Below the pieces are notes generated by a model. It was not told the DNA's origin, did not search any database, and worked only from the letters and a program-made list of their open reading frames with translations. From the NCBI RefSeq assembly GCF_016464425.1, contig NZ_JADDKQ010000009.1, forward strand, positions 1 through 64,000: 64,000 bases of DNA, written 5' to 3'. How positions within the stretch are numbered: position 1 is the stretch's first letter; each line of letters starts with the position of its first letter. Position numbers and translations under genes: made by a program. This stretch comes from Actinotalea solisilvae. Lineage in GTDB: Bacteria > Actinomycetota > Actinomycetes > Actinomycetales > Cellulomonadaceae. Below are positions 1-64,000 of the stretch, in pieces.

Positions 1-1390
1 AGCTGGGCGGGCGGACGCTGCGCGCGGGCGAGAGCCTGCTGGCCCTCGTGTGGTCCGCGAACACCGCCGTCGGGCGCTTCCGCCACGACCGGCCCGACGC
101 GCCCGAGAACCGCCAGCTCTGGTTCGGCGCCGGCCGCCCCCCGGGCCTGGGCGCCCCGGCGGGAGGACGGACGGGTGACGCCGTCGGTGACGGCGTGGCC
201 GGCCCGGCGGGACCTGCGGCCGGTGGCACGGCGGCCGGGGCGGGGGCCGACGGCGTCCAGCCGCGCGGCGCCGACGCCGCGGCGGGCGGGCTCAGGCTGG
301 GCGTCGTGCTGGGGGTCACGTCGGGCGTCCGGCCGGGAGGTGTCGGCAGCGCCTGCTGCGGGCCCGCCGCGGGGGCGGGGTCGGCGGCACGAGCCGTCAC
401 CGGCGCCACGGGCGTGCCGCCGGTGTCGGTGGTCTCGGCGCGCCGGAGCGACGGGAGCCGGAGCGCGCGCGTGTGCTCGGCCGCGCGCTCCGCGGCGCGC
501 TGCTGCTCCAGCTCGCGCAGCTGGCGCCGGGTGAGCGGGCCCGCGGCGCCCTGGGGACCGGTCGTCCTGCCCGCGCGTTCCGCGTGGGCCGACGCAGCAG
601 CCGCCGTCGTCGGCGCGACCGGTGCCTCCTCGGGCGCCGTCGCGGGCGAGGTCGTCGCCGGCGTGCGCGGTGCTGCGGGCGCCAGGGCGGCGGCGCGCGC
701 GGGCCTCCGCGCACGCAGGAGCAGGACGGCCCACCACGCGAGCCCTGCGACGAGCAGCGCGGCGCCGACCAGCACGCCGGGCAGGTACCACGGCGTCGTG
801 ACGACCTGCGGCCACGTCAGGGTCAGCACCGGCGGCGGGGCGTCCTCCCCCGTGGTCGCGACGAGCAGGCTCCACCGGCCGTCCTGCGCGGTCCACTCCA
901 GCGTGGCCTCGCCCTGGCCGCCGGTCTCCCAGAGCCAGAGGTCCGCTCCGGCCGGGTCGGGCGGCAGCACGGCCTCCTCGGGCGCGGTCGCGGGGTCCGC
1001 CGGCTCGGCAGGCTCGGCCGGCTCCGTCGGTGCGGCCTCGGTCGGCTCGGGAGCCGCCGCCGCGACGTCGTCGGTCGCGAGCGTCTCGCGGTCGGCGAGG
1101 CCCGTGACCCGCGTCACCGCGTCGTCGCCGACCCACGCCTCGACGTCCGAGGTCCGTCCGACCGCCAGCACGACGTCGGCCCCGCCGTCGGCGGTCGCGC
1201 GGATCGTGACGTCCTCGGCCGCGAGGTCGAGGACGCCGGGCTCGGTGAGCAGGAGCGTCGTCCCGTCGGGGGCCGACGCCGAGGCGACGAGGGTGTCCGA
1301 GGGTCGCCAGACCGTGGCCGAGGCGATCCCCAGGCCGATGGACGCTGCACCGAGCAGGCAGAGCAGCGACGCGAGAGCGCGTTGGAGCAC
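1..1390 (-). CDS. Two-helix membrane protein with long Pro/Ala-rich tail (partial, 3' end beyond window)
   Basis: Starts at a GTG at 1390 behind a good ribosome site (AAGGGACGG, about 6 nt upstream) and stays open to the window edge, giving at least 463 residues. An N-terminal hydrophobic segment (about residues 5-26) is followed by an extracellular region of about 165 residues, a second membrane helix (about 200-222) with an Arg-rich flank, and a long cytoplasmic tail rich in Pro, Ala and Thr. The tail contains an Arg/Glu/Gln-rich stretch (about 285-300). No enzyme motif is visible and I do not recognise the family. It is divergent from the coiled-coil gene at 1786. The last 165 bases fit coding in the opposite direction better, so the true 3' end is doubtful. 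Confidence 0.6.
   Translation of the reverse strand, partial: MLQRALASLLCLLGAASIGLGIASATVWRPSDTLVASASAPDGTTLLLTEPGVLDLAAEDVTIRATADGGADVVLAVGRTSDVEAWVGDDAVTRVTGLADRETLATDDVAAAAPEPTEAAPTEPAEPAEPADPATAPEEAVLPPDPAGADLWLWETGGQGEATLEWTAQDGRWSLLVATTGEDAPPPVLTLTWPQVVTTPWYLPGVLVGAALLVAGLAWWAVLLLRARRPARAAALAPAAPRTPATTSPATAPEEAPVAPTTAAAASAHAERAGRTTGPQGAAGPLTRRQLRELEQQRAAERAAEHTRALRLPSLRRAETTDTGGTPVAPVTARAADPAPAAGPQQALPTPPGRTPDVTPSTTPSLSPPAAASAPRGWTPSAPAPAAVPPAAGPAGPATPSPTASPVRPPAGAPRPGGRPAPNQSWRFSGASGRSWRKRPTAVFADHTRASRLSPARSVRPPS
3..178 (+). pseudogene. Fragment resembling the C-terminal part of a cytochrome P450 (5' partial, haem Cys absent)
   Basis: Reading from base 3 gives a peptide with the order GG-T-L-x-AG, SAN, F, DRPDAPENR and FGAG followed by LGAP. 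This is the layout of the P450 region from the ERR partner strand to the haem loop. In P450s the loop is FxxGxxxCxG; here the Cys position reads Gly (FGAGRPPGLG). Codon positions 1, 2 and 3 show the normal high-GC coding gradient up to about base 165 and lose it afterwards. The roughly 45 residues that should follow the haem loop are missing, and a stop in the adjacent frame lies at 176-178. It may be a decayed P450 end or a chance antisense resemblance; it overlaps the minus-strand gene completely. Confidence 0.35.
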
Positions 1391-1630
1391 GAGCCGTCCC
1401 TTCAGACGTGACGTTCCACCATAGGGGAGGCGGTGCGAGCCTTCCCCCGGAGCGGGTCGCGGGGGCGGCCGAGGGCAGCGCGCGCGCCGCCGCGGGCAGC
1501 GTCCGGACCGAGTGTGGCGGGCCGTGACGGACCGATACCCTGGGCGTGACTCCGCCGCGCGTGACCGTCGGCGCCCGGCCCCCGCGGCCGTCGCGCCACC
1601 CTCGTGCGGCGCCTGCAGCAGCCCCTTCAG

Positions 1631-1761
1631 CGCCAGTCCGTGCCAGTCAGCCAGTCCGTGCCAGTCAGTGCCAGTCAGCCAGTCAGTGCCAGTCAGCCAG
1701 TCAGTGCCAGTCAGCCAGTCAGTGCCAGTCAGCCAGTCAGTGCCAGTCAGTGCCGTCAGTG
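1631..1761. repeat. Tandem repeat, 18-bp unit (CCAGTCAG + CCAGTCAGTG), in the leader of the coiled-coil gene
   Basis: An 8-mer CCAGTCAG and a 10-mer CCAGTCAGTG (or CCAGTCCGTG) alternate about six times. The pattern stops 25 bp before the start codon at 1786. The block has visibly more A+T than its surroundings. It lies in the 395-bp divergent gap 1391-1785, which otherwise shows only a weak -10-like TACCCT near 1536. The frame of the downstream gene stays open through the repeat (Gln/Ser/Cys-rich peptide), but the strong AGGAGG ribosome site just before 1786 argues that the repeat is not translated. Confidence 0.9.
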
Positions 1762-1785
1762 CCCCGTGCACACCCAGGAGGACCC

Positions 1786-4083
1786 GTGCCCGACGAGCGA
1801 TCGCTGTTCCCCGTGGTCATGCGCGGTTACGAGCGCACCCAGGTCGAGCAGCGCCTCCAGGCCCTCGAGCGGCAGCTCGCCGACGCGCGCACCCAGGTCG
1901 AGCAGCTCGACGCGCGCGCCATGCAGGTCTCGGGCGAGCTCTCCGAGGCCCACCGCCAGCTCCGCGAGGCCGAGCGGCCCACCTACTCCGGCCTCGGGTC
2001 CCGCATCGAGCAGCTCCTGCGCTCGGCGGAGGAGCAGTCGTCCGACGTCATGGCCCAGGCCAACGCCCAGGCCTCGGACGCGATGGCGCGCGCCAAGCTC
2101 GCCGCCGGTCAGCTGCGGGCACGCGCGGAGAACGAGGTCGCCGAGATGCTCGCGACCGCCCACCGCGAGGCCGAGGAGGTGCGCAGCACCGCGGCGTCGG
2201 AGTCCGAGAGCACCCTCGTCGCCGCGCAGCGCCGGGCCGAGGAGCTCGTCAGCTCCGCGGAGCGCGAGGCCGCCCGCATCTCGAGCGCCGTCACGACCGA
2301 GGAGAACGAGCGGCGCACGGGCCTCGAGCGCGAGCTCGGCACGCTGCGCGCGACGGTCGAGCGCGAGACGACCGAGCTGCGCGTCACGACCGAGCAGGCC
2401 GCGGCCGAGCTGCGCTCGACCACCCAGGCAGAGACGAGCCGCCAGCGCGAGGAGGCCGAGCGGTACGCCCAGGACCTGCGGGCGGCGGCCGACGCGGAGA
2501 CGTCCGAGCTGCGCCGCACGACCGAGGCCGAGACGGCAGCGCTCCGGACCGACGCCGAGCAGTACGCGGCCGCGCTGCGCACCCAGGTGCAGACCGAGTC
2601 CGCCGACCTCCAGGCGTCGACCGAGGCGGCGGTCGCCGCGATGCGTGCCGACGCCCAGGAGTACGCCGACACGGTGCGCGCGGTGACCGACCGCGAGGCG
2701 CGCGGCGTGCTCCAGCGTGCGGAGACGCAGGCCACCGCGCTGCGGACCGAGGCCGACCAGTACTCGGCGTTCGTGCGCGCGACCGCCGACCGCGAGGTCG
2801 CCGAGCAGCGGTCGGCCGTCGCCGACGAGCTCGCGGCCCAGCGCAACGCCGCGGCCGAGGAGGTCGCGGCGCTCCGCGCCGAGGCGGAGCTCTACGCGAC
2901 GGAGCTGCGCTCGTCGGCCGAGCGCGAGACGACCGAGCTGCGCGAGACCACGGACCGCGAGGTCGCCCAGCTGCGGTCGACGGCGGCCCGCGAGACGACC
3001 GAGCTCCGCGAGACCACGCAGCGCGAGGCGGCCGAGCTCCGTGCGACGACCGAGCGCGAGACGACCGAGCTGCGCGAGACGACCCGCCTCGAGGTGGAGC
3101 GTCTGCTCACGGAGGCCCGCCGGACCGCGGCCGAGCTCACGGGCGCCGCGACCGAGGAGGCCGAGGCGATCCGCGACCAGGTCCGCCGGCTGCTCGCCGA
3201 CGCCGAGGTTGACATCGCCACGCGCCGCGAGGCCGCCGAGCGCGCCGACGCCGAGCGCCACGAGGCCGCGCGCGCCGCGACCGAGCGGCTCGTCGGGGAC
3301 GCGGAGGCGCACGCCGCCGAGGCCGAGCAGCGCGTCGCCAACGCGCTCGAGCAGGCCGAGAAGATCCGCCGCGACGCGGACGCGCACGCCAAGGACCTGC
3401 TCGCCAACGCGCGGCGCAACGCCGACCGCGTGGTGGCCGAGGCCCGCGAGCACGCCGAGCGCACGCTGTCCGAGGCGATGACCGAGGCCGAGCGCGAGCG
3501 CACGAGCGCGGCGCGGCAGGTCGAGGACCTCAACCGCCAGCGCGAGTCGATCACGTCCTACCTCGACGAGCTGCGCAACCTGCTCGGGCACGACCGCGCG
3601 CCGTCCCGCGCGATCCTCGAGCGGGCGGACGACGTCGAGGCCCGCTTCGCCGCGTCGGCCGGCGGCGCCGCGGGCGCCGTCCCGCTCGCCGAGGCCGCGG
3701 ACGCCGGGGCCTCCGACGACGCGGAGGTCGACGTCGAGCAGGGCGGCACCGACCCGGTGGACCTCGAGCAGGACCTCGAGGAGGCCGCGGCCGTCGACGG
3801 CGTCGCGACCGCCGACGGGCCCGGGCGCGAGACGCCGGTCGAGGCCGCGGACGCCACCGACGTTCACGCCGACGCGGCCGCCGACGTGGAGGCCACCGAC
3901 GCCACCGACGCCGCCGACGCCGCCGTCACTGAGACGTCCGACGCCTCCGACGCCGGCACCGCCGAGGTCGACGGGTCCGACGAGGCCGAGGGCACCGACG
4001 GCGTCGTGCCCCAGCCGCGCGACGGGTCGCCGCGCGACGCCGTCGGCGCGCAGGCGGGCGCCAAGGCGCGCAAGCGCGGCTGA
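1786..4083 (+). CDS. Long coiled-coil protein with N-terminal DivIVA-like motif (Scy/FilP type)
   Basis: 765 residues from a GTG preceded by AGGAGG with 5-nt spacing. The N-terminus carries a DivIVA-like segment (FPVVMRGYERTQVEQRL, about residues 8-24). Then come about 600 residues of uninterrupted Ala/Glu/Arg coiled coil built on 11-residue steps. Around residues 380-430 a 22-residue unit containing ETTELRETT is repeated several times. The last about 150 residues are acidic, Asp/Ala/Thr-rich and probably disordered, ending in a short basic stretch. Actinobacterial proteins of this build (DivIVA, Scy, FilP; sometimes mislabelled cellulose-binding protein) form polar or filamentous scaffolds for cell-wall growth. 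The scaffold role is inferred from architecture only. Confidence 0.8.
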   Translation: MPDERSLFPVVMRGYERTQVEQRLQALERQLADARTQVEQLDARAMQVSGELSEAHRQLREAERPTYSGLGSRIEQLLRSAEEQSSDVMAQANAQASDAMARAKLAAGQLRARAENEVAEMLATAHREAEEVRSTAASESESTLVAAQRRAEELVSSAEREAARISSAVTTEENERRTGLERELGTLRATVERETTELRVTTEQAAAELRSTTQAETSRQREEAERYAQDLRAAADAETSELRRTTEAETAALRTDAEQYAAALRTQVQTESADLQASTEAAVAAMRADAQEYADTVRAVTDREARGVLQRAETQATALRTEADQYSAFVRATADREVAEQRSAVADELAAQRNAAAEEVAALRAEAELYATELRSSAERETTELRETTDREVAQLRSTAARETTELRETTQREAAELRATTERETTELRETTRLEVERLLTEARRTAAELTGAATEEAEAIRDQVRRLLADAEVDIATRREAAERADAERHEAARAATERLVGDAEAHAAEAEQRVANALEQAEKIRRDADAHAKDLLANARRNADRVVAEAREHAERTLSEAMTEAERERTSAARQVEDLNRQRESITSYLDELRNLLGHDRAPSRAILERADDVEARFAASAGGAAGAVPLAEAADAGASDDAEVDVEQGGTDPVDLEQDLEEAAAVDGVATADGPGRETPVEAADATDVHADAAADVEATDATDAADAAVTETSDASDAGTAEVDGSDEAEGTDGVVPQPRDGSPRDAVGAQAGAKARKRG

Positions 4084-4093
4084 GCGCGACCTC

Positions 4094-4540
4094 ATGACGG
4101 CCGACTCCCCCGACGCCGCGCGCGCCTGGCGGGACCAGCGGAGCGAGGCGGCGTCGGCCCACGCCGACGCGCTCGAGCGGGCCCGGGCCGCCGAGTCGGC
4201 CCGGGCGCGCGCGCTCATCGCCGACTTCGTGCGCGAGGCGCGCGAGCGGGGCGTCGCGCCCGTGCCGCTCAAGGCCCGGAGCTACGACGGGCAGAGCCGC
4301 TACCGGACGCCGCTGACGGGCTGGTACCTGCGCCGCAACGAGTCGGTCGCGGTCGGGACGGACGGCGAGTTCTACGTGCTCTCGGTGCCCGGCAGCCTGC
4401 GCTCCCTCGTCACGGGCGCGCGGCCCGAGCCGAGCGACCCCCCGCTCGTGCTCGGCAAGGGCGCGCGCGACGGCGAGTCGATCGACCTCGTCGACGCGCT
4501 CGCGATCGCCCTCGGCACGCAGCAGCGCCGCCAGGGCTGA
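4094..4540 (+). CDS. Conserved-looking actinobacterial protein of unknown function
   Basis: 148 residues starting 10 nt after the coiled-coil gene, so the two are probably cotranscribed. The first 55 residues are an Ala/Arg/Glu-rich helix. The rest looks like a small alpha/beta domain with a Tyr-rich core (YDGQSRYRTPLTGWYLRRNESVAV) and a short Asp/Leu-rich C-terminal helix. No signal peptide, membrane segment or catalytic motif is seen. I do not recognise a function; the position next to a cytoskeleton-like gene is the only hint. Confidence 0.75.
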   Translation: MTADSPDAARAWRDQRSEAASAHADALERARAAESARARALIADFVREARERGVAPVPLKARSYDGQSRYRTPLTGWYLRRNESVAVGTDGEFYVLSVPGSLRSLVTGARPEPSDPPLVLGKGARDGESIDLVDALAIALGTQQRRQG

Positions 4541-4574
4541 GGCGCGTCACCGCGCCCGGACCACCCGCGGCGCG

Positions 4575-5399
4575 TCAGCCCTGCGCGCGGGCCAGCAGGC
4601 TGCCGAGGGCGGCCGCGACCGGCTCGGGGCTCTCGTTGCTCGTCATGTGCCCCGCCTGCGGCACGACGACGAGCTCGGCGTCCGCGAGCGCGTCGACCAT
4701 GTGCTGCGCGGCCGCGACGGGGGCGATCTCGTCCTCGTCGCCGACGACGACGACCGCCGGGCCGCGGTAGCCCGCGAGGACCGCGGTCCGGTCCGGCCGG
4801 ACGGCCATCGCCTCCTGGGCGTAGGCGATCGCGGCCGGGCCCTGGTCCCGGATCCAGCGCTCGAGGCGCTCGGACAGGTCCGGGCGCGCGACGCGGTTGG
4901 TCGCGCCGAGCAGCGCCGTGCGCATCCCGAGCACCGCGTCGACGCGCATCTCCGCCCTCACGGTGCGCGCGACCTCCCGCCGGCGCTCGCGCGCCTCGTC
5001 GGTGTCCTCCGTCGACCTGGTGTCGACGAGCCCGAGGCCCGCGACGAGCTCCGGGTGCCGCTCGACCATGGCCATCGCGACGTACCCGCCCAGCGAGAGG
5101 CCCGCGACGACCGCGCGGTCGACGCCCTCGGCGCGGAGCGCCGCCGCGACGCCGTCCGCGACGACCTCGAGCGACGGCTCGGGCCCGGCACCCAGCGCCT
5201 GCGCGACGTCGGGACCCGACGGCGACGCGCCGAAGCCCGGGAGGTCGACCGCGAGCACGGTCGGGTCGCCCGCGAGGAGGTCGACGACGTCGAGCCACAT
5301 CCGGTGGTCGAGCGGGAAGCCGTGCAGGAGCACGAGGGGCAGCCGCCCCGGTGCGCCGCGGCGCACGGTGTGGACCTGGGGCATGCCGTCCGTCGTCAT
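4575..5399 (-). CDS. Alpha/beta-hydrolase
   Basis: 274 residues with a complete alpha/beta-hydrolase layout. There is an oxyanion HGFPLDHRMW near residue 26, a GFGAS turn, the nucleophile elbow GLSLGG (Ser102), the acid in VVGDEDEIAP, and the catalytic His in AGHMTSNESPE near the C-terminus. It resembles 3-oxoadipate enol-lactonase-like and related small esterases, but the substrate cannot be read from the sequence. It lies downstream of a second hydrolase on the same strand, separated by 74 bases. Confidence 0.87.
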   Translation of the reverse strand: MTTDGMPQVHTVRRGAPGRLPLVLLHGFPLDHRMWLDVVDLLAGDPTVLAVDLPGFGASPSGPDVAQALGAGPEPSLEVVADGVAAALRAEGVDRAVVAGLSLGGYVAMAMVERHPELVAGLGLVDTRSTEDTDEARERRREVARTVRAEMRVDAVLGMRTALLGATNRVARPDLSERLERWIRDQGPAAIAYAQEAMAVRPDRTAVLAGYRGPAVVVVGDEDEIAPVAAAQHMVDALADAELVVVPQAGHMTSNESPEPVAAALGSLLARAQG

Positions 5400-5473
5400 C
5401 GGTCGTCTCTCCGTCTTCGTCGTGGTGTCGGCCGCGGCGGGACCGCGGCCGGTGTCGAGGGTGCCGGCCGGCC

Positions 5474-6292
5474 TCAGCGGGTCTCGTCGTCGTCGGTCGC
5501 GGTCTCGACCGGGCCGTCCCAGGTCGTCGGCAGGGGCGCGTGCCCGGGCAGCACGTGCTGGACGATCTCGTCGAGCACGCGCCGCACGGCGGCCTCACCG
5601 ACCCACAGGTGCCGGGCCCCGTCGACGCCGATGACCTCGGCCGCCCGGACCGCCGAGAAGCGCTCGCGCGCCTCGGCGGGACGCAGGTAGTCGTCGAGCT
5701 CGGGGACGAGCACGACGAGCGGCTTGCCGGTCGCGTCCCAGGCCGCCAGGTGCTCGTCCGTCGCCCGGTGCAGCGGCGGCGAGAGGAGGATCGCGCCCTC
5801 GACGGACGGGTCGGCGCCGTGCATGAGCGCGAGCTCGGTGCCGAACGACCAGCCCACGAGCCAGCGCCGCGGCAGGTCGTGGAACTCGGCGTACTCCATC
5901 GCCGCGACGACGTCGTAGTGCTCCGCGACGCCGCCGTCGAACGTGCCCCCGCTGCGGCCGCGCGGGCTCGACGTGCCGCGCGTGTTGAACCGCAGCACGG
6001 CGAGGTCGGCGAGCGCGGGCAGTCGCCAGGCCGCCTTGCGCAGCACGTGCGAGTCCATGAACCCGCCGTGCGTCGGCAGGGGGTGCAGCGTGACGAGCGT
6101 CGCGACCGGCGGGCGGTCGACGGGCCGCGCGAGCTCTCCCACGAGCGTGAGTCCGTCGGCGGTGTGGAGCTCGATGTCCTCGCGCACGGCCGGCAGCACG
6201 GTGAGCGCGCGGATCGGCGTGCCGGTGCCGTCCGGGGCCGGCGTGGGCGCCGCGGCGGGGCGGGGGGCGGGCGTCGCGCTGTCGGTGCTCAT
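5474..6292 (-). CDS. Alpha/beta-hydrolase, dienelactone-hydrolase/CocE-like group
   Basis: 272 residues from ATG 6292. After a Pro/Ala-rich N-terminal stretch of about 30 residues come a strand-turn LHPLPTHGG, the FNTRGTSSPRG loop, and the nucleophile elbow GWSFGTE. Next are an acid-bearing VPELDDYLRP and a C-terminal GARHLW holding the His. This pattern matches hydrolases acting on small lipophilic esters (the YfbK/YtnL-like DUF1749/CocE-related set); the substrate is unknown. It starts 11 nt after the stop of the HAD gene and probably shares its transcript. Confidence 0.85.
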   Translation of the reverse strand: MSTDSATPAPRPAAAPTPAPDGTGTPIRALTVLPAVREDIELHTADGLTLVGELARPVDRPPVATLVTLHPLPTHGGFMDSHVLRKAAWRLPALADLAVLRFNTRGTSSPRGRSGGTFDGGVAEHYDVVAAMEYAEFHDLPRRWLVGWSFGTELALMHGADPSVEGAILLSPPLHRATDEHLAAWDATGKPLVVLVPELDDYLRPAEARERFSAVRAAEVIGVDGARHLWVGEAAVRRVLDEIVQHVLPGHAPLPTTWDGPVETATDDDETR

Positions 6293-6303
6293 CACGGCCG
6301 AGC

Positions 6304-7185
6304 CTATCGACGCCCGACGGGCGGGGCCCGGCGGACGGGCGCGTCCCCCGCGCCCTCCGTGCCTCCCGTGCCCTCCGTGGCGCCGAGCAGCCGCTCGAGC
6401 ACGCCCGCGACGCCGTCGTCCTCGTTGGACGCGCAGACCTCGTCGACGACGGCGATGACGTCCGGGTGCGCGTTCGCCACGGCGACCGAGCGTCCCGCCC
6501 ACCGGAGCATGGGCAGGTCGTTGGGCATGTCCCCGAACGCCCACACCTCGGCCGCGGCCACGCCGCGCTCGGCCGCCCAGCGCGCGAGCGCGGCACCCTT
6601 GGTGACCCCGGGCCCGGTGATCTCGGCGAGGCCGGGCGCACCCGAGTCCGCCACGACGGCGCGGCCCGCGAGGACCGCCTCGACGAGCGCGACGATCTCG
6701 GCGTCCGGGACCCGCTCGCACCGGGCCAGGAGCTTGCCGGTCGCACCGTCGAGGACGTCCTCGAGGCGTGCGGCCAGGGGCGCACCCGGCGGGACCGGGT
6801 GGTGGTTGCGGTAGCCGTGCTCCGCGGCGAACCCTGCGGCCCGCTCGGCCGCGAAGGCGACCCCGGGCAGCGCGGCGCGCAGGTCGGCGACGAGCGCCTG
6901 GACGACGTCGTCGGGCATGGTCGAGGCCTGGAGCACCGCCCCGCTCGCGGGCTCGTACACGAACGAGCCGTTGAGGCACGGGACGACGCCGTGCCCCGCG
7001 ACGGCGTGCGCGACCGCGTCGACCCAGCGCGGCGGCCGCGCGGTGACGAAGACGACGTCGAGGCCGGCGTCGTGCGCGCGGCCCAGCGCGGCGCGGGTGC
7101 GGGGCGAGACGCTGCCGTCGTCCCGCAGCAGGGTGCCGTCGAGGTCGGTCGCCACGAGCCGCGGCACGCGCGCGGTGCCGGTCAC
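6304..7185 (-). CDS. HAD-superfamily phosphatase, Cof type (class IIB cap)
   Basis: 293 residues. The catalytic DxDGT motif (ATDLDGTLL) is near residue 15, a Ser/Thr motif in VFVTARP follows, the Lys lies in VTKGAAL, and the last metal-binding motif is GDMPNDLPML. The large insert between motifs 2 and 3 is the C2 cap of Cof proteins, which dephosphorylate sugar phosphates and cofactor phosphates. The chosen GTG at 7185 overlaps the stop of the upstream gene as GTGA, which favours translational coupling. Confidence 0.88.
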   Translation of the reverse strand: MTGTARVPRLVATDLDGTLLRDDGSVSPRTRAALGRAHDAGLDVVFVTARPPRWVDAVAHAVAGHGVVPCLNGSFVYEPASGAVLQASTMPDDVVQALVADLRAALPGVAFAAERAAGFAAEHGYRNHHPVPPGAPLAARLEDVLDGATGKLLARCERVPDAEIVALVEAVLAGRAVVADSGAPGLAEITGPGVTKGAALARWAAERGVAAAEVWAFGDMPNDLPMLRWAGRSVAVANAHPDVIAVVDEVCASNEDDGVAGVLERLLGATEGTGGTEGAGDAPVRRAPPVGRR

Positions 7186-7484
7186 CGGCGTCGCGCGCGG
7201 TGCGACCAGCACGACGCGTGCCAGTGCCGGCGCCCCGCGACGCCGGCCTCGGCGCCCAGCAGGTCGTCCGTCGCCCACGCGACGACGTGCGCCGTGCCGG
7301 ACGCGATCTCCTGGCGGCACCCCGGGCAGGTGTAGGCCTTGCCCGACGCACCGCTCACCCGCTGGACCACCCACTCGCCGTCCGCCGCCGACTCGGTGCT
7401 GCGGCCGCCGCGCACGCGCTCGACGTCGAGCTCGGGGTGGTCCTGCGCCCACGGGCGCCTGGTGGACCGTCGGCCGCTCGGCAT
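7182..7484 (-). CDS. Small zinc-ribbon-like protein
   Basis: 100 residues from ATG 7484, preceded by GGGGGAGGA. A CPGC knuckle (YTCPGCRQEI) in the middle and HWHASCW near the end can supply four metal ligands. The last residues are Arg/His-rich. Similar short actinobacterial proteins are often annotated loosely as ATP/GTP-binding, but no nucleotide-binding loop is present here. The stop overlaps the start of the Cof phosphatase by four bases. Function unknown; a nucleic-acid or protein-binding role would fit the ribbon. Confidence 0.75.
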   Translation of the reverse strand: MPSGRRSTRRPWAQDHPELDVERVRGGRSTESAADGEWVVQRVSGASGKAYTCPGCRQEIASGTAHVVAWATDDLLGAEAGVAGRRHWHASCWSHRARRR

Positions 7485-7505
7485 GCGTCCATCCTCCCCC
7501 ACGCG

Positions 7506-7534
7506 CGCCGGCCCGGGCGCGGCCCGGGCCGGCG
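7506..7534 (-). terminator. Hairpin downstream of the beta-glucosidase gene
   Basis: A perfect 13-bp stem (CGCCGGCCCGGGC paired with its complement) with a 3-nt loop lies 8 nt after the stop of the gene ending at 7542. No T-run follows, as is usual in such G+C-rich genomes. It probably separates the sugar operon from the next small gene. Confidence 0.5.
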
Positions 7535-7541
7535 GGTGCGG

Positions 7542-8984
7542 TCAGGCGAGGTCGGGCGCGCTCTCGACCGCGGGCAGGGCGTCGGTGCGCACCAGCTCGC
7601 GGTACCAGTACGCGGAGTCCTTCCAGATGCGCTCGAGCGTGTCGTAGTCGATCCGGACGATCCCGAAGCGGCGGTGGTACCCGTAGGCCCACTCGAAGTT
7701 GTCCATGAGCGACCACACGAAGTAGCCGCGCACGTCGGCGCCCGCGTCCATCGCCTCGCCCACGGCGTCGAGGTGGCGGTGCAGGTAGCTGACGCGGTCC
7801 GGGTCGTGCACCCGGCCGTCCTCGGAGACGACGTCCTCGAACGCCGCGCCGTTCTCGGTGATCATCAGCGGCAGGCCCGGGTAGGTGCGGGACAGGCCGA
7901 CGAGGAGCTCGGTCATGCCCGTCGGGTCGATGTTCCAGCCCATGGCCGTGTACGGGCCGGGCTGCGGGAGGAACTCGACCCGGTCGGCGCCGGGCCACGC
8001 CGTCGCGGACGACGCGCCGTGGCCGTCGTTCATCGACTTCTCGACGCCCGGCGGGACCCGGCGCACGCGCTGCGTGGAGTAGAAGTTCACGCCGAGCACG
8101 TCGAGGCCGGTGCGCGTGACGTCGAGGTCGCCGTCCTGCACGAACGACCAGTCCGTGAGGTGCGCCGTGTCCTCGAGCAGGTCCGCCGGGTAGTACCCGT
8201 CGAGCACGGGGTTGAGGAAGGCGCGGTTGGCGAGCGCGTCGATCTGGCGCGCGGCGTCGCGGTCCTCCGCCGACGTCGGGTCGTCGGCCCGGGCGACGTG
8301 GAGGTTGAGCGTGAGCGAGAGGGTGGCCGCGTCACCGAGGACCTCGCGCACCGCGCGCCCGCCGAGCCCGTGCGCGAGGTTGAGGTGGTGCACCGCGCGC
8401 AGCGCGTCCACCTCGCTCGTGCGGCCGGGGGCGTGGACGCCCGAGCCGTAGCCGAGGTAGGACGAGCACCACGGCTCGTTGAGCGTCGTCCAGACCTTGA
8501 CGCGGTCGGCGTAGGTCTCCACGACCCGGCGCGCGTAGTCGCCGAACCGCAGCGCCGTGTCCCGCGCCGGCCAGCCGCCCGCGTCCTCGAGCGGCTGCGG
8601 GAGGTCCCAGTGGTACATGGTGACGACCGGGTCGATGCCCGCCTCGAGCAGGTCGTCGATGAGCCGCGAGTAGAAGTCGAGGCCCGCGGGGTTGAACGCG
8701 CCCGAGCCCGTCGGCTGGATCCGGGGCCACGCGAGCGAGAACCGGTAGGCGTCGAGCCCGAGGTCCTTCATCATCGCGACGTCCTCGGCCGTGCGGTGGT
8801 AGTGGTCCGCCGCGACCTCGCCGCTGTGCCCGTCGAGCGTGCGCCCCGGCGTCGCGGAGAACGTGTCCCAGATCGACGGGCCGCGGCCGTCCTCGGTGAC
8901 CGCGCCCTCGATCTGGTACGAGGCGGTCGCCGCCCCCCAGACGAAGCTCGCGGGGAAGGTCCGGACCGATGGCGTCGTCGTCAT
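7542..8984 (-). CDS. Beta-glucosidase, glycoside hydrolase family 1
   Basis: 480 residues, usual length for bacterial GH1. The N-terminal signature [15 protein letters not shown] is present. The acid/base Glu170 sits in TTLNEPW and the nucleophile Glu377 in ITENGA; the substrate-binding [15 protein letters not shown] and [13 protein letters not shown] are intact. No signal peptide, so it acts in the cytoplasm. It retains configuration and releases beta-linked glucose or related sugars from short oligosaccharides. ATG 8984 was chosen because AGGA lies about 9 nt upstream and an earlier in-frame start would run into the alpha-xylosidase gene. Last gene of the LacI-ABC-xylosidase operon, where it would remove backbone glucose after de-xylosylation. 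Confidence 0.95.
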
Positions 8985-9069
8985 GAGGCCACATCCTGCC
9001 GCAGTCGAATCGGTTCGGGTCGCGATGTCCACGAGATGGGAGCGCCACCACGTGGCGCGCGAGCGGCGG

Positions 9070-11352
9070 TCATGCGAGGTCCACCGTGAGCTCGTCCGCA
9101 CCCGACGCCGCCGCGACGACGTCGCCCGTGCGCCCGCCGGACGTCACCTGCACCGACCAGGCGGCGGGTGCCGCGGTCGCCGTGACCCGCACCGACGCGC
9201 CCTCACGTGCGACGCGGAAGCGGGCCGCGGGGACACCGCTGCCGCCGCGCGGCACGACGACCTCGACCTCGGCACCGTCCTCGGGCTCGACGACGCGCAG
9301 GAGCACTCCGTCGGCCCAGTCGTACTCGGGCCCGTCGACGCGCGCCCCCAGCGGTACGACCGTCCCGGGCCGCACGAGCAGGGGCAGCGACAGGACGTCG
9401 TGCTCGTCGCGCACCCAGCGCGGCCCGCTGACCTGGGCACCCGTGAGCAGATGGGTCCACGTGCCCTCGGGCACGTAGTACTGGGCGCGGCCGCCCGGGC
9501 GCAGGACCGGGGCCACGAGCAGCGCGTCGCCGAGCATGTACTGGGTGTCGACCCCGGCGGCGCCGGGGTCCTGCGGGAACTCGAGCAGCATGGGGCGCAT
9601 CATCGGCAGGCCGTCGGTGTGCGCCTCCTCGGCGACGCGCGCCAGGTAGGGCATGAGGCGCATCTTGAGGTGCGTGAACGTCCGGGCGACGTCGACCGCC
9701 TCCTCGTCGAACGCCCACGGCACGCGGTAGGAGGTCGAGCCGTGCAGCCGGCTGTGCGAGGACAGCAGGCCGAACGCGAGCCAGCGCTTGAACACCTCGG
9801 GGTCCGGCGTCCCCTCGAAGCCGCCGATGTCGTGGCTCCAGTAGCCGAACCCGGACAGGGCGAGCGAGAGGCCGCCGCGCAGCGACTCGGCCATCGCCTC
9901 GAACGAGGACCAGCAGTCCCCGCCCCAGTGCACGGGCATCTGCTGCCCGCCCGCCGTCGCGGCGCGCGCGAAGAGGACCGCCTCGCCCTCGCCGCGCCGC
10001 TCGACGAGGAGGTCGAAGACGGCCTTGTTGTAGGCCTGCGCGTAGTAGTTGTGCATGCGCTCGGGGTCCGACCCGTCGTGCCACACGACGTCGGTCGGGA
10101 TCCGCTCGCCGAAGTCGGTCTTGAACGCGTCGACACCCATGTCGAGCAGGCGGTCGAGCTGGGCCGTGTACCAGGCCGAGGCCGCCGGGTTGGTGAAGTC
10201 CACGAGGCCCATGCCCGCCTGCCACAGGTCCCACTGCCACACGGAGCCGTCCGGGCGGCGCACGAGGTAGCCGGCCGCGGCCGCCTCGGCGAAGAGCGGC
10301 GACCGCTGGGCGATGTACGGGTTGATCCACACGCACACGCGCAGCCCGCGGGCCTTGAGCCGCGCGAGCATGCCCTCGGGGTCGGGGAACGTCCGGGGGT
10401 CCCACTCGAAGTCGCACCAGTTCAGCTCGCGCATCCAGAAGCAGTCGAAGTGGAAGACGCTGAGCGGCAGCCCGCGCTCGGCCATGCCGTCGATGAACGA
10501 CGTCACGGTCGCCTCGTCGTAGTCGGTCGTGAACGACGTCGACAGCCACAGGCCGAACGACCAGGCGGGCACGCGCGGCGGCCGGCCCGTGAGCGCGGTG
10601 TACCGCCGCAGCACGTCCTTGGGCTCCGGGCCGCCGATGACGAGGTACTCGAGCGACTCCCCCTCGACGCTGAACTGCGTGCGCGTGACGATCTCCGACG
10701 CCACCTCGAACGAGACCCGCCCCGGGTGGTCGACGAGCACCCCGTAGCCGGCGTCGGACAGGAAGAACGGGACGTTCTTGTACGCCTGCTCCGAGGACGT
10801 GCCGCCGTCGGCGTTCCAGATGTCGATGCTCTGGCCGTTCTTGACGAACGGGCCGAAGCGCTCGCCGAGCCCGAACACGCGCTCGCCGACGCCGAGCGTC
10901 AGCTGCTCGTGGACGTAGCGCCTGCCGTCGTCGGACGTCACGACGCCGGTGCCCTTGTGCGGGCTCGACGTGAGGACCTCGCCGTCGTGGAGGAAGTCCA
11001 CGCGCCAGTGCTCGCGGTCGACGCGCACCGACAGGCTGCCGGACGTCAGCACGCCCGCGGCCTCGTCGACCTCGACCTTGACGGGCGGCGCCTCGTCCGC
11101 GACCGCGAACCGCGGTCCCGGCCGGCCGCCGCCCACGTGGTTGTCGATCCGCACACGGATGACGTCCGGCATGGGCGAGCTGTACGTGATCGTCACGACG
11201 GGTCGGTTGAGCGTGTCGCCGCGGCGCCGGATCGGTGCGGTCGGGGCGTAGACGGTCATCGTCCGCTCGTCGGACCAGACGTCGTAGGCCTCGGCGGGGT
11301 GCAGCGGGTGCATGCCCTCGCGCACCATCCAGTAGCCGTCCGTGAACTTCAT
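9070..11352 (-). CDS. yicI: Alpha-xylosidase, GH31 (YicI/XylS type)
   Basis: 760 residues, close to the 772 of E. coli YicI. The N-terminal MKFTDGYWM typical of this subgroup is present. The nucleophile region [12 protein letters not shown] (Asp413) and the acid/base region [10 protein letters not shown] (Asp479) match YicI closely, including the Phe before the DFGER Asp-Phe pair that separates alpha-xylosidases from alpha-glucosidases. It cleaves alpha-1,6-linked xylose from the non-reducing end of isoprimeverose and xyloglucan oligosaccharides. No signal peptide; cytoplasmic. It lies between an ABC importer and a GH1 beta-glucosidase, which together make a xyloglucan oligosaccharide pathway. 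Confidence 0.95.
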
Positions 11353-11470
11353 GGGGTCGGGTCGCTTCCTGCGCGGTGCGCCCGCGCGAGCGGGCGGCTG
11401 GGGTGGGTCGGGTGGGTCGACGGGGTCTTCGGTACCGTCGGTGTCGTCGGTGGCGCGGCGCCCGGGGCGG

Positions 11471-12391
11471 TCACTTGACCGCACCCGCGGTGATGCCGCG
11501 CGTGAGCGTCCGCTGGAACACGAAGAAGAAGATCACCGCCGGCAGCAGGCTGACGAGCGAGCCGGCGTTGATCGTCGGCGCGTCCATGAGGCGGTCGCCC
11601 TGGAGGGACGCGAGCGCGACCGGGATGGTCTGCGTCGCGTTGTCGATGAGCATCACGAGCGGGATGAAGAACTCGTTCCAGGTCCAGATGAAGAAGAAGA
11701 TCACCAAGACCGACAGCGTCGGGCGCGTGATGGGGAACACGACGCGCCAGAGCACCTGCCAGCTGTTCGCCCCGTCGAGCGCGGCGGCCTCGAGCACCGA
11801 GGGCGGGAACGTCGAGAGCACCGAGGCGAGCAGGTACGTGCCGAAGGCGCTCTGGATCACCGTGAAGATGATGATCACGGAGAGCTGGGTGTTGTAGAGC
11901 CCGACCTCCTTGGCCAGGAAGTAGAGCGGGTAGATGAGCGCCTCCTGCGGGAGCATGTTGGCCAGCAGGAAGAGCGTGACGATCCACATCCGCCCGCGCA
12001 CCCGGCCGATGCCGAGCGCGAACGCGTTGAGCAGCGAGACGACGGTCGCGAGGACCGCCACGGCGCCGCTGATGAGCACGGAGTTGGCGAGCTTGCCCGG
12101 GTAGTCGACCCGGTTCCAGAAGTTGACGAGCCCGTCCGTGTAGAGCTCGGTGGGCAGCGTCAGCGGGCCGGACGCCGAGTACTCGGCGGGCGACTTGAAC
12201 GCGTTGAGCAGCATGATCGCGAACGGCGCCATCATGACCAGCGCGACGAGGACGGCGAGCGCGAGCACGACCCACCGCAGCGCGCCGCGGTGCAGCCGGT
12301 CGGTGGTGCGGGTCGCGGGCGTGGAGCGCGTCCGCCCTGCGGTGCCGGCGGGGCCGGCGGTGCCGGCGGCGGTGACGGGTGCGACGGTCAT
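11471..12391 (-). CDS. ABC sugar transporter permease, MalG/CUT1 type
   Basis: 306 residues with a Thr/Ala/Gly-rich cytoplasmic lead of about 38 residues and six predicted membrane helices. The coupling EAA motif reads EAAALDGANSWQVLWRVVFPITRP between helices 4 and 5. It ends with the short polar tail typical of MalG-like partners. It pairs with the permease immediately upstream, one base apart, and with the binding lipoprotein at 13429. No ATPase gene is in the operon, so a shared MsiK-type ATPase probably energises it, as is common in actinobacterial CUT1 systems. Confidence 0.92.
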   Translation of the reverse strand: MTVAPVTAAGTAGPAGTAGRTRSTPATRTTDRLHRGALRWVVLALAVLVALVMMAPFAIMLLNAFKSPAEYSASGPLTLPTELYTDGLVNFWNRVDYPGKLANSVLISGAVAVLATVVSLLNAFALGIGRVRGRMWIVTLFLLANMLPQEALIYPLYFLAKEVGLYNTQLSVIIIFTVIQSAFGTYLLASVLSTFPPSVLEAAALDGANSWQVLWRVVFPITRPTLSVLVIFFFIWTWNEFFIPLVMLIDNATQTIPVALASLQGDRLMDAPTINAGSLVSLLPAVIFFFVFQRTLTRGITAGAVK

Positions 12392-12392
12392 G

Positions 12393-13343
12393 TCAGCCCT
12401 CCCTGCGCTCGCCGGCCGCCTGCGCGCGGATGAACGCGACGGAGACGACGACGACGATGAGCGTGAGCACGGTGGCGATGGCCGCGCCGTAGCCGACCTG
12501 GGACTTGGGGAAGAAGTTCTGGTACGCGAAGTACGACGGCACGTTGGTCGAGTTCTCGGGCCCGCCGCGCGTGAGCACGTAGACCGGGCCGAACACCTTG
12601 AGCGCCGCGATCGTGCAGGTCAGCGTCACGACGAAGGTCTCGGGCCGGATCTGCGGCACGGTGATCGCGCGGAAGCGGCGGAACCACCCCGCCCCGTCGA
12701 GCTCGGCCGCCTCGTAGAGCTCGGGGTCCACCCGCTGGAGCGCCGCCATGAAGATGACGACGGGGTAGCCGATCTGGACCCAGATCATCACGGTCATCAC
12801 CGTCGGCATCGCCGTGGTGGTGTCGCCGAGCCAGTTGAGCGCCCACGCGTCCAGCCCGACCGACCGGAGGACGACGTTGAGGCCGCCTGTCTGAGGGTTG
12901 AGGATCCAGCTCCACAGGATGCCCGCGACGGCGACGGGCAGGATCTGGGGCAGGTAGTAGGTCGCGCGCAGGACGCTCGCGACTCCCCCGCCGAACCGCT
13001 TGCCCAGGTAGTCGAACAGCACCGCGGCGAGGAGCAGGCCCAGCAGCGTGGGCACCACGACCATCGCGACGATCATCGCGACGGAGTTGCGGAACGACGT
13101 CCAGAACGTCTCGTCCGCGAAGAGCCGGGTGTAGTTGTCGAAGCCGATCCAGCGTGGGTCGCCGATCCCCGGCCACCGCGTCATCGAGTAGTAGAGGTTC
13201 ATGACGAACGGCACGACGATCACGCCGACGAAGAGCACGGCCCCGGGGACGAGGTAGGCCCAGTAGACGCCGCGCCCGCCGGGCGTGCGACGCGAGCGGG
13301 ACGGGCGGAGCGCGACGGGGGCGCGCCGGGACAGGGTGGTCAT
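12393..13343 (-). CDS. ABC sugar transporter permease, MalF/CUT1 type
   Basis: 316 residues, six predicted membrane helices after a basic N-terminus. The EAA loop reads EAAELDGAGWFRRFRAITVPQIRP. The partner permease starts one base after this stop, so the two are translated together. It forms the heterodimeric channel of the importer that receives sugar from the lipoprotein encoded just upstream. Confidence 0.92.
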   Translation of the reverse strand: MTTLSRRAPVALRPSRSRRTPGGRGVYWAYLVPGAVLFVGVIVVPFVMNLYYSMTRWPGIGDPRWIGFDNYTRLFADETFWTSFRNSVAMIVAMVVVPTLLGLLLAAVLFDYLGKRFGGGVASVLRATYYLPQILPVAVAGILWSWILNPQTGGLNVVLRSVGLDAWALNWLGDTTTAMPTVMTVMIWVQIGYPVVIFMAALQRVDPELYEAAELDGAGWFRRFRAITVPQIRPETFVVTLTCTIAALKVFGPVYVLTRGGPENSTNVPSYFAYQNFFPKSQVGYGAAIATVLTLIVVVVSVAFIRAQAAGERREG

Positions 13344-13428
13344 CAGGTCTCCCTCGGGCAGCGAACCGGGACGGCCGGGGGCGGGGCCGGCCGCCGCGAG
13401 GTGCGGACGGCCGGCCCTGCCTGGGGCG

Positions 13429-14742
13429 TCAGCCGATGTTCGCGACGCCGTCCTCGTAGGCGGTCCCGATCTCGGTGAGGACCTCCTCGGGGGACTTGGA
13501 CTGGTTGATGAGCGACTGGAAGCCCGCCACGAGGACGTCGTAGTACCCGGGCACCGGCCAGTCGGGGTAGAACGCGAGCCCGTCGTTCTCGAGCACCTCG
13601 TTGAACGCCGTGATGAGCTCCTGGCTCTTGGGGTCGGTCACGTCGGCCGGGTCCGCCGCGAGCGGCAGGCCGCCGTTGTTGCCGAGGATCGCCTGGATCT
13701 CGGGGCGCATCGTGATGTCGATGAACTCGTACGCGAGCTCCTTGTTCTGCGAGTTCTCGGGGACGACCCAGAGGTTGCCGCTCGATCCGGCGTTGAGCGT
13801 GTTGCCCGGGAAGTTGAAGACGCCCCAGTCGAACTGCGCCTCGGCCACGACGCGGCCGTACCACCACGAGCCGGAGACCATCATCGGCACCGTCCCGTTG
13901 ATGAACGAGACGCCCATGTCCTCCGCCTTGAGGCTCGCCGAGTCGGGCGAGACGTACCCGGCCTTGACCCACTGGTCGAAGCGCTCGGCGCCCTGCTTGA
14001 GCGGGTCGGCCTGGAAGTCGACGTCGTCCGTGTAGGTCTGGTAGGCCGTGACGAAGTCGCGGTCGGCCTCGGCGAGCGTGAGCTCGTAGAAGAGCTGACC
14101 CGCGGGGTACTCGGCGCCCGCCATGCCGAGCGGGGTGATGCCGGCGTCGACGAACGTGCCCATCGCCGCCTCCATCTCCTCGAGCGACGTCGGGACCTCG
14201 ACGCCGTGCTCCTCGAAGAGGGCCTTGTTGTAGTACACGGTGACGAACTCGCCGTAGTTGGGGACGCCGAACCACTGGCCCGAGCCCATGACGCCGTTCT
14301 CGTCGTAGCGCGCGGTCGTCTGGATGCTCTCGGGCAGGGCCTCGGCCCAGCCGCGCTCCTCGGCGACGTCGGTGAGGTCCGTGAGCAGGCCCTGGGAGGA
14401 CAGGAGGCCCGCGGTCGCGTTGCCCTTGTTGTACTCCATGATGTCCGGGCCCTCGTCCGAGCTGAGCACCATGCCGGCGCTCTGCTGGATCTGCTCGAAG
14501 GCCTTGCGCTCGAACTCGACCGTCGCGCCCGTCTCCTCCTCGAAGACGCGGATCGCCTCGTCCCAGGCGATCCCCATCGCGGAGTCCTCGCCCTCGTAGT
14601 GCCAGAGCGTCAGCGTGTCGCCACCGCCGCCCTCGCCGCCGTCGCCCCCGGCGTCCTCGCCGCCGCCCCCGCCGCAGGCGGTCAGCGCGAGCGGGACGAC
14701 GACGAGCCCGGCGACCAGCCGGCCTCTCCTCAGTGCAGCCAT
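13429..14742 (-). CDS. ABC sugar-binding lipoprotein (CUT1 family)
   Basis: 437 residues. A lipoprotein signal with lipobox LTAC is at about residues 17-22, followed by a Gly/Asp/Glu linker (about 23-43). The mature part has the fold pattern of extracellular solute-binding protein family 1: TLTLWHYEG at the start, a GVPNYGEFVTVYYNKALFEE strand-helix, and WVVPENSQNKELAYEFIDI. It is anchored outside the membrane and delivers oligosaccharide to the permeases at 12393 and 11471. The enzymes next to it suggest xyloglucan-derived oligosaccharides as ligand. A 230-bp gap separates it from the upstream lacI-type gene. Confidence 0.92.
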   Translation of the reverse strand: MAALRRGRLVAGLVVVPLALTACGGGGGEDAGGDGGEGGGGDTLTLWHYEGEDSAMGIAWDEAIRVFEEETGATVEFERKAFEQIQQSAGMVLSSDEGPDIMEYNKGNATAGLLSSQGLLTDLTDVAEERGWAEALPESIQTTARYDENGVMGSGQWFGVPNYGEFVTVYYNKALFEEHGVEVPTSLEEMEAAMGTFVDAGITPLGMAGAEYPAGQLFYELTLAEADRDFVTAYQTYTDDVDFQADPLKQGAERFDQWVKAGYVSPDSASLKAEDMGVSFINGTVPMMVSGSWWYGRVVAEAQFDWGVFNFPGNTLNAGSSGNLWVVPENSQNKELAYEFIDITMRPEIQAILGNNGGLPLAADPADVTDPKSQELITAFNEVLENDGLAFYPDWPVPGYYDVLVAGFQSLINQSKSPEEVLTEIGTAYEDGVANIG

Positions 14743-14972
14743 GGTGTCTCCTCGTTGAGTGGTACTGCGGTCGGGACCGTGGTGCGAGCCCCGAACGCTG
14801 GGGGTGCCGGCGGGGGCGCTGCGCCCCGGGAGCCGGGTGGTGCGGGTGGTACGTGGTGCGGTGGCCCGGGTGGTGCCGGTGCCGGGTCGTGCTGGTGGTG
14901 CGGTGGTGGTGCTGGTCGGGTCCGACGGGTCGTGCGGTGCGGCCGGCCGGGCGCTCGTGGCCCGGCCGGGGG

Positions 14973-15995
14973 TCAGGTCCGGTCGCGCGCCGGCGCCGTG
15001 CTGGCGCCGGGCTCGAGCCGACAGGGCAGCAGGACGGGCGCGTCCGGCGGAGTGGCGCCGAGGAGCAGGCCGAGCAGCGCCTCGACCGCCGCGCTGCCGA
15101 GCTCCGCGCCGGGCGCGTGCATCGTGGTGAGGACGGGGTTGCTCATGGCGCCGACACCGGGCGAGGTGACGATCGACAGCACCGAGACGTCGTCCGGGAT
15201 GCGCAGTCCGCGGGCCTGGAGCTCGACCGTCGCCCCGAAGGTCGCCATCTCGTTCATCGTCACGACGGCGGTCAGGCCCGGCTCGGCGTTGAGCAGTGCG
15301 GACATCGCGGCCCGGCCCGCCCCGGGGCTCTCGTCGCTGTGGACGGCGTGCGCGACGAGGTCCCGCCGCGCCATGGCGTCGCGGAAGCCCTGCTCGGCGC
15401 GGACGGTGGGCGCGTAGCCCGCGTCGCGGCTGGCCGCCGAGTGGTTGACGAAGCCGATGCGCCGGTGACCGAGGCGGACGAGGTGGTCGACGGCCTCCTC
15501 GGTCGTGCGGTCGAAGTCGACGTCGACGAAGGTGAGGCCCGAGGTGTCCCGCGTGCGGCCGATCATGGTGAACGGGACGTGCGCGGCGTGGAGGGCGTCG
15601 ACCCGCGCGTCGTCCAGGCAGACCTCCATGAGCAGCACGCCGTCGGCCATGCCCTGCTGGGCGAGGTCGCGGATCTCGTCGGCCTCGTGCGGCCCGAACG
15701 GCCAGAGCACGAGGTGGTAGCCGTGCCGGCGCGCGCTCTCGGCGGCGCTGCGGACGAACTCGGCGACCGTGCCGCCGATGCCCGTCTCCATCGCCGGGAA
15801 CGTCAGCGCGAGGGTGTGGCTGCGGCGGCTCGCCAGCCCCCGGGCGAGGGCGTTCGGCCGGAACCCGAGCTCGGCCATCGCGGCCTCGATGCGCGCCTTG
15901 GTGGCCGCGGAGACCGGACGCGCACCGCTCAGCGCGTAGGAGACGGTGCTGAGCGACACCTGCGCGAGCGTCGCGACGTCCTGCATCGTCGCCAT
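14973..15995 (-). CDS. LacI-family transcription regulator of the xyloglucan operon
   Basis: 340 residues. An N-terminal helix-turn-helix and hinge (MQDVATLAQVSLSTVSYALSG, about residues 4-24, then NALARGLASRRS) precede a periplasmic-binding-like sensor domain to the C-terminus. ATG 15995 is preferred because GGAGG lies 6-7 nt upstream, while the longer reading adds only an Arg run. It is the first gene of the sugar operon and is preceded by two copies of a CGAAGCGCTTCG palindrome, the usual shape of LacI-family operators, so autoregulation is likely. Confidence 0.92.
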   Translation of the reverse strand: MATMQDVATLAQVSLSTVSYALSGARPVSAATKARIEAAMAELGFRPNALARGLASRRSHTLALTFPAMETGIGGTVAEFVRSAAESARRHGYHLVLWPFGPHEADEIRDLAQQGMADGVLLMEVCLDDARVDALHAAHVPFTMIGRTRDTSGLTFVDVDFDRTTEEAVDHLVRLGHRRIGFVNHSAASRDAGYAPTVRAEQGFRDAMARRDLVAHAVHSDESPGAGRAAMSALLNAEPGLTAVVTMNEMATFGATVELQARGLRIPDDVSVLSIVTSPGVGAMSNPVLTTMHAPGAELGSAAVEALLGLLLGATPPDAPVLLPCRLEPGASTAPARDRT

Positions 15996-16055
15996 GCGCC
16001 ACCTCCGACGTCGTCGTCGTCCTCGCTGCCGCACTCGAAGGGCGGGTCGAAGATC

Positions 16056-16083
16056 CGTCGAAGCGCTTCGACGAAGCGCTTCG
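16056..16083. promoter_or_regulatory. Two adjacent LacI-type operators upstream of the regulator gene
   Basis: An 18-bp perfect palindrome, CGTCGAAGCGCTTCGACG, at 16056-16073 is followed by a second core, CGAAGCGCTTCG, at 16072-16083. The centres are 13 bp apart. They lie 61-88 bp upstream of the LacI-type start codon at 15995 and no other gene faces them, so the target is the lacI-sugar operon itself. A half site, GTCGAAG, sits just before at 16046. Confidence 0.8.
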
Positions 16084-16200
16084 ACGGTGAGTCTGACGCA
16101 CCGGGAGGAATTGCGTCAACCCCCTGAACCAACCTCCGCGCAGGACGCCCCCGACCGTTCGGAGGACGCGGGGGCCCGGAGCGGTCCCGACGCCGGCGCC

Positions 16201-17451
16201 TCAGGCGGGCGGCGGGACGAGCCAGCGACCCGCGCGCAGGACCGCGCGGGGACGGAGGTCGGCCGTCGTCACCAGGACGTCGGCGCGGCGGCCGGCCTCG
16301 AGCGCGCCGAGGTCCGTGCGGCCCAGCACCTCGGCCGGGGTCGTCGCCGCGGCGCGCACCGCGTCCACGAGCGGCACCCCCGCGGCCACGGTCGCCCGCA
16401 CGACGTCGACAAGCCGCGCCGTGCCGCCCGCGATCGCGCCGCCCTCGGTGAGCCGTGCGACGCCGCCCGCGACGCGCACGGACATGGAGCCGAGCCGGTA
16501 CTCGCCGTCGGGCATGCCCGCGGCCGCCATGGCGTCGGTGACGAGCACCACCGAGCGTCGGTCCGCGATCCGGAAGACGGACCGGACGGTCGCGGGCGCG
16601 AGGTGCACGTCGTCGGCGACGAGCTCGAGGACGGCCGCGCCCTCGGCCGCCGCCGCGAGGCACGCCGCGACCGGACCCGGGTCGCGGTGGTGCAGCGGGC
16701 GCATGCCGTTGAACAGGTGGGTCACCGTCGGCCGGCCCGACCGGGCGCCGGACGCGCCGAGCGCGGCGCGCGCCGCCGCGAGCGCCTCGTCGACCAGCTC
16801 GGCGGTCGCGTCGGTGTGCCCGATCGACGGCACCGCCCCGGCCGCGGCCAGCGCGGCCACCGCGCCGTCGGGCCCGAGGACCCCCTCCACCTCGGGCGCG
16901 ACCGTCATCGTCGCCAGGTGACCGCGCGCGACCTCCGCGACGTCCCGCACCAGCGCGGCGCTGCCGGCCTGCATGAGCGCCGGGTCCTGCGCCCCGCACC
17001 GGGCCGCGGACAGGAACGGTCCCTCCAGGTGGATCCCCGCGAGCTCGCCCGCGTCGGCGAGCTCGGCGAGGACGGCGGTCCGGGCGAGGAGCGTCTCCGG
17101 AGCGGCCGTGACGAGCGACGCGACGAGGCTCGTCGTGCCGTTCCGCGCGTGCTCCTCGACCGCCGCGCGCGCGCCCGCCGCGTCGGCCGCGTCGGGGAAG
17201 CTCGCGCCACCGCCGCCGTGGCAGTGCAGGTCGACGAGACCCGGGAGGATCGTGTCGGACGACGGCGCCGGCAGCGCGTCGTCCTGCGCGTCCGCGAACG
17301 CCGCGACCGGGCCCACCCAGGCGAGGCGGTCGCCCTCGACGACGACGACGCCGTCCTCGACGACCGCGTCGGGCAGCACGAGCCGGCCGCGCAGGACCAG
17401 CCGCTCCCCCGTCGGACCGGTCGGACGGGCGGGCACGGCGGCGGGCGTCAT
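16201..17451 (-). CDS. nagA: N-acetylglucosamine-6-phosphate deacetylase
   Basis: 416 residues, amidohydrolase superfamily. Metal-binding and catalytic motifs occur in order: LVDLHCHGGGG, GIHLEGPFLS, GHTDA, THLFNGMRPLHHRDPG, LVTDAMAAAG. It removes acetate from GlcNAc-6-P to give GlcN-6-P in amino-sugar and cell-wall recycling. The ATG at 17451 leaves an Ala/Pro-rich N-terminus of about 15 residues. It stands alone on this strand, 100 bases from pdxH and 205 from the lacI-type gene. Confidence 0.92.
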   Translation of the reverse strand: MTPAAVPARPTGPTGERLVLRGRLVLPDAVVEDGVVVVEGDRLAWVGPVAAFADAQDDALPAPSSDTILPGLVDLHCHGGGGASFPDAADAAGARAAVEEHARNGTTSLVASLVTAAPETLLARTAVLAELADAGELAGIHLEGPFLSAARCGAQDPALMQAGSAALVRDVAEVARGHLATMTVAPEVEGVLGPDGAVAALAAAGAVPSIGHTDATAELVDEALAAARAALGASGARSGRPTVTHLFNGMRPLHHRDPGPVAACLAAAAEGAAVLELVADDVHLAPATVRSVFRIADRRSVVLVTDAMAAAGMPDGEYRLGSMSVRVAGGVARLTEGGAIAGGTARLVDVVRATVAAGVPLVDAVRAAATTPAEVLGRTDLGALEAGRRADVLVTTADLRPRAVLRAGRWLVPPPA

Positions 17452-17554
17452 GGCCCCATTCTGGCGGTGCGGGGCGCCCGGTGGGGCCGGTCCGCGACGC
17501 GCGTCGCGCGCCCGGTCCGGGTCCCCGGGCACCCGCGCCGCGACCGGGCGCGGG

Positions 17555-18238
17555 TCAGGGCGCGAGTCGCTCGATCACCCAGCCGCCGCCGGCGCGCCGG
17601 TAGCGCAGCCGGTCGTGCAGGCGCGAGGACCGCCCCTGCCAGAGCTCCATGCTCACCGGTCGGACGCGGAAGCCACCCCAGTGGGCGGGGACGGGCACCG
17701 CCGTCCCCTCGGGCCAGCGCGCGCCCAGCTCGTCGTACCGCGCGTCGAGGGCGGCGCGGTCCGGGACGACGCTCGACTGCTCGCTCGCCCACGCACCGAC
17801 CTGCGACCCGTGCGGGCGGCTGCGGAAGTACTCCTCCGTCTCGTCCCGGTCGACCTGCTCGACCTCGCCCTGGACGATCACCTGACGGTCCATCTCGTGC
17901 CACGGGAAGGTCAGGGACGCGTGCGGGTTGGCGAGCATCTCGCGGCCCTTGCGCGAGCCGTGGTTGGTGAAGAGCACGAACCCGCGCTCGTCCACGCCCT
18001 TGAGCAGCACGGTGCGCGACGACGGCACGCCGTCGGCGGTGGCGGTCGCGAGCACCATCGCGTTGGGCTCGACGATGCCCGCGTCGACGGCGTCGTCGAA
18101 CCAGCGCTGGAACTGCGTCACCGGGTCGGGCGCGAGGTCGGCCTCGTCGAGGCTCGAGCGCTCGTAGCTGCGCCGCAGCGCCGCGAGACGGGCCTTCCGC
18201 TCGGCGTCCGTGAGGCCGACCGGCGCGTGCTGCTCCAT
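17555..18238 (-). CDS. pdxH: Pyridoxamine 5'-phosphate oxidase
   Basis: 227 residues. It carries the FMN-binding pattern [20 protein letters not shown] and [19 protein letters not shown], followed by the C-terminal PNPOx dimerisation motif [19 protein letters not shown]. It oxidises pyridoxine or pyridoxamine phosphate to pyridoxal phosphate in the cytoplasm. It is 22 nt downstream of nucS on the same strand. Confidence 0.95.
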
Positions 18239-18260
18239 GGCTCTCCCCGGGGTGGTGCGG

Positions 18261-18956
18261 TCAGAACAGGCGGGCGACGACGTCGTCCATGCCGCGCAGC
18301 GCCTCGTAGTCGAGCACGACGCACGCGATGCCGCGGTCGTGCGCGAGCACCCGGGCCTGCGGCTTGATCTCCTGCGCCGCGAACACGCCCCGCACGGGTG
18401 CGAGGTGCGGGTCGCGGTTGAGCAGCTCGAGGTAGCGCGTGAGCTGCTCCACGCCGTCGATGTCGCCCCGGCGCTTGATCTCGACCGCGACCGTGCCGCC
18501 GCTCGCGTCCCGCGCGAGGATGTCGACCGGACCGATGGCCGTCGGGTACTCCCGCCGGACGAGGACGTGACCGTCGCCGAGCACGTGGATCTGCTCGGCG
18601 AGCAGGGCCTGCAGGTGGGCCTCGACGCCGTCCTTGACCAGACCCGGGTCGACCCCGAGCTCGTGCGCCGAGTCGTGCAGCACCTCGTGCAGGTCGATCT
18701 CGAGCCGGTCGTCGGACTTGGCGTGCTGCACGTGCCAGACCTGCGTGACGCCGCGCTCGGCGGCGTCCGCGTCGGGGGCCGTGACCGCGAGCGAGCAGGG
18801 CGGGCTCATCCAGTTGAGCGGCTTGTACGAGCCGCCGTCGGAGTGGAGCAGCACGCTCCCGTCCGCCTTGACCACGAGCAGGCGCGTGGCGAGGGGCAGG
18901 TGGGCCGAGAGGCGCCCGGTGTACCGGGCCGCGCAGGTCGCGACGACGAGCCGCAT
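18261..18956 (-). CDS. nucS: Mismatch-specific endonuclease NucS/EndoMS
   Basis: 231 residues. The N-terminal DNA-binding and dimer domain begins [16 protein letters not shown]. The C-terminal RecB-like nuclease carries [18 protein letters not shown] and [16 protein letters not shown], containing the catalytic Asp, Glu and Lys. NucS replaces MutS/MutL mismatch repair in many actinobacteria by cutting both strands at mismatches. The start ATG overlaps the DUF2550 stop by one base (TGATG). An earlier in-frame start would lie inside that gene. Confidence 0.95.
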
Positions 18957-19381
18957 CAGATCACCCTCCCCACCGGCCGCGGGCCGGACTCCAACCACGA
19001 GACCAGCCCCGCGCACGCCGGCGCGGACATGAGCAGCTGGAAGCGGTCGTCGCCGTGAGCGCAGTGGAGCAGCACCTGCGGCTCACCGCGGTCGTCGGGC
19101 TGGTCGACCGGCACGCGCTCGAGGAGCGTCAGCGTCGCGCGCGACCAGCACCGCGCGGGCCGCGGGGCGAGCGACAGCGTGCGCCACCACGAGAGCTGCG
19201 TGGCGCCGTAGTGCGCGATGCCCGCCGTCCACGCGGCGCCCGGCTCGTCCGGCCGGGCGAGGCACGTGAAGGAGCCCACGCGCCGCGACAGCGTGCGCTG
19301 CCGCGACACGTAGAGCCCGACGGGCACGACGGCGACCAGCAGGAGCGCAGCGACGCCGAGCGCGGCGACGAGCAGCTCCAA
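18956..19381 (-). CDS. DUF2550-family membrane protein
   Basis: 141 residues: one N-terminal membrane helix (about 5-25), then a basic cytoplasmic domain with the DUF2550 features [33 protein letters not shown] and RCWSR. The function of the family is unknown, but its place directly after atpC and before nucS is conserved in actinobacteria. It starts 9 nt after atpC stops and overlaps nucS by one base, so it belongs to the same transcript. Confidence 0.88.
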
Positions 19382-19390
19382 CGCCGTGCC

Positions 19391-19675
19391 TCAGCGCGCG
19401 CCGGCCGAGCCGGAGCCCGCGTCCTCGGCGGTGTCGACGACGACCGTGACGCGGTTGGTGTCGACCGACATGAAGCCGGCGTCGATCCGCACGGCCCGGA
19501 CCGTGCCGTCGACCGGCGTGATCCGCACCGTGCCCGGGCGCAGCACCGTCAGCACGGGCGAGTGCCCGGGCAGGATGCCGATCTCGCCGTCGGCGGCCGG
19601 AGCGCTGACCATGCGGGCCTCGCCCGACCAGACGCTCCGGTCCGCCGCCACGAGGTCGACCTCGAGGTTGGCCAC
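19391..19675 (-). CDS. atpC: ATP synthase epsilon subunit
   Basis: 94 residues, the short actinobacterial form that keeps the beta-sandwich (EVDLVAADRSVWSGEARMV, GEIGILPGHSPVLTVL) and lacks most of the C-terminal helical hairpin. GTG 19675 is used, one base after the atpD stop; the longer reading would overlap atpD by 50 bases. It belongs to the central stalk of F1. Confidence 0.93.
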   Translation of the reverse strand: MANLEVDLVAADRSVWSGEARMVSAPAADGEIGILPGHSPVLTVLRPGTVRITPVDGTVRAVRIDAGFMSVDTNRVTVVVDTAEDAGSGSAGAR

Positions 19676-19676
19676 G

Positions 19677-21266
<1,590 letters not shown>

Positions 21267-22160
21267 CTAGGACGAGGCCAGCGCGTCGGCGCCGGACACG
21301 ATCTCGCTGATCTCCTGGGTGATCTCCGCCTGGCGGGCCTGGTTGGCCAGCCGGGTGAAGGTGCGGATGAGCTCCTCGGCGTTCTCCGTCGCGGTGTGCA
21401 TCGCGCGCTGGCGCGCTGCGAGCTCCGAGGCCGCGGCCTGCAGCAGGAAGCTGTAGATGCGGCTCTGGACGTACCGCGGCAGGAGGGCGTCGAGCACCTC
21501 CTCCGGCGACGGCTCGAAGTCGTACAGCGGGAGGGGCTCGTCGCCGGGCTCGGCGACACCCTCCACGACCTCGAGCGGGAGCATCCGGACCACGCGGGGC
21601 GTCTGCGTGACCATGTTGACGAACTGCGTGTAGACCACGTGCAGCTCCCCGACGCCGCCGTCGGCGACGTCCGCGAGGAACGCGCTGAGGAGCACGTCGG
21701 CGATCTCCGCGGCCGTCTCGGCCGACGGCGCGTCGGACGAGCCGGTCCACTGACCCGACAGCTCGCGGTGGCGGAAGCTGTAGTACGACACCGCGCGCCG
21801 GCCGGTCACGTAGAGGGCGACCTCCTTGCCCTCGTCCGTGAGCTGCTGGATGAGGCGCTCGCCCTCGCGGATGACCGACGCCGAGTAGGCGCCCGCCATG
21901 CCGCGGTCCGCGGTCACGAGCAGGACCGCGACGCGCCGGGCGTCGGGGCGCTCGGTCGTCAGCGGGTGGTCGACCCCGGCGTGCGTGGCGACGGCCGAGA
22001 CGGCGCGCGTGAGCGCGCGGGCGTACGGCGACGCCGCGGTCACGCGGTCGCGGGCCTTCCCGATGCGCGAGGCAGCGATGAGCTCCATCGCGCGGAAGAT
22101 CTTCTTCAGCGACTGGGTCGACCGGATCCGCTGCCGGTAGACGCGCTGCTGACCCGCCAC
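21267..22160 (-). CDS. atpG: ATP synthase gamma subunit
   Basis: 297 residues. The N-terminal helix [29 protein letters not shown] and the C-terminal [16 protein letters not shown] form the rotating coiled coil; the middle [18 protein letters not shown] is typical. It starts one base after atpA ends. Confidence 0.97.
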
Positions 22161-22161
22161 C

Positions 22162-23790
<1,629 letters not shown>

Positions 23791-23877
23791 GGTCTCTCTC
23801 CTGTCGTGCGACCCCACGGCTGTGGAGTCGTCTGCGTCCTGCGGGGACCGGTCGCAGCCGGGCCCGTGTGATGGGGG

Positions 23878-24692
23878 TCAGCCGGCCAGCCGGCGTCGTG
23901 CGTCGTCGAGACGGGCGAGGACCGTCGAGTCGACGACCTCGTCGCCGACCTGGATCCGCATGCCGCCGACGACCTGGGGGTCCACGGACACGTTGAGCTG
24001 GACCGGGCGGCCGTACGCGCGCTCGAGCAGCCCGGAGAGCCGCGTGAGCTGGGCCGACGTCGGCGGCGCGGCGACGGACACCGTCGCGACCAGCCGCTGG
24101 CGCCGCTGCGCGGCGAGCCGGCCGACGAGCCCGAGGAGCGCCGACACCGAGCGTCCGCGCGGTGCGACGGCGAGCCGCTCGACGGTCTGGAGCGTCGTCG
24201 GCGTCACCTTGCCGTCGAGGAGCCGGCGCACGAGCGCACCGCGGTGCTCCGCCCCGGCGGCGCGGTCGGTGAGCGCGCGCCGCAGGTCCCGCTGACCGAC
24301 GAGCACGCGCTCGAACCGGAACAGCTCGTCCTCGACCTGCTCGAGCTGACCCGCCGACTGCGCACCCGCGAGGAGCGCGTCGAACGCGCTCTCCTCGAGC
24401 GCCTCGACGAGGTCGCCCTCGGCCGACCAGCGCGCCCGCGCGAACGCGGACACGACCTCGACGACCCGGTCGTCCACCCTGCCGCGCAGCAGGCCCTGCA
24501 CGAGGGCCGCCTTGTCGTCCGCGGCGCGCGACGGGTCGCTCAGCGCCCGGCGGAGCGAGCCCGACGAGTCCAGCGCGTCGACGACGGCGAACAGCTGCGC
24601 GCCGAGCGTCGCGGAGTCGGGGCCCGCGGCCCGCAGCACCGGCTCGAAGCCGGTCGCCACGCGCCGGGCCGACGACGCACTCGTGCCCCGCA

Positions 24693-24693
<1 letters not shown>
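23878..24693 (-). CDS. atpH: ATP synthase delta subunit
   Basis: 271 residues, the length usual for actinobacteria (E. coli has 177). The N-terminal part contains the typical LGAQLFAVVDALDSSGSLRRALSDPSRAADDKAAL and the C-terminal part VDPQVVGGMRIQVGDEVVDSTVLARLDDARRRL. The start ATG overlaps the atpF stop by one base. It links F1 to the peripheral stalk. Confidence 0.96.
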
Positions 24694-26471
<1,778 letters not shown>

Positions 26472-26504
26472 GCCGTCGGACCAGGCCTTGTGTGGATCGT
26501 GGGA

Positions 26505-26510
26505 ATCCTA
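26505..26510 (-). promoter_or_regulatory. Possible -10 element for atpB and following genes
   Basis: TAGGAT on the minus strand fits the TAnnnT form and lies 34 bases before the GTG of atpB. No convincing TTGACA partner is visible 16-18 bp upstream. Low confidence. Confidence 0.3.
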
Positions 26511-26548
26511 ACCCATCGGGACCTCGGGCCCTGCCGTCGTCCCGCATC

Positions 26549-26566
26549 TTGTGCATCCGATCACAA
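26549..26566. promoter_or_regulatory. Rex-like operator between atpI and atpB
   Basis: The 18-mer TTGTGCATCCGATCACAA has TTGTG and CACAA arms in the spacing of the Rex operator (consensus TTGTGAANNNNTTCACAA). The perfect inverted arms extend to seven bases (TCTTGTG / CACAAGA, 26547-26568). Rex senses NADH/NAD+ and is reported to control ATP synthase genes in Streptomyces. No rex gene is in this window; the match is by eye. Confidence 0.5.
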
Positions 26567-26586
26567 GACGTTTCGGGCGGCATCGC

Positions 26587-27051
26587 TCACGGCGCGGCGG
26601 GCGGTCCGGCCTCGGGCTGGACGTAGGGAACGCGGCCGCCCTGGACGGCCCGGTAGTCGAGGTAGACCGACCCGAGGACGCCCACGAGCACGACCGCGAC
26701 GAGCACGCCCCGGTCGTAGAAGTCGAGGTCGTCGAGCACCGCGAAGAGCGCGACGAGCACGATCATCTTCACGAGCCACGCCCCGAGGATCACGGCGCCC
26801 GTCGTGGTGGCCGACGACTGCGTCGTGCGCAGCATGCTCACGACCGTGGTGCCGCTGAAGACCAGGGCGACGAGCACGCCGATCACCGCGCCCCAGACGC
26901 CCGGGACGCCGGCGACGAGGTACCCGGCGACGATGCCCACGACGGCGAGGACGCCGACGAGCACGAGCATCCCGCGCAGCGCGCGGCGCAGGACGTCCCG
27001 CACCGGGTCGCCGGCGGGGGCGGGGGTCGGGTCGACGGTCGGCTCGTTCAT
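26587..27051 (-). CDS. AtpI-like membrane protein at the head of the ATP synthase genes
   Basis: 154 residues with four predicted membrane helices (about 33-52, 58-78, 92-112, 118-135) and a Pro-rich C-terminus. Weak sequence conservation is normal for this family, which in other bacteria assists c-ring assembly. Assignment rests on position and topology. The start ATG overlaps the stop of the transferase gene (ATGA). A 115-bp gap with a Rex-like palindrome separates it from atpB. Confidence 0.8.
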   Translation of the reverse strand: MNEPTVDPTPAPAGDPVRDVLRRALRGMLVLVGVLAVVGIVAGYLVAGVPGVWGAVIGVLVALVFSGTTVVSMLRTTQSSATTTGAVILGAWLVKMIVLVALFAVLDDLDFYDRGVLVAVVLVGVLGSVYLDYRAVQGGRVPYVQPEAGPPAAP

Positions 27052-28169
27052 GCGGCTCCTCGGGTGGCGGGTGACCGGCGGACCTTGCCGCGCAGCGGGC
27101 CCAGGGTCAGGACGAGCGCGAGGAGCACCCCCGCGCCCAGGGCGACGAGGACCGTCGTCGTGGTCCACACCGCGAGCGCCGCGGCGCCGAAGGCGAACAC
27201 GGCGGTCCACAGGTACATGATGACGACGGCCCGGCGGTGGGAGTGCCCCAGCTCGAGCAGCCGGTGGTGCAGGTGCAGGCGGTCCGGCTGGAAGGGCGAG
27301 CGCCCCGCGCCGAGGCGGCGGACGACCGCGAGGCCCATGTCGAGCAGCGGCAGCAGCAGCACGGCGACCGGGATCGCGAGGGGCAGGAAGGCGGGGATCG
27401 CCTGCCGGTCGGACACGACGTCGGGGTCGATCTTGCCCGTGACGACGATGCCTGCGGCCGCGATGGTCAGCCCGATGACCATCGAGCCCGAGTCCCCCAT
27501 GAAGATGCGCGCCGGGTGGAAGTTGTGCGGCAGGAAGCCGAGGCACGACCCGACGAGCACGGCCACGACGACGCTCGCGAGGTTGGAGTAGTCGTCGGAG
27601 CTGATGTCGCGCGTGAGCAGGTAGGTGTAGACGAAGAACCCGGCGCCGCCGATGGCGATGAGGCCCGCGGCGAGCCCGTCGAGGCCGTCGACGAAGTTCA
27701 CCGCGTTGATCGCCACGACGACGGCGAGGATCGTCACCGCGAGCGAGAGGTAGCTCGAGCCGATGACGCGCTCGCCGATGGGCAGCGACACGAGCTGGAC
27801 GCCGCCCTGCCACGCCATGAGGCCCGCGGCGAGCACCTGCCCCACCAGCTTGGTCATCCAGTCGAGGTCCCAGATGTCGTCCGCGGCGCCGAGCAGGCAC
27901 ACGAGCGCCGCCCCGCCGAGGATCGCCCACGCCTGGTCGGAGTCGCCGAACACGTCCCGGAGGAACGGCATCCGCGAGGCGAGGACCATGGCGACGGCCA
28001 TGCCGAGCAGCATCGCGACGCCGCCCATCCGCGGCGTCGGCGTGGCGTGGACGTCGCGGTCCCGGACCGCCGTGATCGCGCCCGAACGCAGGGCGACCCA
28101 CCGCGCGAGCGGTGTCGTCAGGTACGTCACCGCGGCGGCGACGAGCATGACGAGGAGGTAGACCCTCAC
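27048..28169 (-). CDS. Undecaprenyl-phosphate N-acetylhexosamine-1-phosphate transferase (WecA/TagO family)
   Basis: 373 residues, about eleven membrane helices. Cytoplasmic loops hold the family motifs: TPRMGG near the start, GAADDIWDL, the NFVDGLDGLAAG catalytic loop, ARIFMGDSGSM, and the His-rich DRLHLHHRLLELGHSHRRA near the C-terminus. It links a GlcNAc-type sugar phosphate to the C55 lipid carrier, the first step of wall teichoic acid, polysaccharide or arabinogalactan-type polymers. Start GTG 28169 overlaps the tsaC stop (GTGA). Confidence 0.9.
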   Translation of the reverse strand: MRVYLLVMLVAAAVTYLTTPLARWVALRSGAITAVRDRDVHATPTPRMGGVAMLLGMAVAMVLASRMPFLRDVFGDSDQAWAILGGAALVCLLGAADDIWDLDWMTKLVGQVLAAGLMAWQGGVQLVSLPIGERVIGSSYLSLAVTILAVVVAINAVNFVDGLDGLAAGLIAIGGAGFFVYTYLLTRDISSDDYSNLASVVVAVLVGSCLGFLPHNFHPARIFMGDSGSMVIGLTIAAAGIVVTGKIDPDVVSDRQAIPAFLPLAIPVAVLLLPLLDMGLAVVRRLGAGRSPFQPDRLHLHHRLLELGHSHRRAVVIMYLWTAVFAFGAAALAVWTTTTVLVALGAGVLLALVLTLGPLRGKVRRSPATRGAA

Positions 28170-28837
28170 CCGGCGCCGCCCGGCGGGTCGTCCGGCGCGG
28201 CGGGCCCCGCGACGTCCGCGACCGCGCGCAGCGCCTCGAGGCCGATCGCGCCCGCCCGCACGACGCGCAGCGGCCCTGTCGCGTCCACGATGGTGGACGC
28301 GACGCCGCCCGGCGCGGTCCCGCCGTCGAGGTAGACCGCGACCGACGTGCCCAGCTGGTCGTGCGCCTGGGCCGCCGTCGTGGCCGCGGGGTGGCCCGTA
28401 CGGTTGGCGCTCGACACCGCGAGCGGCCCCGTGCGCCGCAGGAGCGCGAGCGCGGCGGGGTGGTCGGGCATCCGCACGGCGACCGTGCCGCGGGTCTCCC
28501 CCAGGTCCCACGCGAGCGACGGCTGCGCGCGGCAGATGATCGTCAGGCCGCCGGGCCAGAACGCCTCGACGAGCGCCCGGACGTCGTCGGTCACGTCCGT
28601 GCACAGGCCGTCGAGCGTGCGCGCGTCCGGGACGAGGACGGGCGGGGGCATCTGGCGCCCGCGGCCCTTGGCGGCGAGGAGCGCCGCGACGGCGTCGGGC
28701 GTGAAGGCGTCCGCGCCGATGCCGTAGACGGTGTCGGTCGGCAGGACGACGAGGCCGCCGCGCGCGACCGCGTGCACGGCCTGGTCGAGCGAGGACCCCC
28801 ACGTCGCGGGGTCGGTGCAGTCGAGGACGGCGCTCAC
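28166..28837 (-). CDS. tsaC: L-threonylcarbamoyladenylate synthase (TsaC/Sua5 family)
   Basis: 223 residues with the YrdC domain: GLVVLPTDTVYGIGADA, AKGRGRQMPPPVLV (the Lys-Arg pair that binds ATP), FWPGGLTII, and AVSSANRTGHPA near the C-terminus. It makes threonylcarbamoyl-AMP for the t6A modification of tRNA. There is no extra Sua5 C-terminal domain. GTG 28837 overlaps the prmC stop by four bases. Confidence 0.93.
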   Translation of the reverse strand: MSAVLDCTDPATWGSSLDQAVHAVARGGLVVLPTDTVYGIGADAFTPDAVAALLAAKGRGRQMPPPVLVPDARTLDGLCTDVTDDVRALVEAFWPGGLTIICRAQPSLAWDLGETRGTVAVRMPDHPAALALLRRTGPLAVSSANRTGHPAATTAAQAHDQLGTSVAVYLDGGTAPGGVASTIVDATGPLRVVRAGAIGLEALRAVADVAGPAAPDDPPGGAG

Positions 28838-29772
28838 GGCCGCGAGTCTTTCACGTCGCCGGCCGGCGCCGACGCGCCGCGGACCGCCACGACCATCCGG
28901 TCCCGGCCCGCGAGGTCGGCCGCCGTCCGGACCTCGGCGAACGCCCCGGTGCGCACGACCAGCGCGCGCACCGCCGCCGCCTGCACCTCGGCGTGCTCCA
29001 TGACGAGGGTGCCGCCGGGCCGCAGCAGGCGCGCCGCCGCGGCGACGACGCCGCGCGGCACCTCGAGCCCGTCCGGGCCGAGCCCGTAGAGCGCGACCCC
29101 CGGGTCGTGCTCGCGCACCTCGGGGTCGAGCGGGACGGCGTCCGGCGGGATGTACGGCGGGTTGGACACGACGACGTCGACCGTGCCGTCGAGGTCGCGC
29201 AGCGCGGTCCGCGCGTCGCCGCGCACGAGGTGCACCCCGCCGTGGTCCGCGACGTTGCGCGCGGCCCACGCGTGCGCCTCGGCGTCGAGCTCGACCGCGT
29301 GGACTCTCGTCCCCGCCACCTCGTGCGCGACGGCGAGGGCGATCGCGGCCGACCCGGTGCACAGGTCGACGACGAGGGCCGCGCCGCGCTCCGCGACGAC
29401 CGCCGCGGCCGCCTCGACGGCCACCTGCGCGACCTGCTCGGTCTCGGGGCGGGGCACGAAGACGCCCGGACCCACGTGGAGCTCGAGGTCGCGGAAGGGG
29501 GCGAGCCCGGTGAGGTGCTGCAGCGGGACGCGCGCGGCGCGGCGCGCGACGAGCTCGACCAGGCCGTCCGGCGCCGGGCGCCCGAGGACGGCGGCCGCGT
29601 GCACGTCGGCGCGCGTGCCGCCGAGCGCGTGGGCGGCGAGGAGCTCGACGTCGACGCGGGGCGAGGGCACCCCGGCCTCGCGCAGGACGCGCTCCCCCGC
29701 CCGCAGCGCCTCGGCGAGCGGGCGGGCGTCCGTCGTCCCGGAGGGGCCGGCCGGCTCGGACCGCGCGGTCAT
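28834..29772 (-). CDS. prmC: Release-factor glutamine methyltransferase
   Basis: 312 residues. It has the N-terminal helical PrmC domain, the AdoMet loop [18 protein letters not shown], the acidic HAVELD, and the catalytic [11 protein letters not shown]. It methylates the Gln of the GGQ motif of RF1 and RF2. The gene overlaps prfA by four bases, so the enzyme and its substrate are made from one message. Confidence 0.94.
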
Positions 29773-30857
29773 CCCGCGCCCACCTCGGCGAGGCGCGCGG
29801 CCTCGTCCGCCTCGATGGCCGAGCGCACGACGGGGTCGAGGTCGCCGTCGAGCACCTGGTCGAGGTTGTACGCCTTGTAGCCGGTGCGGTGGTCGGCGAT
29901 GCGGTTATCGGGGAAGTTGTACGTGCGGATGCGCTCGGAGCGGTCCACCGTGCGGACCTGGGACCGGCGCGCCTGGCTCGCCGCGGCGGCGGCCTCCTCC
30001 TGCTGCGCGGCCAGCAGCCGCGCGCGCAGGATGCGCAGGGCCTGCTCCTTGTTCTGGAGCTGCGACTTCTCGTTCTGGCACGAGACGACGAGCCCCGTGG
30101 GCAGGTGCGTGATGCGCACCGCGGAGTCGGTCGTGTTGACGGACTGGCCGCCCGGGCCGGACGACCGGTAGACGTCGATCCGCAGGTCGTTCGGGTCGAT
30201 CTCGACCTCGCCCGACTCCTCGGCCTCGGGCAGCGCGACGACGCCCGCCGCCGACGTGTGGATCCGGCCCTGCGACTCCGTGACCGGGACGCGCTGGACC
30301 CGGTGCACGCCGCCCTCGTACTTGAGGTGCGCCCAGACGCCGTCCTCGGGCGCGACCGTCCCGCGCGCCTTGACGGCGAGCGTCACGTCCTTGTACCCGC
30401 CGAGGTCCGACTGCGTGGCGTCGATGACCTGCGCGCTCCAGCCGCGGCGCTCGGCGTACCGCAGGTACATGCGGAGCAGGTCGCCCGCGAACAGGGCGGA
30501 CTCCTCGCCGCCCTCCCCCGCCTTGATCTCGAGCAGCACGTCCCGGGCGTCGTCGGGGTCCCGCGGCACCAGCACCCGGTGCAGGGCGGTCGCGGCCTCG
30601 TCGGCGACCGCCCGCAGCGACGGCAGCTCGGCCGCGAAGGCGGCGTCGGCCTCGGCGAGCTCGGCCGCGGCCTGGGCGTCGCCCTCGGCCTGCTCCCACG
30701 CGCGGTAGGCGGCCACGACGCGCCCCAGCTCGGCGTAGCGGCGGCCGAGGCGGCGTGCGCGCGCGGCGTCGGCGTGCACCGACGGGTCGGCGAGCTGCGC
30801 CTCGATCTCGGCGTGCTCCGCGAGCAGCGGCGCGACGGCGTCCGACGTGTCGCTCAT
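29769..30857 (-). CDS. prfA: Peptide chain release factor 1
   Basis: 362 residues. The RF1 anticodon-like tripeptide lies in [19 protein letters not shown] (PVT), and the peptidyl-transferase GGQ is in [17 protein letters not shown]. It reads UAA and UAG. The start is the ATG at 30857, 137 bases after rpmE ends. Confidence 0.96.
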
Positions 30858-30994
30858 GGGTGCCTCCCGGCGCGGGGTGGACGGGTCTGCTGCGGGCTGC
30901 CCGGGGACCGCGGGCACGACGACGCCGGCGGTCCGTCCGCTCCGGCGCACCATGGAGGGTGCGTCCGGACGGTGGCCCGCCGGCGTCGAGGGTG

Positions 30995-31216
30995 CTACTT
31001 GGCGGCGTCGGCCTTCTTGCCGTACCGCGCCTCGAACCGGGCCACGCGGCCACCGGTGTCGAGGATCTTCTGCTTGCCCGTGTAGAACGGGTGGCAGGCG
31101 CTGCACACGTCGGCGTGGATCTGGCCCGACGTCGCGGTGCTGCGCGTGGTGAACGTGTTGCCGCACGTGCACGTGACCGTGGTGGCCACGTAGTCCGGGT
31201 GGATGCTCTTCTTCAC
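30995..31216 (-). CDS. rpmE: 50S ribosomal protein L31 (zinc-binding form)
   Basis: 73 residues from GTG 31216, with GAGGAG upstream. Cys16, Cys18, Cys38 and Cys41 give the zinc site of the C+ type of L31 (VTCTCG and VCSACHPF). The usual [22 protein letters not shown] end is present. It lies between rho and prfA as in many actinobacteria. Confidence 0.96.
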
Positions 31217-31297
31217 TGGGGATCTCCTCGTCGTGGTCGCCGGGTCGTGCGCGGGCTCGCGCACGTGAACCGGAACCGGGGGAACAGTCTGCCAGAA

Positions 31298-31331
31298 CGT
31301 CGGGGAGGGCACGGATCTTCCCTCCCCGACG
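31298..31331 (-). terminator. Hairpin after rho
   Basis: A perfect 12-bp stem, CGTCGGGGAGGG paired with its complement, closes a 10-nt loop and lies 19 bases after the rho stop codon. It separates rho from rpmE; no clear T-run follows. Confidence 0.6.
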
Positions 31332-31350
31332 ACCGGGCGTGGGGTGGCGC

Positions 31351-33459
31351 TCAGTCGTCCCGGTGGCCCGGGGCGGTCGGCGTCGTCTTCTGGACCTGCA
31401 GCAGGAACTCGACGTTGCTGTGCGTCTCGCGCAGCTTGTTGAGCAGGAGCTCGATCGCCTGCTGCTGGTCGAGGGCGCTCATCACGCGGCGCAGCTTCCA
31501 GCTGATCTTGAGCTCGTCCGCCGGGATGAGGATCTCCTCGCGGCGTGTGCCCGAGGCGTCCACGTCCACGGCCGGGAAGATCCGCTTGTCCGCGAGCTGC
31601 CGGGAGAGCTTGAGCTCCATGTTCCCGGTGCCCTTGAACTCCTCGAAGATGACCTCGTCCGCCTTGGAGCCCGTCTCGACGAGCGCGGTGGCGAGGATCG
31701 TCAGCGAGCCGCCGTTCTCGATGTTGCGCGCGGCGCCGAAGAACCGCTTCGGCGGGTACAGCGCGCTCGAGTCGACACCGCCGGACAGGATGCGGCCCGA
31801 CGCGGGCGCGGCGATGTTGTACGCACGGCCCAGGCGGGTGATCGAGTCGAGCAGCACGACGACGTCCTGGCCCAGCTCGACGAGGCGCTTGGCCCGCTCG
31901 ATCGCGAGCTCGGCGACCGTCGTGTGGTCGTCGGCGGGCCGGTCGAAGGTCGAGGCGATGACCTCGCCCTTGACCGTGCGCTGCATGTCCGTGACCTCCT
32001 CGGGGCGCTCGTCGACGAGCACGACCATGAGGTGGACCTCGGGGTTGTTGGTGGTGATCGCGTTGGCGATCGCCTGGAGCACGAGCGTCTTGCCGGCCTT
32101 GGGCGGCGAGACGATGAGGCCGCGCTGACCCTTGCCGATCGGCGCGACGAGGTCGATGACCCGGGTCGTGAGGACGTTCGGCGCGGTCTCGAGGCGCAGG
32201 CGCTCCTGCGGGTACAGCGGCGTGAGCTTGCCGAAGTCGGCACGCGTGCGCGACTCCTCCGGCGACATGCCGTTGATCGAGTCGAGCCGCACCAGCGCGT
32301 TGACCTTGGAGCTACGGCCCTGGGGCAGCGGCTCGCCGTCGCGCGGCTGCCGCACGGCGCCGACGATCGCGTCGCCCTTGCGCATGCCGTTCTTCTTCAC
32401 CTGGTTCATCGACACGTACACGTCGTTGTCGCCGGGCAGGTAGCCGGACGTGCGCACGAACGCGTAGTTGTCCTTGATGTCGAGGATGCCCGCGACGGGG
32501 AGCAGCACGTCGTCCTCGTGGACCTCGACGTCCTCGAGGCCCGCGAGCTCGCCGCCGCGCGTGCCCGGGCGACGCTTGGTGCGGTCGCGGTCGCGGAAGC
32601 GCCCCCGACGACGCCGGCCGCCGCCCTCCTCGTCCTCGAAGCCGTCGGTGCGCGGGCGCTGGTCCCGCTGCTGGTCCGGACGCTGGCCGCCCTGCTGCGC
32701 GGCCCGCTGGTCGGTGCGCGCGGCACCCTGCGCCTCACGCTGCGTGCGCTGGCCGTCGGCGGTCGCCGCCTCCGCCGTGTCGGCGCGATCCGAGCGGTCG
32801 GTACGGTCGGTGCGGTCGGTGCGGTCGGCGCGGTCCTCGCCGTCGGCGGGCGAGCCCTCGCCGCGACCGGCGCGGCGCGGACGCCGGCCCTCGGTCACCG
32901 CGCGGGCGGCCGCCGCGGCGCGCGCGGCGCGCTCGTCGGCCGACTCGTCGCCCGCGGTGGCCGCGCGCTCGGCGCGCGTCCGCGTGCGACGCGGTCCGCC
33001 GTCCTCGTCGCGACGCTCGTCGGCCCGCTCGGACCGGACGGGGAGGTCCAGGTCGAGCGTCGGGGCCGTGCGCTCGGCGCGCGCGGCCGCCTCCTCGCGG
33101 ACGGCGCCCGCACGGGGCTCGCGCGGCTCCGTCCCGCGCTCGGGGGCCGTCGCCGGCTCGGGGGCCGTCGCGCGCTCGGGCGACGTCGTGCGCGGAGCGC
33201 GGGACGTCTCGCGTGCCGCGCGGGCGGCGGGCGCCTTCTCCGCGGCAGGGGCCGGGGCGCCGCTGCCCGAGGCCCGACGCTCACGGATCGCGTTCACGAG
33301 GTCGCTCTTGCGCATCGCGGAGGTCTGGGTGACGCCGAGCTCGGCGGCGAGCGCCTGGAGCTCGGGCAGCCGCAGCGTCGACAGGGCGCCGCTGCGGCCG
33401 GTGCCGCGGGCGGTCTCTGCGGTCGCAGCGCCGTCCACGGCCTCGATGGTGTCTGACAC
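31351..33459 (-). CDS. rho: Transcription termination factor Rho with actinobacterial insertion
   Basis: 702 residues against 419 in E. coli. After the N-terminal Rho_N helices ([13 protein letters not shown]...[14 protein letters not shown], about 30-62), an Arg/Asp/Ala/Glu-rich low-complexity insertion of about 250 residues runs to roughly residue 320. Next come the RNA-binding cold-shock-like domain ([22 protein letters not shown]) and the ATPase core with P-loop [23 protein letters not shown] and [12 protein letters not shown]. Start GTG 33459 has GGAAGGATC upstream. It is a hexameric helicase that ends Rho-dependent transcripts. Confidence 0.96.
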
Positions 33460-33661
33460 GAAGGATCCTTCCCCCTCGTCGGCGGCCTGCACACGCACAG
33501 GTGGGGGGCCGCATGGTTCGATCCGGGCGCGTCGCCCGGTCGGGTCAAGCCGCGGGTGGTCGTACGCCGGTGGTCGACCGAGTGGTGGCTTGTCCCTCCG
33601 CACCGGCGGCGTCGCACGAAGGGTGCGCGAGCTCCGCTCGGAATGCCGGGGGGATGCTGCC

Positions 33662-33667
33662 AGCGTA
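33662..33667 (-). promoter_or_regulatory. Possible -10 element for rho
   Basis: TACGCT on the minus strand (TAnnnT form) lies about 200 bases before the rho start. This would give a leader of about 195 nt, long enough for the autoregulation known for rho leaders. No clear -35 is seen. Confidence 0.3.
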
Positions 33668-33717
33668 GCACCGCACGACCGGCGCCGGTCCCGGGTCCCC
33701 CGTTCGGCGGGTCGTGC

Positions 33718-34659
33718 TCAGAGACGCTCGGCGAGCGCCCCGCGGGTGGCGATGCCGGGGGTCAGGACGCGCCAGCCCGACGGCGTCGTCCCGTCGGGCG
33801 CGACGGGTCCCAGCAGCGCGGCGCGGCCGCGCGCGCCCGCGTCACCCGACGTCGCGTCCTCGAGCACGAGCACCGACGGCCCGGCGCCGCTGACGACGGC
33901 CGCCTGGCCCGCCTCGCGCAGCGCGCGCACGAGCTCCGCCGTGCCCGGCATGACCTGCGCGCGATAGCTCTGGTGCAGGCGGTCCTCGGTCGCCGCGAGC
34001 AGCAGCTCGGGGCGGTGGCACAGGGCCTGGACCAGCAGCGCGGCGCGTCCGGCCGTGTGCGCGGCGTCGGCGTGCGGGACCATGGCCGGCAGCACCCCGC
34101 GCGCGGTCCGCGTCGAGCACGCGTGCGGCGGGACCAGCACGACGGGCGTCACGCCCGGGTGCACGGGCAGCGCGGTCGCGTGCGGCCCGTCCGGGGCGGT
34201 CCACGCGACGGTCGCGCCGCCGAGGATCGCCGGTGCGGCGTTGTCGGGGTGGCCCTCGAACGCGGAGGCGAGCCGGAACGCCACCGTGTCGGACAGCGCC
34301 TGCGGCTCGGCCACGAGCATGCGCGCGGCGAGCACGCCCGCCACGACGGCGGCCGCGGACGAGCCCATGCCGCGCCCGTGCGGGATGCGGTTGACGCACG
34401 TGAGGTGCAGCCCCACCTGGGGCGCGCCGACCTCGTCGAGCGCGGCCCGGATCGCCCGCACGACGAGGTGGTCCTCCCCCGTCGGCAGCTCGCCCGCGCC
34501 CTCGCCCGTGACCTCGACGGTCACCTCGGCGCTGCCGAGGGCCTTGACCTCGACCTCGTCGTAGTGGGCGACGGCGAGCCCGAGGGCGTCGAAGCCCGGG
34601 CCGAGGTTGGCGCTCGTCGCGGGGACGCGCACCCGGACGTGGTCGCTGCCGAGGCGCAC
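33718..34659 (-). CDS. thrB: Homoserine kinase
   Basis: 313 residues, GHMP kinase family. The substrate/ATP loop reads VPATSANLGPGFDALGLA at the N-terminus, the phosphate loop PHGRGMGSSAAAVVAG follows, and motif 3, VVSGAGPSVLVL, is near the end. It phosphorylates homoserine for threonine synthesis. GTG 34659 is two bases after the thrC stop. Confidence 0.94.
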   Translation of the reverse strand: MRLGSDHVRVRVPATSANLGPGFDALGLAVAHYDEVEVKALGSAEVTVEVTGEGAGELPTGEDHLVVRAIRAALDEVGAPQVGLHLTCVNRIPHGRGMGSSAAAVVAGVLAARMLVAEPQALSDTVAFRLASAFEGHPDNAAPAILGGATVAWTAPDGPHATALPVHPGVTPVVLVPPHACSTRTARGVLPAMVPHADAAHTAGRAALLVQALCHRPELLLAATEDRLHQSYRAQVMPGTAELVRALREAGQAAVVSGAGPSVLVLEDATSGDAGARGRAALLGPVAPDGTTPSGWRVLTPGIATRGALAERL

Positions 34660-34661
34660 GG

Positions 34662-35732
34662 TCAGGCCAGCTCGAGCGCGTCGGCGATCTGCACGACGTC
34701 GGCGCCGACCCGGTCGGGTCGCACCTCGGAGCCGTCGGCCGTGCGCAGCGCCCACTGTGGGTCCTTGAGGCCGTGCCCGGTCACCGTCACGGTGATCCGC
34801 GCGCCCTGCGGCACGCGGCCCTGCGCGGCGAGCGCGAGCAGTCCCGCGACGCCCGCGGCCGACGCGGGCTCGACGAACACGCCCGCACGGCTCGACAGGA
34901 GGCGGTGGGCCGCGAGGATCTGCTCGTCGGTCACGGACTCGATGAGCCCGCCGGACTCGTCGCGCGCCGCGAGCGCCTGCGGCCACGACGCGGGGTTGCC
35001 GATCCGGATGGCGGTCGCGATCGTCTCGGGCTCGGTGACCGGGTGGCCGAGCACGATGGGCGCGGCGCCCGCGGCCTGGAAGCCCCACATCGCGGGCGTG
35101 CGCGTCGCGGGGCCGTCGGCGGCGTACTCGGTGAAGCCCTTCCAGTACGCCGTGATGTTGCCGGCGTTGCCGACGGGCAGCACGTGGATGTCGGGCGCGT
35201 CGCCGAGCGAGTCGACGATCTCGAACGCGCCCGTCTTCTGCCCCTCGATCCGGTCGGGGTTGACCGAGTTGACGAGATCGACCGGGTACGCCTCGGCGAG
35301 CTTGCGCGCGGCCACGAGGCAGTCGTCGAAGTTGCCGTCGACCTGGAGCAGGCGCGCGCCGTGGGCCACGGCCTGGCTCAGCTTGCCCATCGCGATCTTG
35401 CCGTCCGGCACGAGGACCGCGCACGTCATCCCCGCGACGGCCGCGTAGGCCGCGGCCGAGGCCGAGGTGTTGCCCGTCGAGGCGCACACCACCGCCCGGG
35501 CGCCGCGCGCGGCGGCGGCGGACATGGCCGTGGTCATGCCGCGGTCCTTGAAGGAGCCGGTGGGGTTCATGCCCTCGACCTTGAGGTGCACCTCGGCGCC
35601 CACGAGCTCGCCGATCGCGGGCGCGGGGACGAGCGGTGTCCCGCCCTCGCGCAGCGTGACCACGCGCTCGGTGAGGTGGGACGGGAGTCGGTCGGCGTAC
35701 TCGGCGATGACGCCTCGCCACTGGTGGGCCAC
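34662..35732 (-). CDS. thrC: Threonine synthase
   Basis: 356 residues, fold-type II PLP enzyme. The PLP lysine is in [29 protein letters not shown] holds the substrate loop, and [16 protein letters not shown] binds the cofactor phosphate. It converts O-phosphohomoserine to threonine. It starts directly after the hom stop, with no gap. Confidence 0.95.
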
Positions 35733-37094
35733 TCAGGCTCCTTCGACGCGCAGCACGGACAGGACGGAGCGGACGACGAGCAGGGCGCCGACCTCGGTGA
35801 CCGTGGCCGCGAGGTCGGCGTCGCGCGCCTGGTGGGTCACGACGAGGATGTCCGCACGGTCACCGGCGCCGTCGGCGTCGCCGGCGACGGGCGGGCCGTC
35901 GGTCGCGGCCCGGCCCTGACGGACGGTCTCGATCGAGACGCCGTGCGCCGCGAACGCCTGCGCGACCTGGGCCAGGACACCGGGGCGGTCCTCGACGCGC
36001 AGGTGGACCTGGTAGCGCGTGAGCGCCTCGCCGACCCCGTGCACGGGCAGCTCGGCGTACCGCGACTCGACGGGACCCTTGCCGCCCAGCACGCGGTGGC
36101 GCGCGACCGTGACGACGTCGCCGAGCACGGCGCTCGCCGTCGGGGCGCCGCCCGCGCCGCGGCCGTAGAACATCAGCTCGCCCGCGGCCTGCGCCTCGAC
36201 GAACACCGCGTTGAAGGCGCCGTGGACGCCGGCGAGCGGGTGGTCGAGCGGCACGAGCGCGGGGTGGACCCGCGCGACGACGCCCGGCACGCCCGGCGCT
36301 GCACCCTCGGTGCCCTCGGGCTCGACGAGCTCGGCGATCGCGAGCAGCTTGATGACGTGGCCGGTCCGCCGCGCCCACGCGACGTCGTCGGCCGTGACGT
36401 CGAGGATGCCCTCGCGGTGGACGTCGTCCACCGCGACGCGCGTGTGGAAGGCGAGCGACGCGAGGATCGCGGCCTTCGCCGCGGCGTCGTACCCCTCGAC
36501 GTCGGCGGTCGGGTCCGCCTCGGCGTACCCGAGCTCCTGCGCCTGCTTCACGGCCTGGTCGAGCTCGAGGCCGCTCGTCGTCATCTGGTCGAGCACGTAG
36601 TTGGTCGTGCCGTTGACGATGCCGAGCACGCGCGTGACGCGGTCCCCGGCGAGGGACTCGCGCACGGGCCGGACCAGCGGGATCGCGCCCGCGACCGCGG
36701 CCTCGAAGTACAGGTCCACGCCGGCCTGGTCGGCCGCGGCGTAGAGCGTCGGCCCGTCGGCCCCGAGCAGCGCCTTGTTGGCCGTGACGACGGCCGCGCC
36801 GTGCTCGATGGCGCGCAGCAGGAGCCCGCGCGCGGGCTCGAGGCCGCCCATGACCTCGACGACGACGTCGGCGCGCGTCACGAGGTCCTCGGCGTCGGTG
36901 GTGAGCAGCGCGGGGTCGACGACCGGGTCGCGCGGGACGCTCGTGTCCCGCACCGCGATGCCGACGAGGTCGAGCCGCGCGCCCACGCGGGCGGCGAGGT
37001 CGTCGCCCTGGGTCAGCAGCAGCCGGGCGACCTCGGTGCCCACCACGCCGCAACCCAGCAGGGCGACGCGCACGGCGCCGTCGGGGACAGCCAC
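35733..37094 (-). CDS. hom: Homoserine dehydrogenase with C-terminal ACT domain
   Basis: 453 residues. It has an NAD(P)-binding ALLGCGVVGTEVARLL, the catalytic region VVTANKALLG and VNGTTNYVLDQM...ELGYAEADPTADVEGYDAAAK, and a C-terminal ACT domain (HLRVEDRPGVLAQVAQAFAAHGVSIETV) that normally senses threonine. GTG 37094 is preferred over 37103 because GAGAGGTGG then sits 5 nt upstream. Confidence 0.95.
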   Translation of the reverse strand: MAVPDGAVRVALLGCGVVGTEVARLLLTQGDDLAARVGARLDLVGIAVRDTSVPRDPVVDPALLTTDAEDLVTRADVVVEVMGGLEPARGLLLRAIEHGAAVVTANKALLGADGPTLYAAADQAGVDLYFEAAVAGAIPLVRPVRESLAGDRVTRVLGIVNGTTNYVLDQMTTSGLELDQAVKQAQELGYAEADPTADVEGYDAAAKAAILASLAFHTRVAVDDVHREGILDVTADDVAWARRTGHVIKLLAIAELVEPEGTEGAAPGVPGVVARVHPALVPLDHPLAGVHGAFNAVFVEAQAAGELMFYGRGAGGAPTASAVLGDVVTVARHRVLGGKGPVESRYAELPVHGVGEALTRYQVHLRVEDRPGVLAQVAQAFAAHGVSIETVRQGRAATDGPPVAGDADGAGDRADILVVTHQARDADLAATVTEVGALLVVRSVLSVLRVEGA

Positions 37095-37207
37095 GGGGTC
37101 CACCTCTCGTCGTCCGGTCGCGGGCGGGACCCAGGATAGGGGCGGCCCGCGCGCCGCCGGACGCGTGTCCCGCCCGTGGGACGGCGGCGCCGACGGCCCC
37201 CGCGGGG

Positions 37208-38578
37208 TCAGCCGACGTCGAGCCCGAGCAGGTCGTCCTCGGTCTCGCGCCGGACGATCACCGTCGCGACGCCGTCGCGCACCGCGACGACCGGCGGGCG
37301 CGGGACGTGGTTGTAGTTGGACGCCATCGACCGCCCGTAGGCACCGGTGGCGGGCACCGCCAGCAGGTCCCCCCGCGCGACGTCGGCGGGCAGTGCGACG
37401 TCGCGCACGACGACGTCGCCGCTCTCGCAGTGCTTGCCCACGACGCGGGCCCGGACCGTGGCCGCCTCGGCGGCGCGCGAGACGACCGCCGCCGTGTACG
37501 CGGCGCCGTAGAGGGCGGGCCGCAGGTTGTCGCTCATGCCGCCGTCGACGGAGACGTAGGTACGCACGAGGTCCTCGGTCACGCTGACGGGCTTGACCGT
37601 GCCGACCGTGTAGAGCGTGAGGGTCGTCGGGCCGACGATCGCGCGGCCGGGCTCGATGGAGATCCGCGGCGGAGGTGTGCCGAGCGACGCGCACGCCTCG
37701 GCCACGGTACGGGCGGTGTCCTTCGCGACGCGCTCGGGGTCGAGGGGCACCTCCCCCGGCAGGTACGCGATCCCGAAGCCGCCGCCGAGGTCGACCTCGG
37801 GCACGAGGTGGCCCGTGAGCGCCGCGAGCTCGGCCCGCAGCGCCATGACCTTGTGCGCCGCGAGCTCGAAGCCCGACGGGTCGAGGATCTGCGAGCCGAT
37901 GTGCGAGTGGATCCCGAGCAGCTCGAGCTCGGGGCGCGCGAGCACCGCGCGGAGCGCCGCGAGCGCCTGCCCGCCCGTCACCGACAGGCCGAACTTCTGG
38001 TCCTCGTGCGCGGTGGAGATGTACTCGTGGCCGCCCGCGTGCACGCCCGTCGTCACGCGGACCATGACGGGGGCACGCGTGCCCGCGCGCGCCGCGGCGT
38101 CGGCGACGCGCCCGACCTCCTCGAGCGAGTCGAGGACGATGCGCCCGACGCCCGCGGCGAGCGCCCGGTCGAGCTCGGCGTCCGACTTGTTGTTGCCGTG
38201 CAGGCCGACGTCGAGCCCGGGCACGCCGGCGCGCAGCGCGACGGCCAGCTCGCCGCCCGTGGCGGTGTCGATGCGCAGGCCCTCCTCGTGCGCCCAGCGG
38301 GCGACCGCGACGCTGAGGAACGCCTTGCCCGCGTAGTAGACGTCCACGCCCACCCCGAGCGGCGCGAACGCCTCGGCGAACGCGGTGCGGAAGTGCCGCG
38401 CACGGGCCCGGAAGTCGGCCTCGTCGAGCACGTACGCGGGCGTGCCGTGGTCCGCGGCGAGCGTGCGCAGGTCGACGCCGCCCACGCTCACCGCACCGTC
38501 GACGCCGACCTGCGCGCTCGCGGGCCAGACCGCCGGGTCGAGGTGGGGCGGGACGGCGTGCGTCGTGCCCGTGCTCAC
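37208..38578 (-). CDS. lysA: Diaminopimelate decarboxylase
   Basis: 456 residues, fold-type III PLP enzyme. The PLP lysine is in [14 protein letters not shown], followed by [38 protein letters not shown] and GKHCESGDV with the Cys from the partner subunit. It makes lysine from meso-diaminopimelate. GTG 38578 overlaps the argS stop by four bases. The 113-base gap to hom contains a small hairpin but no strong promoter. Confidence 0.95.
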
Positions 38579-40254
38579 ATACGCTCCGGCGCGGTGACGC
38601 CCAGCAGGCCGAGCCCGTTGGCGAGCACCTGACGCGTCGCGTCGTTGAGCCACAGGCGGGTGCGGTGGGTGTCGGAGACCTCCTCGTCGCCGAACGGCGT
38701 GACGCGCCGCTGGTCGTACCACTTGTGGTACGCCCCGGCGAGCTCCTCGAGGTGGCGCGCGACGCGGTGCGGCTCGCGCAGCTCGGCCGCCTGCGCGACC
38801 ACGCGCGGGAACTCGCCGATCTTCGCGAGCAGGGTCGACTCGCTCGGGTGGTCGAGCAGCGCCGGGTCGAAGCCGTCCTCGCGCCGGACCCCCAGGTCCG
38901 CCGCGTTGCGCGCGACGTTCGCCGTCCGCGCGTGGGCGTACTGGACGTAGAACACGGGGTTCTCGTTGGTCGACCGGCTGAGCAGGTCGAGGTCGAGGTC
39001 GATCGTCTGGTCCGCCGACGACCGCGCGAGGGAGTACCGCGCGGCGTCGACGCCCACGGCGTCGACGAGGTCGTCGAGCGTGACGATCGTCCCCGCGCGC
39101 TTGCTCATCCGCAGCGGCTCGCCGTCGCGCAGCAGGTTGACCATCTGGCCGATGAGGATCTCGAGGTGGACGTGCGGCGTGTCACCGAAGGCCGCGCACA
39201 TCGCCATCATCCGGCCGATGTACCCGTGGTGGTCGGCGCCGAGCATGATGATCGCCCGGTCGAAGCCGCGCTCGCGCTTGTCGAGGTAGTAGGCCAGGTC
39301 GCCCGCGATGTAGGCGGCGTCGCCGTCGGACTTGATGATGACGCGGTCCTTGTCGTCCCCGAACTCCGTCGTCCGCAGCCACGTGGCGCCGTCCGCCTCG
39401 AAGATGTGGCCGAGCTCGCGCAGCCGCGCGACGGCGCGCTCGACCGCGCCGGTCTCGTGCAGGTGGTCCTCGTGGAAGTAGACGTCGAAGTCCACCCGGA
39501 AGTCGTGCAGCTTCTGCTTGATCTCGGCGAACATGAGGTCGACGCCGCGCGCTCGGAAGGCCTCCTGCGCCTCGTCGTCGGGCAGGGTCGTGGGGTCCGG
39601 CTCCCCCGCCGCGGTCGCGTCCGCGATCACCTGCGTCGCGATGTCCGCGATGTACTGGCCCCCGTACCCGTCCTCGGGCGCCTCGAGCCCCCGGGCGCGC
39701 GCGAGGAGCGACCTGGCGAAGCGGTCGATCTGCGCGCCGTGGTCGTTGAAGTAGTACTCGCGCGTGACGTCGGCGCCGCTCGCCTCGAGCACGCGCGCGA
39801 GCGCGTCGCCGACCGCGGCCCAGCGCACGCCGCCGATGTGCAGCGGGCCGGTCGGGTTCGCGGACACGAACTCGAGGTTGATCCGCTGCCCGGCGAGGCC
39901 CGTCGTGCGGCCGAACCGCTCCCCCGCCTCCACCACGGCACGCGCGAGCCCGCCGGCCGCCGCGGTGTCCAGCGTGATGTTGAGGAACCCGGGGCCGGCG
40001 ACCTCGACGGCCGCGACCCCCGGCACCTCGCCCAGCCGCGCGGCGAGCGTCTCGGCCAGCGCGCGCGGCGCCATGCCGGCCTTCTTCGCCAGCTGCATCG
40101 CGACGTTCGTCGCCCAGTCGCCGTGCTCCCGCGAGCGGGGGCGCTCGACGGTCACGGTCGCGGGCAGCGCGTCGGCCGGGACGGGGAGCGTGCCGTCGTC
40201 GACGGCGGCGGTCAGGACGGCGCGCAGCGCCTCGGACAGCTCAGCGGGGGTCAC
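38575..40254 (-). CDS. argS: Arginyl-tRNA synthetase
   Basis: 559 residues. An N-terminal additional domain ([19 protein letters not shown]) is followed by the class I signature [20 protein letters not shown] (HIGG for HIGH), [12 protein letters not shown], and the KMSKS-like RMSKRAGT. The C-terminal anticodon-binding domain is of DALR type. GTG 40254 was chosen because it gives the conserved N-terminal domain. It is the first gene of the argS-lysA-hom-thrC-thrB series. Confidence 0.95.
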
Positions 40255-40280
40255 GGTCCCAGGGTATCGAGACGCGCAGG

Positions 40281-41576
40281 TCAGCCCGACGGTGCGTCCG
40301 CCGGACGGCCGCGGGGCGACCACGTGTCCTCGAGCATCGCCGGGCGGCACGCGACCCAGCCCGCGACGAGCAGCACGGCGCTCGAGACCGCGAGCACGCC
40401 CGACGGCGCGGTCCAGCCGCCCGTCGCGCCGTAGAGCACGCCCACGAGCACCGGGCCCGCCCCCGAGATCGCGTAGCCGACGCCCTGCGTGAAGCCCGAG
40501 AGGGACGAGGCGCCGGCCGAGGTGCGCGTGCGCAGGTTGATGAGCGCGAGGAGCAGCGGGAACGTGCCGACCCCCAGCCCCAGGCCGACGGACCAGGGCA
40601 GCGCGTGCTCGGGCGCCACGAGCATGCCCGACCAGCCGACCACGTACAGCGCGACGAACACCACGACGACGACGTACGGGTTGCGCAGGCGCACGCCGAG
40701 CGGCGGCGCGACGAGCGACGGGACGAGGCCGAGGAATCCCACGAGCGCGAGCCACGACCCCGCGGCGGCGGGGTCGTGACCGGCGTCGACGAGCAGGCGG
40801 GGCAGCCACGCGAACACCACGTAGGAGTTGAGCGAGTTCATCGCGAACGCGACCGCGAGGCCCCACGCGAGCGGGCTGCGCCACACCCGGCCCGCGTGCC
40901 GGTGCCGCGACTCGAGCCGCTGGGTGCCCGACGGCGACCGCCGGAGCACGTCGGCGAGCGCCGCGCGCGCCGCGGCCGACCGCACGACGACGACGACCCA
41001 CGGCACGACCGCGAGCACGCCGAGCACCGCCCACACCGCGAGCGAGACCCGCCAGCCGAGGCGCTCGGCGGCGGGCACCGCGAGCAGCGGCGGCACCGCC
41101 GTGCTGAACGACATCGCGACGGAGTAGGCGGCCGTGACCGGCCCGATCCGGTCGGGGAAGTAGCGCTTGACCAGCGGCGGGAGCAGCACGTTGCCCATGC
41201 CCATGCCGGCGAGCGCGATGACGGACCACCCGAGGAACGCGGACGACGTCGCGACGGTCGAGCGGACGACCTCGCCCGCGGCCGAGAGGAGCATGGCCGC
41301 CACGAGCAGCGGCTCCAGGCCGACGCGGCGCGCGAGGGCCGGGGTGACCGAGCCGAAGAGCGCGAAGGACGCCACCGGCACCGTGCCGAGCAGGCCGGCC
41401 TGGACCTCCGTGAGGTCCAGGTCGGACCCCACGCGGTCGAGGATCGGCGAGACGGACGCGATCGCGATCCGGAGGTTGAGCGCGACGACGAGGATGCCGA
41501 CCAGCACGAGGATGCGGCCTCGCCACGGGTGCCGCGGGTGCTGCGAGGCGACGTCCGGGACGTGCGGTGCGGGCAT
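40281..41576 (-). CDS. MFS transporter, CynX/NimT type
   Basis: 431 residues, twelve predicted membrane helices. Features of the cyanate/2-nitroimidazole transporter group appear: [13 protein letters not shown] in helix 1, [22 protein letters not shown] after helix 2, and [32 protein letters not shown] in the second half. The substrate cannot be predicted. It is divergent from the GntR gene at 41733, the usual arrangement for a regulator and the exporter or importer it controls. Confidence 0.87.
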
Positions 41577-41678
41577 GCCGGCCTTCGACGAGCGGTGGGG
41601 TTCGGCGCGACTGTACGTGACGGGCCCGCGAGCCGGACGTCCCGTCCCACGCGCGCCACGAGGGTGGAGGATGCGCGG

Positions 41679-41695
41679 ACACCGCCCGGCGGTGT
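41679..41695. promoter_or_regulatory. Palindrome in the MFS/GntR divergent promoter region
   Basis: ACACCGCCCGGCGGTGT is a perfect inverted repeat with 8-bp arms around one base. It lies 38-54 bp upstream of the GntR start and about 100 bp from the MFS start. It is a candidate operator for the FadR-type regulator, although it could also be a simple G+C-rich hairpin. Confidence 0.4.
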
Positions 41696-41732
41696 TGACT
41701 GCCTCCCACCCCCCGAGACGCCCGGAGACGCG

Positions 41733-42464
41733 ATGAGCCGCCGCACCAACCTCATCGACCTCGCTGTCGGGCGCCTGCGGCAGCAGATCACGTCCGGCGC
41801 CTGGGAGGTCGGCACCCGCATCCCGGCCGAGCCCGAGCTCACCGAGCTCATCGGCGTGGGCCGCAACACGGTGCGCGAGGCGGTGCAGTCGCTCGTCCAC
41901 GCCGGGATGCTCGAGCGTCGGCAGGGCTCCGGCACCTACGTCATCTCCGACTCCGAGCTCGGCAACGCGATGGGCCGGCAGATCGCCGGCGCCCACCAGC
42001 GCGACGTGCTCGAGGTGCGCCGCAGCCTCGAGGTCGAGACCGCGCGCCTTGCCGCGCTGCGCCGCACCGACGAGCAGGTCGCCGAGCTCCGCGCGCTGCG
42101 CGACGCGCGGTCGGCCGCCTACGCGAGCGGCGAGCTCGACCGCATGGTCGAGGCGGACCTCGCGCTCCACCGCACGATCGCGCGCGCGGCGCACAACCCC
42201 GTGCTGCTCGCGCTCTACGAGAACCTCCAGGACGCGATCAGCGAGAACATCCGCTTCAACTTCGAGCACCCCGTGCACGACGACGACTCCCACCACGCGC
42301 TCGTCGAGGCCGTGGCGGCGGCGGACGCCGAGGGCGCGATGCGGGAGATCGACCGGTACCTGTCCGACCTCATCGGCGAGGAGCTGCGCCCGACGGAGAC
42401 CGGCGACGAGGCGACGGACGGCCTCTTCGCGGGCGGCGCGTCCGCGGGCATCGCCCTCGACTGA
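41733..42464 (+). CDS. GntR-family regulator, FadR subgroup
   Basis: 243 residues. A winged helix at the N-terminus ([50 protein letters not shown]) is followed by an FCD effector domain of six or seven helices. That domain has the metal-ligand pattern Asp...HRTI...H...H in [15 protein letters not shown] and [12 protein letters not shown]. It probably senses a carboxylate and controls the divergent MFS gene. Start ATG 41733 has GGAGA upstream. Confidence 0.92.
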
Positions 42465-42513
42465 CGGCAGGGACGGGCGCGCCCGGAGGGCTGGTAGTGT
42501 TCTGCACCGCCCC

Positions 42514-42586
42514 GCCCGCGTAGCTCAGGGGATAGAGCGTCTGCCTCCGGAGCAGAAGGCCGCAGGTTCGATTCCTGCCGCGGGCA
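42514..42586 (+). tRNA. tRNA-Arg (anticodon CCG)
   Basis: A full cloverleaf folds: acceptor GCCCGCG pairs with CGCGGGC; D stem GCTC/GAGC; anticodon stem TCTGC/GCAGA with loop CTCCGGA (anticodon CCG); T stem GCAGG/CCTGC with TTCGATT. The discriminator is A and the 3' CCA is not encoded (CCC follows). A -10-like TAGTGT at 42495-42500 is placed correctly for a start just before the tRNA. Its 3' half is duplicated in decayed form at 43620-43665. Confidence 0.97.
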
Positions 42587-42594
42587 CCCTCATG

Positions 42595-42624
42595 AGCCCC
42601 GGTCCACCGATGGTGGCCGGGGCT
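42595..42624 (+). terminator. Terminator downstream of tRNA-Arg
   Basis: AGCCCCGG/CCGGGGCT plus CCACC/GGTGG pair into a 13-bp stem with one bulged base and a 3-nt GAT loop. It begins 9 bases after the tRNA and is followed by TTCGTCGTC. Confidence 0.75.
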
Positions 42625-42995
42625 TCGTCGTCCCCCCGTCCGTCGAGGTCGGACGGCCGACCCGAGCTCGACGTCCTCGCCCGCGGCGGGACCCTGTGGC
42701 GGTGGTGGATCTGTTCAGCCGGGCGCCAGGTCGCTACCGTGACGGTGGGCGGGTGCCGACGGCGCCGTCCCGCGACGAGCCCGCAACGATGCGCGAGCTC
42801 CACCGACGTCCGGCCGCCAGGCTCCGGGCGCACGCTCGACCCTCTGCTCTGGCCGGTCGAACCAGCAGCCACCAGCACGGCGACCGCGGCGACGCGCCGC
42901 CGCCCGCCCCGCACGTCGAGAGCCCCACCGGCTCAGCAGGCGTCAGGGCGCCGCGCCCACCGACCGCGGGCGCGGAGCGAACCGAGAGGCCCCCG
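42625..42995. other. 371-bp stretch without a recognisable gene, inside the tRNA-bounded segment
   Basis: Open frames here have no credible start with ribosome site and no protein-like composition, and codon-position bias is unclear on both strands. GAGAGG just before 42996 is the ribosome site of the secreted-protein gene. No integrase remnant is visible. Confidence 0.5.
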
Positions 42996-43592
42996 GTGAG
43001 AACTTCCTCCGCACGACGCCCGCGACGCGCGCTCGCACTGACCGCCCTCGCCGCCCTGATGACCTTCGGTCTCGCGAGCCCTGCGGGCGCGGCGACCGAG
43101 GTGATCCGCACCGACATCCGCGGCCCGCTCATCCAGGCGCAGGCGGACGTGGTCGACGGGTGCATCGAGCAGCACCTGTTCGTCCAGGCGTTCGTCGACG
43201 ACCAGGGACGACCGTTCGTCGTCGTCCTGGACTCACGCGTGGACATCTGCGGCGGAGACAGCGGCAGCTTCGCCGAAGGCACCGCCACGCCCGAGGTCCT
43301 CGACGTTCGCCCGAACCTGTCGACCGGCCGGCTCGTGGCAAGCGTCCCGATGGTCTTCTCGGACGGCACGTCCGCCGGCACGGTGGCACTCGACCTGACC
43401 TTCACCGGAACCGGACCGATCTCGCGTCAGCACATCCGACAGACGGTGCGCGACCCGGGTGGGACCTCGTCGACGTCCACCGACCACAGCACGTCCCGAG
43501 CGGCGACGGTCGCAGGGACGCCGGACCTGGTCTTCGAGTTCGCCGCCGTCGCGATCGTGCGGCAGGGCGAGTTCGTCCGCACCCACACCTGA
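42996..43592 (+). CDS. Secreted protein of unknown function within the tRNA-Arg segment
   Basis: 198 residues from a GTG with GAGAGG 5 nt upstream. A Sec signal peptide is clear: Arg-rich n-region, hydrophobic ALTALAALMTFGLASPAGA, cleavage after AGA at about residue 32. The mature part is beta-rich, with two Cys (VDGCIEQH and VDICGGD) that may form a disulfide, and no membrane anchor. No family is recognised. It is the only gene between the intact tRNA and the decayed copy of its 3' half, so it is probably acquired cargo. Confidence 0.75.
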   Translation: MRTSSARRPRRALALTALAALMTFGLASPAGAATEVIRTDIRGPLIQAQADVVDGCIEQHLFVQAFVDDQGRPFVVVLDSRVDICGGDSGSFAEGTATPEVLDVRPNLSTGRLVASVPMVFSDGTSAGTVALDLTFTGTGPISRQHIRQTVRDPGGTSSTSTDHSTSRAATVAGTPDLVFEFAAVAIVRQGEFVRTHT

Positions 43593-43619
43593 CCAGCGGC
43601 TCGGCGAGCGGTGCGCCTC

Positions 43620-43665
43620 GCCTCCGCGAGCAGAGGGCCGCAGGTGAGGTCCCTCGCCGCGGGCG
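43620..43665 (+). repeat. Decayed direct copy of the 3' half of tRNA-Arg(CCG): candidate attachment-site remnant
   Basis: Aligned by hand with the tRNA from 42543 to 42586, 38 of 46 columns are identical with two single-base gaps. Exact blocks include GCCTCCG, GGCCGCAGGT and GCCGCGGGC. Same orientation as the tRNA, about 1.1 kb downstream. The T-loop part is the most changed, so it cannot be a working tRNA. This is what integration into a tRNA 3' end leaves at the distal boundary. Confidence 0.8.
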
Positions 43666-43689
43666 GGCCGGCTCAGCGACCGTCGAGCG

Positions 43690-43932
43690 TCACGTCGGTG
43701 CTCTCCTCCCCGCGTCGGTCCCCGCGGCGAGCTCCTCCCTGACCTCCCGGTAGGTCTCCACGTCGATGTCGCCGGCCGCGAGGCGCGCGTCGAGGACGGC
43801 ACGCGCGTCCGGCTCGGCCTGGGCCGGGAACAGACGACTCACCGCCCCCACGACGACGCCGACCACGACGACCCAGAACGCGATCATGGAGAGCCATCCT
43901 CCGGCCGCCATCTGACCGCACCACGGACCCAT
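43690..43932 (-). CDS. Small membrane protein with SHOCT domain
   Basis: 80 residues from ATG 43932 (GGGAGA upstream). One membrane helix (about 13-33, WLSMIAFWVVVVGVVVGAVS) is followed by the SHOCT pattern VLDARLAAGDIDVETYREVREEL. SHOCT domains are short C-terminal interaction or regulatory modules seen in envelope and electrolyte-stress proteins; the precise role is unknown. It is divergent from the NlpC/P60 gene and preceded by a CTTCAG-N5-CTTCAC repeat shared with the neighbouring metal/redox genes. Confidence 0.78.
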   Translation of the reverse strand: MGPWCGQMAAGGWLSMIAFWVVVVGVVVGAVSRLFPAQAEPDARAVLDARLAAGDIDVETYREVREELAAGTDAGRRAPT

Positions 43933-44015
43933 GGCCGTCTCCCGCTCTCTCCCGGGCGCCCCGTGGCGCCTGCGTCCACCGTCTCGGGGACGGGTCAAGA
44001 AGCACCGGGGATCCG

Positions 44016-44032
44016 GTGAAGAGTCGCTGAAG
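44016..44032 (-). promoter_or_regulatory. Direct-repeat site CTTCAG-N5-CTTCAC upstream of the SHOCT gene
   Basis: Two hexamers, 11 bp start to start, reading toward the SHOCT gene that starts 84 bases downstream. One of five similar sites in the 43.7-54.3 kb cluster; OmpR-type regulators typically bind tandem repeats with this spacing. Confidence 0.5.
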
Positions 44033-44091
44033 ACGCGAGGCGACCCGCCCGCCCCGTCGAACGCCCGCGCAGCGCCCGTCGTCACCGATTC

Positions 44092-44121
44092 GTGACAATC
44101 GGACGGACGCCTGCCTACCAT
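44092..44121 (+). promoter_or_regulatory. Promoter for the riboswitch and NlpC/P60 gene
   Basis: A -35-like GTGACA (44092-44097) and a -10-like TACCAT (44116-44121) are separated by 18 bp. The resulting leader of about 205 nt contains the c-di-AMP riboswitch. The overlapping GTCACC-N5-GTGACA could also bind a regulator. Confidence 0.45.
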
Positions 44122-44180
44122 GTGCGCGCTCGGGGTCGTCCCGGGCGTCCCGAGGCGGACCGCCGAGTCCTGCCACCGCC

Positions 44181-44325
44181 GAGGGGACAGCTCGAACCGC
44201 CGGCAGGAGCGGGGGAACCACATCGCGGCCGCGACCTCGTCGTCGGCCTTGGGGTGAAGCCGGACACCGTCCGGCCGGGCGCACTCCCGCCCGAACCCGA
44301 CAGCTCACCTCGTAGGCGACCGGAG
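44181..44325 (+). ncRNA. Cyclic di-AMP riboswitch (ydaO/yuaA type)
   Basis: The conserved pieces of this riboswitch appear in order: GACAGCTCGAACCGCCGGCA, GGAGCGGGGGAACC, GGGGTGAAGCC, then CCGAACCCGACAGCTCACCT followed by CGTAGGC. The ribosome site GGAGAGG and start codon of the NlpC/P60 gene come directly after. In actinobacteria this element commonly precedes cell-wall hydrolase genes and lowers expression when c-di-AMP is high. Confidence 0.88.
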
Positions 44326-44333
44326 AGGTTCCC

Positions 44334-45107
44334 ATGCCCGCACCCTGTGCCCGGGCGCGCCACCGCGCCCCAGGCGGACCGCACACGATCCTGCACGACG
44401 TCGCCGCAGGTACCGCGCAGGTCGTCGAGGGCACCGGGCGCCGCGCCGTCGTCGTCGTCGGTGCGTCCGGTCTGGTCGCGTCGATGCTGGCGGGACCGGC
44501 TGCGGCCGCCCCGGCCGACCACCCGAACCTGCCGACCGTCGACACCGCGTCGCTCACGGTCCCGGCCCAGCAGGCCCTCGCGGTCTCGGCGCCCGTGTCG
44601 GTGCCCGTGGACGCCGCCTGGACGTTCGACGTCCCGGCGATCACCGTGGTCGCCGACCCGCCGCCGCCGCCGCCGGAGCCCGAGCCGGAGCCGGAGCCGG
44701 CCGCGTCGCGGGGGGCGGAGCGCGCGACGCCCGCGCCGGAGACGTCGATCGGTGCGCCCGCGCCGGCGAGCGCGAACGGGAGCGCGATCGTCGAGATCGC
44801 CTCGCGCTACGTCGGCGTGCCCTATGTGTGGGGCGGGACGACCCCCGACGGCTTCGACTGCTCGGGCTTCACGTCCTACGTCTACGCCCAGGTCGGCATC
44901 ACCCTCCCCCGCACGTCCGCGGACCAGCGCTACGCCGGCACCGTCGTGCCGTTCGACCAGGCGCAGCCCGGTGACCTGATCTGGTCCCCTGGCCACATCT
45001 CGATCTACGCCGGGGGCAACCTCCAGGTGGACGCCCCGGTCCCGGGCAAGACGATCCAGATCCGCGAGATCTGGCAGTCGGACCCGGTGTTCATCCGCGT
45101 GGGCTGA
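44334..45107 (+). CDS. Secreted NlpC/P60 peptidoglycan endopeptidase
   Basis: 257 residues. A signal sequence with an unusually long n-region (hydrophobic part about 38-58, cleavage near AAAAP) is followed by a linker rich in Pro and Glu (PPPPPPEPEPEPEPA) and a C-terminal NlpC/P60 domain from about residue 145. The catalytic Cys lies in TTPDGFDCSGFTSYVY, the His in SPGHISIYAG, and the third polar residue in LQVDAPVPG. It cuts peptide stems in the cell wall. Expression is likely set by the c-di-AMP riboswitch in its leader, linking wall hydrolysis to turgor or wall stress. Confidence 0.92.
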   Translation: MPAPCARARHRAPGGPHTILHDVAAGTAQVVEGTGRRAVVVVGASGLVASMLAGPAAAAPADHPNLPTVDTASLTVPAQQALAVSAPVSVPVDAAWTFDVPAITVVADPPPPPPEPEPEPEPAASRGAERATPAPETSIGAPAPASANGSAIVEIASRYVGVPYVWGGTTPDGFDCSGFTSYVYAQVGITLPRTSADQRYAGTVVPFDQAQPGDLIWSPGHISIYAGGNLQVDAPVPGKTIQIREIWQSDPVFIRVG

Positions 45108-45142
45108 CGCGCCCGCACCGTCGCAGCCCGGGGCGGACCAGC

Positions 45143-45159
45143 CTTCGTGGGATCTTCAT
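45143..45159 (+). promoter_or_regulatory. Direct-repeat site CTTCGT-N5-CTTCAT upstream of the DUF305 gene
   Basis: Hexamers 11 bp apart on the coding strand, 108 bases before the DUF305 start. Same arrangement and direction as at the ATPase, SHOCT, thioredoxin-like and 54338 genes. Confidence 0.55.
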
Positions 45160-45266
45160 CGACGCGCGAGCGGACGTGCCCCGTCGTGGCGCAGGCTTGA
45201 AGCACGCCCCTCCCCGGGCGACGTCGTGCCGTCGTCCAGGGGCGACCGACGCGAGGAGACCCACCG

Positions 45267-45890
45267 ATGACCCGAACCCGCCGATCCCTTGCCGCCGTCA
45301 GCGGGGCGCTGCTCCTCGCGGCCTCGCTCACCGCGTGCGCCGGCACCGCGGACGAGACGGGTCCGGCGGCGGAGACGTCGGCGTCCCCGTCCGCGGACGA
45401 GACCGCCGCGGCGGACGCGCACAACGACGCGGACACCCAGTTCGCCCAGATGATGGTCGTGCACCACGAGGGCGCCATCGAGATGGCCGAGCTCGCGGTG
45501 GAGCGCGGGGGCAGCGAGGAGGTCCGGGCCCTCGGTGAACGCATCGCCGCCGCCCAGGGCCCCGAGATCGACACGATGACGTCCTGGCTCGAGGCGTGGG
45601 GCGAGGAGGCCCCCGCGGGGATGGACATGGGCGGCATGGACCACGGCGACATGCAGATGGACGGCATGGACCAGGAGATGGTCATGGGCCAGCTCTCCGA
45701 CCTCACGGGCGCCGAGTTCGACCGGCGCTTCCTCGAGCTCATGATCGAGCACCACCGCGGCGCCATCTCGATGTCCGAGCAGCACCGTGAGGAGGGTCGG
45801 AACCCGGAGGCGATCCAGCTCTCCGGCGACATCATCGACGCCCAGACCACCGAGATCGCCGAGATGACCGACCTCCTCGCGACGCTGTAG
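45267..45890 (+). CDS. DUF305 lipoprotein, probably copper-associated
   Basis: 207 residues. The lipobox LTAC (about residue 24) is followed by an acidic linker and two DUF305 halves: FAQMMVVHHEGAIEMAELA and FLELMIEHHRGAISMSEQH. Between them is a Met/His/Asp cluster (GMDMGGMDHGDMQMDGMDQ, about residues 115-133) suited to binding Cu(I). DUF305 proteins are ferritin-like four-helix proteins often found with copper resistance genes. It is preceded by the CTTCGT-N5-CTTCAT site and lies beside a CcdA/TlpA trio. Confidence 0.9.
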   Translation: MTRTRRSLAAVSGALLLAASLTACAGTADETGPAAETSASPSADETAAADAHNDADTQFAQMMVVHHEGAIEMAELAVERGGSEEVRALGERIAAAQGPEIDTMTSWLEAWGEEAPAGMDMGGMDHGDMQMDGMDQEMVMGQLSDLTGAEFDRRFLELMIEHHRGAISMSEQHREEGRNPEAIQLSGDIIDAQTTEIAEMTDLLATL

Positions 45891-45968
45891 CCGGCCTCCG
45901 ACTCGGAGGTCCTCTCCCCCGTCGCAGCCAGTGACATGGCGCGAGCCGTGAGGTGGGAGCGGTCGTCG

Positions 45969-46595
45969 TCACAGCCGGCTCTGCACCTCGTCGAGGAGGT
46001 CCTGGGGCGCGAGCCACATCGACGGGTAGCTGCCGTACCACTGCTGCACGCCCTCGGCGTCGACGAGGACGAACCCGTGACCCGGGAGGCCCGGGTGCAT
46101 GCCGGTGCCGAGCGTCCCGTACTGCTCGGAGACGGTGCCGTCGTCGAGCAGGAAGTCCGACGCGACGCCGAGCCGGGTGCGCTCGGCATTGATCTGCTCG
46201 GCGGTGTTCATCACGATCGGCAGGACGGTGATCCCCGCCTCGGCGAAGGCCGGGTCCTTCTCGATCTCGGCCATCTGCATGAGGCACGAGTCGCAGCCGG
46301 CGCCCTCGTTGAAGTACAGGACGACGGGCGAGCCCTGCAGCTCGGAGAGCGTCACCGTCCGGCCGTCCGACGTCGGCAGCGTGAAGTCGGGGGCGACGCG
46401 GGCGTCCGACGACTCGACCGGCCTGGACGCGAGGAGCGCCGCCACGACGAGGGTCACGACGACGACGAGCGCCGCACCCCACGCCGCCAGGCTGATGCGG
46501 TGCCGTCGCCTGGCCGTGGCGAGCCGTCCCCCGCGGAGCTCGTCGAGCATCTCCTGACGCTCGGCCTGACGACGGACTGCGGTTCCGGAGGTCAT
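45969..46595 (-). CDS. Membrane-anchored thiol-disulfide oxidoreductase (redoxin/TlpA-like)
   Basis: 208 residues. After a charged 35-residue cytoplasmic lead comes one membrane helix (about 38-58), then a thioredoxin-fold domain outside the membrane: VAPDFTLPTSDGRTVTLSEL, the active site GAGCDSCLMQM (CxxC), and the cis-Pro region HPGLPGHGFVLVD. It belongs to the AhpC/TSA-redoxin group. The start overlaps the CcdA-like gene by four bases, so it is likely the periplasmic partner that receives electrons from it. Confidence 0.88.
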   Translation of the reverse strand: MTSGTAVRRQAERQEMLDELRGGRLATARRRHRISLAAWGAALVVVVTLVVAALLASRPVESSDARVAPDFTLPTSDGRTVTLSELQGSPVVLYFNEGAGCDSCLMQMAEIEKDPAFAEAGITVLPIVMNTAEQINAERTRLGVASDFLLDDGTVSEQYGTLGTGMHPGLPGHGFVLVDAEGVQQWYGSYPSMWLAPQDLLDEVQSRL

Positions 46596-47527
46596 CGGAC
46601 CACGTCTCCTTCGGTGGTGGTGCTGTGGCAGCTGGGGGCGTCGGCCGGCGCGGTGGAGGGGTGCGGTCCGCGGCGGCCGGCAAGCGTCGCCCACACGAAC
46701 ACGGCGGCGAGAGCGAGCAGTGCCGTCCCGAGGACCGGCTCGGGCACCGGGCTCACCCAGGCCTGCACGGCGAGGAGGACGTCGGTGAGGGTGCTCGCGG
46801 CGACGTCCTGAGCGGCCGTCCCGCCCGTCATGTCCGTGTCGCCGGCGAGCGCGATGACGAAGACACCCATCACCACGAAGCCGAGGGCGACGGCGATGTT
46901 CAGGCTGTTCGTCGCGATCGCCCGGCCCGCGACGTGCACGCGCACGGGACGGGCGCGCAGGAGCTGCCGCTCGCCGAGCCGTGCCCGGTCCCAGACCAGC
47001 GCCATGACGAACAGCGGGAAGACCATGCCGAAGACGTACGCCAGGCCCAGGGCCAGGCCTCCGACGGCCGACCCGGACAGGACCGAGAGCGTCATGACGC
47101 CGGCGAGCACGGGGGCGCAGCAGCTCGACGCCACACCGGAGAAGACGCCGAGGGCGAAGAAGCTCGCGGTGTCGCCCCGCGAGGTGTCCGGCGCGCGGAG
47201 GACGGTCGGCAGCGACCACATGGTGCCCGAGAACGAGAGCGCGGCCAGGGCGAACATGAGCACGCCGCCCGCGATGTAGAGGGGCACGTGGTAGCGCGCG
47301 ATCGCGCCCGCCAGCAGGCTCGTGCCGAGCGTGATCGGGACGAGCACGACCGCGAGACCGGCGGCGAAGACGAAGGTCAGCGGCAGGAGCCGCCACCGGC
47401 GGTTCTTCACGGCTCCCGCGAGGTAGCTGGGCGCGAGGAACACGATGCAGCAGGGCGCGAAGAGCGCGACGCCCCCGGCGAAGAAGGCCGCGAGGATGCT
47501 CCCCGTGGTGAGCAGCTCGGCGCCCAT
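46592..47527 (-). CDS. CcdA/DsbD-like transmembrane electron carrier
   Basis: 311 residues, about seven membrane helices. The redox Cys pairs typical of the family are in FAPCCIVFLAP (helix 1) and SSCCAPVLAGV (helix 4). The C-terminal tail is His/Pro-rich. CcdA passes electrons from cytoplasmic thioredoxin across the membrane to extracytoplasmic redoxins. Its start overlaps the thioredoxin-like gene (TGATG) and its end overlaps the redoxin gene (ATGA), giving a tight three-gene unit. Confidence 0.88.
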   Translation of the reverse strand: MGAELLTTGSILAAFFAGGVALFAPCCIVFLAPSYLAGAVKNRRWRLLPLTFVFAAGLAVVLVPITLGTSLLAGAIARYHVPLYIAGGVLMFALAALSFSGTMWSLPTVLRAPDTSRGDTASFFALGVFSGVASSCCAPVLAGVMTLSVLSGSAVGGLALGLAYVFGMVFPLFVMALVWDRARLGERQLLRARPVRVHVAGRAIATNSLNIAVALGFVVMGVFVIALAGDTDMTGGTAAQDVAASTLTDVLLAVQAWVSPVPEPVLGTALLALAAVFVWATLAGRRGPHPSTAPADAPSCHSTTTEGDVVR

Positions 47528-47835
47528 CAGGCGCTCACGACGCGGGGGGCGGGGCGTGCAGCGGCACGAGCGGCGAGGAGCTTCGCGAGCTTCCTGCGCG
47601 GGAGGCGCCCCGAGCTGAAGTACTCCCCCTCGACGAGCACCAGGGGGTTCATGGCGGGCCGGTGCCGCCGCACCAGCTGCGCCCCGTCGGCGGACTCGAG
47701 CTCCACGACGCGCACGGCCAGGGGCCACGTCTCGCCGAGCTCGGCCAACGTGCGGGTCGCGTCGTCGCAGAAGTGGCACGCCGGTGCGTGCACGACGGTC
47801 ACGTGGACGGCGGGGACGTCGGGCGTCGGTGTCAT
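47527..47835 (-). CDS. Small thioredoxin/glutaredoxin-like protein
   Basis: 102 residues with one thioredoxin-like domain: VTVVHAPACHFCDDATRTL (CxxC with His-Phe inside) and the cis-Pro region in RPAMNPLVLVEG. No signal peptide, so cytoplasmic. It would reduce the CcdA-like protein encoded immediately downstream. First gene of the trio; its upstream region carries a CTTCAC-N5-GTTGAT element and it is divergent from the two-component genes. Confidence 0.82.
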   Translation of the reverse strand: MTPTPDVPAVHVTVVHAPACHFCDDATRTLAELGETWPLAVRVVELESADGAQLVRRHRPAMNPLVLVEGEYFSSGRLPRRKLAKLLAARAAARPAPRVVSA

Positions 47836-47908
47836 CGGGCTCTCCGGGAGGCAGGGGGTCGTTCCCGACCACGGTCCCGGGTACGTGCTGCGCTCCCGTC
47901 GTCGTTCG

Positions 47909-47925
47909 ATCAACGTTCCGTGAAG
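47909..47925 (-). promoter_or_regulatory. Direct-repeat-like site CTTCAC-N5-GTTGAT upstream of the thioredoxin-like operon
   Basis: The first hexamer fits the cluster motif well and the second matches four of six positions, with the same 11-bp spacing. It sits in the 142-bp gap shared with the response-regulator gene, so it could serve both directions. Weakest of the five sites. Confidence 0.35.
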
Positions 47926-47977
47926 CCCGCGGCGAGCGGGCACCGCGGGCGCCGTCGGCGGCGGAGGCGCCCGCACA

Positions 47978-48694
47978 ATGGGGACCATGGCTCCCTCGAC
48001 GACACGCCGCGCCCTGGTCATCGACGACGAGCGGGCGCTGGCCTCGCTCGTCGGGGGGTACCTCGAGCGCGAGGGCTTCGAGGTCCACCTCGCCCACGAC
48101 GGTCACGACGGTCTCGAGCGGGCGCGGTCCGTCGACCCCGACCTCGTCGTGCTCGACCTGGGCCTTCCCGGGCTCGACGGCATCGAGGTGTGCCGCCTGC
48201 TCCGGACGTTCTCGGACTGCTACGTCGTGATGCTCACGGCACGGTCGGAGGAGATCGACACGCTCATCGGCCTGTCGGTCGGGGCGGACGACTACATGAC
48301 CAAGCCCTTCAGCCCGCGTGAGCTGGTCGCCCGTGTCTCGACCCTCTTCCGACGCCCGCGCCGGGCCGCGAGCCCGGCGCCGGGCGCCGAGCCGCTGCGC
48401 GTGGGCCCGCTCACGCTCGACCTCGAGTCCCGCGAGGTGAGGGTCGACGACTCCGTGGTCGCGCTGACGAGGACGGAGTTCGACGTCCTCAGCACGCTGG
48501 CCCGCTTCCCCCGACGGGTGTTCAGCCGCCGGGCGCTCATCGACGAGGTCTGGGGGCAGAACTGGGTCGGTGACGAGCACCTCGTCGACGTGCACGTGCT
48601 GCACGTGCGGCAGAAGCTCGGTGACACCGCAGCAGCGCAGCGCTTCGTGCGGACGGTCCGTGGCGTCGGGTACCGGCTGGGGTCCGGGGAGTGA
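47978..48694 (+). CDS. OmpR/PhoB-type response regulator
   Basis: 238 residues counted from ATG 47978; an ATG nine bases later is equally possible. The receiver domain has the acidic VIDDERA, phospho-acceptor Asp60 in LVVLDLGLPG, the Thr in VMLTARSEE and the Lys in YMTKPF. A C-terminal winged helix follows (LTLDLESREVRVDD, LTRTEFDVLSTLA, VDVHVLHVRQKLGD, VRTVRGVGYRL). It overlaps the kinase gene by GTGA. Surrounding genes suggest it controls the metal/redox cluster. Confidence 0.93.
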   Translation: MGTMAPSTTRRALVIDDERALASLVGGYLEREGFEVHLAHDGHDGLERARSVDPDLVVLDLGLPGLDGIEVCRLLRTFSDCYVVMLTARSEEIDTLIGLSVGADDYMTKPFSPRELVARVSTLFRRPRRAASPAPGAEPLRVGPLTLDLESREVRVDDSVVALTRTEFDVLSTLARFPRRVFSRRALIDEVWGQNWVGDEHLVDVHVLHVRQKLGDTAAAQRFVRTVRGVGYRLGSGE

Positions 48695-49857
48695 GCACGC
48701 ACGGGTGGTCGAACCCCACCCACGGCCTCGCCGCCCGCCTGCTCGGCGCCCTCGCCCTGGTGGTCCTGGCGGGTGGGCTCACCGCCTGGCTCGTCGCCGG
48801 GGCGGTCGGGCCGGCGGTCTTCCACGACCACATGATCGAGGCGGGCCTCCACGAGGAGACACCCGCCGTGCTCCATGCCGAGGAGGCGTTCCGGTCGTCG
48901 AGCGCCCTGGCCCTGACGATCGCCCTGAGCGCGTCGGTGCTGGCGTCCCTGGCGGTGAGCCTCGTCCTCACGCGGCGCATCTCCCTGTCGCTGCGGACGC
49001 TCGCGACGGCCGCCACCCGGGTCGCTGCCGGGCACTTCGACTCCCGCGTCGCCACCCCACGACTGGGCGACGAGTTCGAGCAGCTGGCGCAGGCGTTCAA
49101 CGACATGGCCGACCGGCTGCGTGAGAGCGACGCGCTGCGGCGACGACTGCTCTCGGACGTCGCCCACGAGGTGCGCACGCCCGTCGCCGTCCTCAACGCC
49201 TACCTCGAGGCGGTCGAGGACGGCGTGGAGAGCCTGAGCCCCGAGACCCTCGCCGTCCTGCGCGACCAGGGGTCACGCCTGACCCGCCTGGCGACGGACC
49301 TGGCGTCCGTCACCCGGGCCGAGGGCGGTGACCTGGTCCTCGTGCTCCAGCCCGCGTCGGCGGCGGAGATCGTCGAGAGGGCGCGCGCGGCGGCCCAGGA
49401 GCAGTGCGCCGCACGAGGCGTGACGCTCGACGTCGAGGTCGAGCCCGACCTTCCCCCGGTCACGGTGGACCTGGACCGCATCGGCCAGGTCCTGGCCAAC
49501 CTGCTGGAGAACGCGCTCCGGCACACGCCGCCCCACGGCGAGGTCGTGATCAGCGCCACCCGGGCCGAGGAGCACACGGTGCGTCTCGCCGTGACCGACA
49601 CGGGCGAGGGCATCGAGGCCGCGCACCTCGAGCACGTCTTCGAGCGGTTCTACCGCGTCGACACGGCACGCGACCGGTATCACGGCGGGTCGGGCATCGG
49701 CCTGGCGATCGTGCGCGCGATCGTCACGGCCCACGGTGGGCACGTCCGCGCCTCGAGCCGAGGGCCCGGGACCGGCGCCCGCTTCGAGGTCGACCTCCCC
49801 GCGCTCGAGCCGCGGACCGCGGAGCGTCCCCGCCGCCAGGAGCCGCGCACTTCATGA
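48691..49857 (+). CDS. Membrane sensor histidine kinase
   Basis: 388 residues. Two membrane helices (about 14-38 and 72-93) enclose a short external loop of about 33 residues holding His45, His47, Met48, Glu50, His54, Glu55, Glu56, His62, Glu64 and Glu65, which looks like a metal site. HAMP follows (about 94-146), then the HisKA box with His159 in LLSDVAHEVRTPVAVL, and an HATPase with ENALRHTPPHGEV, VTDTGEGIEAAHLEHVFERFYR and GGSGIGLAIVRAIV. GTG 48691 overlaps the regulator stop. Partner of the response regulator upstream. Confidence 0.93.
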   Translation: MSTHGWSNPTHGLAARLLGALALVVLAGGLTAWLVAGAVGPAVFHDHMIEAGLHEETPAVLHAEEAFRSSSALALTIALSASVLASLAVSLVLTRRISLSLRTLATAATRVAAGHFDSRVATPRLGDEFEQLAQAFNDMADRLRESDALRRRLLSDVAHEVRTPVAVLNAYLEAVEDGVESLSPETLAVLRDQGSRLTRLATDLASVTRAEGGDLVLVLQPASAAEIVERARAAAQEQCAARGVTLDVEVEPDLPPVTVDLDRIGQVLANLLENALRHTPPHGEVVISATRAEEHTVRLAVTDTGEGIEAAHLEHVFERFYRVDTARDRYHGGSGIGLAIVRAIVTAHGGHVRASSRGPGTGARFEVDLPALEPRTAERPRRQEPRTS

Positions 49858-49866
49858 GATCTTCAT
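49850..49866 (+). promoter_or_regulatory. Direct-repeat site CTTCAT-N5-CTTCAT upstream of the P-type ATPase
   Basis: Two identical hexamers 11 bp apart, overlapping the stop codon of the kinase gene and about 90 bases before the ATPase start. Best copy of the five and the basis for the motif. Confidence 0.6.
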
Positions 49867-49910
49867 CGGGCGTGCGGTGATCCGGGAAGCCTCGGGGGCG
49901 TGAGGTGGTT

Positions 49911-49931
49911 GCATACCCCACAGGGGTATGC
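49911..49931. promoter_or_regulatory. CsoR-type copper operator upstream of the P-type ATPase
   Basis: GCATACCCC and GGGGTATGC form a perfect inverted repeat with 9-bp arms around ACA, 25 bp before the ATPase start codon. The ATACCCC...GGGGTAT form is the known box of the copper-sensing repressor CsoR. The csoR gene is not in this window. Confidence 0.75.
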
Positions 49932-49955
49932 AGGACTCACAGGAGGTGCACGGCC

Positions 49956-52202
49956 ATGCGACGTCAGTCCACGGTGCTCGCGGTGGGAGGCCCAGACCCG
50001 GCCACGTCCGAGCACGTCGTCCCGACGGTCCCGCCGGCCCGGCGGGGGGTCCTCCCGGTCGAGCCCAGCGAGGGCGACCCTGAGGACCACGGGCCTGCGC
50101 ACGACGAGGCACCGCTCGGCCACTCCGCGCACGAGGCGATGGGCCACGGCGGCCACGGCGGGTCCATGGCGGACATGGCCCGCGACATGCGGAACCGGTT
50201 CGTCGTCGCGGCCGCCCTGTCCGTGGTGATCCTGCTCTGGTCGCCGATCGGCCGCGAGGTGCTGGGCTTCGATCTCCCCGCGCCGTTCGGGCTCCGGGAC
50301 GACGTGTTCTCGCTGCTCCTGTCCGTGCCCGTGGTGTCCTACTCGGCAGCGCTCTTCTTCGACGGCGCCGTGCGGGCGCTGCGGGCGAGGACCCTCGACA
50401 TGATGGTCCTCGTCGCCGTCGGTGTCGGCGCCGGCTGGCTCTACAGCGTGGCGGTGACCCTCACGGGCGGCGGAGAGGTCTTCTACGAGGCCGCCACCGT
50501 GCTGACCACCTTCGTCCTGCTCGGTCACTGGCTGGAGATGCGCGCGCGGGGCGGGGCCAACGACGCCGTGCGTACGCTGCTCGAGCTCGCCCCGGCCCGC
50601 GCAGTGGTGATCCGCGACGGCGGCCCTGTCGAGATCGCCACGTCGGACGTGGTCGTCGGAGACCTCCTCCTGGTGCGGCCGGGGTCCAAGATCCCCGTCG
50701 ACGCGGTCGTCGAGGACGGCGAGTCCGAGGTCGACGAGTCGATGGTCACCGGGGAGTCCATGCCCGTGGCCAAGGCGGCCGGGGCGGGCCTGATCGGCGC
50801 GTCGATCAACACCACCGGCACGCTGCGCGCCCGCGCGACGAAGGTCGGGGCGGACACCGCGCTCGCGCAGATCGTCGCGATGGTCCAGGAGGCCCAGAAC
50901 TCCAAGGCGCCCGGCCAGCGCCTGGCCGACCGGGCGGCGTCCTGGCTGGTGCTCGTCGCGCTCGCCGGGGGCGGGGCCACCTTCGCGGTCTGGATGCTGG
51001 CCGGGGCCCCGGTGGCGACGGCGATGCTCTTCGCCATCACGGTCGTGGTGGTCACCTGCCCGGACGCCCTCGGGCTGGCCACGCCCACGGCGATCATGGT
51101 CGGTACCGGGCTGGGCGCACAGCGTGGCGTGCTGTTCAAGAACGCCACGGCGCTCGAGAGCACGGCGAGGATCGACACGGTCGTCATGGACAAGACCGGC
51201 ACGCTGACGCGGGGCGAGCCCGAGGTGACCGACGTCGTGGCCGAGGGCATCGACGAGGCGGAGCTGCTCGCGCTCGTCGCCGCCGTCGAGCGCGAGTCCG
51301 AGCACCCGCTGGCGAGGGCGATCGAGCGGCACGCCGCACAGGTCGGGGTACCCGTCCGCGCCGCCGTCGACTTCCTCGCCGTGCCGGGGCACGGCGCGGT
51401 GGCCGTGGTCGACGGACGCCGGGTGCTGGTGGGCAACCGGCGGCTCATGGCGGCCGAGCACGTCGAGCTCGGTCGACTGGCGGGCCGGCGCGACGAGATC
51501 GCCTCCTCCGGCCGCACGGCGGTCCTGGTCGCCGTGGACGGTCGGGCCGTCGGCGTCATCGGCCTGGCGGACGCGGCGCGGGAGACCGCCGCAGCCGCGG
51601 TGGCCGCGCTGCACGGGTCCGGCGTCGAGGTCGTCATGCTCACCGGGGACAACGAGGCGACCGCTCGACGCATCGCCGACCAGCTCGGGATCGACAGGGT
51701 GATCGCGGAGGTGCTCCCCGGTGACAAGGCCGAGGAGGTCGCCGCGCTGCAGAGGGCGGGCCGGACCGTCGCGATGGTCGGCGACGGCGTGAACGACGCT
51801 CCCGCGCTGGCGATGGCGGACGTCGGGATCGCGATCGGCGCCGGCACCGACGTGGCGATCGAGACCGCGGACGTCGTCCTCATGCGGTCCGACCCGCTGG
51901 ACGTGTCGGTCGCGCTGCGCATCGGCCGGGCGACCGTGCACAAGGAGCGGCAGAACCTGGCGTGGGCGATCGGCTACAACGCGATCGCGCTGCCGATCGC
52001 CGCGGGCGTCTTCTACCCCGCGTTCGAGCTGATGCTGCGCCCCGAGATCGCGGCGCTGTCCATGTCCGGCTCCACGGTCATCGTCACCGTGAACGCCCTG
52101 GTTCTCAAGCGCCTCCGGCTGCCCGAGCAGCACCTGCCGCGACCCTCGGGCGGCGCGGCCGAGGCCGCCCCGCGACCTCCGGTGCCCGCCGGCGCCCGCT
52201 GA
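49956..52202 (+). CDS. P1B-type heavy-metal ATPase with CPD transmembrane motif
   Basis: 748 residues from ATG 49956 (AGGAGG 9 nt upstream). The cytoplasmic N-terminus has no CxxC domain but a His-rich segment (about 45-70). It has the actuator TGES (VTGESMP, about 265), the phosphorylated Asp412 in DKTGTLT, the HP motif at His450 (SEHPLARAIE), and GDGVNDAPAL. The transmembrane metal motif reads CPD (Cys368-Asp370, TCPDALGLATPTAI) where Cu(I) pumps have CPC and CopB-like pumps CPH. It probably exports copper or a related ion, given the CsoR-type box and the DUF305 neighbour; the CPD motif leaves the metal open. Confidence 0.93.
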   Translation: MRRQSTVLAVGGPDPATSEHVVPTVPPARRGVLPVEPSEGDPEDHGPAHDEAPLGHSAHEAMGHGGHGGSMADMARDMRNRFVVAAALSVVILLWSPIGREVLGFDLPAPFGLRDDVFSLLLSVPVVSYSAALFFDGAVRALRARTLDMMVLVAVGVGAGWLYSVAVTLTGGGEVFYEAATVLTTFVLLGHWLEMRARGGANDAVRTLLELAPARAVVIRDGGPVEIATSDVVVGDLLLVRPGSKIPVDAVVEDGESEVDESMVTGESMPVAKAAGAGLIGASINTTGTLRARATKVGADTALAQIVAMVQEAQNSKAPGQRLADRAASWLVLVALAGGGATFAVWMLAGAPVATAMLFAITVVVVTCPDALGLATPTAIMVGTGLGAQRGVLFKNATALESTARIDTVVMDKTGTLTRGEPEVTDVVAEGIDEAELLALVAAVERESEHPLARAIERHAAQVGVPVRAAVDFLAVPGHGAVAVVDGRRVLVGNRRLMAAEHVELGRLAGRRDEIASSGRTAVLVAVDGRAVGVIGLADAARETAAAAVAALHGSGVEVVMLTGDNEATARRIADQLGIDRVIAEVLPGDKAEEVAALQRAGRTVAMVGDGVNDAPALAMADVGIAIGAGTDVAIETADVVLMRSDPLDVSVALRIGRATVHKERQNLAWAIGYNAIALPIAAGVFYPAFELMLRPEIAALSMSGSTVIVTVNALVLKRLRLPEQHLPRPSGGAAEAAPRPPVPAGAR

Positions 52203-52211
52203 TCGGGTGGC

Positions 52212-53636
52212 TCACATGCGGTGGGCCATCGGCAGCAGGAACATCCACACGTTCACGGCGCCGAGCAGGGCGATGATCACGACGAACGGCAGGACCGTCG
52301 CGCGGCGACGGGCGGCGGTCCGGTACCGACGGTGCGCGATCCGGCGAGCCGTGTAGACGGAGCCCGCGACACCCAGGGCGAGCAGGGCGAACTGCAGGAC
52401 CTGGATCGTGGCTGCGCTGACGAGGGCGGGATCGCCGGTCGCGGTCGAGCCGAACAGGGCGGCGGTCGTGTAGTAGACCGAGCCGCCCTCGGCGAGCAGG
52501 TGGAACAGGTTGTGCGCCAGGTGCCCGGCGACGTCGAGCGGGATGAGCGCGTACCCGAACCGGGCGACGTTCGTCGTCGTCGTCTCCAGGTTCCTGCCGG
52601 CCGCCACCCTGGACGCGACCGCGAGGAGCCCCACCGGGACGGTCACCGCGACCGCGAAGGCGACGGTGAAGATGACCGGGTAGCTCGTGATCCCGGTCGT
52701 GGCCGCGATCCAGGCCAGGACGTCCTGCCAGACCTCGAGCATGGTGATGTTCTGGATGAGGACGATGCCCATGATCGCCATCGCGAGGTAGGACTGCTCG
52801 AGCTTCGGCCTGGTGATGAACCACAGCTCGGAGGTGGGCCTGCGCAGCCGGACCTGGATGGCGTCGTTGGGACAGCTCTTGATGCAGTTGGCGCACAGGT
52901 TGCAGTTCGCCGAGTCCTCCATGGTGCGGGGGAAGGTGAACAGCGGGCACCCGGCGACCTTGTCGTCGCCGTTGTAGCAGACGGCCTTGGCCGTGCAGGT
53001 CCGGCAGATCGCGGAGTCCGCGCGCAGCTCGACCATCCCGACGCGGGCGTAGTTGCCCGACAGCCCGCCGAGGAAGCACAGGTACCGGCAGAAGGTGCGG
53101 CGCTGGAAGAGCGCTCCGGACGCGATCACCGCGGTGGTGAGGATCAGCAGCAGCACGCCCGAGCCCCACGGCGACTCCACGACGCCCCAGACGTGGTCGG
53201 CCCAGGTGATGAGGAGGAACGACGCGTCGATGATCCAGATGCCGTAGCTCTTGAGGAAGCGGGGCACCGGGCGGTTGACGCCGACCCACCTCTGCACGAC
53301 GTCCGAGATCGCGCCGAACGGGCACACGGCGCACCAGAACCGGCCGAGCAGGACGAACACGATCGGGATCACCGGCCACCACAGCACCCACATCAGCGCG
53401 GTCCCGGCGTTCTCGTGCGCGACGTCCGGCCCCACCAGCAGCTGGAAGGCCACCAGCCCGAACACGGCCGCGACCGGGATCTGCAGGATCTTGGGGTACC
53501 ACCCGCTGCGCAGGGTGCGCGCGACCCACGGGACGGTCATGAGGTTGCGCCCGACGGGCGGTGGCGTGGTGTCCGGGCCGGCGAGGTCCGGGTCCGGTGC
53601 GGGCGGCGGGGCGTCCGTCACGGTGGGGGCGGTCAT
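52212..53636 (-). CDS. Membrane 4Fe-4S protein of the NapH/NosR/CcoG-like group
   Basis: 474 residues, about nine membrane helices. Cys motifs: FWCAVCPFGA and FCRYLCFLGG on the membrane-facing loops, then CRTCTAKAVCYNGDDKVAGCP, and a ferredoxin-type CNLCANCIKSCPNDAI. These can hold two 4Fe-4S clusters plus the NapH/NosR CxxxCP motifs. Such proteins move electrons from the quinone pool or cytoplasm to extracytoplasmic metal or redox enzymes. It ends 10 bases from the ATPase end (convergent) and follows the His-rich repeat gene by 17 bases. Confidence 0.85.
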   Translation of the reverse strand: MTAPTVTDAPPPAPDPDLAGPDTTPPPVGRNLMTVPWVARTLRSGWYPKILQIPVAAVFGLVAFQLLVGPDVAHENAGTALMWVLWWPVIPIVFVLLGRFWCAVCPFGAISDVVQRWVGVNRPVPRFLKSYGIWIIDASFLLITWADHVWGVVESPWGSGVLLLILTTAVIASGALFQRRTFCRYLCFLGGLSGNYARVGMVELRADSAICRTCTAKAVCYNGDDKVAGCPLFTFPRTMEDSANCNLCANCIKSCPNDAIQVRLRRPTSELWFITRPKLEQSYLAMAIMGIVLIQNITMLEVWQDVLAWIAATTGITSYPVIFTVAFAVAVTVPVGLLAVASRVAAGRNLETTTTNVARFGYALIPLDVAGHLAHNLFHLLAEGGSVYYTTAALFGSTATGDPALVSAATIQVLQFALLALGVAGSVYTARRIAHRRYRTAARRRATVLPFVVIIALLGAVNVWMFLLPMAHRM

Positions 53637-53653
53637 GGTGCTCTCCTCGCGGA

Positions 53654-54094
53654 TCAGGCGGTCGGGGTGGCGGCGGGCGCGCCGGCCGCCCTCGGTCGAT
53701 GGCGCGGTCTGGCGGCGTCCCTCCGGCGGAGCCAGGCGGCGCCGACGAGGACCGCGGCGTTGACGCCTGCGAAGCTCCCGAGCACCGCGGCCCGCGGGCG
53801 TGGGGACGCGGAGCCCGACTCGTCGTGACCCTCGCCCGCCTCGTCGTGCTCCCCGGCACCCTCGTCGTGCTCCGCACCGCCCTCGTGCTCCGCGGCGGCG
53901 CCGTCGTCGTGCACGGCGGTGTCCTCCTCGTGGTCCGCACCGCCGTCGTGCTCCGCGGCGGCGCCGTCGTCGTGCTCGGACGTCGCCTCCACGGCGTGGG
54001 CGCGCTGGACGGTGAGGTCCGGCGCGGTCGCGTCCCCGACGGCCGGCAGCGCGAGCAGCGCGGCGGCAGGGAGCGTGACGAGCATCGGGTGCAT
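53654..54094 (-). CDS. Secreted, membrane-anchored His/Asp/Glu-rich repeat protein
   Basis: 146 residues. A signal sequence (about 1-22) is followed by an external region of about 70 residues made of His-Asp/Glu-Gly-Ala units (HDDGAAAEHDGGA, HDDGAAAEHEGGA, EHDEGAGEHDEAG). Then come one membrane helix (about 105-122) and an Arg/Pro/Ala tail. About ten His alternate with acidic residues, which suggests binding of copper or zinc outside the membrane. GGAGG lies 6 nt before ATG 54094. First gene of a pair with the Fe-S protein. Confidence 0.72.
   Translation of the reverse strand: MHPMLVTLPAAALLALPAVGDATAPDLTVQRAHAVEATSEHDDGAAAEHDGGADHEEDTAVHDDGAAAEHEGGAEHDEGAGEHDEAGEGHDESGSASPRPRAAVLGSFAGVNAAVLVGAAWLRRRDAARPRHRPRAAGAPAATPTA
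53873..53974. repeat. 39-bp direct repeat within the His-rich gene
   Basis: The copies at 53873-53911 and 53936-53974 differ at one base and are 63 bp apart (21 codons), so the reading frame is kept. They encode the HDDGAAAEH(D/E)GGA unit. Such repeats allow the metal-binding region to lengthen or shrink by slippage. Confidence 0.8.
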
Positions 54095-54176
54095 GGGGTT
54101 CCTCCGGAGGGGTCCCCGGAACTCTCCTGCCGTCCGGGGGGCTCGCCGTAGGACGTGCCGGGCCCGGACGGGGAAC

Positions 54177-54193
54177 CTCCATCGAACCTTCAT
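54177..54193 (+). promoter_or_regulatory. Direct-repeat site CTCCAT-N5-CTTCAT in the 53654/54338 divergent gap
   Basis: Two hexamers 11 bp apart, pointing to the lipoprotein gene at 54338, and also only 83 bases upstream of the divergent His-rich gene. A -10-like TAGCGT at 54283-54288 precedes the lipoprotein start by about 50 bases. Confidence 0.5.
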
Positions 54194-54337
54194 CGGGCGG
54201 CACCCGTGAGGCCGCCCCGCGCCCACGGCCGGCCCCGACGATCACGGTCCTTCGCCTCTGCCGCGCGCCGGCCGACCGTCCTAGCGTCGAGCCCGGACGC
54301 CGCCGGTGAGCGCCGGCGCGACGCGAGGGAGTGCGCG

Positions 54338-55180
54338 ATGTGCAGGGCCCGGAGAGCCGTGGCAGCGGTCGCCGTCCTGGCGGCGCTGGGCCTGGCCGGG
54401 TGCGCGGGCGCCCCGACCGCGCCCGCGGCGTCGCCGTCGGACGCGACGACCGCCGCCCCGAGGGCGTCGTCGGCCGCGACCGCCTCCCCGCGGCCGACGA
54501 CGCCGACCACCGGGCCGACGTCGCCCGCCCCGGACTCGGCGGAGCACGCGCTCGCCCCGTTCGTCGAGGCCGCACGCGCCGCCGACGTCGCGCTCCGGCA
54601 CGCCGCGACGCACATCGACGGCACCGTCCGCGAGGACGCGGTGGTCCTCGACGACGAGACGGTCGCGGCGGTCCAGGCGGTCGACCTCGCCGCCGTGCGC
54701 GAGGCGATCCCCGCCGGTCTGGCGGCACCCGTCCTGGTGCCCGTGCTGACCGTGTACAGCGACCTGGTGTCGCGGCGTGCGGCGATGGCCTACGCCGGCG
54801 TCGCCGCCACGACCTACCCGCGGCCGGGCACCGAGGCGGACGAGCTGCTCGCCTGCCTGGGTCACGGGTCGCCCGCGGCCGCGCGGTTCGACGCGGACCT
54901 CGAGGCGCTGGGCGCGGCCGCTCGGACGGCTCCCCCGCCAGGGGCCGTCGCGCCCGGCGCGCGGGCGGGCGCGGACCTCGCGGCCCGGCTCGAGGAGATC
55001 GACCTGCGCAACTCCGGGTGCGCCGGGTGCGGCGGGTACGTCGCCACGGCGCTGTCCCCCGTCGTCTGGGACGGCGCCGCGCCGGGAGCGACCGTCCTGA
55101 CCGGGACGGTCGGCGGCACGCGCGTCGACGCGGTGTGGACCGCCGCGGACGGCTGGACGGCCACGCTGGACGCCTGCTGA
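54338..55180 (+). CDS. Lipoprotein of unknown function
   Basis: 280 residues. The lipobox LAGC (about residue 22) is followed by a Thr/Pro/Ser/Ala linker to about residue 65. A helical region with His (VALRHAATHIDG) follows, and a C-terminal part has RNSGCAGCGGYV, a CxxC. Two further Cys occur (ELLACLG and the final Cys). The family is not recognised. Position next to the His-rich and Fe-S proteins, and the CTCCAT-N5-CTTCAT site, suggest membership of the metal/redox cluster. Confidence 0.75.
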   Translation: MCRARRAVAAVAVLAALGLAGCAGAPTAPAASPSDATTAAPRASSAATASPRPTTPTTGPTSPAPDSAEHALAPFVEAARAADVALRHAATHIDGTVREDAVVLDDETVAAVQAVDLAAVREAIPAGLAAPVLVPVLTVYSDLVSRRAAMAYAGVAATTYPRPGTEADELLACLGHGSPAAARFDADLEALGAAARTAPPPGAVAPGARAGADLAARLEEIDLRNSGCAGCGGYVATALSPVVWDGAAPGATVLTGTVGGTRVDAVWTAADGWTATLDAC

Positions 55181-55284
55181 GCACGCGACCTCGATCACGA
55201 ACCACCCGTCCGGCGGGTCAACCGTCCTGCCCGGCGCGCCGATACGCGTGGTACGTCCGCAACGTCAGCGTCGAAGGAGCCGCC

Positions 55285-55656
55285 ATGACACACCTCACGG
55301 GTGACGCCGTCCCGGTCGCCGCGCTCACCCCCCTGCGCCGCGACCTCGCCCGCGCCGCGACGGCCGTCGCGCCCGCCGGCACCATCACCCCGGGCAGCGG
55401 TGCCGACCTGCGCGCCGCGCTGGCCGCCCTGCCCCTGAGCTCCCTGCGCCGCGGGTACCGCCACGAGGCGGTCGAGCGCCTCGTCGAGCGGGTCGCCGAG
55501 GAGCTCGACCGGCGCGCCCGCGGGGAGAAGCCCGTCCTGCGCGCCGAGCACGTCCACCTCGACGGGATCGCGCTCGCGCGGCCCGGCTACGCGATCGCGC
55601 CCACCCGAGCACTGCTCGCCGCGGCCGCCGACGCGCTGCGCACGCGCACGCGCTAG
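55285..55656 (+). CDS. Small helical protein of unknown function
   Basis: 123 residues with AAGGAG ahead of ATG 55285. The composition is Ala/Arg/Leu-rich and helical (DLRAALAALPLSSLRRGYRHEAVERLVERVAEELDRRARGE). No signal peptide, membrane helix or known motif. Followed by a strong bidirectional terminator. Function unknown. Confidence 0.68.
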   Translation: MTHLTGDAVPVAALTPLRRDLARAATAVAPAGTITPGSGADLRAALAALPLSSLRRGYRHEAVERLVERVAEELDRRARGEKPVLRAEHVHLDGIALARPGYAIAPTRALLAAAADALRTRTR

Positions 55657-55687
55657 GTCGCGGGGCCCGACGACGTCGGGCCCTGAC

Positions 55688-55730
55688 GACGAAGGGCCCC
55701 GACCGGCGGTGCCGGTCGGGGCCCTTCGTC
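55688..55730. terminator. Bidirectional terminator between convergent genes
   Basis: A perfect 20-bp stem (left arm GACGAAGGGCCCCGACCGGC) with a GGT loop. It lies 31 bases after the 55656 stop and 14 bases after the end of the minus-strand bldC-like gene. Confidence 0.88.
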
Positions 55731-55744
55731 ATGCTCGTGCGGGC

Positions 55745-55975
55745 TCAGGCCTCGCCGTCGCGCGGCTGCGGCACGCCGTGGAGCAGGCTGCGGACCTCGG
55801 CCTCGCTGTACCGGCGGTGGCCGCCGAGCGTGCGGATGGCGGAGAGCTTGCCCGCCTTGGCCCAGCGCGTGACCGTCTTCGGGTCGACGCGGAACATGCT
55901 CGCGACCTCCGAGGGGGTCAGGAGCGCGCCGGGCGCGTCGGTGCGGCTGGTGGTTGCGGAGATCTGAGGCGTCAT
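55745..55975 (-). CDS. bldC: BldC-like small MerR-type DNA-binding protein
   Basis: 76 residues. The single MerR-like helix-turn-helix reads LLTPSEVASMFRVDPKTVTRWAKAGKLSAIRTLGGHRRYSEAEVRSLL, as in Streptomyces BldC, with no effector domain. BldC binds head-to-tail on direct repeats and controls development in Streptomyces; in this non-sporulating relative the targets are unknown. ATG 55975. Confidence 0.92.
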   Translation of the reverse strand: MTPQISATTSRTDAPGALLTPSEVASMFRVDPKTVTRWAKAGKLSAIRTLGGHRRYSEAEVRSLLHGVPQPRDGEA

Positions 55976-56243
55976 GGCAACTCCTTCGTCGTTCGGTGAG
56001 CCCGGCCGACCTCTGGGGTCCCGTGGCTTTGCGTCCCCACCTCGCGGTGGGTTTGCCCTTCTCGCTGACAGGGACAGGGTCACACAATCCGGACATCCAT
56101 GCAAAGCCCTCGCCGCGGTCCGGCCGGAATTCACTCGTCCGGCTGAGGTCGCGCCGAGGCTTCCATGATCGTCGGGCGGGTCGCGCCGCCCCGACCTACC
56201 GTGGCCGTTCCGACCGATCCCACGACCCACGCAGGAGGCGGAC

Positions 56244-56693
56244 GTGCCCACCATCGAGCAGTCCATCGACGTCGACGTCCCCGTCACGACGGTCTACAAC
56301 CAGTGGACGCAGTTCGAGTCGTTCCCCCAGTTCATGGGCGGCGTCGAGTCGATCACGCAGCTGGACGACACGCGGACGCACTGGCGGACGAAGATCGGCG
56401 GGGTCGAGCGCGAGTTCGACGCCGAGATCACCGAGCAGCACCCGGACGAGCGGGTCGCCTGGAAGAGCGTGGACGGCAAGACCCACGCGGGTGTCGTCAC
56501 GTTCCACCGCCTGAGCGACACGACCACGCGGATCATGGTCCAGATCGACTGGGCCGCCGAGTCGCTCACCGAGAAGGTCGGCGCCGTCGTCGGCGTCGAC
56601 GACGCCCAGGTCAAGGGCGACCTCAAGCGGTTCAAGGAGTTCATCGAGGCCCGCGGCACCGAGACCGGGGCCTGGCGCGGCGACGTGAGCTGA
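56244..56693 (+). CDS. SRPBCC-family protein (polyketide cyclase/dehydrase-like)
   Basis: 149 residues from GTG 56244 with GGAGG 5 nt upstream. A START-like fold with a hydrophobic pocket is expected: IEQSIDVDVPVTTVYNQWTQFESFPQFMGGVESI at the N-terminus, EITEQHPDERVAWKS in the middle, and a long C-terminal helix KGDLKRFKEFIEARG. Ligand unknown. Followed by a bidirectional terminator. Confidence 0.88.
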   Translation: MPTIEQSIDVDVPVTTVYNQWTQFESFPQFMGGVESITQLDDTRTHWRTKIGGVEREFDAEITEQHPDERVAWKSVDGKTHAGVVTFHRLSDTTTRIMVQIDWAAESLTEKVGAVVGVDDAQVKGDLKRFKEFIEARGTETGAWRGDVS

Positions 56694-56733
56694 CGCCGTC
56701 CCCGGGCTCGCACCCGGGACCAGCAGACAGGCC

Positions 56734-56772
56734 GACGGGCCCGGTCCGCACCGTGTGCGGACCGGGCCCGTC
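56734..56772. terminator. Bidirectional terminator between SRPBCC and hsp20 genes
   Basis: A perfect 18-bp stem (GACGGGCCCGGTCCGCAC and its complement) with a CGT loop. It lies 40 bases after the SRPBCC stop and 17 bases after the end of the convergent hsp20 gene. Confidence 0.88.
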
Positions 56773-56789
56773 GTCGTGCGCGGACGGCG

Positions 56790-57263
56790 TCAGCCGGCCT
56801 GCGACTGCTCGACCTGCCGGTGCTCCCCCGAGCCGAGCGGCGTCCCGGCGCTCGCGTGCTGGATCTCGATGCGGCGGGGCTTGGCCTCCTCGGCCACCGG
56901 GATGGTGAGGGTCAGCACGCCGTCGGCGTACGCGGCCTCCACGCGGTCCAGGGCGAGGCCGCGGCCGACCGTGAGCTGGCGGACGTACGTGCCCGTGCCG
57001 CGCTCGCGCGCGAGCCACTGGGCGTCCGCGTCGGTGCGCCCCGTGCGCTCGGCGCGGATCGTCAGGGTGCGGTCCTCGACGTTGACGTCGACCGAGCCCG
57101 GGTCCGCGCCCGGGATGTCGACGTGCATGACGTAGTGGTCGCCGGCGCGGTACAGGTCGATCGGCATCGTGGGCACCTGCGGGCCGGCGGCCTCTCGCAC
57201 GGTGCCGAGGATCTGGTCCATCCAGCGCGTCGGGTCGACGAACGGGTCCAGACGGGTAGCCAC
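56790..57263 (-). CDS. Small heat-shock protein, Hsp20/alpha-crystallin family
   Basis: 157 residues. The alpha-crystallin domain runs from about 45 to 135: PIDLYRAGDHYVMHVDIPGADPGSVDVNVEDRTLTI, then the conserved ADGVLTLTIP with the C-terminal anchoring motif in RIEI. GTG 57263 was chosen because GGAGGTG lies about 6 nt upstream. ATP-independent chaperone that holds unfolded proteins. A CIRCE element lies 107 bases upstream, so HrcA probably represses it at normal temperature. Confidence 0.93.
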   Translation of the reverse strand: MATRLDPFVDPTRWMDQILGTVREAAGPQVPTMPIDLYRAGDHYVMHVDIPGADPGSVDVNVEDRTLTIRAERTGRTDADAQWLARERGTGTYVRQLTVGRGLALDRVEAAYADGVLTLTIPVAEEAKPRRIEIQHASAGTPLGSGEHRQVEQSQAG

Positions 57264-57369
57264 GCGACTCACCTCCATCCGAGGTGCCCCGGACCCTCCG
57301 GGGCACGGGCGCTCCGGCCCGCAGAGGCACCCCGAGGGGTGCTGCGGCCGGGCGGCTACGTCTCCAGTT

Positions 57370-57396
57370 CTAGCACTCTCGGGGGTCGAGTGCCAA
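57370..57396. promoter_or_regulatory. CIRCE element (HrcA operator) upstream of hsp20
   Basis: CTAGCACTC, nine bases, then GAGTGCCAA. The CIRCE consensus is TTAGCACTC-N9-GAGTGCTAA, so 16 of 18 positions match and the spacing is exact. It lies between hsp20 and adhE, 107 bases from hsp20 and 121 from adhE. Confidence 0.85.
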
Positions 57397-57516
57397 CGGT
57401 CCGGGACGTGGGTCCTGGGGACCTTTGGCACAGGTCGGGCGCGACGCCGCCGCCTAGCGTGAACAGCGGATCAACGGAGATCCCCTTCCATCGAAGCCGA
57501 GACACCGGGAGATCCC

Positions 57517-60237
57517 GTGGCTGCACGATCCGTTCCGAACAAGGCCGCCGAGGCCCCGGCGAGGGCTGCCGCGGCGTCACCGATCGACGCGCTCGTCGCG
57601 GGCGCCACGAAGGCGCTCGCCATGTACGCCTCCTTCACGCAGGAGGACGTCGACCACATCGTCAAGAAGGCGTCGGTCGCGGCCCTCAACCAGCACGGCG
57701 TGCTCGCGCAGCACGCGGTCGCCGAGACGAAGCGCGGCGTCTTCGAGGACAAGGCCGTCAAGAACATCTTCGCGTGCGAGCACGTGACGAACTCGATGGC
57801 CTCCCTCAAGACGGTCGGCATCGTCGGCCGCGACGACCTCAACGGCATCGTCGAGATCGCGGAGCCCGTCGGCGTGGTCGCCGGCATCACGCCCGTGACG
57901 AACCCGACGTCGACCGCGATCTTCAAGGCGCTCATCGCGCTCAAGACGCGCAACCCGATCATCTTCGCCTTCCACCCCTCGGCGCAAGAGTCCTCCGTGG
58001 CCGCCGCCCGCGTGGTCCGCGACGCGGCCGTCGCCGCGGGTGCGCCCGAGCACTGCATCCAGTGGGTCGCCGAGCCGTCCATCGCCGCGACCAACGAGCT
58101 CATGAACCACCCGGGCGTCGCGCTCATCCTCGCGACGGGCGGCAACGCGATGGTCAAGGCCGCCTACTCGTGCGGCAAGCCGGCCCTCGGCGTCGGTGCG
58201 GGCAACGTCCCCGCCTACATCGAGCGCACCGCCAAGCTCAAGCGCGCCGTGAACGACGTCGTGCTCTCCAAGGCGTTCGACAACGGCATGGTCTGCGCGT
58301 CGGAGCAGGCGGTCATCCTCGACGACGAGATCTACGACGCCGCCATGGCCGAGTTCGCCGTGCTGCACGCCTACCGGTGCAGCCCTGCCGAGAAGGCGAT
58401 GCTCGAGCAGTTCATCTTCGGCGTGCAGGCCCGCGACGCCAACTGCGGCGGCGCGAAGCTCAACGCGGCGGTCGTCGGCCAGAGCCCGCAGTGGATCGCG
58501 GAGCAGGCCGGCTTCACGGTCCCCGAGGGCACGTCGATCCTGCTCGCCGAGGTGAGCCTCGTCGGCCCGGCCGAGCCCCTCACGCGCGAGAAGCTGTGCC
58601 CCGTCCTGGCGGTCCTGCGCGCCGAGTCGCGCGAGCACGGCATCCGCCTCGCCGAGCAGATGGTCGAGTTCGACGGCCTCGGGCACAGCGCCGCGATCCA
58701 CTCCGAGGACAAGGACCTGGTCGAGGAGTTCGGCGGCCGCGTCAAGGCCATCCGCGTGATCTGGAACTCGCCCTCGTCCCTCGGCGGCATCGGCGACATC
58801 TACAACGCCTTCATCCCGTCCCTCACGCTCGGCTGCGGCAGCTACGGCGCCAACTCCGTCTCGAACAACGTCTCGGCGGTCAACCTGGTGAACATCAAGC
58901 GGATCGGCCGGCGCAACAACAACCTCCAGTGGTTCAAGGTGCCGGCGAAGACCTACTTCGAGCCGAACGCGATCCGCTACCTCGCCGACATGCCCGACGT
59001 GCACCGCGTCACGATCGTCACCGACGCGACGATGACCAAGCTCGGCTTCGTCGACAAGATCCTCGACGTGCTGGCCCGCCGCCCGGAGAAGGTCGCGCTC
59101 CAGATCATCGACAACATCGAGCCCGAGCCCTCCATCGCGTCCGTCGACCGCGGCGCGGAGCAGATGCGCGAGTTCGGCCCGGACACGATCATCGCCCTCG
59201 GCGGCGGCTCGCCGATGGACGCGTCCAAGGTCATGTGGCTGCGCTACGAGCACCCGGAGATCGTCTTCGCGGACATGCGCGAGAAGTTCTTCGACGTCCG
59301 CAAGCGCGCGTTCAAGTTCCCGACGCTCGGCGAGAAGGCGAAGCTCGTCTGCATCCCGACGACGTCGGGCACCGGCGCGGAGGTGACGCCCTTCGCGGTC
59401 ATCACCGACCAGAAGACGGGCATCAAGTACCCGCTCGCCGACTACGCGCTCACGCCGACGGTCGCGATCATCGACCCGGCGCTCACCGGCAAGATGCCCG
59501 CGTCGCTCGCGGCGGACTCGGGCTTCGACGCCCTGACGCACGCGACCGAGGCGTACGTCTCCGTCTACGCGAACGACTTCACCGACGGCATGGCGCTCCA
59601 GGCGATCCGCCTCATCTTCGAGAACCTCGAGGCGTCCGTCACGGGCGGCGAGTCCGCGGTCGTGGCCCGCGAGAAGATGCACAACGCCGGCACCATCGCG
59701 GGCATGGCGTTCGGCAACGCCTTCCTCGGGATCGTGCACGCGATGGCGCACACCATCGGCTCGAGCTTCCACCTGGTCCACGGCCGGACCAACGCCACGC
59801 TCCTGCCGCACGTCATCCGCTACAACGGCACGGTCCCGACCAAGCTGACGAGCTGGCCCAAGTACGAGCACTACGTGGCCCCCGAGCGCTTCCAGGAGAT
59901 CGCGAAGATGCTCGGCCTGCCGGCCTCGACGCCCGAGGAGGGCGTGGAGTCCTACGCCCTCGCGGTCGAGAAGCTGCGCGACGCCGTCGGCATCCCGTCG
60001 TCCTTCGCGGCGCAGGGCGTCTCGGAGCAGGCGTTCATCGGCAAGCTCGACGACCTCGCGATGCGGTCGTACGAGGACCAGTGCGCACCCGCCAACCCGC
60101 GGATGCCGATGCTGGCCGACATGAAGGACCTCATGACCGCGGCGTTCTACGGGACGTCGCTGCAGGACGTGCGCGAACGTCGCACGGCGGCAGGTACGGC
60201 GGAGCAGTCCGCCCAGGAGATTGTCTCCGCACCCTGA
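57517..60237 (+). CDS. adhE: Bifunctional acetaldehyde-CoA/alcohol dehydrogenase
   Basis: 906 residues from GTG 57517. The N-terminal aldehyde dehydrogenase half has the catalytic Cys260 in FDNGMVCASEQ and the NAD site GVGAGNVPAYIE. A linker with GSYGANSVSNNVSAVNLVNIK leads to the C-terminal iron-type alcohol dehydrogenase with ALGGGSPMDASK, PTTSGTGAEVTPF, GFDALTHATEAYVS and the iron ligands around GIVHAMAHTIGSSFHLVHG. It reduces acetyl-CoA to ethanol with two NADH, regenerating NAD+ in fermentation, and forms spirosomes in other bacteria. A -10-like TAGCGT lies about 65 bases upstream. No Rex box is visible here. Confidence 0.96.
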   Translation: MAARSVPNKAAEAPARAAAASPIDALVAGATKALAMYASFTQEDVDHIVKKASVAALNQHGVLAQHAVAETKRGVFEDKAVKNIFACEHVTNSMASLKTVGIVGRDDLNGIVEIAEPVGVVAGITPVTNPTSTAIFKALIALKTRNPIIFAFHPSAQESSVAAARVVRDAAVAAGAPEHCIQWVAEPSIAATNELMNHPGVALILATGGNAMVKAAYSCGKPALGVGAGNVPAYIERTAKLKRAVNDVVLSKAFDNGMVCASEQAVILDDEIYDAAMAEFAVLHAYRCSPAEKAMLEQFIFGVQARDANCGGAKLNAAVVGQSPQWIAEQAGFTVPEGTSILLAEVSLVGPAEPLTREKLCPVLAVLRAESREHGIRLAEQMVEFDGLGHSAAIHSEDKDLVEEFGGRVKAIRVIWNSPSSLGGIGDIYNAFIPSLTLGCGSYGANSVSNNVSAVNLVNIKRIGRRNNNLQWFKVPAKTYFEPNAIRYLADMPDVHRVTIVTDATMTKLGFVDKILDVLARRPEKVALQIIDNIEPEPSIASVDRGAEQMREFGPDTIIALGGGSPMDASKVMWLRYEHPEIVFADMREKFFDVRKRAFKFPTLGEKAKLVCIPTTSGTGAEVTPFAVITDQKTGIKYPLADYALTPTVAIIDPALTGKMPASLAADSGFDALTHATEAYVSVYANDFTDGMALQAIRLIFENLEASVTGGESAVVAREKMHNAGTIAGMAFGNAFLGIVHAMAHTIGSSFHLVHGRTNATLLPHVIRYNGTVPTKLTSWPKYEHYVAPERFQEIAKMLGLPASTPEEGVESYALAVEKLRDAVGIPSSFAAQGVSEQAFIGKLDDLAMRSYEDQCAPANPRMPMLADMKDLMTAAFYGTSLQDVRERRTAAGTAEQSAQEIVSAP

Positions 60238-60242
60238 CCGCA

Positions 60243-60278
60243 GGGTGTGCCCGCTCGGTCGCGCGAGCGGGCACACCC
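60243..60278 (+). terminator. Terminator after adhE
   Basis: A perfect 15-bp stem, GGGTGTGCCCGCTCG with its complement, and a 6-nt loop starting 5 bases after the adhE stop. Confidence 0.85.
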
Positions 60279-60321
60279 GACCTCCGTCAGACTGGTGACC
60301 CCCGACCCCCCGGAGGCCACC

Positions 60322-60819
60322 GTGCGCACCACCCTGACCCACGCGACCACCCCCGCCCGGACCCGCAGCACCACCGCGGTCGTCCGGGCGTCGGCGTCCC
60401 TGGCGCTCGTCGCCGGCGTCCTGGCCGGCTGCAGCGAGGGACAGGACCTGCCCGAGGTGGACCTCGACCGGATCGGCGAGGACGTCCAGGAGGGCGTGGA
60501 CGCCGCGCGCGGCTCCCTCGACGAGCTCGAGAGCGCGCTCGACGGCGCGACGATCGACGAGGACGCCCGGACCCAGGTCGAGGACGCCATGGCGTCCGCG
60601 ACCGACGCGATCGACCAGGCCCGGGCGGCCGTCGAGGGCGCGGCCGACGACGCGGGGCCCGAGGCCGAGCAGGCCGTCGCCGACGCCCGGACGGCCCTCG
60701 AGGACGCGCAGGACGAGGTCGCCGCAGCCGCCGAGAACGCCGACGGCGCGCTCGCGACCGCGCTCGCCGAGCTCGGCGAGCAGATCGCCGCGCTGGGCGC
60801 GCAGCTCGACGCCGCCTGA
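60322..60819 (+). CDS. Lipoprotein with amphipathic helical repeats
   Basis: 165 residues from GTG 60322 (GGAGG 5 nt upstream). The lipobox LAGC (about residue 37) is followed by about 125 residues of acidic Ala/Asp/Glu helix in roughly 11-residue steps (AVEGAADDAGPEAEQAVADARTALEDA). No enzyme motif. It looks like a surface-exposed coiled coil or apolipoprotein-like protein of unknown function. It stands alone between two terminators. Confidence 0.75.
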   Translation: MRTTLTHATTPARTRSTTAVVRASASLALVAGVLAGCSEGQDLPEVDLDRIGEDVQEGVDAARGSLDELESALDGATIDEDARTQVEDAMASATDAIDQARAAVEGAADDAGPEAEQAVADARTALEDAQDEVAAAAENADGALATALAELGEQIAALGAQLDAA

Positions 60820-60846
60820 CCGCGCCCCGCACGGTCCCGGACGGCG

Positions 60847-60878
60847 GTCCCGGACGGCGGCACGCCGGCGTCCGGGAC
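60847..60878 (+). terminator. Hairpin after the helical lipoprotein gene
   Basis: GTCCCGGAC pairs with GTCCGGGAC, with extra G-C pairs inside, 28 bases after the stop. The left arm GGTCCCGGACGGC is repeated once just upstream. Confidence 0.6.
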
Positions 60879-60911
60879 GCGTCGTCCCACGCGACACCCC
60901 GCACGAGCCGC

Positions 60912-60917
60912 TAGCGT
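60912..60917 (+). promoter_or_regulatory. -10 element of a probably leaderless aldose epimerase transcript
   Basis: TAGCGT ends only eight bases before the GTG at 60926, which leaves room for transcription to start at or next to the start codon. No ribosome site precedes this GTG. Confidence 0.4.
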
Positions 60918-60925
60918 TCTGGGTC

Positions 60926-61879
60926 GTGAGCCGAGCCATCGCAGCGACGACCCCGTCCCCCCTCTCCGGTCACCAGGTCGAGCTGCGGCTCGACGACCAG
61001 GAGGCGACGATCACCGACGTCGGCGCCAAGGTGCGTCGGTACGCCGTGGGCGGGCGGGACGTGTTCACGCCCTTCGGCGCGGACGAGGTCGCGCCCGCCG
61101 GGCACGGCGCCGTGCTCGCGCCGTGGCCCAACCGCATCCGCGACGGCCGGTACGAGGTCGACGGCACCGAGCTCCAGCTCGACCTCTCCGAGCCCGCCCT
61201 GCGCACGGCCCTGCACGGCCTCGTCATGTGGCAGCGCTGGGAGGTGCTCGGGGGCGTGGACGAGGCGCACGCGGCGGGCCACGCGGCGACGCTGCGCCTG
61301 CGGCTCGCCCCGAGCGCCGGCTACCCGTTCGACCTGCTGCTCCAGGTGACGTACCGCCTCACGGCGGCCGGCCTGCACGTGCAGACGACCGCGACGAACC
61401 TCGGCACGCGGACGGCGCCCTACGGCGTCGGGTTCCACCCGTGGCTCTCCCCCGGCGGCGCGTCGCTCGACGACTGCACCATCCGCCTCGACGCCACGAC
61501 CCGCGTCACGGTCGACGACCGGCTGCTGCCGACGGGCACCGGGCCCGCCGCCGGCCCGTACGACCTGCGCGAGCCGCGCTCGCTGCGCGGGCTCGACCTC
61601 GACGACGCCTACGTCGACGTGCTGCGCGACGAGGACGGCCTGTCGTGGATCCGCCTCGCGGCCCCGGACGGACGCACGGCGGCCGTGTGGATGGACGAGT
61701 CGATGGACACGTGGCAGATCTGCACCGGGGACCACATCAGCCCCGTCGAGGTGCGACGCACGGGCGTCGCCGCCGAGCCGATGAGCTGCATCGCGGACGC
61801 CTTCCGCACGGGCGACCGGCTCGTCCGGCTCGCACCCGGCGAGAGCCACGAGGTCACCTGGGGCGCGACGCTGCTCTGA
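60926..61879 (+). CDS. Aldose 1-epimerase family protein
   Basis: 317 residues. It has the galactose-mutarotase-like beta fold with LAPWPNRIRDGRYEVDG, the catalytic His region LHGLVMWQRWEV and GVGFHPWLS, and the Glu near the C-terminus (CIADAFRTGDRLVRLAPGES preceding the last strand). It interconverts alpha and beta forms of sugars, or acts on hexose-6-phosphate as YeaD-like members do. GTG 60926 follows a -10-like TAGCGT directly, with no ribosome site. Confidence 0.88.
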   Translation: MSRAIAATTPSPLSGHQVELRLDDQEATITDVGAKVRRYAVGGRDVFTPFGADEVAPAGHGAVLAPWPNRIRDGRYEVDGTELQLDLSEPALRTALHGLVMWQRWEVLGGVDEAHAAGHAATLRLRLAPSAGYPFDLLLQVTYRLTAAGLHVQTTATNLGTRTAPYGVGFHPWLSPGGASLDDCTIRLDATTRVTVDDRLLPTGTGPAAGPYDLREPRSLRGLDLDDAYVDVLRDEDGLSWIRLAAPDGRTAAVWMDESMDTWQICTGDHISPVEVRRTGVAAEPMSCIADAFRTGDRLVRLAPGESHEVTWGATLL

Positions 61880-61945
61880 CGGGGCGGGACCGTCCGGCGC
61901 CGGGCCACGGCGGTCCCATCGGCCACCGCCGGGCGCCCGGCGGGC

Positions 61946-62818
61946 TCAGTAGTTGGTGCCCATCTCCGAGGTGCCGGGCACGTACTCCCAGTGCCACGGC
62001 TCGTACGCGCCCGAGCCGCCCGCACGGGCCCACTGCGGGTTGTCCCAGCCGAACGTGGGCCCGTTGTCCTGGAGCCACGACATCACCGACGTGGAGCGGT
62101 TCTCGGACGTGCACAGGTCGATCGCGAGGCCCCAGCCGTGGTTCGACGTCCCCGGCGAGGCCGCGAGGCCCGGCTTGAGGGCGGCGACCCGGCGCTGGTC
62201 CGCGAGGGACCGGTAGGAGTCCGTGAGGCACAGGTCGCGGCCGAAGGCGGCGCGGAAGTTGAAGTTGAGCTCGGCGAGCGCGACGGCGGCGTCGCCCCGC
62301 AGGCTCTGGCCCGAGACCCACAGCTCGCACAGGTCGGACTCGGGGATGAGGCCGTTCTGTCCGGCCGGCCGGGCCTCGCCGTCGCACCCGGGCAGCGGGT
62401 CGCGGTCGTAGGCACGGCTGGCCATGGCGGCGACGCGCTCGGTGCCACGGACCGCGGCGAGCACCGACGTCGCCGTCGCAGCCGCCCCGTCGCCCGCGAG
62501 GACCTCGTACGCGCTCGGGTAGCCCGGGTCCGCGACCGTGACGGCCTCGACGTCGACCGTCGCGACCTCGGCCCGGTGGTCGAGGAGCGGGACCGCGATG
62601 GTCGCGACGGCGAGGGCGCCGAGGACGCCCGCGCGCGGCAGCCAGGTGCGGGCGCTGCGGTGCGCCGCGCCGGTCGCCAGGACGGCGACGGCAGGCGACG
62701 CGCCCGCTCGCGCGCGGCGCGAGCGGCGGGACGCCGGGGGCACGGGAGCGGTCGAGGCCGGGACGGCCTGCTCCGGGGTCGTCGAGGGGTGCGACGACCC
62801 GGACCGCCCTGCCTCCAC
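61946..62818 (-). CDS. Membrane-anchored M15-family D,D-carboxypeptidase-like protein
   Basis: 290 residues from GTG 62818 (GGAGG 4 nt upstream). An N-terminal cytoplasmic part of about 55 residues rich in Arg, Ala and Pro is followed by one membrane helix (about 60-78). The VanY/M15B domain outside has the motifs SYRSLADQRRVAAL, the zinc-binding SNHGWGLAIDL (SxHxxGxAxD), and the final zinc His in WHWEY. It trims the terminal D-Ala from peptidoglycan stems. The gap upstream contains an unusually A+T-rich GTCGAAACAGTAACG at 62954-62968 that may be part of its promoter. Confidence 0.9.
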   Translation of the reverse strand: MEAGRSGSSHPSTTPEQAVPASTAPVPPASRRSRRARAGASPAVAVLATGAAHRSARTWLPRAGVLGALAVATIAVPLLDHRAEVATVDVEAVTVADPGYPSAYEVLAGDGAAATATSVLAAVRGTERVAAMASRAYDRDPLPGCDGEARPAGQNGLIPESDLCELWVSGQSLRGDAAVALAELNFNFRAAFGRDLCLTDSYRSLADQRRVAALKPGLAASPGTSNHGWGLAIDLCTSENRSTSVMSWLQDNGPTFGWDNPQWARAGGSGAYEPWHWEYVPGTSEMGTNY

Positions 62819-63026
62819 GACACCTCCGACGTCAGCGTGCGGCGATCGTTCCCGCCCTGGCCGAGCGCTCGCGCACGACCGTCGGACGACGGTGGTGGGA
62901 GCGCATCCCCTCGCCGCCGGGCACAGGGGTGACCCAGGCACGACGAGAAGATGTCGAAACAGTAACGGCTGCCCGGCCAGGTTCCAAGCGCCCTTGGTCC
63001 CGCCCCGGACCGCCGGGGCGGCGGGC

Positions 63027-64000
63027 TCAGTGCAGCTGCCCGCGCTGCATGGCGTCGCGCACCTCGCCGACGAGCTCCTCGAGGATGTCCTCGAGGAACA
63101 CGACGCCGACGACACCGCCCGCGTCCTCGTCGACGACCCGGGCGAGGTGGGTGCCCGACCGCTGCATCGCCGCGAGCGCCGCCTCGACCTCGTCCGCCGG
63201 GCCCACCTGCGCGAGAGCGCGCACGCGCCAGTCCGGCACCGGCAGGTCCCGCTCGTCCGGCCGCGCGTACAGCACGTCCTTGAGGTGGAGGTAGCCCACG
63301 GGGACGCCGGCGCCGTCGGTGACGACGAACCGGCTGAAGCCCGTGCGCGCGACGAGCCGCTCGACGTCGGCGACCGAGCAGCCGCGCTCGACCGACACGA
63401 GGGCGTCCACGGGGACCATGACGTCCGCGGCCGTGCGGTCGCTGAACTCGATGGCTCCGGTGAGCAGGCCCTGCGCGTCGTCGAGCAGGCCCTCGGCCTG
63501 CGACCGCTCGACGATCGACTGGACCTCCTGGGCGGTGAACGCCGACGCGACCTCGTCCTTGGGCTCGACGCCGAACAGCCGCAGCAGGTGGTTCGCGAGC
63601 CAGTTGAGCGCGGTGATGAGCGGGCTCACCGCCCGCGCGACCCACACCAGCGGCGGACCGAACCACAGGACCGCGCGGTCGGGCCCGGCCACCGCGAGGT
63701 TCTTGGGCACCATCTCGCCGAGGACCACGTGCAGGTACACCACGACGGCGAGCGCGACGACGAACGCGACGGGGTGCACCGCACCCTCGGGGAGGCCCGC
63801 CGCCTCGAGCGGACCCTCGATGAGGTGGGCGATCGCCGGCTCGGCCACGACGCCGAGGGACGTCGAGCAGACCGTGATGCCCAGCTGCGCGCACGCGAGC
63901 ATGAGCGAGACGTGCTCCATGGCCCACAGGACGACGCGCGCGCGGCGCGACCCCGCGGCCGCGAGCGGCTCGATCGAGCTGCGGCGCGCCGAGATGATCG
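63027..64000 (-). CDS. CNNM/CorC-type membrane protein with CBS pair (5' end beyond window)
   Basis: The visible 323 residues (plus two bases) start inside the first cytoplasmic segment (SARRSSIEPLAAAGSRRARVV...EHVSLMLACAQLGIT). Membrane helices of the CNNM (DUF21) domain follow, including FVVALAVVVYLHVVLGEMVPKNLAVA. The CBS pair begins near TAADVMVPVDALVSVERG and ends with GVVFLEDILEELVGEVRDA. The C-terminal CorC_HlyC domain is absent or very short. Such proteins are linked to Mg2+ or Co2+ transport and its regulation. An apparent ATG at 63920 is internal. Confidence 0.9.
   Translation of the reverse strand, partial: IISARRSSIEPLAAAGSRRARVVLWAMEHVSLMLACAQLGITVCSTSLGVVAEPAIAHLIEGPLEAAGLPEGAVHPVAFVVALAVVVYLHVVLGEMVPKNLAVAGPDRAVLWFGPPLVWVARAVSPLITALNWLANHLLRLFGVEPKDEVASAFTAQEVQSIVERSQAEGLLDDAQGLLTGAIEFSDRTAADVMVPVDALVSVERGCSVADVERLVARTGFSRFVVTDGAGVPVGYLHLKDVLYARPDERDLPVPDWRVRALAQVGPADEVEAALAAMQRSGTHLARVVDEDAGGVVGVVFLEDILEELVGEVRDAMQRGQLH

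Follow-up and report, generated by a model that had tools for sequence, protein, structure and literature searches.

The closest described system is CopRS of Corynebacterium glutamicum, whose CopR site, TGAAGATTTgaTGAAGATTT, was tested by EMSA and lies at -59 to -78 from the copR start (Schelder et al. 2011, PMC3140484; this paper and the others cited here are represented by excerpts, and our statements are limited to these). Two further systems are relevant: the type 2 CsoR operator of Streptomyces lividans, a TAC-N9-GTA palindrome with G-tracts (PMC3902906), and CopM of Synechocystis, a copper-binding protein with DUF305 domains that is under the control of CopRS (PMC4335983).

We analysed a stretch of 64,000 nucleotides of Actinotalea solisilvae (hereafter the window, meaning the whole stretch), in which several genes of a metal/redox cluster are preceded by a repeat whose reverse complement is TGAAGATTTgaTGAAGATTT. 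Judging from sequence comparisons, this cluster very probably carries an actinobacterial CopRS-type copper-stress regulon, with a CsoR-type second input at the promoter of an ATPase gene. It resembles the C. glutamicum system in the group of its regulator, the 11-bp direct repeat, the distance to the copR start and the presence of one site between divergent genes (PMC3140484), as well as in an FHDHM loop common to three corynebacterial kinases. It differs in the number of sites: the excerpts on C. glutamicum report one in the genome (PMC3140484), whereas we found five in the window and 14 on contig C12. As in Synechocystis, a DUF305 copper-binding protein appears to be placed under a copper two-component system, but the Synechocystis system is cyanobacterial and its other operon is copBAC, an RND system (PMC4335983).

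A direct repeat at five positions of the cluster

The initial annotation had described five pairs of hexamers of the form CTTCATN5CTTCAT, all in intergenic gaps and all pointing at the downstream gene. The five pairs are indeed present, always with a period of 11 bp: CTTCAGCGACTCTTCAC (44016..44032, minus strand), CTTCGTGGGATCTTCAT (45143..45159, plus), CTTCACGGAACGTTGAT (47909..47925, minus), CTTCATGAGATCTTCAT (49850..49866, plus) and CTCCATCGAACCTTCAT (54177..54193, plus). They form direct repeats matching TGAAGATTTnnTGAAGATTT. Their placement in gaps is less strict than described, since the site at 49850 begins within the final codons of the kinase ORF (which ends at 49857) and is thus partly coding. 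The orientation towards the downstream gene holds for the strand, but not as a rule for targets: the site at 47909 is flanked by -10-like elements on either side, and at 54177 the only strict one is to the left. Among relatives, the orientation of the sites is variable.

Short hexamers matched loosely in a GC-rich genome could recur by chance, and the window count at three mismatches or fewer is only modestly above that of shuffled sequences (9 matches against 4.58 expected, with 4 of 100 shuffles reaching 9). At two mismatches or fewer, the window has four matches, all among the five sites; the fifth, at 47909, has three mismatches. A scan of the whole assembly gave 32 matches at two mismatches or fewer, against 11 for the reversed pattern, and 16 of the 32 lie within about 1% of the assembly, in regions named after the fact. 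At one mismatch or fewer there are 11 matches: three in the window cluster, six in C12:190-220 kb, and two from a single site that occurs on two contigs sharing an identical stretch of 11,662 bases.

A test free of circularity used the published C. glutamicum CopR site alone as the query and 60 permuted repeat units as the control. With at least 14 of 20 positions matched, the window and C12 together have 13 matches, against a mean of 0.17 and a maximum of 2 for the permuted units; with at least 13 of 20, there are 19 against a mean of 1.7 (largest control 15). The same query (at least 14 of 20) has 66 matches in 33 related loci, against 2.8 (highest control 29), and only 1 against 0.5 in 32 other high-GC loci. 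Among the window sites, four score 13-15 of 20 and that at 47909 scores below 13. The spacer bases, which are outside the search pattern, also depart from randomness, with a resemblance to those of the C. glutamicum site. Comparison with relatives, one of the checks suggested, revealed sites before their DUF305, thiol-trio and SHOCT-like genes, and the repeats are conserved both there and in the C12 copies. Together with the preferred spacing to -10-like elements described below, these results speak against chance, which we consider a negligible explanation.

A matrix built from 36 related loci agrees with this picture: the five sites are the only ones to reach at least 12 bits in the window (a partly circular result, as four of them are within the training set), and the weakest is that at 47909, with 16 bits. 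At 14 bits or more, the matrix gives 129 matches against 5 in reversed loci, which is again partly circular. It also identifies 14 sites of at least 20 bits in a lower-GC island of contig C12, downstream of which are encoded CueP, a DUF305 protein and a DUF326 copper-storage-like protein. The assembly has a contamination score of 8.17%, and the C12 island might come from another cell. The suspicion that the contig is a contaminant, raised by a GC content of 0.70, is weakened by a value of 0.765 at C12:419 kb.

Across the order, counts of the motif do not separate kinase-positive genomes from the others: the ratio of motif to control is 125:43 in 32 kinase-positive genomes and 240:86 for the first 64 table rows, which overlap with that set, the reversed pattern being a poor baseline for the co-occurrence of motif and kinase at this scale. 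The support for the regulon is therefore one of local enrichment. The published 20-mer with one mismatch was found in none of 394 genomes of a class-wide draw, and in 65 of 201 genomes of the genus of genome G541. The sites share ancestry, so that such counts do not represent independent events.

A CopR-type regulator and its kinase

The regulator gene in the middle of the cluster (47987..48694, plus strand; start revised from 47978 to 47987) encodes a receiver and a Trans_reg_C domain, and its partner kinase (48691..49857, plus) has HAMP, HisKA and HATPase domains. In a quick tree made without bootstrap, 33 window-type regulators and five corynebacterial CopR sequences (whose identity as CopR and assignment to Corynebacterium are taken from the adjoining published site) form one branch apart from 68 other regulators, with an SH-aLRT of 98. 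The window regulator is 52-55% identical to the 20 corynebacterial regulators fetched. The kinase is of CopS type, with a short extracytoplasmic loop, FHDHM...LHAEEAF; the residues FHDHM...H recur in the three corynebacterial kinases and are candidate copper ligands.

Of 39 related loci, 30 have a site in the ~260 bp preceding the regulator gene, and 29 of these 30 sites point away from copR; in the other 9, the upstream stretch examined has none. If the five corynebacterial loci selected by their site are set aside, the count is 25 of 34. In the window, the core lies at -62 to -78 of the copR ATG at 47987, close to the published position. The initial annotation had tentatively assigned the repeats to this central OmpR-type regulator, and the grouping with CopR, the match to a tested site and the upstream sites in relatives strongly support a regulon of this kind. 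Neither copper nor CopR had been identified at that stage.

Sites of the OmpR family are often tandem, and another member could own these repeats, such as an MtrA-, PhoP- or CutR-like regulator or the paralogue on contig C31 (~65-67 kb). The best NCBIfam match of the window regulator is indeed MtrA, albeit below the cut-off (229.7 against 300). The paralogue in locus L167 (48% identical) groups with Streptomyces regulators, away from CopR, and the published site has many matches in CopR-type loci but a number close to background in the 32 other high-GC loci. CutR was rejected because its site as given in the excerpted source, TAWATAAA (PMC12802291), is missing from the five 17-mers. We thus regard ownership by another regulator as highly improbable, and retain CopR.

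A CopR-type regulon might also serve another stress, such as thiol/redox stress or a different metal, and the predicted targets do include a thiol trio and a ferredoxin-type protein. Against this, loss of CopRS in C. glutamicum increases sensitivity to copper but not to the seven other metals named, according to the excerpts of PMC3353115, and the set of genes includes CueP, DUF305, copper-type ATPases and a CsoR-type operator. We find a response to something other than copper very unlikely, and interpret the regulon as one of copper stress.

Spacing between sites and -10-like elements

Among 93 sites, 61 have a -10-like ANNNT element 50-52 bp from the site start (other 3-bp windows have 2-10), and 35 have one at 66-68 bp in the opposite orientation (other windows have 0-15). 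Fifteen sites, including the perfect one at 49850, have none at either position, and no -35 consensus was seen in promoters whose site lies at about -62 to -46. In 24 of 39 loci (19 of 34 without the five site-selected ones), the copR start codon follows the site by 60-63 bp, and we predict from this arrangement that copR is leaderless.

In the window, the site at 44016, kept in the C12 copy, is followed by GACGGT (43978-43983), and its predicted target encodes a small membrane protein (43690..43932, minus) with a weak SHOCT match (14 bits; Pfam cut-off 27). The site at 45143, with CAGGCT at 45192-45197, precedes the predicted target encoding a DUF305 lipoprotein-like protein (45267..45890, plus; E 2e-48). 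The site at 47909 has GACCGT (47871-47876) leftward and CACAAT (47974-47979) rightward. Its assignment to the thiol trio stands, but not as sole target: it is probably bidirectional, serving both copRS and the thiol-redox operon (45969..47835, minus), which encodes a glutaredoxin-like protein (47527-47835) and a CcdA/DsbD-like membrane protein (46592-47527), both weak matches below cut-off, and an AhpC-TSA/redoxin (45969-46550).

The site at 54177 had been attributed to the gene of a lipoprotein-like protein (54338..55180, plus; no Pfam family). This target is possible but less supported, as the strict element (GAGAGT, 54121-54126, minus) is on the left and the plus strand has a weaker candidate identified by reading (GACGAT, 54237-54242). 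The site probably drives instead the leftward operon (52212..54094, minus), which encodes a secreted protein rich in His and of no Pfam family (53654-54094) and a weakly NapH-like membrane protein of ferredoxin type, with 4Fe-4S domains (52212-53636). The forward spacing was also considered as an account of the distant cg3286 start in C. glutamicum and dropped: the two corynebacterial-type sites listed, L162 and L165, have no forward -10 element at that spacing (50-52 bp), as judged by reading.

A CsoR-type operator before the ATPase gene

The site at 49850 precedes a gene for a copper-type P1B ATPase (49956..52202, plus) with a CPD motif and a His/Met-rich N terminus (TIGR01511, 575.6 bits; cut-off 397). 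It has a weak -10 candidate by reading (TGAGGT, 49901-49906) and no strict ANNNT. Between the site and the gene, ATACCCCACAGGGGTAT (49913..49929, plus) matches the CsoR rule TAC-N9-GTA exactly, with G-tracts, and its centre is 63 bp from that of the CopR-type site. This operator had been overlooked in the initial annotation. It is like that of S. lividans in palindrome and G-tracts, and the assembly has three CsoR-family genes (PF02583, above cut-off); the difference, as far as the excerpts of PMC3902906 go, is the CopR-type site that accompanies it here at a preferred distance. In three corynebacterial islands, a CsoR-type box follows copS without a CopR site, whereas here the ATPase promoter has both.

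Nine of 15 CopR/CsoR composites have a spacing of 61-63 bp, the rest being at 40, 50, 57, 71, 74 and 81, and 27 of the 42 CsoR-type boxes are more than 200 bp from any CopR site. Zero-mismatch composites are rare (4 of 396 genomes per orientation), and three of the eight were previously in the set. The five new ones have spacings of 50, 57, 61, 71 and 74, so we do not call the spacing fixed.

Proposed mechanism and implications

From these patterns we infer binding by CopR, a copper response, activation and AND-logic. Extracytoplasmic copper would be sensed by the short loop of CopS, with its HxHM...H signature, and CopR~P would occupy two half-sites with 11-bp spacing (consensus CTTCATCGAACCTTCAT). 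In one orientation, a site lying at about -62 to -46 would switch on the thiol operon and the DUF305 and SHOCT-like genes. A site of this type turned the other way would drive copRS, with transcription starting at the start codon. For the ATPase gene, the CsoR-type operator, placed at about +1 to +17, would impose an additional repression that cytoplasmic Cu(I) relieves, and full expression would need both copper signals.

A broader proposal, which we consider evenly balanced, is that a two-way CopR spacing code and a two-key CopR/CsoR gate on pump genes have evolved, or have been retained, in several lineages of actinobacteria. The non-palindromic CopR site would activate either a promoter ~62 bp away or a leaderless copR promoter at ~77 bp. 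At copper-pump genes, it would be coupled, preferentially at 61-63 bp, to a CsoR operator covering the start point, and periplasmic and cytoplasmic copper would be read together at one promoter.

The -10-like spacing, the predicted leaderless copR and the putative CsoR operator 63 bp from a CopR-type site before the ATPase gene appear to be new. With them, a regulator for which a single site had been reported would become that of a multi-promoter copper-defence regulon with a readable grammar, and copper targets would become predictable across actinobacteria, including DUF305, SHOCT-like, thiol-redox and ferredoxin-type genes. In C. glutamicum, we predict that the copR transcription start, which could not be mapped in earlier work, falls on the start codon. 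The genes cg3283-cg3281, whose expression drops only about two-fold when CopRS is missing, may be transcribed from a CsoR-controlled promoter downstream of copS. If confirmed, the composite promoter would be a natural two-compartment copper gate.

Census of the hexamer repeat

The five hexamer pairs of the window lie exactly where they had been placed, starting at 44016, 45143, 47909, 49850 and 54177. With at most three mismatches, the loose pattern has nine window matches against 4.58 expected (at least nine in 4 of 100 shuffles), a count that is weak by itself; with at most two there are four, each of them among these named sites. Across the 4.3-Mb assembly, 32 matches have at most two mismatches, versus 11 for the reversed pattern: four in the window cluster, 12 in contig C12 (189.7-223.2 kb), two at a site shared by contigs C6 and C41, with the other 14 scattered. 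The 11 matches with at most one mismatch are all in the first three places. C6 and C41 are 100% identical across 11,662 bases; in this 11.7-kb stretch a perfect CTTCATN5CTTCAT precedes a gene for a DUF6803 membrane protein, a possible further CopR target, which by reading sits downstream of nitrite-reductase-looking genes.

The repeat and its regulator resemble the CopR system of Corynebacterium glutamicum

The regulator encoded in the window belongs to the OmpR type, and the next gene codes for a HAMP/HisKA/HATPase kinase. The regulator's predicted ownership of the repeats is strengthened by the comparison with C. glutamicum. According to PMC3140484, the CopR site of this species, TGAAGATTTgaTGAAGATTT, is a direct repeat at -59 to -78 of copR that was tested by EMSA and mutation. 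Its reverse complement contains the window repeat. The C. glutamicum site is found with at most one mismatch, once per genome, in 65 of 201 genomes of one genus (that of G541, which we infer to be Corynebacterium), and the adjoining regulators of all 20 loci fetched from it are 52-55% identical to that of the window. In a tree of 106 regulators, obtained by a quick method without bootstrap, 33 window-type and five corynebacterial rows are split from the rest by a branch with an SH-aLRT of 98; the other 68 include Streptomyces and Bacillota regulators and the paralogue just past the window (L167). The window kinase and three corynebacterial kinases have in common the loop FHDHM...H. Two genomes of the window's order (L162, L165) encode a corynebacterial-type CopR that groups with the corynebacterial rows (SH-aLRT 99), which suggests island transfer.

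We used the published site as the sole query in an independent test, with 60 permuted repeat units as control. At 14 or more matches out of 20, the window and C12 have 13 hits (permuted mean 0.17, maximum 2), 33 loci picked by regulator or kinase similarity have 66 (2.8, maximum 29), and 32 other high-GC loci, 27 from elsewhere and five of this assembly, have one (0.5, maximum 7). At 13 or more, the corresponding values are 19 (1.7, maximum 15), 117 (19.4, maximum 75) and 12 (5.5, maximum 32). The spacer, unused in the hexamer-only search that gave 101 sites, is mostly C-(G/A)-A-A-(C/T) in these, similar to the CAAAT of C. glutamicum. A matrix built from these sites gives 129 matches of at least 14 bits versus five in reversed loci, a comparison that is partly circular. 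Among titles and abstract openings we found no actinobacterial CopR regulon beyond C. glutamicum, which is weak evidence of absence.

Predicted targets and the second cluster

Comparison of the gaps in relatives, also proposed initially, shows that the sites recur. In five loci read for targets (L066, L069, L074, L076, L077), they lie ahead of DUF305 genes (Actinotalea, Cellulomonas, Mycolicibacterium), the thiol trio (Actinotalea, Nocardioides) and SHOCT-like genes (Actinotalea). Within the assembly, C12:184-234 kb (L031-L033) is a second copper cluster of lower GC, with a cupredoxin/YHS ATPase, CueP, DUF326, an LGT-like protein and CsoR. C12 has 14 sites of at least 20 bits; the genes for a DUF305 protein, the LGT-like protein and CueP have sites ahead of them, and that for the DUF326 copper-storage-like protein has one 112 bp upstream. 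Four pairs of paralogous gaps of the window and C12 (64-86% identity) retain the site in both copies, with -10-like elements co-located within 1 bp. The C12 stretch, with a GC content of 0.70 versus 0.72-0.77 in the other loci read in this assembly, might be an acquired island; it may also be contamination, in line with the assembly's contamination score of 8.17%.

Promoter spacing and orientation

The core of actinobacterial -10 elements is ANNNT. In 93 sites (92 of at least 20 bits plus the window's 47909), its A lies 50-52 bp from the site start in 61 cases (2-10 in other 3-bp windows), and in the opposite orientation it is found at 66-68 in 35 (0-15 in other windows). Both positions are occupied in 18 sites and neither in 15; no -35 consensus was seen in the promoters of these sites. 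The claim that all sites point at the downstream gene is true of strand, but the -10-like elements follow it only in part. At 44016 and 45143 the -10-like element is forward only; 47909 has elements in both orientations. Site 49850 has neither, with TGAGGT (49901-49906) near the expected place by reading. Site 54177 has only the reverse element and lies in a gap whose left half, towards a ferredoxin-type operon, is better conserved; this operon has a 94% identical copy on C12, where the right-hand genes differ. The lipoprotein-like gene at 54338 is still a possible target, because GACGAT (54237-54242) is a forward -10 candidate about one turn beyond the usual distance.

The reverse orientation fits the copR promoter. 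Examining about 260 bp upstream of 39 CopR-type regulator genes, we found a site scoring at least 15 in 30 (none in nine), pointing away from copR in 29 of the 30. The -10 is at 66-68 in 23 of the 39, and in 24 the start codon lies 60-63 bp past the site, some 7-8 bp past the -10. Without five corynebacterial loci picked for carrying the site, these numbers are 25, 18 and 19 of 34. This spacing predicts that many copR genes are leaderless. For the window gene, the predicted start is therefore 47987 instead of 47978, which falls within the -10. The C. glutamicum copR start was not mappable, according to PMC3140484.

A CsoR-type operator as proposed second input

A perfect CsoR-type palindrome absent from the initial annotation, ATACCCCACAGGGGTAT, lies at 49913-49929, between site 49850 and the ATPase gene. 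It satisfies the type 2 CsoR operator rule, TAC-N9-GTA, as given in PMC3902906. If the -10 is at its usual place, the predicted box would extend from about +1 to about +17 of the ATPase promoter. In the P1B ATPase itself (49956-52202), the TM6 motif is CPD instead of CPC/CPH. Six relatives (68-81% identity) share CPD, and a CPC ATPase is encoded as well in five of their six loci.

The assembly has five CsoR-type boxes with at most two mismatches, one of which (C1:128461) ends up about 55 bp ahead of the part of a csoR-family gene that was matched. Another palindrome, at C31:219576 (L166:5577), has no accompanying CopR site and lies in a gap left empty by the gene caller; this gap possibly encodes a small copper chaperone. 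With at most three mismatches, there are 42 boxes in 36 loci, versus six in reversed loci, and 27 of the 42 lack a CopR site within 200 bp. Counting one distance per locus and boxes with at most two mismatches, the CopR and box centres are 61-63 bp apart in 9 of 15 composites, five forward (the window, L032 on C12, and L147, L075 and L154) and four reverse (L067, L158, L160, G909), the genome scan for composites having covered gaps of 32-62 bp only. The others are at 40 (L069), 50 (G033), 57 (G847), 71 (G773), 74 (G902) and 81 bp (L155). In L067 a further box lies at 39, and counting it instead leaves 8 of 15; L160 has one more at 92, and G909 shares its genus with the genome of L160. No joint CopR-CsoR promoter was found in titles and abstract openings, weak evidence of absence given that subscription papers were mostly outside this scope.

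Three corynebacterial islands have a CsoR-type box after copS and before the ATPase gene, without a CopR site. This could explain why cg3283-cg3281 fall only about two-fold without CopRS in C. glutamicum (PMC3353115).

From the DNA and protein evidence shown here, a CopRS-type copper regulon can be proposed, in which the functions of the regulators and their products are inferred. CopS would be activated by copper outside the membrane, and phosphorylated CopR, bound just upstream of the -35 region, would recruit polymerase to promoters without visible -35 consensus. The DUF305 product would bind copper in the periplasm, the thiol-trio products would repair thiols, the ferredoxin-type protein would carry electrons and the ATPase would export copper, its promoter being kept closed by CsoR until cytoplasmic Cu(I) increases.
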